Source: Bacteroides caecigallinarum
GTDB lineage: Bacteria > Bacteroidota > Bacteroidia > Bacteroidales > Bacteroidaceae
NCBI RefSeq assembly: GCF_021530995.1
Contig: NZ_JADYTF010000023.1
Coordinates: 1 to 35,627 of the forward strand
DNA length: 35,627 nt
Direction of reading: 5' to 3'
Made by a program: the position numbers and the translations under genes. The notes under the pieces were generated by a model. It searched no databases. It was not told the DNA's origin and saw only the letters and a program-made list of their open reading frames with translations. Numbering within the stretch: position 1 is the first letter of the stretch; each line of letters starts with the position of its first letter. Positions 1 to 35,627 of this stretch are shown one piece after another.

Positions 1-15
1 ATAAAAAAATATCCA

Positions 16-23
16 TACCTTTG
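16..23 (+). promoter_or_regulatory. Bacteroides-type -7 promoter box TACCTTTG
   Basis: TACCTTTG fits the Bacteroides -7 consensus TAnnTTTG exactly. The matching -33 element would lie before the window starts, so it cannot be checked. Transcription would begin near base 30 and run through the repeats towards the terminator ending at 372. Confidence 0.5.
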
Positions 24-70
24 TATCGTGGTTGTGAAACCAGAGAGTAAATTAATAAATAGCACAAAAA

Positions 71-250
71 TAAAAGGTATTAGACTTACTTAAGGTATAA
101 AAATAAAAAGGTAAAAGGTATTAGATTAAGGTTATTAGTTAAAGGTAAAATTAAGGTATTAGGTTTAAGGTAAAAAAAGGTATTAGTAAAATTAGGTAAA
201 AGGTTTTCAGTTTAAGGGATAAAAGGTAAATAGGTTTAGTGCTAAGGTAA
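71..250 (+). repeat. degenerate GGTWWWA heptad-like repeats
   Basis: GG occurs at about 76, 94, 110, 117, 130, 144, 155, 162, 169, 179, 195, 202, 216, 225, 233 and 246. Many copies read AAGGTAAAA or AAGGTATTAG. Several spacings are 7 or close to 14, but the period is not strict. All copies point the same way, so the plus strand is purine-rich. Confidence 0.7.
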
Positions 251-301
251 AAAGAAAAGATTAAGAAGGATAACAATTAAGACTAGAAAAACCAAAGAAA
301 C

Positions 302-372
302 AAAGAACCCTAAAATGGGGGGTTCTTTTAGGAAGCCGGCGGCATTCAAAATGATGAATGGCGCTTTTTTTT
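302..372 (+). terminator. double hairpin with T8 tract, intrinsic terminator
   Basis: The first hairpin pairs AAAGAACCC (302-310) with GGGTTCTTT (320-328), nine perfect pairs. The second pairs 339-347 with 356-364, eight pairs broken by one G-G mismatch, and is followed directly by eight T at 365-372. The T tract places it on the plus strand, ending the candidate RNA. The remaining gap to mdh (373-525) is AT-rich and I see nothing further in it. Confidence 0.75.
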
Positions 373-525
373 ATAAATAAAACTATCTCCATAATTGCAA
401 CATCATCATTACAATTTCAATACATCTAAAATGAAATAATGATTTTTTTCCGTAATTAAGTATAAAAGCACAGAAAATACTATTTATTTGCCATCGGTAA
501 ATCTATTATTTCTTCGATAATTTCT

Positions 526-533
526 TAACTTTG
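526..533 (+). promoter_or_regulatory. mdh promoter, -7 box TAACTTTG
   Basis: TAACTTTG matches TAnnTTTG exactly and would start transcription near base 540, leaving a leader of about 58 nt before mdh. No TTTG lies at the expected -33 distance. The leader has no Shine-Dalgarno sequence, as is usual in this phylum. Confidence 0.6.
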
Positions 534-597
534 TAGCGGAAGAAAGAAAGACAGACAATAAAAACACTTTTATAACATAACATAAATAATTAGAATT

Positions 598-1599
598 ATG
601 GAATTTGTAACAAACGAAAAACTTACTATCGTAGGTGCTGCCGGTATGATCGGTTCTAACATGGCTCAGACTGCAATCATGATGGGCTTGACTAATAACA
701 TCTGCTTGTATGACCCATACGCTCCAGGTTTGGAAGGTGTAGCAGAAGAATTGTTCCACTGCGGCTTTGAAGGTGTAAACATCACTTTCACTTCTGATAT
801 CAAAGAAGCTTTGACAGGTGCTAAATATATTGTAAACTCAGGTGGTGCTGCTCGTAAAGCAGGTATGACTCGTGAAGACCTTCTTAAAGGTAACGCAGCT
901 ATCGCTGAAGAATTCGGTAAGAACGTTAAGGCTTACTGCCCTGATGTAAAACATATCGTTGTTATCTTCAACCCAGCTGATATCACTGGTCTTATCACAT
1001 TGTTATATTCTGGTTTGAAACCAGGTCAGGTTACAACTCTTGCAGCTCTTGACTCAACTCGTCTTCGCAGCGAATTGGCTAAACACTTCGGTGTTTCTAT
1101 GGACGCTGTTGAAAACTGCCGTACATACGGTGGCCACGGCGAACAGATGGCTGTATTCGCTTCTACAGCTAAAGTTAACGGTAAGGCTTTGACTGACATC
1201 ATCGGTACTGAAGCTCTTAGCACTGAACAGTGGGCAGAAATCCAGCAGAAAGTAACTAAGGGTGGTGCTAACATCATCAACCTCCGCGGACGTTCTTCAT
1301 TCCAGAGCCCATCATACGTTTCTATCGAAATGATTGGTGCTGCTATGGGTGGTAAAGCATTCCGTTGGCCAGCTGGTACATACGTATCAAACGATAAGTA
1401 TGATCACATCATGATGGCTTGGGAAACTTCTATCGACACTGAAGGTTGTCACTGTGCAGAATTGAACGGTACAGCTGAAGAACAGGCTGCTTTGGATAAG
1501 AGCTACGAACACTTGTGCGATCTTCGTGACGAAGTTATCGCAATGGGCGTTCTTCCTCCAGTATCAGAATGGAACGCATTGAACCCAAATATTAAATAA
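598..1599 (+). CDS. mdh: malate dehydrogenase
   Basis: Converts malate to oxaloacetate with NAD in the cytoplasm. In Bacteroides it works mainly in the reductive direction, on the branch to fumarate and succinate. The 333-residue protein has an N-terminal Rossmann fold with the GAAGMIG dinucleotide loop at 13-19. Substrate arginines lie in the RKAGMTR segment (86-92), and the catalytic Asp152-Arg155 pair (LDSTR) and His180 (GGHGE) are in place. Length and motifs fit the LDH/MDH superfamily. Codon use is heavily biased, as expected for an abundant enzyme. The gene has its own promoter and a strong terminator directly behind it, so it is monocistronic. The start at 598 follows the promoter and gives a complete N-terminus. 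Confidence 0.93.
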   Translation: MEFVTNEKLTIVGAAGMIGSNMAQTAIMMGLTNNICLYDPYAPGLEGVAEELFHCGFEGVNITFTSDIKEALTGAKYIVNSGGAARKAGMTREDLLKGNAAIAEEFGKNVKAYCPDVKHIVVIFNPADITGLITLLYSGLKPGQVTTLAALDSTRLRSELAKHFGVSMDAVENCRTYGGHGEQMAVFASTAKVNGKALTDIIGTEALSTEQWAEIQQKVTKGGANIINLRGRSSFQSPSYVSIEMIGAAMGGKAFRWPAGTYVSNDKYDHIMMAWETSIDTEGCHCAELNGTAEEQAALDKSYEHLCDLRDEVIAMGVLPPVSEWNALNPNIK

Positions 1600-1625
1600 T
1601 TGATATTCAGGTTTTAAATTATATC

Positions 1626-1659
1626 AGGGGAAACCGCATATGTGGTTTCCCCTATTTTT
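1626..1659 (+). terminator. mdh intrinsic terminator
   Basis: AGGGGAAACC (1626-1635) pairs perfectly with GGTTTCCCCT (1644-1653) around an 8-base loop and is followed by ATTTTT. It closes the mdh transcript before the dnaG promoter. Confidence 0.85.
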
Positions 1660-1685
1660 ATGCCCATAAATCATAATTTTTTATG

Positions 1686-1693
1686 TACTTTTG
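1686..1693 (+). promoter_or_regulatory. dnaG promoter, -7 box TACTTTTG
   Basis: TACTTTTG fits TAnnTTTG exactly. Its last base is only nine bases before the likely dnaG ATG at 1702, so the mRNA would have almost no leader. No TTTG is seen at the -33 distance. Confidence 0.55.
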
Positions 1694-1701
1694 CATCTTG
1701 T

Positions 1702-3867
1702 ATGATAGATCAGGCCACCATAGACAGAATTCTTGATGCAGCACAAATAGTTGATGTTGTTTCCGATTTCGTTACTCTGCGCAAGCGTGGAGTCAACTAC
1801 GTTGGTTTGTGTCCATTCCATAACGAAAAGACTCCATCATTCAGCGTTTCTCCAAGCAAAGGAGTTTGCAAGTGCTTCAGCTGTGGAAAAGGTGGAAACG
1901 CCGTACATTTCATTATGGAGCACGAACAGCTGTCATACTACGAGGCTCTGAAATGGCTTGCAAAGAAGTACAATATAGAAATCAAGGAAAGAGAGCTTAC
2001 AAAGGAAGAAAAGCAATCACAAGGACTCAGAGAAAGCCTTTTCCTTGTAAATCAGTTTGCAGCAGAATATTTCCAGGACATCTTATACAACAACGTTGAC
2101 GGACAAAGCATAGGTATGACCTATTTCCGTCAGAGAGGATTCCGCGACGATATTATAAAGAAATTCCAACTTGGATATTGTACGGAACAAAAAGATGCAC
2201 TGGCAAAAACAGCCGTTCAGAAAGGCTACAAGCAGGAACTTCTGCTCAAAACCGGATTGTGCTACATGAAGGACGATGGAAGAACCATACGCGACCGTTT
2301 CTGGGGACGTGTGATTTTCCCTGTTCATAACATCACAGGAAAAGTAGTAGCATTCGGAGGCCGTGTACTCAGCGCTGCAACAAAGAACGTACAGATGAAG
2401 TACGTCAACTCTCCCGAATCTGAAATTTATCATAAGAGCAAGGAACTGTACGGAATATACTTTGCCAAACAATCTATAATCCGACAGGACAGATGTTTCC
2501 TCGTAGAAGGTTACACTGACGTTATCTCAATGCACCAAAGCGGTATTGAGAACGTAGTGGCATCATCAGGTACAGCGCTTACTTCGGACCAAATCAGACT
2601 GATACACAGATTTACAAGCAACATCACAGTGTTATACGATGGCGACGGTGCGGGTATAAAAGCCAGCATCCGCGGTATCGACATGATTCTTGAAGAAGGC
2701 ATGAATATAAAGGTATGTCTGCTTCCTGACGGTGAGGACCCTGACAGTTTTGCCAGAAAGCATAATGCAACAGAGTATCAGGCATACATCAACAACAATG
2801 AGGTAGACTTCATACGCTTCAAGACCAACCTGCTGATGGACGAAGCAGGTAAAGATCCTATCAAAAGAGCCGAACTTATTTCAAGCATAGTAAAAAGCAT
2901 ATCTGTCATCCCTGACAGTATAGTCCGTTCTGTATATATCAGAGAGTGCAGCCAGCTGCTTAAGATGGACGAGAAAATACTGGTTGAAGCTACTGCGAAA
3001 CTTATTGAACAGGCTGTTGAAAACAAGGAAAAGGAGGAAGAGAGAAAAAGACAGAGAGAAGAGTACAGCAGAAGACAACAGGCTATCGCTACAGCACAGC
3101 AAGTAGAGCAGCAGACTGCAAACAACAACTCAGACAGTAACGATGTAGCAAATACAGTTCTACCAACGAACAATCTTGCTATCGCGCCAACCGACACTCC
3201 TGTCCTTCCTCCGGAAGGCAATATACCTCCTCCTGAATTAACGCCGGAAGTGGTATCACCGGTTGATACATACTCATCATATATCCCGGCACAGGGAAAT
3301 GAGAACAAAGTTTTCTACAAGCAGGAAGAAAGTCTGGTGAAAATGATTATCAGATATGGCGAGAAAATAGTGTGCTGTGTAGAAGACGAAGAAGGCAACG
3401 AACAACCTCTCACCGTAACTGAATACATTGCATATAATCTGAGAGTTGACGACATACAGTTCCACAATCCTGTACACAGAAAGATACTGAAGGAAGCTGA
3501 AGAGAATGTTCACAATGAGAACTTTGTGGCAGAGAGATATTTCCTGTCAAATCCTGACCCGGAAATAAGCAAGACCGCAGCCGACATGTCTAGCGACAGA
3601 TACCAGCTCAGTAATTATCATTCTAAAGGACAGAAAATAATAACAGACGAAGAACGCCTTTATGAACTTGTTCCCCGTCTGCTGCTGGATTTTAAGATAT
3701 CTATTCTAAAAGAAGAGATGAAACATACGCTTCAAGCTCTGAACGACCCTGCCGTGGCTTCAAATCCGGAAAAAAGTGCAGAGATAATGGCACATTTCAA
3801 AGACTTGACCGAAACACAGAATATGATTCTGAAAGATGCAGGCGACCGTACTACAAGCCTGTATTAA
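1702..3867 (+). CDS. dnaG: DNA primase
   Basis: Makes the RNA primers for replication, acting with the DnaB helicase at the fork. From ATG 1702 the protein has 721 residues. The N-terminal CHC2 zinc-binding domain has ligands Cys37, His40, Cys58 and Cys61. The TOPRIM catalytic core follows, with VEGYTD and the metal-binding DGDGAG. A low-complexity linker (about residues 450-550, rich in Gln, Asn and Pro, after a charged helical stretch) leads to the C-terminal DnaB-interaction region. The open frame extends upstream to 1642, but that would start inside the mdh terminator and before the promoter, so [10 protein letters not shown] is taken as the start. The stop overlaps the folE stop on the other strand. 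Confidence 0.93.
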
Positions 3868-4460
3868 CGGTTGTTTCGGATAAGGTTCATGAACTCCTCA
3901 CGAGTCTTTGCCTGATTGAAAGCCCCAGTGAAGTCGGATGTTGTGGTTATTGAGTTCTGTTTCTCTACACCACGCATCTGCATACACATGTGCTTAGCCT
4001 CAACTACAACCATCACTCCAAGCGGATTCAATGTTTCCTGAATGCACTCCTTTATCTGCAGAGTCATTCTTTCCTGTACTTGCAATCGGTGTGAAAATAT
4101 ATCCACCACACGCGCAATCTTGCTCAATCCCGTAATATATCCGTTAGGAATATAAGCCACATGGGCCTTACCGTAGAACGGGAGCATGTGATGTTCGCAT
4201 AAAGAGAAGAAATCTATATCCTTCACAATGACCATCTGACTGTATTCCTCCTGGAATTTAGCAGAGTTAAGCACAGCCTTAGGGTCCATGTCGTATCCTC
4301 TGGTGAGAGTAAGCATAGCCTTTGCCACACGTTCGGGAGTCTTCAACAGTCCTTCACGTTCAGGGTCTTCACCAAGCAAAGACAGGATTTCCTTATAGTG
4401 TCCCATCAGTTTCTGTACCTTTTCCTCAGGCCAGTTTATCATATCAGTTGTCATCATCAT
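3864..4460 (-). CDS. folE: GTP cyclohydrolase I
   Basis: Converts GTP to dihydroneopterin triphosphate, the first step of tetrahydrofolate synthesis. The 198-residue protein carries the family's zinc site, Cys88 and His91 in SLCEHHMLP and Cys159 further on, the HVAYIPNG segment, and QERMT. The length is normal. Three Met codons open the frame (4460, 4457, 4454), so the exact start is uncertain by two residues. It begins 4 bases after the SPOR-protein stop and is the last gene of the minus-strand tpiA group. Its stop at 3864 lies in a TTAA shared with the dnaG stop, so no separate terminator fits between the two genes. Confidence 0.93.
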
Positions 4461-4464
4461 TATA

Positions 4465-4926
4465 TTACTCTATATGAATGTTTATCTGTTCACGCACTAT
4501 TGCAACTTCCTTAAAATTACCGGCAGCTTTCAGTTGTCTCATTGCAACATGAGCTTCCTCAATGCTTTTATAATCGCCTACCCTGCATAGCCAGCGTGGA
4601 GGCTGAAAGAATGTATATACCGGCATATCAGGAAATTTTTCCTTTACCTTTTCCGCTACTGAGTTCGCCTCATCCCTGGCCTGTCTGGAGTTATTACCTG
4701 CATAGACCTGCACACGATAACCGCGCGTCTTTATCACTCTCTGTGCTTCCGAAGCACCAGTTCTGACAAAACGTTTGCCTATCATTTCGGTTATTTGTGC
4801 ATCCTGATGCACTGTCACTTTACCCTGTCCTGGTACATTGGTTTGCAGACTTTCCACTATATTGCTCTGCGCCAAAGCTGCGCCCGAAGATATAGTAAAG
4901 ATAAAAGATAAAAGATATTTCATCAT
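4465..4926 (-). CDS. exported SPOR-domain protein
   Basis: A 153-residue protein with a signal peptide (about 1-20, cleavage near ALAQ). The C-terminal SPOR-like domain (about 70-150) begins YRVQVYAG and contains a typical [10 protein letters not shown] segment. SPOR domains bind glycan strands lacking stem peptides and often mark division or cell wall remodelling sites, so a periplasmic wall-associated role is inferred. It lies between tpiA and folE. A hairpin separates it from tpiA, while folE follows almost without a gap. No catalytic residues are apparent. Confidence 0.85.
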
Positions 4927-4940
4927 ACCGGTTGGATTAA

Positions 4941-4985
4941 ATTTTTAAAGACAGTATTCCGGACAGCAATGCCCGGAATACTGTC
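4941..4985 (-). terminator. intra-operon hairpin after tpiA (attenuator or mRNA 3' end)
   Basis: GACAGTATTCCGG (4950-4962) pairs perfectly over 13 bp with CCGGAATACTGTC (4973-4985). On the minus strand the stem is followed by TTTAAAAATTT, a weak U tract. It lies between the tpiA stop (5028) and the SPOR gene (4926). It probably ends or stabilises most tpiA mRNA while letting some transcription reach the SPOR gene and folE. Confidence 0.65.
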
Positions 4986-5027
4986 GAATAATATTACACT
5001 ACAGACGTTTTCGAGTCTGCAAATAAA

Positions 5028-5783
5028 TTATTTGAATGCGTCGATGATACCCTTGAAGTCAGCAACTTTCAATGCAGCTCCACCGATAAGACCACCGTCA
5101 ACATCAGGATTAGCAAACAATTCCTTAGCGTTTGAAGGTTTGCAGCTACCACCGTAAAGGATAGAAGTGTTTTCAGCTACTTCGTTACCGTATTTAGCAG
5201 CAACCAAAGAACGGATGTGAGCGTGGATTTCCTGAGCCTGTTCTGGAGTAGCAGTCTTACCTGTACCGATGGCCCAAACTGGTTCGTAAGCCAAGATTAC
5301 TTTACCGAAATCTTCAGCTGACAATGAGAATACTGATGCCAACTGAGCTTCTACTACTTCATTCTGCTTGTTAGCTTCGCGTTCTTCAAGAACTTCACCG
5401 ATACAGAAGATTGGTTTCAAGTTGTTAGCCAAAGCAAGTTTAACCTTTTCTTCAAGGATTTCTACTGTTTCGTGATAGTAAGCACGACGTTCAGAGTGAC
5501 CAAGGATTACGTACTGAGCACCTGTAGAAGCTACCATTTCAGCAGAAACTTCACCTGTATATGCACCAGAAACTTTGTCTGCACAGTTTTCTGCACCTAC
5601 GCCGATGATTGCGCTGTCAACGATAGGAGTTACAGAAGCCAAGTGGATGAACGGAGTACAGATTACTACGTCGCAGTTTGGTTTGTCTGCTGTCAAAGCT
5701 TCATTCAATTCTTTTGCCAAAGCAATACCTTCTTGCAGGTTCTTGTTCATTTTCCAGTTACCTGCTACAATGTTTTTTCTCAT
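5028..5783 (-). CDS. tpiA: triosephosphate isomerase
   Basis: Interconverts dihydroxyacetone phosphate and glyceraldehyde 3-phosphate in glycolysis. It also handles the dihydroxyacetone phosphate released by fuculose-1-phosphate cleavage in the fucose pathway of this window. The 251-residue TIM barrel has Asn9 and Lys11 (AGNWKMN), His96 (GHSERR) and catalytic Glu167 (AYEPVW), followed by the flexible loop AIGTGKTA. It lies 42 bases after the DoxX-type gene. Codon use is strongly biased, which suggests expression above its neighbours. No full promoter match is seen just upstream, only an imperfect TATATTTA. Confidence 0.94.
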
Positions 5784-5825
5784 CTTGTTTGAAATAATTA
5801 ATTAGTTAAATATAAAAGGTTATAA

Positions 5826-7154
5826 TCAATTCTTTTTGTCACTACTGCCTTGTTCGGAAGCCGGCACAAACTTCTTTTTCCGATGTATGCTCAACCATAA
5901 CAAATCAATCATTATGAACAGAATAAGCGGTCCAAAGAACCATGCCAGCATTTCTGTCACCTTTGACAACATAGTATCATCTTCCAGTTGTCCTATCGGC
6001 AACTCGTCCAACGGACCTGACAGCTGGTATTCATCAGGAAAAGAAAAATTGCTCCATTTTTTTATAACGCGACCGTTTTTAAGAAGTACAAGTCCCGGGT
6101 TAGAGCGAATTATGGTTTTAAGTGTTATCTCGTCCATTGTCGCAAACGGATATTCGGCTCCGGTATAATCCTGCCATCTTGAGATAGCCTCATCCGATGA
6201 TGCCGTTACACAATAGAATCTATATCCATAATCCAATGAATAATCATATACTTCGTTTATCAAGTCCATGGAGCTGTCATCAGCATTTTCCAGCCATGGA
6301 GAAACCAAAAGGAACACATAGTCACTGTTCAGAATTTCGTCAGTAATGTCGAAACCATCGTCGTTAGATATCACAACGAAATCCTTAATGGGTGGCTCAT
6401 AACCCGCTTCCTTAAGTATCGTTTTCGACTCAACAAATTTCCAGGTAGAATCTGTTGGAAAATTATCTATCGTAAATTCCTTTTGTATTCCATCTTTCTG
6501 ATATGTGAAAATAGTTTCGTATACCGGAAGTTTCACACCGTCAGGAATTTCCATGCCTGCTTTGATGTCTGCACCAAGATGATACGGTCGGAAATCGAAA
6601 ACCGGCAGATGGCTCAATGTGAAATAAGTGAACAGAAAAATGAACACAGTACTATACATTGCCACAAGCCAGTCCATCTTGTCCGTCACTAATTTAAAGA
6701 TACTTCTGCTTCGGAAAACTACAACTATGGATGCCAGAAGGAGAACGATATTCTTCCAGAAAGTATCCCAGTTTGACAGATGAATTGCATCACCAAAACA
6801 ACCACAATCCGAAATAGGATTTGCCACGGCGAGCCATAGAGTAAGCGGAGTCATTACGACCATGAAAAGCAAACATGATATTGAGGCCAACCTGCGCCTG
6901 ATTCCGAAAAGCATATAGGAGCCCAAAGTGAATTCCACAACAGCCATTATCCAGGCAATCAGATATGGTACAAAGCCGGAATTCCACCCAGCTAGTCCCC
7001 ACACCTCAAAATAGTCCTGCACTTTGTATACAGTACCCATCGGATCGTTAGCCTTAACAAATCCAGAAAACAGGAATACCACAGCCAACAGGAAACGACA
7101 TACGTTGACTCCTACATAAACAACCCTATGTATATACTTATTCTCCAAATTCAA
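5826..7154 (-). CDS. DoxX/MauE-type membrane protein with large extracytoplasmic domain
   Basis: A 442-residue inner membrane protein. Five hydrophobic segments (about 13-33, 62-84, 91-111, 134-148 and 164-182) form a DoxX/MauE-like module. The CGC pair in SDCGCFGD (Cys117, Cys119) is the hallmark of MauE-type members thought to handle disulfide or quinone redox chemistry. A soluble region follows (about 190-400), apparently thioredoxin-like in layout but without a clear CxxC. One further membrane span (about 403-422) and a charged tail end the protein. It overlaps the DUF1599 gene upstream by 17 bases and precedes tpiA. The exact role is unknown; this gene order is, from memory, common in Bacteroides. 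Confidence 0.8.
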   Translation of the reverse strand: MNLENKYIHRVVYVGVNVCRFLLAVVFLFSGFVKANDPMGTVYKVQDYFEVWGLAGWNSGFVPYLIAWIMAVVEFTLGSYMLFGIRRRLASISCLLFMVVMTPLTLWLAVANPISDCGCFGDAIHLSNWDTFWKNIVLLLASIVVVFRSRSIFKLVTDKMDWLVAMYSTVFIFLFTYFTLSHLPVFDFRPYHLGADIKAGMEIPDGVKLPVYETIFTYQKDGIQKEFTIDNFPTDSTWKFVESKTILKEAGYEPPIKDFVVISNDDGFDITDEILNSDYVFLLVSPWLENADDSSMDLINEVYDYSLDYGYRFYCVTASSDEAISRWQDYTGAEYPFATMDEITLKTIIRSNPGLVLLKNGRVIKKWSNFSFPDEYQLSGPLDELPIGQLEDDTMLSKVTEMLAWFFGPLILFIMIDLLWLSIHRKKKFVPASEQGSSDKKN

Positions 7155-7680
7155 GTTTTATTAGTCCGAACACAGAATAATTAATCATATCCATATAGTT
7201 GGCATCTACACCCTCTGAAACCAAAGTCTCACCACCAAGCGACTCTATCTGCTTGGTTCTATATATCTTCATCAGAATAAGGTCTGTGTATGATGATATA
7301 CGCATACTTCGCCATGCTTCATCATAATCATGATTCTTTGCCAACATGAGCTCCAATGCCTTCTTGGCATATTTGTCGTACATTTCAAGTGCACGATCTA
7401 TACTCATATCGTTGGTCTCAGCAAAGCCCAGTTCCAACTGGATAAGACCTATAATACCATAATTAACAATTGCGATGAATTCCGAACGGATACCTTCGTC
7501 GATAAGGGCAACCCCTTTTACTTCTATGCTGCGTATGCGGTTCGCCTTTATGAATATCTGGTCAGTTACAGATGACGGACGCATGATGCGCCACGCTGCG
7601 CCGTAATCATGCAATTTCTTTTCGTAAAGGCTACGACATATCTCTATAACGTGTTCAAACTGTTGTTTAGTATCTTTCAT
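7138..7680 (-). CDS. DUF1599 family protein
   Basis: A 180-residue cytoplasmic protein from the ATG at 7680. It consists of two copies of the same unit. Residues about 20-85 and 113-179 share HDYxxAW, RxMRxSSxTDxI, an (R/K)xxxIE segment and an INY/VNY-xxxGLIxLE(L/F)G ending. DUF1599 has been linked by comparative genomics to nucleotide modification, but no activity is established. The open frame continues upstream to 7776, but that part runs through a terminator and past the promoter box at 7701-7708, so the start is placed at Met-Lys-Asp-Thr (7680), or two codons earlier at 7686. First gene of the group leading to folE. Confidence 0.82.
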   Translation of the reverse strand: MKDTKQQFEHVIEICRSLYEKKLHDYGAAWRIMRPSSVTDQIFIKANRIRSIEVKGVALIDEGIRSEFIAIVNYGIIGLIQLELGFAETNDMSIDRALEMYDKYAKKALELMLAKNHDYDEAWRSMRISSYTDLILMKIYRTKQIESLGGETLVSEGVDANYMDMINYSVFGLIKLEFGE

Positions 7681-7700
7681 AAACATAATTGAATATGTGG

Positions 7701-7708
7701 CAAAGTTA
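7701..7708 (-). promoter_or_regulatory. promoter of the DUF1599-doxX-tpiA group, -7 box TAACTTTG
   Basis: On the minus strand TAACTTTG matches TAnnTTTG exactly. Transcription would start near 7694, about 14 bases before the ATG at 7680. No TTTG lies at the -33 distance. Confidence 0.6.
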
Positions 7709-7733
7709 CTTATTTTTCGTATAAACACATAAT

Positions 7734-7770
7734 AAAAAAGGTGGAAATGCTTTTGCTTTCCACCTTTTTT
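7734..7770. terminator. bidirectional intrinsic terminator after the M23 gene
   Basis: Bases 7734-7747 pair perfectly with 7757-7770 over 14 bp (core GGTGGAAA with TTTCCACC). A-tracts and T-tracts at the two ends allow function on either strand. It ends the M23 peptidase transcript on the minus strand. Confidence 0.85.
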
Positions 7771-7818
7771 AATCATATAAACGTCAAATAAGATTCTATA
7801 TTAAAGTATTATACAGAA

Positions 7819-8727
7819 TTATGAACAACGCAACACCTGTCCGATTCTGAGAACCGTATTACGTTTTATACCATTCAAGCTACACAGCTTGTCAATAGAT
7901 ACGTGATATTTTCTTGATATTGAGCCCAAAGTGTCGCCACTTTTAATTTTATGATAACGTATAGAGTTTGCAGCCGCTGTAACCTTCTTCATGTCACCTT
8001 TCTTCAGTGCAGCCAATGCCCTTGTACGCTGATAATTATACATATTTGCTCCCTTTATGAACAAATAGCTGTCTGCCACAATATCCTGCTTTGGGAAATC
8101 GAAAAGGAATTCAGGATTGATTACCTGACCTAGTAATCTTGTTTCGAAATGTAAGTGCGAACCTGTAGAACGACCGGTATTACCACCCAAACCGATTACC
8201 TCTCCTGCTTTTACAAACTGGTCTTCCTTTACCAACTGTTTTGAAAGGTGTCCGTAAATAGTTTCCAGACCGTTATCGTGACGAATTACTACATACTTGC
8301 CATAACCCGAACGTTCGTATCTCACAATTCTCACTCTTCCACTGAATGCAGCACGTATAGTATCGCCGATATACACCTTTATATCGAGTCCGTTGTGCAT
8401 ACGTCTCCATCTCGGACCACACTTAGAAGTAATCTTAGTATGCGGAGTAGGCATACAAAATCCCGTTAGGTCTATTCTGAATGTATCTGGTATTCTCACA
8501 TCTTTTCCGTAGGCATGAACCCTTTCATTACTCCACTCCGGATATAGTGAATAAGCCGGATAAAAGGCTTGTTCTGTTTCAATCTGACGTACCAAAGCCA
8601 ATGAGTCGACAGACTTTAGCTTCCTATCTATGGGTGCCTGCTTGGCCAACAAGTCCTGTGCCGAAGTATTGACAGACACCAAAGCAAAAGCTGCAACTGA
8701 TAATGTTCTTAGAATTTTAATAAGCAT
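7819..8727 (-). CDS. secreted M23 peptidase with LysM domain
   Basis: A 302-residue cell wall endopeptidase, probably cutting peptidoglycan cross-bridges in the periplasm. It has a signal peptide (about 1-23) and an LytM/M23 domain (about 95-210) with an intact zinc site: His111 and Asp115 in HNGLD, His191 and His193 in HLHFE, and catalytic His160 in YGHL. A C-terminal LysM domain (about 257-301, beginning HKIKSGDTL) anchors it to glycan strands. All catalytic residues are present, so it looks like an active enzyme rather than an EnvC-type activator. It has its own promoter and terminator, hence a single-gene unit. Confidence 0.9.
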   Translation of the reverse strand: MLIKILRTLSVAAFALVSVNTSAQDLLAKQAPIDRKLKSVDSLALVRQIETEQAFYPAYSLYPEWSNERVHAYGKDVRIPDTFRIDLTGFCMPTPHTKITSKCGPRWRRMHNGLDIKVYIGDTIRAAFSGRVRIVRYERSGYGKYVVIRHDNGLETIYGHLSKQLVKEDQFVKAGEVIGLGGNTGRSTGSHLHFETRLLGQVINPEFLFDFPKQDIVADSYLFIKGANMYNYQRTRALAALKKGDMKKVTAAANSIRYHKIKSGDTLGSISRKYHVSIDKLCSLNGIKRNTVLRIGQVLRCS

Positions 8728-8789
8728 TTTATCGTTAATATTTTTATATTCTCGTATGAGATAAACATGTAATATACATATTATACCTT

Positions 8790-8976
8790 ATACGTAACAA
8801 CTCAAAACTATAAAGGTTTTCAAAAAAACATCGTAAAGATAAGTTTTTTTGAGGAGGCTGGCAAATCAGATTAAGTATTTTTTACGTATTTTCATACACT
8901 ATATACGTAATTACTAACATTACATGTTGAGCAACATATTTTCCTATACCACAGATGTTATTATTCCTTTACGTAT
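8790..8976. repeat. cluster of four TTACGTAT octamers around the M23 promoter
   Basis: TTACGTAT or its complement ATACGTAA occurs at 8790-8797, 8882-8889, 8903-8910 and 8969-8976. The middle two form a perfect inverted repeat with a 13-base spacer directly upstream of the -33 element. The last copy lies inside the end of the DUF3256 coding sequence. They may be protein-binding sites; no regulator can be named. Confidence 0.45.
8834..8865 (-). promoter_or_regulatory. M23 peptidase promoter
   Basis: On the minus strand TTTG (8865-8862) is followed after exactly 20 bases by TATCTTTA (8841-8834), one mismatch from TAnnTTTG. Transcription would begin near 8827 and leave a leader of about 100 nt. 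An 8-bp inverted repeat lies just upstream (8882-8910). Confidence 0.55.
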
Positions 8977-9587
8977 ACTCCACCATTCCAGTTATATTTC
9001 AAGGAATCCACTGTATGCTGTTTAATAATATCAACATTTTCCTTACCCATGGTTTCAACAGTATTACACTTAAATACTATACTATTATCCTTATCCGAAA
9101 GTTCGGCCTTCATTATAAACATTTCATCTGTAAATTCTTCTTTTGTAACAATGTTTATACTGTCATTTGAAGCTTTGTAAAAATCTTCATGCTGAGGTAG
9201 TGATATGAAATCATTCAATGACAATTTCTTCCATTCTGTAGAATAAAAAGACACCTGACTATCTTCTGCCGGTCCGCTATAAGTTTTTATCACACAAACC
9301 ACATTTACCGAGTCATTCAACGGCAACAGTTTCATTTCTTCTGACGATGATTCTGTGGTTTTAATTTTCAGATAATCGTCCGTAAGTTTCAACATTTCCG
9401 ATTCACCTCCAAACCTGTTCTTTACAACAGCCTTCATTCCCGATGCAAGAAAATCGGCAAAATCCTGACGATTGACTTTGGTCAACAACGGAGATAGCGA
9501 ATCAGGCATTGATACGAACACTGAATTTATATTTTGTGCATTAGCCGAAAGGCTTAATAGCATGGAAAACAATAGAATAAATCTCAT
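8961..9587 (-). CDS. DUF3256 family exported protein
   Basis: A 208-residue protein from the ATG at 9587, with a signal peptide (about 1-18, MRFILLF to SANAQ). It resembles the Bacteroides DUF3256 family, with MPDSLxPLLTxVNRxD near the mature N-terminus and a central NRFGGxSEM segment. I know of no function; export to the periplasm or outer membrane is inferred. The frame opens ten codons earlier at 9617, but that would put the signal peptide internally. It lies downstream of mutL on the same strand, separated by four 22-bp repeats. Whether it shares the mutL transcript depends on whether those repeats stop transcription. Confidence 0.75.
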   Translation of the reverse strand: MRFILLFSMLLSLSANAQNINSVFVSMPDSLSPLLTKVNRQDFADFLASGMKAVVKNRFGGESEMLKLTDDYLKIKTTESSSEEMKLLPLNDSVNVVCVIKTYSGPAEDSQVSFYSTEWKKLSLNDFISLPQHEDFYKASNDSINIVTKEEFTDEMFIMKAELSDKDNSIVFKCNTVETMGKENVDIIKQHTVDSLKYNWNGGVYVKE

Positions 9588-9640
9588 ATTTACATTATAA
9601 AAGTATAAAAAAAACATTGAAAACTCTCTGATATTTCCAG

Positions 9641-9726
9641 GTGCAAACTATAGTGTGCAGTGCATCAAACTATAGTATGTAATGCTGCACACTGTAGTTA
9701 GCAGCTCTTCAAACTGTAGTTTGAAG
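9641..9726. repeat. four tandem 22-bp palindromic repeats between mutL and the DUF3256 gene
   Basis: The core CAAACT(A/G)TAG begins at 9644, 9666, 9688 (as CACACTGTAG) and 9710, exactly 22 bases apart each time. Each unit is close to a 20-bp palindrome. The best (9707-9726) has arms CTTCAAACT and AGTTTGAAG, all nine pairs good. In 9685-9704 the outer arm has changed on both sides to CTGC and GCAG, keeping the pairing. In RNA the units could fold as a row of short hairpins; in DNA they could be phased dimer-binding sites, since 22 bp is about two helical turns. No T tract follows, so they are not simple terminators. Confidence 0.85.
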
Positions 9727-9742
9727 CGGAAAATATACGGAT

Positions 9743-11641
9743 TCAACGGAACAGTTTCTCTATATCATCATCGTTCATAAGTGCAAGAACAGTCTTTCCG
9801 TCCGGTGTATAATTAGGTGACGGTGCAGAGAAAAGTCCGTCAACCAAAGCATTCATTTCATCGTTGGAAAGCACCTGACCTGCAACAATAGCAGATGCAC
9901 GTGCCATCGAAAGCGCTATCATGCTTTGCACTTCTTCTTTCACTTTACAACCTTTCTCTATTGCCGAATGAACAATATTGGTTATAAGCTGTTCAGGATT
10001 GAGTCCTTCAATATCGGCCGGTACGCCATTAATGGAATATGTTCCTCCGCCTAGCGAACTGAGCTCAAATCCTAACGATGTCAAATCGTCCATAATTTCT
10101 TCCAATACTGGTACTTCGGAAGGCGAAAAATGAATCATATCAGGAAAAAGCATACGCTGCGACAAGCCAACGTGTTTCTGTATCTGATCCATATACTTGT
10201 CATATAATATCCTTACGTGTGCTCTATGTTGGTCGATGATCATAAGCCCGGACTTAACGGACGTGAGAATGTAAGTCCCTTTGTACTGATAATGCTGTGC
10301 TGCTTTCTCTGTAATGACAGCATCAGGATGTTCATCATATATAGTCGGCTCGGCAGTATCTTCTGTTTCATGATATTTTCCGGAGAAAACCATATCGTCC
10401 GGAAATGCCGGGATAGTATCGTCCGTCTGACGTTCGTGTCTTTCCAGGCCTTGATAGAATGGCTCCCATTCCGTTTTTTTCTTTCCTGCTGATGAATATG
10501 AAGAAGGAGGAACAATAGAAGAAGACTGGTTGAACGGATTATATGTAGGGTCGTATGACGTGACGGGAGCACCTCCTCCAAAAGAACCTGCCATATCAAT
10601 AGCCGGAATGTCAGGCATTCCTTCAGTATCGAAATCTATCGATGGTACTGCATTGAATCGACCCAACGTCTCTTTCACAGCTGCAGATAATATCTGCCAG
10701 ATGGCCTGTTCGTTCTCGAACTTTATTTCGGTCTTTGTAGGGTGGATATTTACGTCGATATTTGCAGGGTCAACATCAAAATATATAAAATATGACACCT
10801 GTTCGCCAGTAGGGATAAGATGTTCGTATGCATCGGCTACAGCCTTATGAAAATATGGATGGCGCATATATCTGCCATTTACAAAAAAGAACTGACGCGC
10901 TCCTTTCTTTCTGGCTGTCTCCGGTTTACCGATGAAACCATGTATTTTCACCATCGTAGTGTCGATATCCAGAGAAAGGAGATCCTGATTCAGTTTTTTA
11001 CCGAACACTCCCATTATACGCTGCCTCAACTGTATAGCCGGTAGATTAAGAATTTCAGTTCCGTTATGATGGAATGTAAATGACACTTCAGGATTTACAA
11101 GAGCAATCCTTTCAAATTCGGAGATTATATTGCTAAGTTCTGTCTGGTTAGATTTCAAAAATTTTCTTCGTGCAGGAACATTGAAAAACAAGTTACGTAC
11201 AATAAAATTACTGCCTTCCGGACATGCCACAGGCTCCTGCTTTTCTACTTTGGAACCGGCTATAAAGATTGATGTTCCCAATTCTTCACCGTGCTGTTTT
11301 GTCCTTAATTCAACTTCAGCTACAGCTGCTATGGACGCCAAAGCCTCTCCACGGAATCCCATTGTCCGTAGAGCGAACAAATCCGAAGCTTCACGTATCT
11401 TTGAAGTCGCATGACGTTCGAAAGCCAGACGTGCATCTGTTTCCGACATACCTTTACCATTGTCTATCACTTGTATACAGGTTTTTCCGGCATCTGTCAC
11501 AGACACATCAATATGTCCAGCTCCAGCATCTATGGCATTTTCCACCAATTCCTTTATTACCGAAGCAGGTCTCTGTATTACCTCACCCGCGGCAATCTGA
11601 TTGGCAACAGAATCGGGCAACAAACGGATTATATCGCTCAT
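9743..11641 (-). CDS. mutL: DNA mismatch repair protein MutL (endonuclease motifs lost)
   Basis: Couples MutS mismatch recognition to downstream repair. The 632-residue protein has the GHKL ATPase motifs: KELVEN with Glu31 and Asn35, DNGKGM at 60-65, and GFRGEALAS at 95-103. A variable Ser/Pro-rich linker (about 345-430) precedes the C-terminal dimerisation domain. In most bacteria lacking MutH that domain carries DQHAxxExxxxE and CPHGRP motifs. Here residue 470 begins [12 protein letters not shown], without the glutamates, and the later motif is TPDGKT (612-617). ATP-dependent signalling is therefore expected, but nicking by MutL is not. It is part of the surA-ostA-mutL gene group, 24 bases after the small membrane protein. 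Confidence 0.92.
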
Positions 11642-11665
11642 AAATTATGTCTCTCCTTTATTAAA

Positions 11666-11962
11666 TCAAAAAGTAAAGCTACCTGTCACGAGATAATGTA
11701 AGATATAAAGCAATAATAATATTGCTACAAACAAAGTTGCATAGCTAAGTGGTTTTCTACCACTTTCCTTACGACGTTTAAGATATGTGGTTCCTTCTAC
11801 AAACTTTCCTCTGATATCTTTCGGAGAAAATTCCTTAGGCGGCAACATACCTAGTTCACGTTTTGCAGTTTCCTCAATCTTCTGCAATTTTTCCTTACGC
11901 TCGTCCACATAGATATACTCATGGTGATACGGCCTAGGTTTTTTCATTGTAAACATTCCCAT
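11666..11962 (-). CDS. small single-span membrane protein, function unknown
   Basis: A 98-residue protein with a charged, helical N-terminal part (Lys/Glu-rich, about 15-70) and one hydrophobic segment (about 74-93) close to the C-terminus, as in a tail-anchored or bitopic inner membrane protein. It lies 8 bases after the OstA-like gene and 24 before mutL, so translation within the same mRNA is likely. I do not recognise a named family. Met6 is an alternative start. The position between an envelope gene and mutL suggests, without proof, a link to envelope work. Confidence 0.75.
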   Translation of the reverse strand: MGMFTMKKPRPYHHEYIYVDERKEKLQKIEETAKRELGMLPPKEFSPKDIRGKFVEGTTYLKRRKESGRKPLSYATLFVAILLLLYILHYLVTGSFTF

Positions 11963-11970
11963 AATATTAT

Positions 11971-13638
11971 CTATTTATCGTTAAACAAATGTTGATTAGG
12001 CAATTCTATTGGTCCTCTTACACTCTTCTTGAGCTGATCCTCAAGTTTTTTGCTTCTCCACATAAATATATCCTTTTTATTTAAAGGACGAATATAGTCA
12101 AACCATACAAAATTATCAAGATGACTCTTATCCAAAGGTATTTGAGTCATAGGATAAAGAGTTCCATTCGACTTAGGACTCATCACCATTCGCTCCAATT
12201 GCTGATTTTCCAAATAAATGTCGAGCTGACTGGTTTCAGAAACATTCATTCCTATAAGCAGACTGTCAGAGTCCATTGGGTAATAAACGAGTCTCACAGA
12301 ACCTATAACCTCGACTTTTTCCATAAGACCGTCCTCAAAATATGCCTTGATTTCCTTTCCTGAAATTTGGTTGAACAATGTAGTATCTACAGGTATCTGC
12401 TCAACAGAAAGAGCCTGATTGATTATATGGGCCCAGTCTATCGTACTGTCATTCATGTATATATTAATCTGTTCCCCTAGCAACTGCTGGTTGTTATTCC
12501 AAAGAACAGGATCCTTATACATTATCAAGCATGAGTCTTTCGAAGAAAAGACAAGTGAATCTGCCACTCCTTGAACATCTGTTCTGTAAAACCTGGCTTT
12601 ATGGTAAGCCTTGACCTCTCTGTACATAGAGTCTGTGTCAAGATGAAAAGTATTCATACTCAGAGTATCAGCATGAAGAAAAAGACTATCACCCTGTGAA
12701 TAATCTATGGCCAATGCATTCTTGGTTACAAATGCACTTTTCTGTATTTCGTTATAATAGCCATAATCTCCCAACATCATGTTTTTATTGAGAGTATCAG
12801 TCATGACTATGTTTGAAAATGCCTCGCCTATACCGGTATTTCTATCGTAAAACAACGAATCTCCAGTCAACTGTTTACTGTCACTTGTCAGCACAGAGCG
12901 CTGATACAGGTCAGCTTTACCTGTTTGAGTATCATAATAACCGGATTCTGAATAAATATAATTGTTGTCACTATAAATATCCGAAGGACCGACTATATTC
13001 GCCACCTTTGTCAGTGTACTGTATTTCAGGGTATCAGACAACATTGTGAACTGTGGATTCTCCAATTTCACATTGTAATAGAAAACAGACATCTTGGTTG
13101 CCGGACTATATTCTCCCCATTCTGAAGTAAGAACGTTCTGATCGTCCATCATAGTTCCTCCATCAAAGAAATAACCAAGATTAAATATTCTGTCATAATT
13201 CAAACTATCCGTAAGCAAAGTAGTGGTTCTGTTCTCCATTCTTACGTTCATTCTCATCTGCGCAATTTGCGTCAGTCCGTCATAATATAACCTGTCGCCA
13301 TACAAGAAGAGAGTATCTCCCTGCTCCATACGTACATTACTGAATGCCTCAAAAGAGTTTATCTTGTCATAATAATACGCACTATCGCAATACATATACA
13401 CACTGTCATGACGGAAAACCACATTACCTACTACTATTTGTGCATCCGGATGCAGTGCATCTTTCTTCAGTTTATCGGCACGCAACAAATACACCTTACT
13501 TTTCTGTTTAGGCTGTGTCTGTGTTCTGTCATCCTGCCAATTGGCAGCAGTCAAGCAAAAGCCCAACAGGCAGAGAGCACACAACACCAGTACTCTCTGC
13601 CCGCCAAAAAACATTATTTTATTCTTTATGTAAAACAT
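11971..13638 (-). CDS. OstA/LptA-like organic solvent tolerance protein
   Basis: A 555-residue exported protein. An N-terminal signal segment (about residues 9-32) is followed by repeated beta-strand units with recurring GD-xLxYD and YY(D/N)xxxxxxxxF patterns, such as SFEAFSNVRMEQGDTLFLYGD. This fits the OstA_2/LptA-like fold that makes a periplasmic bridge for lipopolysaccharide between inner and outer membranes. Its location after SurA-type chaperones, which help outer membrane proteins fold, supports an envelope role. It lacks the large C-terminal barrel of LptD, so it is not LptD itself. Met1 (13638) or Met9 may be the start; Met9 gives a more conventional signal peptide. Confidence 0.82.
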   Translation of the reverse strand: MFYIKNKIMFFGGQRVLVLCALCLLGFCLTAANWQDDRTQTQPKQKSKVYLLRADKLKKDALHPDAQIVVGNVVFRHDSVYMYCDSAYYYDKINSFEAFSNVRMEQGDTLFLYGDRLYYDGLTQIAQMRMNVRMENRTTTLLTDSLNYDRIFNLGYFFDGGTMMDDQNVLTSEWGEYSPATKMSVFYYNVKLENPQFTMLSDTLKYSTLTKVANIVGPSDIYSDNNYIYSESGYYDTQTGKADLYQRSVLTSDSKQLTGDSLFYDRNTGIGEAFSNIVMTDTLNKNMMLGDYGYYNEIQKSAFVTKNALAIDYSQGDSLFLHADTLSMNTFHLDTDSMYREVKAYHKARFYRTDVQGVADSLVFSSKDSCLIMYKDPVLWNNNQQLLGEQINIYMNDSTIDWAHIINQALSVEQIPVDTTLFNQISGKEIKAYFEDGLMEKVEVIGSVRLVYYPMDSDSLLIGMNVSETSQLDIYLENQQLERMVMSPKSNGTLYPMTQIPLDKSHLDNFVWFDYIRPLNKKDIFMWRSKKLEDQLKKSVRGPIELPNQHLFNDK

Positions 13639-13667
13639 TCTGTCTATTTAGGCAATAATGTAAGTTA

Positions 13668-15041
13668 TCATTCTTTGATCCATCCCGGATATTTAAAATC
13701 GCATTTTCTCCAACTTGGATTTATTCGGACGTATGTATTCTTCTGTTTTTCAACAATCCACTTCTGAATTATTTCTTCACTACGTTTTGCAGTCACCATA
13801 CTTTTCAGTCTCTGATAATCCTCAGTGATAGTAGCTTTATGTGCATCAATTCTGTTTTTCAATTTAACGATAGCACAAACCTCTTTACCTTTTGAGTTAA
13901 TCATTGTGAAAGGTTTTGATATTTCGCCTATCTGCATGCCCTCAACAACTTTTGCCACTTCCTGAGAAACGAGACCTGCCAAGTGCTGCATTTCGAAACG
14001 TGAAGTACCTGTCTGTGGATTTGCAAGCAATCCGTGATTATTTTTTGTATCCTTATCCTGTGATACCCAAGTCGCAGCCTCATCAAAAGTAACCTTACCT
14101 TTTCTTATATCATTAGCCAAGGTATCAAGCTTGTTCAAAGCCTCTTCAATCTCTGCTTCATCTACTTTTGGCTTCATCAATATATGACGATAGCTCACAC
14201 GGTCACCACGTTTTTCAATAAGCTGTGCTATATGAAAGCCATATTCAGTTTCGAACACTTTCGAAATCTTTTTGGGATCTGTCATATTGAAAATCACATT
14301 GGCAAACTCTGGAGTCAACTCACCTCTACCTGTAAATCCATATTCACCCCCGCGACGTGCAGAACCCGGATCTTCCGAATAATACATTGCCAATACAGAA
14401 AATGACGATTCGCCTTTATATATCTGTTCTGTGAAATCACGTAATTTCTTCTTCACTCTTTCTATTTCCTCTTCCTTGATTTTAGGTTCACGTGTGATAA
14501 TCTGAACCTCCACTTGAGTAGGAATGCTCGGAATACTATCTGCAGGAAGGTTCTTGAAATAATTTCTCACCTCAGCAGGAGTAAGCTTGATATCTCCCAC
14601 TAACTCACGCTGCATCTGCTGAACAATGAGACCATTTCTTATGTTTTCTCTCAACATCTCACGTATTTGTGTAGATGTCTTATTATAATATTCCTCCATT
14701 TTCTCTTTAGAGCCTATCTGATCTATAAGCCATGCAGTCTGCTGCTCAACCTTCTGAATAACTTCCTGCTCAGACACTTCCACACTGTCAATTTCCGCCT
14801 GATGTAAGAAAAGTTTCTGTACAGCAAGTTCTTCAGGAATAACGCAATATGGGTCTCCATCGAAACGTCTTCCCTCATATTGTGCATTAAGACGCTCGTT
14901 TTCAACGTCTGATTTTAGAATTGCTTCATCTCCAACTACCCAAACGACCTCGTCAATCACATTGTCCTGGGCCTTAACTGTTAATCCTACAATCATCAAA
15001 AGCAGGAATAAACTTACTTTTCTGACATTTAATTTATTCAT
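13668..15041 (-). CDS. surA: periplasmic peptidyl-prolyl isomerase SurA
   Basis: Chaperone for outer membrane proteins in transit through the periplasm. The 457-residue protein has a signal peptide (about 1-24), a SurA N-terminal chaperone region (about 27-165), and two parvulin-type rotamase regions. The first (about 175-285) is complete, with YSEDPGSARRGGEYGF and TEYGFHIAQL. The second (from the YRHILMKPK segment to about 395) is more divergent. It overlaps the lipoprotein gene upstream by 8 bases and is followed 29 bases on by the OstA-like gene. SurA next to an OstA/Lpt gene is a widespread arrangement. Confidence 0.88.
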   Translation of the reverse strand: MNKLNVRKVSLFLLLMIVGLTVKAQDNVIDEVVWVVGDEAILKSDVENERLNAQYEGRRFDGDPYCVIPEELAVQKLFLHQAEIDSVEVSEQEVIQKVEQQTAWLIDQIGSKEKMEEYYNKTSTQIREMLRENIRNGLIVQQMQRELVGDIKLTPAEVRNYFKNLPADSIPSIPTQVEVQIITREPKIKEEEIERVKKKLRDFTEQIYKGESSFSVLAMYYSEDPGSARRGGEYGFTGRGELTPEFANVIFNMTDPKKISKVFETEYGFHIAQLIEKRGDRVSYRHILMKPKVDEAEIEEALNKLDTLANDIRKGKVTFDEAATWVSQDKDTKNNHGLLANPQTGTSRFEMQHLAGLVSQEVAKVVEGMQIGEISKPFTMINSKGKEVCAIVKLKNRIDAHKATITEDYQRLKSMVTAKRSEEIIQKWIVEKQKNTYVRINPSWRKCDFKYPGWIKE

Positions 15042-15900
15042 TTGAGCTATTAAAATATTTTATATCATTATTTTCAGAGGCTTCTTTATACAAGTCTTCT
15101 TTCATCCTTGTTATAAACTCAACTCTCTTAGTATTCATTAGTATCTCTTTTATATCTTTACCGGCATACTCCAACGGTAATACTTCACCTTGACCAAGAA
15201 TTTCTTCTACATGCAAAAAATAATAAAATGCAGTATCGCTTACTTCAATATTCTTTTCCTTGGTATATCTGTTTTTTTCAGTCTCATTGATAGGCATCCT
15301 CAACATTATTTCGTTCAGCGGTCGCCATCTGTCATAAAAATATTCATAATCAACAGCATTGCGCAAACCGTATTTCTCCAGTCTGTCAACAGAACGTTCT
15401 GAAGGATCTTTATACCATTGCCTTACCTGAGACACGCCCGATGCCGTTTTAGGGACCTTTATATACAATCCCTTGACATATGGTTCTCTGGCAAGAAATA
15501 TCCCGTTGTTTTTATTATAATAGTTTTCAATCTCAGTTTCAGAAATATTACTTTCAACTTCTTGACTTACAATCTGCTCTATATAAGAATGTGTTATCAA
15601 TGTCTTCCTGTACGACTTGACTAATTCATCTATTCTGTCATTATCAGGAATATTACCTTCAGCTTTTTTATACAATAGAACATCGTCTATCCAGTTTCTT
15701 ATATATCTATCAGCAATCTCCAAACTATCCTGTTCAGAAACTCCGGGTGGTATTGCCGTAACGACCTCTTCCTTATAAAGAAAGTCCTTGCCAACTTGGA
15801 CCAAAGGAGTTTTTCCCTTATGGTCTACCGTTTTAGTACAACCGTATGGCAGTAACACTAAAACAGATATTAAACTAGAAAAGCATCTATTATTCATCAT
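15034..15900 (-). CDS. SurA-like lipoprotein without an evident rotamase core
   Basis: A 288-residue probable lipoprotein. The N-terminus is a signal peptide ending LLPYGC with Cys21 as the likely lipidated residue, although Pro and Tyr before Gly make a weak lipobox. The rest resembles the helical SurA/PPIase N-terminal chaperone region, with a conserved DSLEIADRYIRNWIDD stretch, rather than a parvulin domain. I see no GYHI-type ending or other parvulin signature. It overlaps surA and follows another SurA-like gene, so the three probably form one set for outer membrane biogenesis. The role as chaperone or assembly factor is inferred. Confidence 0.7.
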   Translation of the reverse strand: MMNNRCFSSLISVLVLLPYGCTKTVDHKGKTPLVQVGKDFLYKEEVVTAIPPGVSEQDSLEIADRYIRNWIDDVLLYKKAEGNIPDNDRIDELVKSYRKTLITHSYIEQIVSQEVESNISETEIENYYNKNNGIFLAREPYVKGLYIKVPKTASGVSQVRQWYKDPSERSVDRLEKYGLRNAVDYEYFYDRWRPLNEIMLRMPINETEKNRYTKEKNIEVSDTAFYYFLHVEEILGQGEVLPLEYAGKDIKEILMNTKRVEFITRMKEDLYKEASENNDIKYFNSSNE

Positions 15901-15933
15901 TATACAAATCTGTGAACGAAGATACTGTATAAA

Positions 15934-17118
15934 TCAATTACTTCCATCAGAATTAACGGTTTTTAAAACGTCTATATACTTTTCTACCTTAAAATTGCGT
16001 TCCAAATCATCAAAGTATGCATCTTCATGCTCAATATAATAATCCTGAATAATAACATCGTAAACATCCTTATAGTTTTCCGGCATATAATCCAGGCACT
16101 TTCCTACAGTAAATATATAAGGATAATCCTCAAGTGTTTTATATTCACCGCATTTAAAAACCAGCTTATCAATATATGCATTCTCACCTATCTGAAACAA
16201 CCCGACATCAACCAACGCATCATAATCAGGATTATCATTCATCATTCTTTCAATAATCCCCTTCCAATTTTCAATAGGCTGTCTTTTTATTTTTTTTCTT
16301 ATTCTTTTTGCGGCTTTTTTATTCTTACAGTGGATTACTGCACCCTTGAAATGAGGGAATTCCCATCTGTATTTCTTTTTGTTTTCTTCAAAAAAATCCT
16401 TTAAATCGCCATCAGAATATTTCTTCAAATTTTCATTATAATACTTATCCCACTGTAAAGCCAACAAAATATCATCTACACAATTTTCAAAATTACATCG
16501 GGATATATCTGAATTTGAATTTATAAGAATATGAATTCCTTCGGGTGATTTAAAAGGCCTGGAAAATCCTGCTTTGTTACATTTACATAATTCACTTTCG
16601 ACCTCATCCAATATATAATCCTTATTATGGATTTCCTCACATAAGAATCTTTCATCAGAAATTGCATAGCATATATCATCAACTTTTATCCCTGATTTTA
16701 ACTTTAAATACACTTCATTCATGAACTCCAATCCACAATCTGTATCCTCATTCTGAGGAACTCTGTATGTCAACAAATAAATCAATGAAGCATCAGTACT
16801 ATTTTCACTTATACTGGAAGTTGATTCTATTTCTTTTCTTACAGCATCTTTTACTGCTTTATCCAGTTTTTTATCAAGCCCCAGTCGCTTAGCATCAAAA
16901 GCTTTCAACTTATATCTTGAAAAATAATGAAAATACTCATCCTTTGAGCAATCATTATATTTGCCTATATTGGAATACAAGAAGTCAAACTCTGACAAAT
17001 AGACTTTTTCATCATCTATTTTCATAATGACTTTATCAACAAACTCTTCATCATTATAAGCAAACAGACATCCCCCCCATAAAAACAACAGAGAGCAAAC
17101 CATGAGAATTCTTATCAT
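15934..17118 (-). CDS. divergent SurA-like peptidyl-prolyl isomerase
   Basis: A 394-residue exported protein from the ATG at 17118, with a signal peptide (about 1-20, MIRILMV to CLFA). It has the SurA-type N-terminal helices and a short parvulin-like remnant ending SPEGIHILI, the position where active rotamases usually have GxHII. The C-terminal half, rich in Lys, Tyr and Asp, is unlike its neighbours and more AT-rich. Catalytic activity is doubtful. The frame begins six codons earlier at 17136, but that would put the hydrophobic segment further in and run into the guaB terminator. First of three SurA-like genes in a row. Confidence 0.72.
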   Translation of the reverse strand: MIRILMVCSLLFLWGGCLFAYNDEEFVDKVIMKIDDEKVYLSEFDFLYSNIGKYNDCSKDEYFHYFSRYKLKAFDAKRLGLDKKLDKAVKDAVRKEIESTSSISENSTDASLIYLLTYRVPQNEDTDCGLEFMNEVYLKLKSGIKVDDICYAISDERFLCEEIHNKDYILDEVESELCKCNKAGFSRPFKSPEGIHILINSNSDISRCNFENCVDDILLALQWDKYYNENLKKYSDGDLKDFFEENKKKYRWEFPHFKGAVIHCKNKKAAKRIRKKIKRQPIENWKGIIERMMNDNPDYDALVDVGLFQIGENAYIDKLVFKCGEYKTLEDYPYIFTVGKCLDYMPENYKDVYDVIIQDYYIEHEDAYFDDLERNFKVEKYIDVLKTVNSDGSN

Positions 17119-17126
17119 ATCATAAC

Positions 17127-17178
17127 AAAAAGGCATGGATTATACATAAGCGTAAGCGCATTATATACAATCCATGCC
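17127..17178 (-). terminator. guaB intrinsic terminator
   Basis: GGCATGGATT (17132-17141) pairs perfectly over 10 bp with AATCCATGCC (17169-17178) around a 27-base loop that can itself pair in part. On the minus strand five T follow (17131-17127). It ends guaB and overlaps the start of the next gene's leader. Confidence 0.8.
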
Positions 17179-17204
17179 AACTCTAATATTATATTATATT
17201 CTTA

Positions 17205-18686
<1,482 letters not shown>

Positions 18687-18711
18687 TTATGCTTTTGATT
18701 ATTATTGCGTG

Positions 18712-18743
18712 CAAATATACTATTTTTATACGAATTATATAAA
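18712..18743 (-). promoter_or_regulatory. guaB promoter
   Basis: On the minus strand TATATTTG (18719-18712) matches TAnnTTTG exactly. TTTA (18743-18740), one mismatch from TTTG, lies 20 bases upstream. The leader would be about 25 nt. Confidence 0.65.
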
Positions 18744-18774
18744 TAGTATGAAACACATTAACATATTTTTATGA

Positions 18775-18812
18775 CAAAAAAAGCTTCGCTCAACCACATA
18801 GGAGAGCGAAGC
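18775..18812 (-). terminator. recQ intrinsic terminator
   Basis: GCTTCGCTC (18783-18791) pairs perfectly with GAGCGAAGC (18804-18812). On the minus strand seven or more T follow. It lies 15 bases after the recQ stop. Confidence 0.88.
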
Positions 18813-18826
18813 CAAATAAATATTTT

Positions 18827-21010
18827 TCAATTTGCCATTTCTGAAATAAACTTGATCCTAACAAGTCTTATTTCCTCTTCAGTGTAATCATCACCAAGTT
18901 CGTCCATGGCATCCTCTATCTTATCTGTTTCAGATTCCTTGAAATAATCATAAATGTCAAGCATGTGATCCTCATCCATAATCTCTTCAAGGAAGTAGTC
19001 TATATTAAGTTTTGTTCCTGAATAAACTATAGCCTCAACCTCATCCAGCAAATCAACGAAATCTATACCTTTAGCCACTGCTATATCATCAAGAGCCACT
19101 TTTCTGTCAATACTCTGTATAATCGACACTTTTAGTTTTGACTTATTGGCCACTGTACGTACTCTCAAATCTTCAGGTCTGTCAATTTCATTCTCTTCGC
19201 AATGAGTCTTTATCAGATCACAGAATTCCTGACCATATCGTTTAGCCTTTCCAGCACCTACACCTGGAATGTTCTGCAATTCTTCAAGAGTCACAGGATA
19301 AATAGTAGCCATAGCTTCCAAAGATGGATCCTGGAAAATCACATAAGGTGGTACATCCAGTTTCTTTGACATCTTTTTGCGCAAATCCTTAAGCATCGAG
19401 TATAGCACAGGATCCACCGCACACGATGCTCCTCCACGCATCGGAGTTTCTTCTACTTCATCTTCATCGAAATCTGTATCTTCAACTATTTTGAATGATT
19501 TCGGATTCTTGAGGAATTTATGCCCGCTTGGTGTTACTTTAAGCAATCCATAATTCTCAACATCCTTAACCAGATATCCGGCTATTAAAGCCTGACGTAT
19601 CACTGAATTCCATAAGCGCTCCTCTTCTCCCATTCCCGAACCGAATACTTCCAGTTCATCATGTTTATGAGCCAACACTTCTGATGTTTCTTTTCCGAGC
19701 AATACATCTATAATATAATCTTGTTTGAAATTTTCTTTAACTGCAACGATTGTTTCAATCACTGCACACAATAATTCCTGAGCCTCCACTTGTTTCTTTG
19801 GATTTAAACAGTTATCACAATTACCACAATTATCTTCAGTATATTCCTCACCGAAATAGTGTAACAATATTTTTCTTCTACAAACTGATGACTCAGCATA
19901 AGCCGCAGTTTCAAGAAGAAGCTGTTTTCCTATTTCCTGTTCAGACACAGGTTTACCCTGCATGAACTTCTCCAATTTCTGCAAATCCTTGTTCGAATAG
20001 AATGCTATACACTGACCTTCTCCACCATCTCTTCCCGCACGTCCTGTTTCCTGATAATACCCTTCAAGACTCTTTGGAATATCATAATGCAATACATACC
20101 TTACGTCCGGTTTGTCTATACCCATACCGAAAGCTATTGTAGCGACAATGACATCGATATTCTCTTTCAGGAAATCATCCTGATTGGCATTTCTTGTAGA
20201 AGCATCCATACCTGCATGATATGGCCTTGCCTTAATACCGTTTGCAACCAAGATTTCAGCCAATTCTTCAACTTTCTTCCTGCTTAAGCAATAAATAATT
20301 CCGGATTTCTCAGGATTCTGCTTAATAAACTTTATAATATCACGGTCAATATTATTTGTTTTCGGACGTACCTCGTAATACAAATTAGGACGATTGAATG
20401 AAGACTTAAATTCAGCCGCATCTGTCATTCCCAAGTTTTTCTGAATATCCATTTTCACTTTAGGAGTAGCAGTAGCTGTCAATGCAATGACAGGTGCTTT
20501 ACCAATCTCGTTGATAATTGGACGTATTCTTCTGTATTCGGGACGGAAGTCGTGCCCCCATTCAGATATACAGTGAGCCTCATCGATGGCATAAAATGAA
20601 ATTTTCACATGCTTAAGAAAATCCACATTTTCCTCCTTCGTGAGTGACTCCGGTGCCACATATAACAATTTAGTTTTACCAGAAGAAATATCAGATTTAA
20701 CCTGGTCTATAGCCGACTTGGACAACGAAGAATTAATGAAATGAGCAACACCATCTTCTTCGCTAAAGTTACGCATAGCATCTACCTGATTCTTCATAAG
20801 TGCAATCAGCGGTGAAATCACAATAGCAGTTCCTTCCATTAAAAGTGAAGGCAACTGATAGCACAGCGATTTTCCTCCACCTGTAGGCATCAACACAAAA
20901 GTATCATTACCATCAAGAAGGCTTCTAATAATAGCTTCCTGGTTTCCTTTGAAAGTATCAAAACCGAAATACTTCTTCAACTGCTCTGTCAAATTGATTT
21001 TTTCCGCCAT
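18827..21010 (-). CDS. recQ: ATP-dependent DNA helicase RecQ
   Basis: A 3'-5' helicase for recombination and replication fork repair. The 727-residue protein has Walker A GGGKS with Lys47, the DEAH box at 143-146, and the helicase C half with the QETGRAGRDG motif. A zinc-binding segment follows, with Cys in CRRKILLHYF and the CGNCDNC cluster, then a winged helix, and an HRDC domain (about 540-620, containing LQNIPGVGAGKAKRYG). An acidic helical tail of about 100 residues follows, longer than the E. coli protein. It has a consensus promoter and a terminator of its own. Confidence 0.92.
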   Translation of the reverse strand: MAEKINLTEQLKKYFGFDTFKGNQEAIIRSLLDGNDTFVLMPTGGGKSLCYQLPSLLMEGTAIVISPLIALMKNQVDAMRNFSEEDGVAHFINSSLSKSAIDQVKSDISSGKTKLLYVAPESLTKEENVDFLKHVKISFYAIDEAHCISEWGHDFRPEYRRIRPIINEIGKAPVIALTATATPKVKMDIQKNLGMTDAAEFKSSFNRPNLYYEVRPKTNNIDRDIIKFIKQNPEKSGIIYCLSRKKVEELAEILVANGIKARPYHAGMDASTRNANQDDFLKENIDVIVATIAFGMGIDKPDVRYVLHYDIPKSLEGYYQETGRAGRDGGEGQCIAFYSNKDLQKLEKFMQGKPVSEQEIGKQLLLETAAYAESSVCRRKILLHYFGEEYTEDNCGNCDNCLNPKKQVEAQELLCAVIETIVAVKENFKQDYIIDVLLGKETSEVLAHKHDELEVFGSGMGEEERLWNSVIRQALIAGYLVKDVENYGLLKVTPSGHKFLKNPKSFKIVEDTDFDEDEVEETPMRGGASCAVDPVLYSMLKDLRKKMSKKLDVPPYVIFQDPSLEAMATIYPVTLEELQNIPGVGAGKAKRYGQEFCDLIKTHCEENEIDRPEDLRVRTVANKSKLKVSIIQSIDRKVALDDIAVAKGIDFVDLLDEVEAIVYSGTKLNIDYFLEEIMDEDHMLDIYDYFKESETDKIEDAMDELGDDYTEEEIRLVRIKFISEMAN

Positions 21011-21062
21011 TGCTTCCTATGAATTAAATGATTTTACGATATACTGAAAAGTTCTTATGTAA

Positions 21063-21095
21063 CAAAGTTATAAACAACTTTCAATATTACGCAAA
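21063..21095 (-). promoter_or_regulatory. recQ promoter
   Basis: On the minus strand TTTG (21095-21092), 21 bases, then TAACTTTG (21070-21063): an exact match to both Bacteroides elements. It lies between clpX and recQ, so recQ can be expressed separately from the clp genes. Confidence 0.78.
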
Positions 21096-21144
21096 TAAAA
21101 GAAGAAAAAAAATCGTCAAGACATGCATTTTTTTCTTAATCAAT

Positions 21145-22395
21145 TTAAACAGACTGCAAACGTGAGATATTCGACTTTTCCATCTGCTCCTTGGCATATT
21201 CCAATGTTACGACAAATTCACTTACATTTCGTGAAGGTACACTGTACATCACATCAATCATTATTGTCTCAACAATGGCTCTCAATCCGCGGGCACCCAG
21301 TTTGTACTCTACCGCCTTGTCTACAATATACTCCAAAACTTCTGGTTGGAAAACAAGTTTCACACCATCCATTTCAAGAAGTTTAATGTATTGTTTGATA
21401 ATAGAGTTCTTTGGTTCTGTCAATATATTACGCAACGCATTTCTGTCAAGAGGATTAAGATAAGTCAGAATAGGAAGACGACCGATAATTTCAGGTATCA
21501 GTCCAAACGATTTCAAATCCTGAGGTGCAATATATTGCATCATATTGCTGCGGTCTATCTTGACAGCCTCCTTGATAGAGTTATATCCTACCACGTTAGT
21601 ATTCATTCGCTGTGCTATCTTGCGTTCTATACCTTCGAACGCCCCTCCACAGATAAACAGAATATTCTTCGTGTTGACAGGAATCATCTTCTGGTCAGGA
21701 TGTTTTCGTCCTCCTTGTGGCGGAACGTTCACAATAGAGCCCTCCAGCAATTTCAGCAAACCTTGCTGAACACCTTCACCGCTAACGTCACGTGTGATTG
21801 AAGGATTATCACCTTTACGCGCAATTTTGTCTATCTCGTCAATAAACACAATACCACGCTCAGCTTCTTCGACATTATAGTCGGCAACCTGAAGTAAACG
21901 TGTCAGCAAACTCTCAATATCTTCACCTACATAGCCTGCCTCAGTCAAGACAGTAGCATCAACAATAGTGAATGGCACTTTCAACAGTTTAGCTATAGTA
22001 CGTGCAAGCAGTGTCTTACCTGTACCGGTACTACCAACCATTATAATATTGGATTTTTCAATTTCCACATCATTGCTGTCCGAGACCTGGAGCAAACGTT
22101 TATAATGATTGTATACAGCCACAGACAAGTATCTTTTGGCATCATCCTGACCTATAACATATTGATCAAGAAAAGCCTTAATTTCAGCAGGCTTAGGCAA
22201 TTCTTCCAACTGAAGATTACCTGCCTTTCCTGAATTAGAACGTTTGTTGGCTTCCTTTACAATCTCATGTGCCTGCTCCACACATGAATCACAAATACAG
22301 CCATTTACACCGGTTATCAGAAAACTCACCTCATTTTCTGTACGTCCACAAAAGCTGCACTTGTTTCTATTTCTAGTTGTTTTTGAATTTTCCAA
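21145..22395 (-). CDS. clpX: ClpX, ATPase subunit of the Clp protease
   Basis: Unfolds tagged proteins and feeds them into ClpP. The 416-residue protein has an N-terminal zinc-binding domain (Cys13, Cys16, Cys35, Cys38), Walker A GSTGTGKT (121-128, Lys127) and Walker B VFIDEID (183-189). The IGF-type loop needed for ClpP docking should lie around the [13 protein letters not shown] segment. It lies 32 bases after clpP, in the usual order tig-clpP-clpX. Confidence 0.95.
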
Positions 22396-22427
22396 TGACT
22401 ATAAATTTTAGTTCTTAAGTTTTTTGT

Positions 22428-23099
22428 TTACAAAGAAGGCTTACGAGACATAACCTCGTCAATAATACCATATTCCTTAGCTTCCTGTGCAGTCATCCAG
22501 TAATCTCTGTCAGAGTCAGCCCATACTTTATCAAAATCAGTATGTGAATGTTCAGCCACAATAGTATAAAGTTCTTTTTTCAGCTTCAATATCTCACGAG
22601 CTGTTATTTCGATATCAGAAGCCTGTCCTTGAGCACCACCAAGAGGCTGGTGAATCATCACGCGCGAATGTGTCAATGCTGAACGTTTGCCTTCCTGACC
22701 AGCTACAAGCAATACGGCAGCCATAGAAGCAGCAAGACCGGTACAGAACGTAGCCACATCACTGCTGATGAACTGCATAGTGTCATAAATACCCAATCCG
22801 GCATATACCGAGCCACCAGGAGAGTTTATATATATTGAGATGTCTCTACTTGAATCTATTGAGTCAAGATATAGCAACTGAGCCTGCAAGGTATTGGCAG
22901 TGTAATCATTGATTTCTGTCCCCAAAAAGATGATACGATCCATCATCAAACGTGAGAACACATCAAGCTGAGTAACATTCAGCTGTCTTTCCTCAAGGAT
23001 ATACGGATTCAGATAACCAGCCTGCGACTTTATAACATCGTCGAGCACCATACTGCTCATACCCAAATGCTTGGTTGCATATTTTCTAAAATCATTCAT
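22428..23099 (-). CDS. clpP: ClpP protease subunit
   Basis: Barrel-forming serine protease of the ClpXP machine. The 223-residue protein has the complete catalytic triad: Ser125 in GLAASMA, His150 in VMIHQPLGG and Asp199 in the DSDRDYWM segment. An N-terminal stretch of about 20-25 residues is probably removed by self-processing. It lies between tig and clpX, separated from tig by 154 bases that contain repeated AAGCCTC motifs and a hairpin. Confidence 0.95.
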   Translation of the reverse strand: MNDFRKYATKHLGMSSMVLDDVIKSQAGYLNPYILEERQLNVTQLDVFSRLMMDRIIFLGTEINDYTANTLQAQLLYLDSIDSSRDISIYINSPGGSVYAGLGIYDTMQFISSDVATFCTGLAASMAAVLLVAGQEGKRSALTHSRVMIHQPLGGAQGQASDIEITAREILKLKKELYTIVAEHSHTDFDKVWADSDRDYWMTAQEAKEYGIIDEVMSRKPSL

Positions 23100-23167
23100 A
23101 AGTTATATTTTTTACTTGTAAAAATACAGAAAGAGACTTTTAGCCATTTCTTTTCCGAGTACAGGAC

Positions 23168-23241
23168 AAGAGCTTGCACCAACCAGAAAAGCCTCGGTTA
23201 AAAGCCTCTTCCATTTTATAAGCCTCAGCAATTAACTTCAG
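23168..23241 (-). repeat. AAGCCTC repeats and a bulged hairpin in the tig-clpP gap
   Basis: On the plus strand AAGCCTC occurs at 23189, 23202 and 23220, with a related CAGCCTG near 23240. AAGAGCTT (23168-23175) can pair with AAGCCTCTT (23202-23210) with one bulged base, enclosing a further AACC/GGTT stem. It could slow or process the tig-clpP transcript; no U tract makes it a clear terminator. Confidence 0.35.
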
Positions 23242-23253
23242 CCTGGAATTATA

Positions 23254-24600
23254 TTACTGAAACATTTTGTTGAAATCTTCTACAGATACAGCTTTGTGGT
23301 TCAATGTTACCTGACCCTTAACAGCTTCAGCAAGCTTAGCTTCAATAGCTCTGTTCACAAGAGCTTCTACGCTTTCACGCTTCTTAAGCATTTCCTTAGA
23401 GTAGTTTTCAAGCAATTCTTCAGGAACATTGATCATACCGTACTGAGCGAACTGAGCACGAGTAGCTTCCTTAGCCATATTCTGGATGTCAGCCTGCTCA
23501 ATCTTGATACCGTTAGCTTCAACAAGTTTTTCCTTAATCAAGTGCCATGTAAGTTCTTCAAGGCTCTTTTCGTAGTTTTCGTTCACGTATTCTTCGCCTT
23601 TTTCCTTGTTATTGTCAAGCATGATACGCTTCATCAAGTCGTCAGCAAATTCCAATTTACCAACCTTACCCATTGTGTAAGTACGCAAGTCGATAAGGAA
23701 CTTATAGTCGCTGTCTGCTACGAACTGAGTAGCGATGCTTTCCTTAACCTGAGCACGGAATTCTTCTTCGTTTGAAGCTTTACCTTCGCCAAGAACCTGA
23801 TCGAACAATTCCTGATTCAATTCACCCGGAATCATACGAGTGATTTCTTCAATCTGGAAGCTGAAGTTACCTTTGTAGTTAGCAACTTCTTCTTTCTTAA
23901 CTTTCAGAAGAGAAGCAAGTTCAGCTTCGTTGTTGTCGAAAGCTACAGATGGGTTGAACACCAATACAGTGTTTACCTTAGCATCGTTGAAGATAGCTTT
24001 CTGGTCGTCGTTCTTCATGTATGTAGGCATCATAACTGCACCTTCAACCTGAACACCACCCTCTTTAGTATTACCATTTTCGTCAAGTTCAGCCAAAAGA
24101 CCTTTCAGCATATCTTTATCCTGATAGTCTTCCACTTTGTCATATTTAGCTGTACGCTGTCTGTACATATTAACCTGCTGTTCTACCATTTCGTCTGTTA
24201 CATCTATATCATAGTAGTCTACAGTATCATTGTTTGACAATTCGATAGAGAATTCAGGAGCCAAAGCGATATCGAAAGAAAATTCAAAGTTTTCGTCTTT
24301 TTCGAAGTTAGCGTTGTTTTCCTTTGGAAGTGGAGTACCCAGCATGTTCACTTTGTTTTCGCGGATATATTCACCAACTTTTTCCTGCAACAGTTTGTCA
24401 ACTTCTTCAAGAAGTACAGATACACCATACTGTTTTTTGATAAGTCCCATTGGAACCATACCCTTACGGAAACCAGGCATATTCACTCTCTGGCGAAGTG
24501 TCTTCAACGCTTTCTCAACTTTTTCCTGATAGTCTGCTTTTTCGATTTGCGCAGTAAGTACAGCACTAACACTGCTTACATTCTGTAATGAAATATTCAT
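23254..24600 (-). CDS. tig: trigger factor, ribosome-bound chaperone
   Basis: Binds the ribosome exit tunnel and shields nascent chains. The 448-residue protein has the ribosome-docking signature GFRKGMVP, with Phe44-Arg45-Lys46 at the same numbers as in E. coli. The middle region, where other species have an FKBP-type isomerase domain, is present but divergent. A helical C-terminal arm region (from about 270) ends the protein. Codon use is strongly biased, indicating high expression, and two promoter matches lie directly upstream. First gene of the tig-clpP-clpX set. Confidence 0.92.
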   Translation of the reverse strand: MNISLQNVSSVSAVLTAQIEKADYQEKVEKALKTLRQRVNMPGFRKGMVPMGLIKKQYGVSVLLEEVDKLLQEKVGEYIRENKVNMLGTPLPKENNANFEKDENFEFSFDIALAPEFSIELSNNDTVDYYDIDVTDEMVEQQVNMYRQRTAKYDKVEDYQDKDMLKGLLAELDENGNTKEGGVQVEGAVMMPTYMKNDDQKAIFNDAKVNTVLVFNPSVAFDNNEAELASLLKVKKEEVANYKGNFSFQIEEITRMIPGELNQELFDQVLGEGKASNEEEFRAQVKESIATQFVADSDYKFLIDLRTYTMGKVGKLEFADDLMKRIMLDNNKEKGEEYVNENYEKSLEELTWHLIKEKLVEANGIKIEQADIQNMAKEATRAQFAQYGMINVPEELLENYSKEMLKKRESVEALVNRAIEAKLAEAVKGQVTLNHKAVSVEDFNKMFQ

Positions 24601-24637
24601 TTCTTAAGTGTTTTATATTAATTATTATTCTTATTTT

Positions 24638-24667
24638 CAAAAGTATAAACTTTTTGGGGTGTGCAAA
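24638..24667 (-). promoter_or_regulatory. tig promoter P2 (proximal)
   Basis: On the minus strand TTTG (24667-24664), 18 bases, then TACTTTTG (24645-24638). The -7 box is exact but the spacing is one base below the usual 19-21. Its -33 element is the last four bases of the P1 -7 box. Confidence 0.45.
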
Positions 24668-24695
24668 AATAGTGTTTAATCTTGCAACTACCAAA
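24664..24695 (-). promoter_or_regulatory. tig promoter P1 (distal)
   Basis: On the minus strand TTTG (24695-24692), 20 bases, then TATTTTTG (24671-24664), exact matches at ideal spacing. The leader to the tig ATG would be about 57 nt. Confidence 0.7.
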
Positions 24696-24740
24696 AAGTC
24701 AGAACAAAAAAAATTTCAAATAAGCCGTCACACGATTTGA

Positions 24741-25571
24741 TTAATCGCGTTCCGGTTGTACCTGGAAGTCTTTTTTTCTAAGCACAAAACTATTACTCAA
24801 ATATTTTTCACGCACAATTTTGTTTTCTGCTAGTTCTTCCGGAGTACCCTGGAAAAGAATTCTTCCTTCAAACAACAGATATGCCCTATCCGTAATGCTC
24901 AAAGTTTCCTGAACATTATGGTCGGTTATCAGAATTCCGATATTCTTATCCTTCAGCTTCCAAACAATATGCTGAATATCCTCCACCGCAATAGGGTCTA
25001 CACCGGCAAACGGTTCATCAAGCATTATGAATTTCGGATCGATAGCCAGACATCTGGCAATCTCAGTTCTTCTGCGTTCACCTCCCGACAGTTGATCTCC
25101 CAGATTCTTTCTTACTTTCTGTAATCTGAATTCAGCGATAAGGCTTTCCAGTTTATCCTTTTGGTATTCCGGACTTTTGTTTGTAAGTTCCAATACTGAA
25201 GCTATATTATCCTCCACACTCATTTTTCTGAACACCGAAGCCTCCTGTGCCAAATAACCAATTCCCTTCTGTGCACGCTTATAGACAGGATATGATGTTA
25301 TATCTTCATCATTCAAAAAAATATGCCCTTCATTTGGAACAATCAGTCCGGTTGTCATATAGAACGATGTAGTTTTTCCTGCGCCGTTAGGTCCAAGTAA
25401 ACCTACGATTTCTCCCTGTTTTACATTTATCGACACATCGTTTACTACAGTTCTTTTACCATATTTCTTGACAAGATTCTCCGTACGAAGTACCATACAT
25501 TCGTTATAATCCACCTGTGAGCTTGTACCCCCAGCGTTACCTTCGTATTCTTTATCTTTCAATTCTTCCAT
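24741..25571 (-). CDS. lptB: LptB, lipopolysaccharide export ABC transporter ATPase
   Basis: ATP hydrolysis by LptB drives lipopolysaccharide out of the inner membrane with LptFG. From ATG 25571 the protein has 276 residues: Walker A GPNGAGKTT (60-68), a Q-loop in YLAQEAS, signature LSGGERRR, Walker B FIMLDEPFAGVDP and the H-loop ITDHN. PFAGVDP is typical of LptB rather than of amino acid transporters. The frame extends to 25589, but that codon lies inside the promoter box. The family usually begins at the later MVLRTENL (25496), so residues 1-25 (acidic, Gly/Ser-rich) would be an extension if translated. Confidence 0.88.
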   Translation of the reverse strand: MEELKDKEYEGNAGGTSSQVDYNECMVLRTENLVKKYGKRTVVNDVSINVKQGEIVGLLGPNGAGKTTSFYMTTGLIVPNEGHIFLNDEDITSYPVYKRAQKGIGYLAQEASVFRKMSVEDNIASVLELTNKSPEYQKDKLESLIAEFRLQKVRKNLGDQLSGGERRRTEIARCLAIDPKFIMLDEPFAGVDPIAVEDIQHIVWKLKDKNIGILITDHNVQETLSITDRAYLLFEGRILFQGTPEELAENKIVREKYLSNSFVLRKKDFQVQPERD

Positions 25572-25588
25572 ATAGACAATTTTGAGCA

Positions 25589-25596
25589 CAAAAGTA
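25589..25596 (-). promoter_or_regulatory. lptB promoter, -7 box TACTTTTG
   Basis: Exact TAnnTTTG match on the minus strand. Transcription would begin near 25582, so the ATG at 25571 would have a leader of only about 11 nt. No TTTG is seen at -33. Confidence 0.55.
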
Positions 25597-25670
25597 GTAA
25601 AATTCTTGGGTTATATGGTCATTTCCATTAAAATCATCCTATCTTTTATTATTTAATAGCTAAAAAACAG

Positions 25671-25678
25671 TACTTTTG
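25671..25678 (+). promoter_or_regulatory. mlaE-mlaF promoter, -7 box TACTTTTG
   Basis: Exact TAnnTTTG match on the plus strand, identical to the facing lptB box 75 bases away. Transcription would begin near 25685, which rules out the ATG at 25676 and supports the one at 25700. The -33 element is not clear. Confidence 0.6.
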
Positions 25679-25699
25679 CAACAAATTATTTTTAACATC

Positions 25700-26443
25700 A
25701 TGATAAGACCAATCAGTATTTTAGGTAAATACGTCATTCTCATGGGCAGAGTTTTTTCACGTCCAGAAAGAATTAGGATGTATTTCAAACAATATGTGAA
25801 CGAATTATTCCAACTCGGAATAAATTCCATTGGAATAGTACTCCTTATTTCATTCTTCATAGGAGCCGTTATATGTATCCAGATAAAGCTCAACATAGAA
25901 AGTCCATGGATGCCGAGATTCGTAGTAGGATATACCACACGCGAAATCCTGTTGCTTGAATTTTCATCAGCCATAATGTGTCTGATACTGGCAGGTAAGG
26001 TAGGTTCCAACATAGCTTCTGAGATTGGCACAATGCGTGTCACACAACAAATAGACGCACTTGAAATTATGGGTATAAACTCAGCCTCATATCTTATACT
26101 TCCTAAAATATTGGGACTTATGACAATGATTCCATTTCTGGTTATTTTCAGTATATTTGCAGGAATTGTCGGGGCTTTCTGTACAGCATGGTTTGCAGGA
26201 ATAATGAATGCAACGGACCTTGAATATGGTCTCCAATACTGCTTCATCGAATGGTATATATGGTGTAGTTTTATCAAGTCGTTATTCTTTGCATTTATTA
26301 TAGCCAGCGTTTCGGCTTATTTCGGTTACACGGTAGAAGGTGGCTCCATTTCAGTAGGTAAAGCCAGTACAAATGCTGTAGTATCAAGCAGCGTACTCAT
26401 TCTATTCTCAGATTTAATTCTTACACAACTATTAATGGGATGA
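25700..26443 (+). CDS. mlaE: MlaE-family phospholipid transport permease
   Basis: Inner membrane permease of an Mla-type (MCE) system that moves phospholipids between the membranes and keeps the outer membrane asymmetric. The 247-residue protein has five to six hydrophobic segments and the MlaE signatures EFSSAIMCLILAGKVGS and ASEIGTMRVTQQIDALEIMG, the loop that couples to the ATPase. Its stop overlaps the mlaF start as ATGA, indicating coupled translation. No MCE-domain substrate-binding gene (mlaD) follows in this window. Confidence 0.87.
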   Translation: MIRPISILGKYVILMGRVFSRPERIRMYFKQYVNELFQLGINSIGIVLLISFFIGAVICIQIKLNIESPWMPRFVVGYTTREILLLEFSSAIMCLILAGKVGSNIASEIGTMRVTQQIDALEIMGINSASYLILPKILGLMTMIPFLVIFSIFAGIVGAFCTAWFAGIMNATDLEYGLQYCFIEWYIWCSFIKSLFFAFIIASVSAYFGYTVEGGSISVGKASTNAVVSSSVLILFSDLILTQLLMG

Positions 26444-27210
26444 TACAATTAAAATCTATATGTAAGTCATTTGAAGGAAAGACTGTCCTAGATGACATCA
26501 ATTTCACTTTCGAAAACGGAAAGACCAACCTCATTATAGGTCAAAGCGGTTCCGGTAAAACCGTTCTTATGAAATGTATAGTGGGACTATTAACCCCCGA
26601 AAAAGGCGAAGTGCTTTATGACAACAGGAATCTGCTTGGTATGGGTAAGGTAGAAAAGAAAACCTTACGCAAGGAAATGGGAATGATATTCCAAAGCGCA
26701 GCATTATTCGATTCACTGTCCGTACTTGAGAATGTCATGTTTCCTCTTGATATGTTTTCAAACGACACATATCGCGACAGGGTAAAACGCGCACAATTCT
26801 GTCTGGACAGGGTAAACCTTCTGGATGCACAAAACAAATATCCAGGCGAGATAAGTGGAGGTATGCAAAAGCGAGTAGCAATAGCCAGAGCAATAGCATT
26901 GAACCCGCAATATCTGTTTTGCGACGAACCAAACTCAGGACTTGACCCTAAGACATCTCTGGTGATTGACGAACTTATACACGACATCACCACAGAATTC
27001 AACATGACAACCATCATCAACACCCACGACATGAACTCAGTGATGGGTATAGGCGACAGTATCCTGTACATATATCAGGGACACAAAGAATGGTCAGGCA
27101 CAAAAGATGAAGTGTTTACGGCAACAAATGAAAGGCTGAACAATTTCATTTTTGCATCCGACCTTTTAAGAAAAGTAAAGACTGAAGAAAATAAAAACAA
27201 GAACTTATAA
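26440..27210 (+). CDS. mlaF: MlaF-family phospholipid transport ATPase
   Basis: ATP-binding subunit partnering MlaE. The 256-residue protein has Walker A GQSGSGKT (about 34-41), signature ISGGMQKRVAIARA, Walker B YLFCDEPNSGLDP and an H-loop in INTHDMNS. GGMQKR and the DEPNSGLDP form are typical of MlaF and other MCE-linked ATPases. It starts inside the mlaE stop codon and ends at a long terminator, so mlaE-mlaF is a two-gene unit. Confidence 0.88.
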   Translation: MIQLKSICKSFEGKTVLDDINFTFENGKTNLIIGQSGSGKTVLMKCIVGLLTPEKGEVLYDNRNLLGMGKVEKKTLRKEMGMIFQSAALFDSLSVLENVMFPLDMFSNDTYRDRVKRAQFCLDRVNLLDAQNKYPGEISGGMQKRVAIARAIALNPQYLFCDEPNSGLDPKTSLVIDELIHDITTEFNMTTIINTHDMNSVMGIGDSILYIYQGHKEWSGTKDEVFTATNERLNNFIFASDLLRKVKTEENKNKNL

Positions 27211-27273
27211 AACAATACTTCCCTGCCGATATTTCATATTGTATTGAAAATATTGACAGGGAAGTATTGTTTT
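27209..27273. terminator. bidirectional terminator between mlaF and fucP
   Basis: Bases 27209-27225 pair perfectly with 27257-27273 over 17 bp (AAAACAATACTTCCCTG with CAGGGAAGTATTGTTTT). The A and T ends serve both strands, ending mlaEF from one side and the fuc operon from the other. Confidence 0.9.
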
Positions 27274-27292
27274 CATATATAGACAGAAGATT

Positions 27293-28591
27293 TTATCCTT
27301 CTCGTCTCATCTTATACCCATAAACTACTATCACGACAAAACAAATCAACGGAAGTATAAACGAAATATTCACGGCTGGCATTCCAAACAAAGTCTTGCA
27401 GTCTATAATGGATGCCTGAAGCGGTGGCAATACAGATCCTCCAAGAATAGCCATAATCAGCCCGGCAGCACCGAATTTTGCGTCATCGCCCATACCCTTC
27501 AATGCTATACCATATATAGTAGGGAACATCAGAGACATACAAGCAGAAACTCCTACAAGACAATACATTCCCCCAATATTCTCCAGGCTAATAACTCCTG
27601 CCGTAAGTACTATTGCCGCTACGGACAAAACCATAAGCAACATTCCTGGTTTGACAAAACGGAGCATAAATGTACAAACGAAACGACTTACACAAAATAT
27701 AATCATTGCCACTATATTATATTTCTGAGAGAGTACCTCAGCCGCTTGTTCTTCCATTCCTTGTGCCATAAACAGACGTGTACCGTACTGGATGATGAAT
27801 GTCCAGCACATTATCTGAGCACCTACATAAAAGAACTGTGCTATGACACCATACTTATATCTTCTTCTTGAGAAAATACGCTTCAATGTAGGAATAAAAT
27901 CGATAGAATGTGACTGATCTGCATTTCTTGGCATCTTCGACATCCTGATAACTATAAGCATAGCTATAATAACAAGACCAATCACCAGATAAGGAGCAAT
28001 AAGAACAGACAAATCCGAGTCCCTGACTGCTTCAAATTCAGCCTGACTCAACTGCGCTCTTTCTACAGTATCCATTGGATGCAACTTGTTCTGGATAAAG
28101 TTCATCGCAACATACATTCCCATCAGAGAACCTATCGGATTGAATGCCTGAGCCAGATTAAGACGACGCGTAGCTGTTTCTTCCGGACCCATTGAAAGTA
28201 TATAAGGATTACAACTTGTTTCCAGAAAAGACAATCCGCATGTCATAACAAAATATGCCAATAGAAACGGATGATAGTCACCTGTCAGTTTTGCCGGGAA
28301 AAAAGCCAATGCACCGAGAGCATACAATCCCAGTCCTAACAGTACTCCGGCCTTATATGTATATTTCCTTATAAACATGGCTGCCGGAAAAGCCATAGCA
28401 AAATATCCGCCATAAAAAGCCACTTGTACCAAAGCCCCATCAGTAACACTCATTCTGAATATTTTTGAAAAAGCCTTTACCATCGGATTGGTAATATCGT
28501 TTGCAAATCCCCACAATGCAAAGCAAAACGTAATCAACACAAAAGGGAACAAATAACTTACGCCGTCTTTGCTAATAATAGATTGTTTCAT
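27293..28591 (-). CDS. fucP: L-fucose:H+ symporter
   Basis: Imports L-fucose across the inner membrane with protons. The 432-residue protein of the major facilitator superfamily has about 12 hydrophobic segments. FucP-type features include the N-terminal FALWGFANDITNPMV stretch, whose Asp corresponds to the proton-coupling residue of E. coli FucP, and LSFLETSCNPYI in the fourth helix. It is the last gene of the fuc operon, 48 bases after the mutarotase gene, and ends 20 bases before the shared terminator. Confidence 0.9.
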   Translation of the reverse strand: MKQSIISKDGVSYLFPFVLITFCFALWGFANDITNPMVKAFSKIFRMSVTDGALVQVAFYGGYFAMAFPAAMFIRKYTYKAGVLLGLGLYALGALAFFPAKLTGDYHPFLLAYFVMTCGLSFLETSCNPYILSMGPEETATRRLNLAQAFNPIGSLMGMYVAMNFIQNKLHPMDTVERAQLSQAEFEAVRDSDLSVLIAPYLVIGLVIIAMLIVIRMSKMPRNADQSHSIDFIPTLKRIFSRRRYKYGVIAQFFYVGAQIMCWTFIIQYGTRLFMAQGMEEQAAEVLSQKYNIVAMIIFCVSRFVCTFMLRFVKPGMLLMVLSVAAIVLTAGVISLENIGGMYCLVGVSACMSLMFPTIYGIALKGMGDDAKFGAAGLIMAILGGSVLPPLQASIIDCKTLFGMPAVNISFILPLICFVVIVVYGYKMRREG

Positions 28592-28639
28592 GAATAATTT
28601 TAAAGTTTAGGTTAATGAATTAATAGAAAGGTATAAAAA

Positions 28640-29020
28640 TCAATACAGGTAAAACATCCTTTCCATAGGCTGCCACTTCTCGGATGATGTACTTCCCGGT
28701 TCTGAGCACTGGAATATAGACATATAATCTTCCCACTCCTGCTGTCTTGGCAATACTGCCAGTTTTTCCATTGCCGAATCCCAATCAAAATCCAATGAAG
28801 TTTCCACAATCATAAAAAGCCTTGTCCCCAGAATATAAATCTCCATTTCCAATATTCCAACGCTGCGTATGCCTTCAAGTATCTCAGACCATATTTTTTC
28901 TTTGCTGTGACGCAATTTGTATTCGGCTATCAACTCCGGATTATTTCTCAAATCCATTGTTCTACAGTATCTCTTCACATTACAGCCATGATTCTTTGCC
29001 GCATATCCAGTATTTTCCAT
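28640..29020 (-). CDS. L-rhamnose/L-fucose mutarotase family protein
   Basis: Probably interconverts sugar anomers so that imported fucose reaches the form used by the isomerase. The 126-residue protein belongs to the RhaM (DUF718) family, seen in YCRTMDLRNNPELIAEYKLRHS near the start, a dimer-forming beta segment GILEMEIYILGTRLFMIVE, and a C-terminal WQPMERMFYL ending. The family's catalytic His is probably His38 of LRHS. The RhaM fold with position inside the fuc operon suggests L-fucose as the substrate. Met22 is an alternative start. It follows fucK by 18 bases. Confidence 0.82.
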   Translation of the reverse strand: MENTGYAAKNHGCNVKRYCRTMDLRNNPELIAEYKLRHSKEKIWSEILEGIRSVGILEMEIYILGTRLFMIVETSLDFDWDSAMEKLAVLPRQQEWEDYMSIFQCSEPGSTSSEKWQPMERMFYLY

Positions 29021-29038
29021 ATGTATTACCTTAATATA

Positions 29039-30388
29039 TTATTTATCTAAATTTTGTACTAAAATATTTCCTATGGCAGTAGCCTCAACCGGACCGGCAT
29101 CTACATCAAGTCCTGTAGCCAAAGCCGTCAGTCGGTTCAGATATTTGTTTTGCGAACCTCCACCAATTATATGTAATTTTTCAACAGAACGAGGCAATAA
29201 TTTGTTCAATCCCTCTATTCCTTTTTTGTATCTGTCTGCCAATGATAACAATATGCATTTCACAAACTCTCCCTGTGTTTGCGGGATTTGTTGTCCGCTC
29301 TCCTTACAATAAGAGATTATTGCGTCTGCCATATTCAGCGGGCTGGTAAAGACGTTATTGTCAACATCTACTATTGATGATATATTCGCTTTCTCTGCTT
29401 CAGGAATCAGAACATCGTATTCAGTACATTTTCCTTCTTCTGCCCATTCGGACATTAATTTCTGAAGAATCCACAGTCCGGTGATATTCTGTAGGAAACA
29501 GATTTTACCATTCACACCACCTTCGTTTGTAAATCCGTTAACTCTGGCTTCTTCAGAAAGAATCGGCTCGTCTGTCACTACTCCAAGCAAAGACCATGTT
29601 CCTGAACTTAAAAATGCTGTCACTTTTTCGTTTTCATCAGCAGGAACAGCATATACCGCACTCGCCGTGTCATGCGATGCCACTGCTATAACCTTAACAT
29701 CATAATCCAGCCCAAGTTCTTCCTTTATCTCAGGCTTCAGCACTCCTCTTTCCTGCCCAGGCATTACGATTTCGCAGAAGATATGTTCAGGCAATCCCAA
29801 TTGGCGTATAAGTTCATAATTCCACTTATGCGCCTTGATATCCATTAGCTCCGAAGTAGATGCTATGCTATATTCATTATTTGCAACACCGGTAAGGAAA
29901 TAACTGAACAAATCAGGCATGAACAACAACTTATCTGCCACAGAAAGCAACGGACTGTTTTCTTCTTTCATCGCATAAAGCTGAAACAGCGTGTTTATTG
30001 CCATCACCTGTGTGCCACTGACAGAGTAATGTTCGCTTGGATCAATAATCTTAAAAACCTTTTCAGGCATACCGTCCGTACGACTGTCACGGTAACAGAC
30101 CGGATTACCTATGAGATTTCCATTCTTATCTATAAGTCCGAAATCAACACCCCATGTATCTATGCCGATACTTTTTATTCTATATCCTTTTTCAACAGCC
30201 ATACGTATTCCTCTCTTCATATCTTCAAAAAGAGAAAGGAAATCCCAATATATATGGCCACCCATCCTTACCTGCCTGTTCTGAAAACGATATATCGTAT
30301 CCAGACAAGTTTTACCATCGGAGACGTAGCCGGCAATCACTCGCCCGCTACCTCCCCCGAAGTCTATTGCTAAATTTGCTTCTTTCAT
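29039..30388 (-). CDS. fucK: L-fuculokinase (rhamnulokinase-like FGGY kinase)
   Basis: Phosphorylates L-fuculose to L-fuculose 1-phosphate with ATP. The 449-residue FGGY-family protein has the N-terminal phosphate-binding DFGGGSGR (9-16), IDTWGVDFG (76-84), a probable catalytic Asp240 in SHDTASA, and an adenine-binding region with GGGSQNKYLNRL near the C-terminus. By sequence it looks closer to RhaB rhamnulokinases than to E. coli FucK; its place among isomerase, aldolase and permease genes for fucose points to fuculose as the substrate. Its start overlaps the fucA stop as ATGA. Confidence 0.87.
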   Translation of the reverse strand: MKEANLAIDFGGGSGRVIAGYVSDGKTCLDTIYRFQNRQVRMGGHIYWDFLSLFEDMKRGIRMAVEKGYRIKSIGIDTWGVDFGLIDKNGNLIGNPVCYRDSRTDGMPEKVFKIIDPSEHYSVSGTQVMAINTLFQLYAMKEENSPLLSVADKLLFMPDLFSYFLTGVANNEYSIASTSELMDIKAHKWNYELIRQLGLPEHIFCEIVMPGQERGVLKPEIKEELGLDYDVKVIAVASHDTASAVYAVPADENEKVTAFLSSGTWSLLGVVTDEPILSEEARVNGFTNEGGVNGKICFLQNITGLWILQKLMSEWAEEGKCTEYDVLIPEAEKANISSIVDVDNNVFTSPLNMADAIISYCKESGQQIPQTQGEFVKCILLSLADRYKKGIEGLNKLLPRSVEKLHIIGGGSQNKYLNRLTALATGLDVDAGPVEATAIGNILVQNLDK

Positions 30389-31023
30389 TTTGTTTTCTTT
30401 CCTAAAACGTAGGTTTCCAAATCATCTATCTCGGCACCGGTAAGCGTATCATATTTACCACCTGAAAGAATAATGATTCGACATGCCATCTCAAAAAACA
30501 TAGCTCTTTCGAAAGCTTGATCAAAATCTTTTCCACAAACTACCTGACCATGTTTTCTAAGAAGGACAGAATTATGATCTTTCAAGGCAGCGACAACAGC
30601 CTCTGCCAGTTCTTTGGAACCAGGCCTGAAATATGGTACTACAGGTATTTCTGCTCCTACATGACAAGGTACTTCAGCAGTAACATTAAAATCTTCAGGC
30701 AATTCCTTCATACATGCAACTGCTGTTGCGTAAGGTGACTGGAAGTGAAGAACCACGTTTACGTCAGGTCTTTCTCTCAATACTCCAAGATGAAAGCCAT
30801 GCTCCATCGACGGTTTAACTCCATTAAGAACTTCACCTGTTTCAAGTTTGCATATTGAAACCTTTTCTTTTGGCAATGACGGTACCCATGATCCTGTACC
30901 TGAAAGAAGAACTTCATCACCTACTCTCCATGAGATGTTACCGCTACTGCATATTGTCAAACCTGCATCGCCTACACGGTGAGCTTCCGAAATGAATTTT
31001 TCTATCTGTTCGTTAGTTATCAT
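30385..31023 (-). CDS. fucA: L-fuculose-1-phosphate aldolase (HxQ variant)
   Basis: Cleaves L-fuculose 1-phosphate to dihydroxyacetone phosphate and L-lactaldehyde. The 212-residue class II aldolase/adducin protein has the phosphate-binding CSSGNISWR segment, Glu74 as the likely catalytic acid, and metal ligands His93 and His158. In the E. coli enzyme the first pair of ligands is HxH; here it reads HFQ, with Gln95 in place of the second His. The protein is otherwise complete, so this may be a lineage-specific metal site. ATGA overlaps link it to fucO upstream and fucK downstream, so translation is probably coupled. Confidence 0.88.
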   Translation of the reverse strand: MITNEQIEKFISEAHRVGDAGLTICSSGNISWRVGDEVLLSGTGSWVPSLPKEKVSICKLETGEVLNGVKPSMEHGFHLGVLRERPDVNVVLHFQSPYATAVACMKELPEDFNVTAEVPCHVGAEIPVVPYFRPGSKELAEAVVAALKDHNSVLLRKHGQVVCGKDFDQAFERAMFFEMACRIIILSGGKYDTLTGAEIDDLETYVLGKKTK

Positions 31024-32174
31024 AATACTTTCTTATATAAGTCCAAAATAATTTCTTCTGTCACCTCACGAGGATTTCCCGGTGTACATACATCTGCATA
31101 AGCAGCCTTGGCAAGACAAGGAAGATCCTCTGCCTTGATTCCAAGTTCTGACAAATGCTGAGGTATTCCTACACGTACAGACAATTCCTTAACCGCCTTA
31201 ACAGCAGCATCCGCAGCTTCCTCTTTTGTCATTCCTGCTGAATAGACATTCATTGCCTTAGCTATGTCAACATACTTGTCAAGCGCTGCTGGAGCATTGA
31301 ATTCCATGATTGTTGGCAAAAGCAATGCATTAGCAACACCGTGAGGAATGTCGAAGATTGCTCCCAATGGATGAGCCATACCATGCACTACTCCCAAACC
31401 TACGTTAGAGAAGGCCATACCGGCTATGTACTGTGCAACGGCCATTCCGTTACGGGCTTCCGCATTGTTTGGTTCGTTCACTGCTGTTTCAAGATAGCGT
31501 GCTATCATCTCGATTGCCTTGATTTCAAACATGTCACTCATCTCCCATGCACCTTTAGTGATAAGACCTTCGATGGCATGAGTCAATGCGTCCAGACCTG
31601 TAGCGGCTGTCAGACTCTTAGGAAGAGTGTACATAAGTTCAGCATCAACTATTGCAATGGCAGGGATATCGTTAGGGTCAACGCAAACCATCTTCTTCTG
31701 GTTTTCCTCATCGGTGATAACATAATTGATTGTAACTTCTGCTGCTGTTCCGGCTGTAGTTGGAAGAGCTATGATAGGCACTGATTTCTTCTTTGTATCG
31801 GCAACTCCTTCAAGAGATACTACATCTGAGAATTCAGGATTGTTGGTTATGATACCAATAGCCTTGGCTGTGTCCATTGATGAACCGCCGCCTATGGCTA
31901 TTATGAAATCTGCTCCTGAAGCTGCATATGCTGCAAGACCTGCCTTAACATTAGAGACTGTCGGGTTAGGCTTGATTTCGCTGAATACTTCGTATGGGAT
32001 ATTGGCATTGCGCAATACTGACAATACTTTTTCGGCAACACCAAACTTTATCAAATCCTTGTCTGTAGCTACAAAAGCTTTTTTCAAACCCAGACGTGAA
32101 ATCTCTTTTGGAAGCACTTCCCTTGCTCCAGGACCGAAGTAAGATACTTCGTTCAATATAAATCGGTTTATCAT
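31020..32174 (-). CDS. fucO: lactaldehyde reductase (iron-dependent alcohol dehydrogenase)
   Basis: Reduces L-lactaldehyde to 1,2-propanediol, regenerating NAD+ under anaerobic conditions. The 384-residue group III (iron-containing) alcohol dehydrogenase has the nucleotide-binding GGGSSMDTAKA (95-105) and the metal ligands Asp195, His199, His264 and His278, the same set as E. coli FucO. It lies between fucI (106 bases upstream) and fucA (ATGA overlap). Its presence inside the operon means the aldolase product can be disposed of without a distant gene. Other aldehyde substrates cannot be excluded. Confidence 0.87.
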   Translation of the reverse strand: MINRFILNEVSYFGPGAREVLPKEISRLGLKKAFVATDKDLIKFGVAEKVLSVLRNANIPYEVFSEIKPNPTVSNVKAGLAAYAASGADFIIAIGGGSSMDTAKAIGIITNNPEFSDVVSLEGVADTKKKSVPIIALPTTAGTAAEVTINYVITDEENQKKMVCVDPNDIPAIAIVDAELMYTLPKSLTAATGLDALTHAIEGLITKGAWEMSDMFEIKAIEMIARYLETAVNEPNNAEARNGMAVAQYIAGMAFSNVGLGVVHGMAHPLGAIFDIPHGVANALLLPTIMEFNAPAALDKYVDIAKAMNVYSAGMTKEEAADAAVKAVKELSVRVGIPQHLSELGIKAEDLPCLAKAAYADVCTPGNPREVTEEIILDLYKKVL

Positions 32175-32280
32175 AATAATCTGATTTTATGAAGTCACGA
32201 ACAGACAGCGAATTTTCACCGTATGTTCATAATCTTCAAAATTAACTATAATCTTATAATCACCAACAACAATTCATCAA

Positions 32281-34053
32281 TTACTTATAAATTGGTCCAT
32301 AATTCTGGCATGCTCTATAGTCAGCACCTTCTTTATCCATACCGAATGCATTCCATGCAGCAGGACGGAAAATCTTATCATCGTCAACATTGTGCATACA
32401 TACAGGGATACGGAGAATTGAAGCCAAAGTAATCAGATCCTGACCGATATGACCATAGCTGATAGCTCCATGGTTTGCTCCCCAGTTATTCATTACAGAA
32501 TATACATCCTTGAACGCAGGTTTGTCGCACAAGCGTGGTACGAACCATGTAGTAGGCCATGTGCGGTCAGTACGTTCGTCAAGATGTTTATGTATTTCAT
32601 GATCAATTTCCACAGTCCAACCTTCTGCAATCTGAAGCACAGGACCAAGGCCTTTCACCAAGTTAAGACGGCTCATAGTGACAGGCATACCGCCTTTTGA
32701 CAGGAAGTTTGAAGAGAAACCGCCTCCACGGAAATAATCTCTGTTAGCAGGATACCATGTAGTAGCTTCAAGACATTTTTCCACTTCAGCATCTGTGATT
32801 TCCCAAGCCGGTTTCATTGTAGGATTTCCCTCCGCATCTGTCTGCTGGCCTGTTCCGTCAAGAGTTGTTGCACCGGAATTGATAAGGTGTATGATACCGT
32901 TCTTTGCCAATCCTGTAAGTTCTTTTCCTGTCACACGCTTAACAGCTTCCGGACTCCAGTATGTACGTACATCAGAGAAGATCTGTGCACGGTTTGTCAA
33001 CAAGTGACCGAAGAGCATAGCAACCCCGTTGCAAGCATCGTTTTCAGTAGCCACAACGAATGCTTCACGGATACCGTTCCAGTCGAACGATGTATTAAGC
33101 AACGCTTCAGAATAATCACCGTTTGGATAGAAGTCAGTCCACTGGCGTTGTCCCTGGAAGCCGGCAGCAATTGCATTATGTCCTAAAGCTTCTTCCTTGA
33201 ATCCCATTTCCTTCAGTTTAGGATTACCAGTCATAAGGTCGCGCATGATGATAGTCATCTTGACGATAAATTCCCAGTCGGCATCCTTTTCTTCACGAGT
33301 CTTTTTCTTTGCATCTACATTGAAATCAATACCTTCGTTCTTCTTGCAATACTTCTCTGTCCACGCCATAGCTTTGGCATATTCTTCCTTATCGTAGATA
33401 CCTTCAGTCATACGACGGATTATTTCAGTCAAGTCAACAGACTCATTACGCATTCCGAGATATTCCTGGAAGAAATCAGGATTTACGATAGACCCTGCAA
33501 TACCCATTGACACACTACCCATAGAGAGATATGACTTGCCACGCATTGTTGCAACAGCCTGTGCCGCACGAGCAAAACGAAGAATCTTTTCAGCTACATC
33601 TGCTGGGATTGTATTATCTTCGATATCCTGTACATCATGACCATAGATACCAAAAGCAGGCAAACCTTTCTGTGCATGTCCCGCAAGTACCGCTGCCAGA
33701 TAAACAGCTCCCGGTCTTTCAGTTCCGTTGAATCCCCAAACAGCCTTTGGATAATAAGGATTCATATCCATTGTTTCAGCTCCATAACACCAGCATGAAG
33801 TAACGGTTATAGTAGCACCTACACCTTCACGTTCAAACTTTTCCGCACATGCTGCACTTTCAGCCACACGTCCTATAGTAGAATAAGCGATAACACATTC
33901 AACAGGACTTCCGTCTCCATTTTTCAGATTAGAAGAAATAAGTTCTGCCACAGCCTTGGCAAGGTTCATTGTTTTTTCTTCAAGACTTTCGCGAACACCA
34001 CCCTGACGTCCGTCGATTGTGGGACGAATCCCGATTTTCGGATAATTTTTCAT
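32281..34053 (-). CDS. fucI: L-fucose isomerase
   Basis: Converts L-fucose to L-fuculose. The 590-residue enzyme matches the E. coli protein (591) so closely that the metal ligands fall at the same numbers: Glu337 in ATENDA, Asp361 in FSDVRTY and His528 in ANHGAIS. The N-terminal RPTIDGR segment and the [10 protein letters not shown] stretch are family hallmarks. Codon use suggests good expression. It is the first gene after the FucR operator (34115-34135), and the 62-base leader between has no Shine-Dalgarno sequence. Confidence 0.95.
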
Positions 34054-34114
34054 TGTTTCGATAGTTTATAAAGTTTGTATCTAATATTTTTACTGACATA
34101 TTCCAGCATGACAC

Positions 34115-34135
34115 AACTATGCTGAACTATGCTGA
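34115..34135 (-). promoter_or_regulatory. probable FucR operator upstream of fucI
   Basis: On the minus strand the sequence is two perfect 10-base direct repeats, TCAGCATAGT, followed by one further T. The same arrangement stands in front of fucR (35182-35202) with only three base changes. GntR proteins bind DNA as dimers, usually on inverted sites; here a further CAGCAT at 34104-34109 on the plus strand also forms an inverted pair with ATGCTG. Its place just downstream of the presumed start site fits a repressor. Confidence 0.65.
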
Positions 34136-34149
34136 TTCATCTGTATTAA

Positions 34150-34157
34150 TAAAGGAA
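34150..34157 (-). promoter_or_regulatory. possible fucI promoter -7 box TTCCTTTA
   Basis: TTCCTTTA on the minus strand differs from TAnnTTTG at two positions but resembles the fucR box TTCCTTTG. It would place transcription start near 34143, just ahead of the operator. No TTTG lies at -33. Weak by itself; supported mainly by position. Confidence 0.35.
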
Positions 34158-34182
34158 CTACTGTATATGAGTAAAACTGAAT

Positions 34183-35169
34183 TTATACTGAATTACGTAA
34201 ATGTACCTCAGTATGAAGATAAGTCCGGACTGGCACACCTGTAAGTATGAATTTAGCAGCCTGTTTTCCCATCTCATCCCAATTTACACTCAATGCAGTG
34301 ATTCCGTCGTCTATAACTTCGTATGCAGGCGTGTCATTATATGCAATAATACCAAAATCGCGTCCGCATTTCATTCCCTTTTCCCTACTCCTTTTTATTA
34401 TATTCACAACATCTGTCTGTCGTATGACTATATAAGCCACACCATTTTCAACATCTAAGACATCCTCCTGTTCCGATATTTCAGAAACTATATCATTATC
34501 ATGACAATACTGCCTGAAACTGTCAGCCGACACCCTAGGATGTTTTGAATCAGCCGGCAACTGAAATACAATCTTACGATATTTCCTCAGTCTTTCTGTC
34601 AGCAGAGTGAGGGCATTATAGAATTCATCATCAAAATTCTGGCAGATATAAGAATAATTATCTTTCTCGAACTTTCCAAAATCAAGAAGCAACAGGCGGG
34701 AAGGATTTATTTTATTGAATAAAGGAGAAAATTTCTCGTTATCAAAATTCATTACCACATAATAATTGTAGCGTCCTATTGCTTCGTGCAAAATAGTATT
34801 GAAAATATGCTCATTATATTGATGAAACCATAAATCAACCTTATACGAAGTAGAAAGTTTTCGTATAAAGCTATTATATAATGTATTTTTAAAAGGAGAA
34901 TATTCGTCAAGCAAAAGAAAGATTTTCTCCTGACGATTGATTACATAATAACCTTTACCTGGAGTTGAATCTATAAGTTTCCTCTCGCGCAAATCAGAAA
35001 ACGCCTTAAAAACAGTATCGCGCGAAACATTGTAAGCCTTACTAAGATAATTAATAGAAGGCAGACTTGTATCTGTCTTATATTTTCCAATCATGATATC
35101 CTGTTCAATGATATCAGAAAGTTGCTTAACCTTTGTAGACTGCTGTCCAAAGCTTACTTTTTCTTTCAT
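34183..35169 (-). CDS. fucR: FucR, GntR-type regulator of the fucose operon
   Basis: Transcription factor of the fucose locus. From ATG 35169 it has 328 residues: an N-terminal GntR winged helix-turn-helix (about 12-78, with LPSINYLSKAYNVSRDTVF) and a C-terminal periplasmic-binding-protein-like sensor domain (about 82-325), expected to bind fucose or a derivative. In B. thetaiotaomicron FucR is a fucose-responsive repressor of its operon. The frame continues to 35229, but that extension would cover the promoter and operator, so the internal Met is the better start. It lies directly upstream of fucI on the same strand with 129 bases between, and carries its own operator, implying autoregulation. 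Confidence 0.88.
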   Translation of the reverse strand: MKEKVSFGQQSTKVKQLSDIIEQDIMIGKYKTDTSLPSINYLSKAYNVSRDTVFKAFSDLRERKLIDSTPGKGYYVINRQEKIFLLLDEYSPFKNTLYNSFIRKLSTSYKVDLWFHQYNEHIFNTILHEAIGRYNYYVVMNFDNEKFSPLFNKINPSRLLLLDFGKFEKDNYSYICQNFDDEFYNALTLLTERLRKYRKIVFQLPADSKHPRVSADSFRQYCHDNDIVSEISEQEDVLDVENGVAYIVIRQTDVVNIIKRSREKGMKCGRDFGIIAYNDTPAYEVIDDGITALSVNWDEMGKQAAKFILTGVPVRTYLHTEVHLRNSV

Positions 35170-35181
35170 TTGCAATACTTT

Positions 35182-35202
35182 AACTGTGCTGAACCATACT
35201 GA
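35182..35202 (-). promoter_or_regulatory. probable FucR operator upstream of fucR
   Basis: On the minus strand TCAGTATGGT is followed by TCAGCACAGT and T, the same double 10-base repeat as at 34115-34135 with three changes, all transitions. It begins two bases after the fucR -7 box and so covers the start of transcription, as expected for autorepression. Confidence 0.65.
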
Positions 35203-35204
35203 CG

Positions 35205-35235
35205 CAAAGGAATGAATTTTATTTATCACAGCAAA
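35205..35235 (-). promoter_or_regulatory. fucR promoter
   Basis: On the minus strand TTTG (35235-35232), 19 bases, then TTCCTTTG (35212-35205), one mismatch from TAnnTTTG. The leader to the ATG at 35169 would be about 29 nt and contains the operator. Confidence 0.65.
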
Positions 35236-35300
35236 AGATTAGGACATGTTTAACAACAGAAAAATAAAAAAAGACATGGCCAATCACAACTTCAATTCAA

Positions 35301-35388
35301 ACTGCCCAAATCAGGATTAAAACTTGCCCAAATTCGATTTTAGACTTGCCCACGTTTTACCTGAAATTTGCCCATGTTTTAGAGTGTA
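35301..35388. repeat. four tandem 22-bp direct repeats with TGCCCA core
   Basis: TGCCCA begins at 35303, 35325, 35347 and 35369, exactly 22 bases apart. The units share (C/T)TTGCCCA followed by an AT-rich half such as AATTCGATTTTAGA. They are not palindromic. They lie in the 411-base gene-free stretch from the fucR start (35169) to the next gene (35581), between the fucR promoter and an outward plus-strand promoter, so they could be binding sites for a regulator of either gene or part of a mobile element end. Confidence 0.82.
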
Positions 35389-35417
35389 TTTTGAAGCATG
35401 TGGAGTATTGTCATGAA

Positions 35418-35449
35418 TTTGCAATTCTGAAAGTATTTTTTTACATTTG
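35418..35449 (+). promoter_or_regulatory. plus-strand promoter ahead of the partial gene
   Basis: TTTG (35418-35421), 20 bases, then TACATTTG (35442-35449): exact matches at ideal spacing. Transcription would begin near 35456, leaving a leader of about 125 nt that contains an inverted repeat. Confidence 0.7.
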
Positions 35450-35513
35450 CATATTAAAGCAAAATAAGGAGACAGATTCATTGTTATATAAAGTTTAATC
35501 ATTAAGTAAGTGA

Positions 35514-35570
35514 TCTAAAATATTTTTATATTCAGCATAAATTATTAATATTGTCTCATGATATTTTAGA
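35514..35570. repeat. 10-bp inverted repeat in the leader of the partial gene
   Basis: TCTAAAATAT (35514-35523) and ATATTTTAGA (35561-35570) are perfectly complementary around 37 bases. The second arm ends 10 bases before the ATG at 35581, so in RNA the stem could mask the translation start. It might alternatively belong to the end of an insertion sequence. Confidence 0.5.
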
Positions 35571-35580
35571 AATTGAATCA

Positions 35581-35627
35581 TGAAACATATAAAAGTGCTT
35601 GAATTGAGTGAGGCTGATCGCCTCAAA
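35581..35627 (+). CDS. partial, probable IS630-type transposase N-terminus
   Basis: Only the first 15 complete codons plus part of a 16th lie in the window: Met-Lys-His-Ile-Lys-Val-Leu-Glu-Leu-Ser-Glu-Ala-Asp-Arg-Leu and probably Lys. The pattern (short beta strand, then LSEADR) resembles the start of helix-turn-helix regions of IS630-family transposases in Bacteroides. With so little sequence the identity rests on recollection of that pattern. A consensus promoter and a leader hairpin precede it. Confidence 0.5.

Follow-up and report, generated by a model that had tools for sequence, protein, structure and literature searches.

Several regulatory RNAs described in Bacteroides and elsewhere resemble parts of the locus analyzed here, which carries an array of short repeated units. 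The seed of FopS (RF04319), GTATTAG-TTTAAGG, is similar to the array units, its promoter offset is the same and its 5′ part is unfolded; GibS (RF04182) has the R1 seed in common with FopS, according to the accessible part of the report that also equates the sRNA motif overrepresented among RbpB CLIP peaks with the FopS family motif (PMC11697453). FopS and GibS each carry a single array-type seed and target mRNA start sites, whereas the array holds many units, extra motifs and a 5′ hairpin and shows no start-codon bias. In logic, the nearest known case is that of CrfA and the Sis sRNAs of Caulobacter. CrfA is a separate RNA that sequesters the sibling sRNAs SisA–D, as we propose for the array, and it does so in a carbon-starvation circuit with a TonB-dependent receptor among its components; it differs in belonging to another phylum and in having been found through Hfq, and the available text on it mentions no repeat array (PMC12559287). 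SroC, the chb trap of ChiX, 3′ETS-leuZ and QrrX are also RNA sponges of sRNAs; they are fragments of mRNA or of a tRNA precursor, or else an sRNA, and the source passages at hand mention no degenerate many-site array (PMC8383071, PMC12559287). CsrB resembles the array in layout, a short motif being repeated many times in a single RNA to titrate a regulator, but in the excerpt available it titrates a protein via GGA motifs at ~18 sites (PMC8383071).

Sponges of sRNAs are thus known as a kind, and the array's membership among them is argued here from sequence alone. According to a first-pass annotation of this DNA, Bacteroides lacks Hfq. In the open-licence literature searched, “sponge RNA” and sRNA stand alongside Bacteroides in only two papers, and each of them names Bacteroides a single time. 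The analysis centers on a further RNA, BTnc060 (RF04184), whose 5′ region is the reverse complement of the array motifs and which is found in the same genomes. It differs from the array in being a candidate partner rather than a relative, with opposite sense, one site, a length of ~93 nt and mostly a Cur-like box. We propose that the array locus is a stand-alone RNA gene of ~345 nt that probably acts as a multi-site sponge (decoy) for a small trans-acting RNA, the local ortholog of BTnc060. BTnc060, an Rfam-listed Bacteroides sRNA, would gain a partner and a testable role, and a sponge with a gene of its own and at least five degenerate sites would mean a further level in the control of glycan uptake by FopS and RbpB, which concerns major gut bacteria.

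Architecture of the RNA locus

The window, that is, the whole stretch of DNA analyzed, is the complete contig C154 of 35,627 nt, and the feature begins 15 bases from the contig end. The following elements were assigned:

16–23, + strand: −7 promoter box TACCTTTG, read in the sequence and aligned in 28 relatives
28–372, + strand: array RNA of ~345 nt, both ends predicted
29–42, + strand: 5′ hairpin TGGTTGTGAAACCA, from the fold and pair conservation
75–274, + strand: C-poor array whose sites complement the 5′ region of BTnc060, from perfect 8-nt complements
302–328, + strand: first 3′ hairpin AAAGAACCC...GGGTTCTTT, from the fold and kept in 41 sequences
338–372, + strand: second 3′ hairpin plus T8, an intrinsic terminator, from the fold and pair changes
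526–533, + strand: TAACTTTG, likely a separate −7 box of the downstream gene, judged from sequence
598–1599, + strand: malate dehydrogenase-like neighbor, not part of the RNA (best model NF004863, below cut-off)

The start of the RNA at G28 is predicted from the equal TTTGNANN–G offset in the FopS and BTnc060 genes. The first base of the window is contig base 1, so that the −33 element and the operator fall outside it; both were read from the sequences of relatives. Within the array, GGTATTAG starts at 76, 117, 155 and 179 (four copies) and GGTAAAA at 110, 144, 169, 195 and 246 (five copies). The array consists of G, A and T, with C at 10 of the 258 bases of 43–300.

The first-pass annotation had described a consensus promoter box, a one-sided repeat body of ~180 bases without an open frame and a double hairpin ending in T8. 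The box is present at 16–23, and the hairpins lie at 302–328 and 338–365, the latter running into the T8 at 365–372. The repeats are there as described, over a longer stretch of ~200 nt; they are not many copies of one short purine motif, as had been thought, but repeated units of four conserved motif classes. No ORF of at least 45 aa overlaps 1–380 (the longest has 43 aa and is antisense, and sense frames have 21–30 aa), and the array was rejected as a coding gene. Nor was a coding frame seen reaching in from upstream: in the 35 of 48 elements (defined below) with the nrdG C-terminal motif upstream, that motif lies 121–437 nt before the RNA.

In the centroid fold of 28–372, the 29–42 hairpin is followed by an unpaired array and by the hairpins at 302–328 and 338–365. 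The repeat body had been taken to be unfolded; the centroid does leave it open, but the mean unpaired probability over 75–274 is 0.58, a moderate openness, and the array RNA does not fold more weakly than its own shuffles (z −0.51). With a simple terminator scan, the first 3′ hairpin was recovered only in part. Of 49 sequences, 48 retain the five pairs of the 5′ hairpin, five of them with GC-to-AT double changes. The 3′ hairpins were aligned in 41 of the 48 elements defined below (L097 included; the three of g3 and L242, L312, L314 and L320 omitted). Four pairs of the second hairpin are kept with both sides changed, the same pairs being broken or gapped in 2–11 of the 41 sequences, and no two-sided pair change was seen in the first hairpin of these sequences. 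Pair conservation in the 5′ and last hairpins thus offers modest evidence for structure.

Identification of BTnc060 as the candidate partner

The likeness of the units to the FopS seed was noticed first, and the array-unit pattern was then run on 201 family genomes. Its matches in other genera, and in one genome of the same genus, fell on a small gene in antisense orientation. This gene consists of a promoter, GTTATCCTGAAAACAATCTTTTTACCTTAA...CTAATACCTATTG and a terminator hairpin, and cmscan names it BTnc060 (RF04184). With the BTnc060 model, three genus loci gave E values of 1.6e-24 to 2.9e-17 (7.8e-20 for the copy of the window's own genome), all below the gathering score (120.5 versus 228.9), with a core near identical to the model consensus; the form found here is short, ~93 nt. 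The own copy is exact (G000:C95:2913-2938, minus strand). The core occurs in 59 of 60 genus genomes and in all 37 good ones, and the reversed-pattern control gave 0. The names BTnc060 and RF04184 are absent from the main texts (as distinct from the supplements) of the open-licence full texts searched. At one locus, L274 (G025), the first 28 nt of a BTnc060-like gene are repeated in tandem.

The array mirrors the 5′ region of BTnc060

In the window, 138 of the 270 nt at 27–296 lie in perfect 8-nt complements of BTnc060. Shuffled arrays averaged 16.2 nt and reached at most 54 nt, and shuffled BTnc060 reached at most 92 nt (0 of 1000 at 138 nt in either case); reversed BTnc060 gave 8 nt. The individual sites are:

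75–83, + strand: AGGTATTAG, pairs with BTnc060 nt 41–49
89–97, + strand: CTTAAGGTA, pairs with BTnc060 nt 23–31
116–124 and 178–187, + strand: sites of the AGGTATTAG class, from the complement search
126–158, + strand: four adjoining sites TTAAGGT, TATTAGTT, AAGGTAAAA and TTAAGGTA, from the complement search
165–176, + strand: TTAAGGTAAAAA, pairs with BTnc060 nt 19–30
194–201, + strand: AGGTAAAA, from the complement search
203–210, + strand: GTTTTCAG, pairs with BTnc060 nt 7–14
223–230, + strand: AAGGTAAA, pairs with BTnc060 nt 21–28
243–262, + strand: TAAGGTAAAAAGA and AAAGATT, pair with BTnc060 nt 15–29
267–274, + strand: AGGATAAC, pairs with BTnc060 nt 1–8, its 5′ end

The same analysis was applied to 48 elements, which are the distinct sequences retrieved with two regular expressions, one for the 5′ motif and one for the first 3′ hairpin; 45 are from the genus and three from g3, and they are not independent, as some genomes contribute several (e.g., L087, L236). 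Outside this set stand L098/L240 (terminator unmatched), L108 (5′ motif variant), L002 (5′ end cut) and L323 (divergent). All 48 elements exceeded 300 of 300 of their own shuffles in complementarity to BTnc060, with a median coverage of 39.5%, while the opposite strand gave 0–17 nt and the reversed partner 0–24 nt. Each of 54 BTnc060 positions has a perfect 7-nt complement in 28–48 of the 48 elements, the A run in the middle being the least telling part of this coverage. The four motif classes conserved in the array together complement the BTnc060 5′ region: GGATAAC and GTTTTCAG are complements of its 5′ end, AAGGTAAAAAG complements its middle and GGTATTAG complements its CTAATACC. In the alignment of relatives, the AGGATAAC block is among the best conserved of the array.

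These comparisons use shuffled sequence as the null; an unsupervised search through 400 kb of one relative, G011, on both strands adds a real-genome null. BTnc060 was the best 54-nt partner of the G011 element, which itself lies outside the 400-kb sample, with a coverage of 106 nt versus 59 nt for the next-best partner. Stretches of 250 nt with at least 60 nt of BTnc060 complement occurred in this sample only at the BTnc060 gene itself. Moreover, the best array:BTnc060 duplex has a predicted energy of −35.1 kcal/mol, matched by 0 of 300 shuffles. At −14 kcal/mol or better, the array has five non-overlapping sites, versus at most three in 60 shuffles; at −12 kcal/mol there are six, versus at most five in shuffles, and at −10 kcal/mol there are again six, a number equaled by at least one of the 60 shuffles.

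Because the BTnc060 core is almost invariant in the genus, covariation with the array could not be seen. In g3, the array end motif CGTTTTTCAGGTAAC has drifted and the BTnc060 core is standard; a compensatory change there was considered and rejected, the variant matches in G064 and G149 being the arrays themselves, antisense. In G067 (g6), one BTnc060 change is matched by five of the six GATTGT units of its array, with coverages of 190 and 208 nt for the two BTnc060 versions, and coverage is not higher with the changed version. Overall, the predicted potential of the array to pair with BTnc060 is well supported, one-stranded and, as far as tested, partner-specific.

Conservation and distribution of the array family

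A BLAST search with 16–372 found matches in 45 of 60 genus genomes and in 34 of the 37 good ones, several of them short. As sequence, the element was seen in 36 of the 37 good genomes, that of G050 (L323) being divergent, and the promoter–array–terminator plan, for which the first-pass annotation had proposed a search of Bacteroidales genomes, was recovered in the genus and also in three g3 genomes. G024 is the one good genus genome in which no array was found, and its BTnc060 has two changes. The 28 aligned elements have a common plan of promoter, GTGGTTGTGAAACCA hairpin, array of variable length, GTTTTCAGG, AGGTAAAAAG, GGATAACA and then the 3′ hairpins, first a AAGAACCC hairpin and then a second one with a T run. 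Several genomes hold a second copy of the array gene, including the window's own genome (L002, G000:C390), where 77 of 260 nt are covered by BTnc060 complements. The L002 copy is cut by the contig end and adjoins a frame of at least 464 aa; L091 and L236 are more copies of this second type.

Of 201 family genomes, 19 contain the promoter plus 5′ hairpin motif with at most two mismatches, among them all 13 that belong to the genus. The six others comprise three with true elements (g3) and three in which the matched sequence is unrelated (g6, g15); the rejected matches are L230, L231 and L248 (g6, g15) and, in addition, L250 (G025:C7). An additional 30 loci, covering 13 of the 26 genomes queried, comprised 13 with the element and 17 without. 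At gathering score, no Rfam family matches the window or L109, L099, L093 or L233, and at E ≤ 10 there is no match at the array in L001, L002, L004 or L007. Matches to mir-8186, DLEU2_3 and DapZ in L004 and L007 were discarded, lying off the array and far below cut-offs.

The array-unit pattern also found array-like stretches in single genomes of g2, g14, g22 and g6. Those of g2, g14 and g22 exceed 300 of 300 shuffles in BTnc060 complementarity and have an FNR-type box, TTGANNNNNNTCAA, 84–91 nt upstream. These loci, L261 (g2), L260 (g14) and L262 (g22), are without the conserved 5′ hairpin and may be either wider relatives of the family or mRNA leaders, the g22 stretch being the most ambiguous. 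The g6 stretch was represented by a poorly chosen 300-nt piece, which tied with the best of 300 shuffles. This locus, L277 (G067:C1:484104-484343), is a near-perfect tandem repeat with a 47-bp unit, GGTATTAGATTAAGGTAAGT..., of which five copies are in the pattern matches, and it sits behind a promoter and an FNR-type box.

Control regions and gene neighborhood

The nrdG C-terminal motif lies upstream of the RNA on the same strand, at a distance of 121–437 nt, in 35 of the 48 elements; in the window's own copy the sequence before the RNA is too short for nrdG to appear. In L004, nrdD and nrdG are followed by the array and then by mdh. The array was rejected as a regulator of mdh, since an array-like stretch is present in only L004, L005 and L007 among 80 mdh loci, in the part read of each; some of these loci, e.g., L006, extend only a short way upstream.

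In all 27 elements of a first set, the start of a palindrome, TGAYNNNNRTCA, is exactly 85 nt upstream of the hairpin, and 22 of them fit TGATNNNNATCA; in a larger set it stands at −85 in 45 of the 47 elements with enough upstream sequence. By comparison with the FNR consensus, this palindrome looks like a Crp/Fnr-family site. Conservation, this operator at a fixed place and some compensatory change in the last hairpin lend good support to the proposal that the array RNA is encoded by an independent gene with a promoter and a terminator of its own. In BTnc060 genes, a Cur-like box is found in 29 of 35 (at −59 in 28 and at −57 in one), and the pattern used finds none in the other six. This box resembles the Crp/Cur consensus wwwTATGTTnTAnAACATAwww given in the part of the published source available (PMC3878776). 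As the two RNAs have different Crp/Fnr-type boxes, both candidate sites, a split of carbon versus redox control is suggested.

Two further features were observed upstream of these genes. FopS genes of several genomes have a Cur-like TGTTATAAAACA box upstream. Repeats like GTTATCGYRCACGA stand ~110–165 nt before the RNA start in L092, L093, L094, L096, L099, L103, L105 and others, further upstream than the Crp/Fnr-like box and in some elements two or three in tandem; similar motifs also occur before the array of L277.

Start-codon tests with FopS as reference

FopS genes coexist with the array, with three exact seeds in the window's own genome (L174, L181, L188) and nine in G011. Since array unit 156–173 differs from the FopS seed at only 2 of 18 bases and the array shares the FopS promoter offset, the GGTATTAG(A)TTTAAGGT units could be read as copies of the FopS R1 seed, with which the RNA would block many mRNA start codons as a FopS-like multi-seed repressor. 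We consider this improbable. GTTTTCAG and GGATAAC are not in the FopS seed, and at E ≤ 10 the FopS model has no match in L001, L002, L004 or L007, the positive case being the FopS gene in L265, which scores 78.9 (cut-off 56).

In 42 presumed susC start regions, FopS had a mean z of −2.19, with 25 of 42 below −1.6, whereas the array had a mean z of −0.13, with 4 of 42 below −1.6; susC start regions are not supported as array targets. The 42 regions come from 48 loci, six of which had no clear start, and at least L131 (susD-like) and L214 are doubtful members. Among 249 ORFs, z fell below −2 for FopS in 42 start regions versus 8 internal coding stretches, and for the array in 10 versus 13, with no preference for starts. 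BTnc060 as an ordinary start-codon-binding sRNA was likewise rejected, at 13 start regions versus 13 internal stretches. For this test, a 400-kb sample of the 5.16 Mb was used, frames of at least 150 codons were taken to start at their first ATG, and BTnc060 was represented by the G041 sequence; z is less sensitive for the array, which exceeds FopS in length. In the window's own genome, CTAATACC precedes ATG 26 times versus 76 for the reversed pattern and is not enriched. The lack of start bias argues against a role of the array in repressing mRNAs through many seeds, and the BTnc060 counts suggest that it too would work on RNAs rather than on start sites.

FopS itself may be among these RNAs. 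Nine FopS:BTnc060 duplexes, formed by the own BTnc060 and FopS genes of several genomes (three of the nine from the own genome), have predicted energies of −19.5 to −27.0 kcal/mol, versus shuffle means of −12 to −16, with 0–28 of 300 shuffles as good. These values are no more than suggestive of FopS as a candidate BTnc060 partner.

Proposed mechanism and alternative explanations

Based on these comparisons, we propose as the most likely mechanism that BTnc060 is titrated by the array. Five to six separate sites of the array would anneal to the BTnc060 5′ half, so that a single array RNA could capture several copies of BTnc060, prevent them from acting and perhaps lead to their degradation. We infer that the two RNAs are transcribed together and pair in the cell, and the direction of control would follow from the numbers of sites, with the array (many sites) inhibiting BTnc060 (one site) and not the reverse. 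The Crp/Fnr-type logic would place BTnc060 behind the Cur-like, carbon-limitation box and the array behind the FNR-type box beside the anaerobic nrdDG genes. A three-tier extension of this scheme is tentative and, in our judgment, rather doubtful: FopS would repress SusC-type transporters, Cur-induced BTnc060 would imitate the susC start region and soak up FopS, and the FNR-type-induced array would soak up BTnc060 and free FopS. If true, this circuit would be a sponge of a sponge, with glycan uptake set by carbon and redox signals.

The first-pass annotation had also suggested a multi-site sponge, with small RRM-type proteins as possible ligands; the sponge is supported, and the sequence points to the small RNA BTnc060 as the partner rather than to an RRM protein. 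For the array to bind several copies of such a protein, for example RbpB, in the manner of CsrB, seems to us unlikely. The array units do resemble the FopS seed, the main motif of RbpB-bound B. theta sRNAs is that of the FopS family, and RbpB favors single-stranded stretches, according to the portion of the study available (PMC11697453), but RbpB binding leaves the mirroring of nearly the whole BTnc060 5′ region by four motif classes unexplained. It could act in addition to RNA pairing. With roles reversed, BTnc060 would be the regulator and the array RNA its target, either triggered to decay or storing BTnc060. The same pairing data would fit, and several genomes of other genera gave a BTnc060 match and no array match with the two patterns used. 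We nevertheless give this arrangement a small chance, since the array has no coding frame or other recognized output and its many sites favor titration of BTnc060 by the array. Finally, an untranscribed or functionless relic of repeated antisense BTnc060 copies is very hard to reconcile with genus-wide retention of the array together with its promoter, operator spacing and two hairpins, and with its place behind nrdG in 35 of 48 elements, and is extremely improbable.

Array-like leaders of other genes

Apart from the stand-alone arrays, similar units were observed in leaders of protein-coding genes. In the rpsG–fusA spacer of L259 (g21) and L280 (g19), where the gene names were assigned by eye, GGTATTAG and AGGTA units stand in the leader before a fusA-like start, and fusA might be a BTnc060-type target at these loci. 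The window's own genome has a promoter-like box, two GGTATTAG units and an ATG near a contig end (L349, G000:C381:121-147, minus strand), a possible BTnc060 target leader. In L254 and L256 (g3), an array-like leader of GGTAAAAAG, GTTTT, GGTATTAG and GGTATTATG runs into the start codon of a gene whose protein begins with a signal-like segment, and in L256 a Cur-like box lies before the promoter of this gene.
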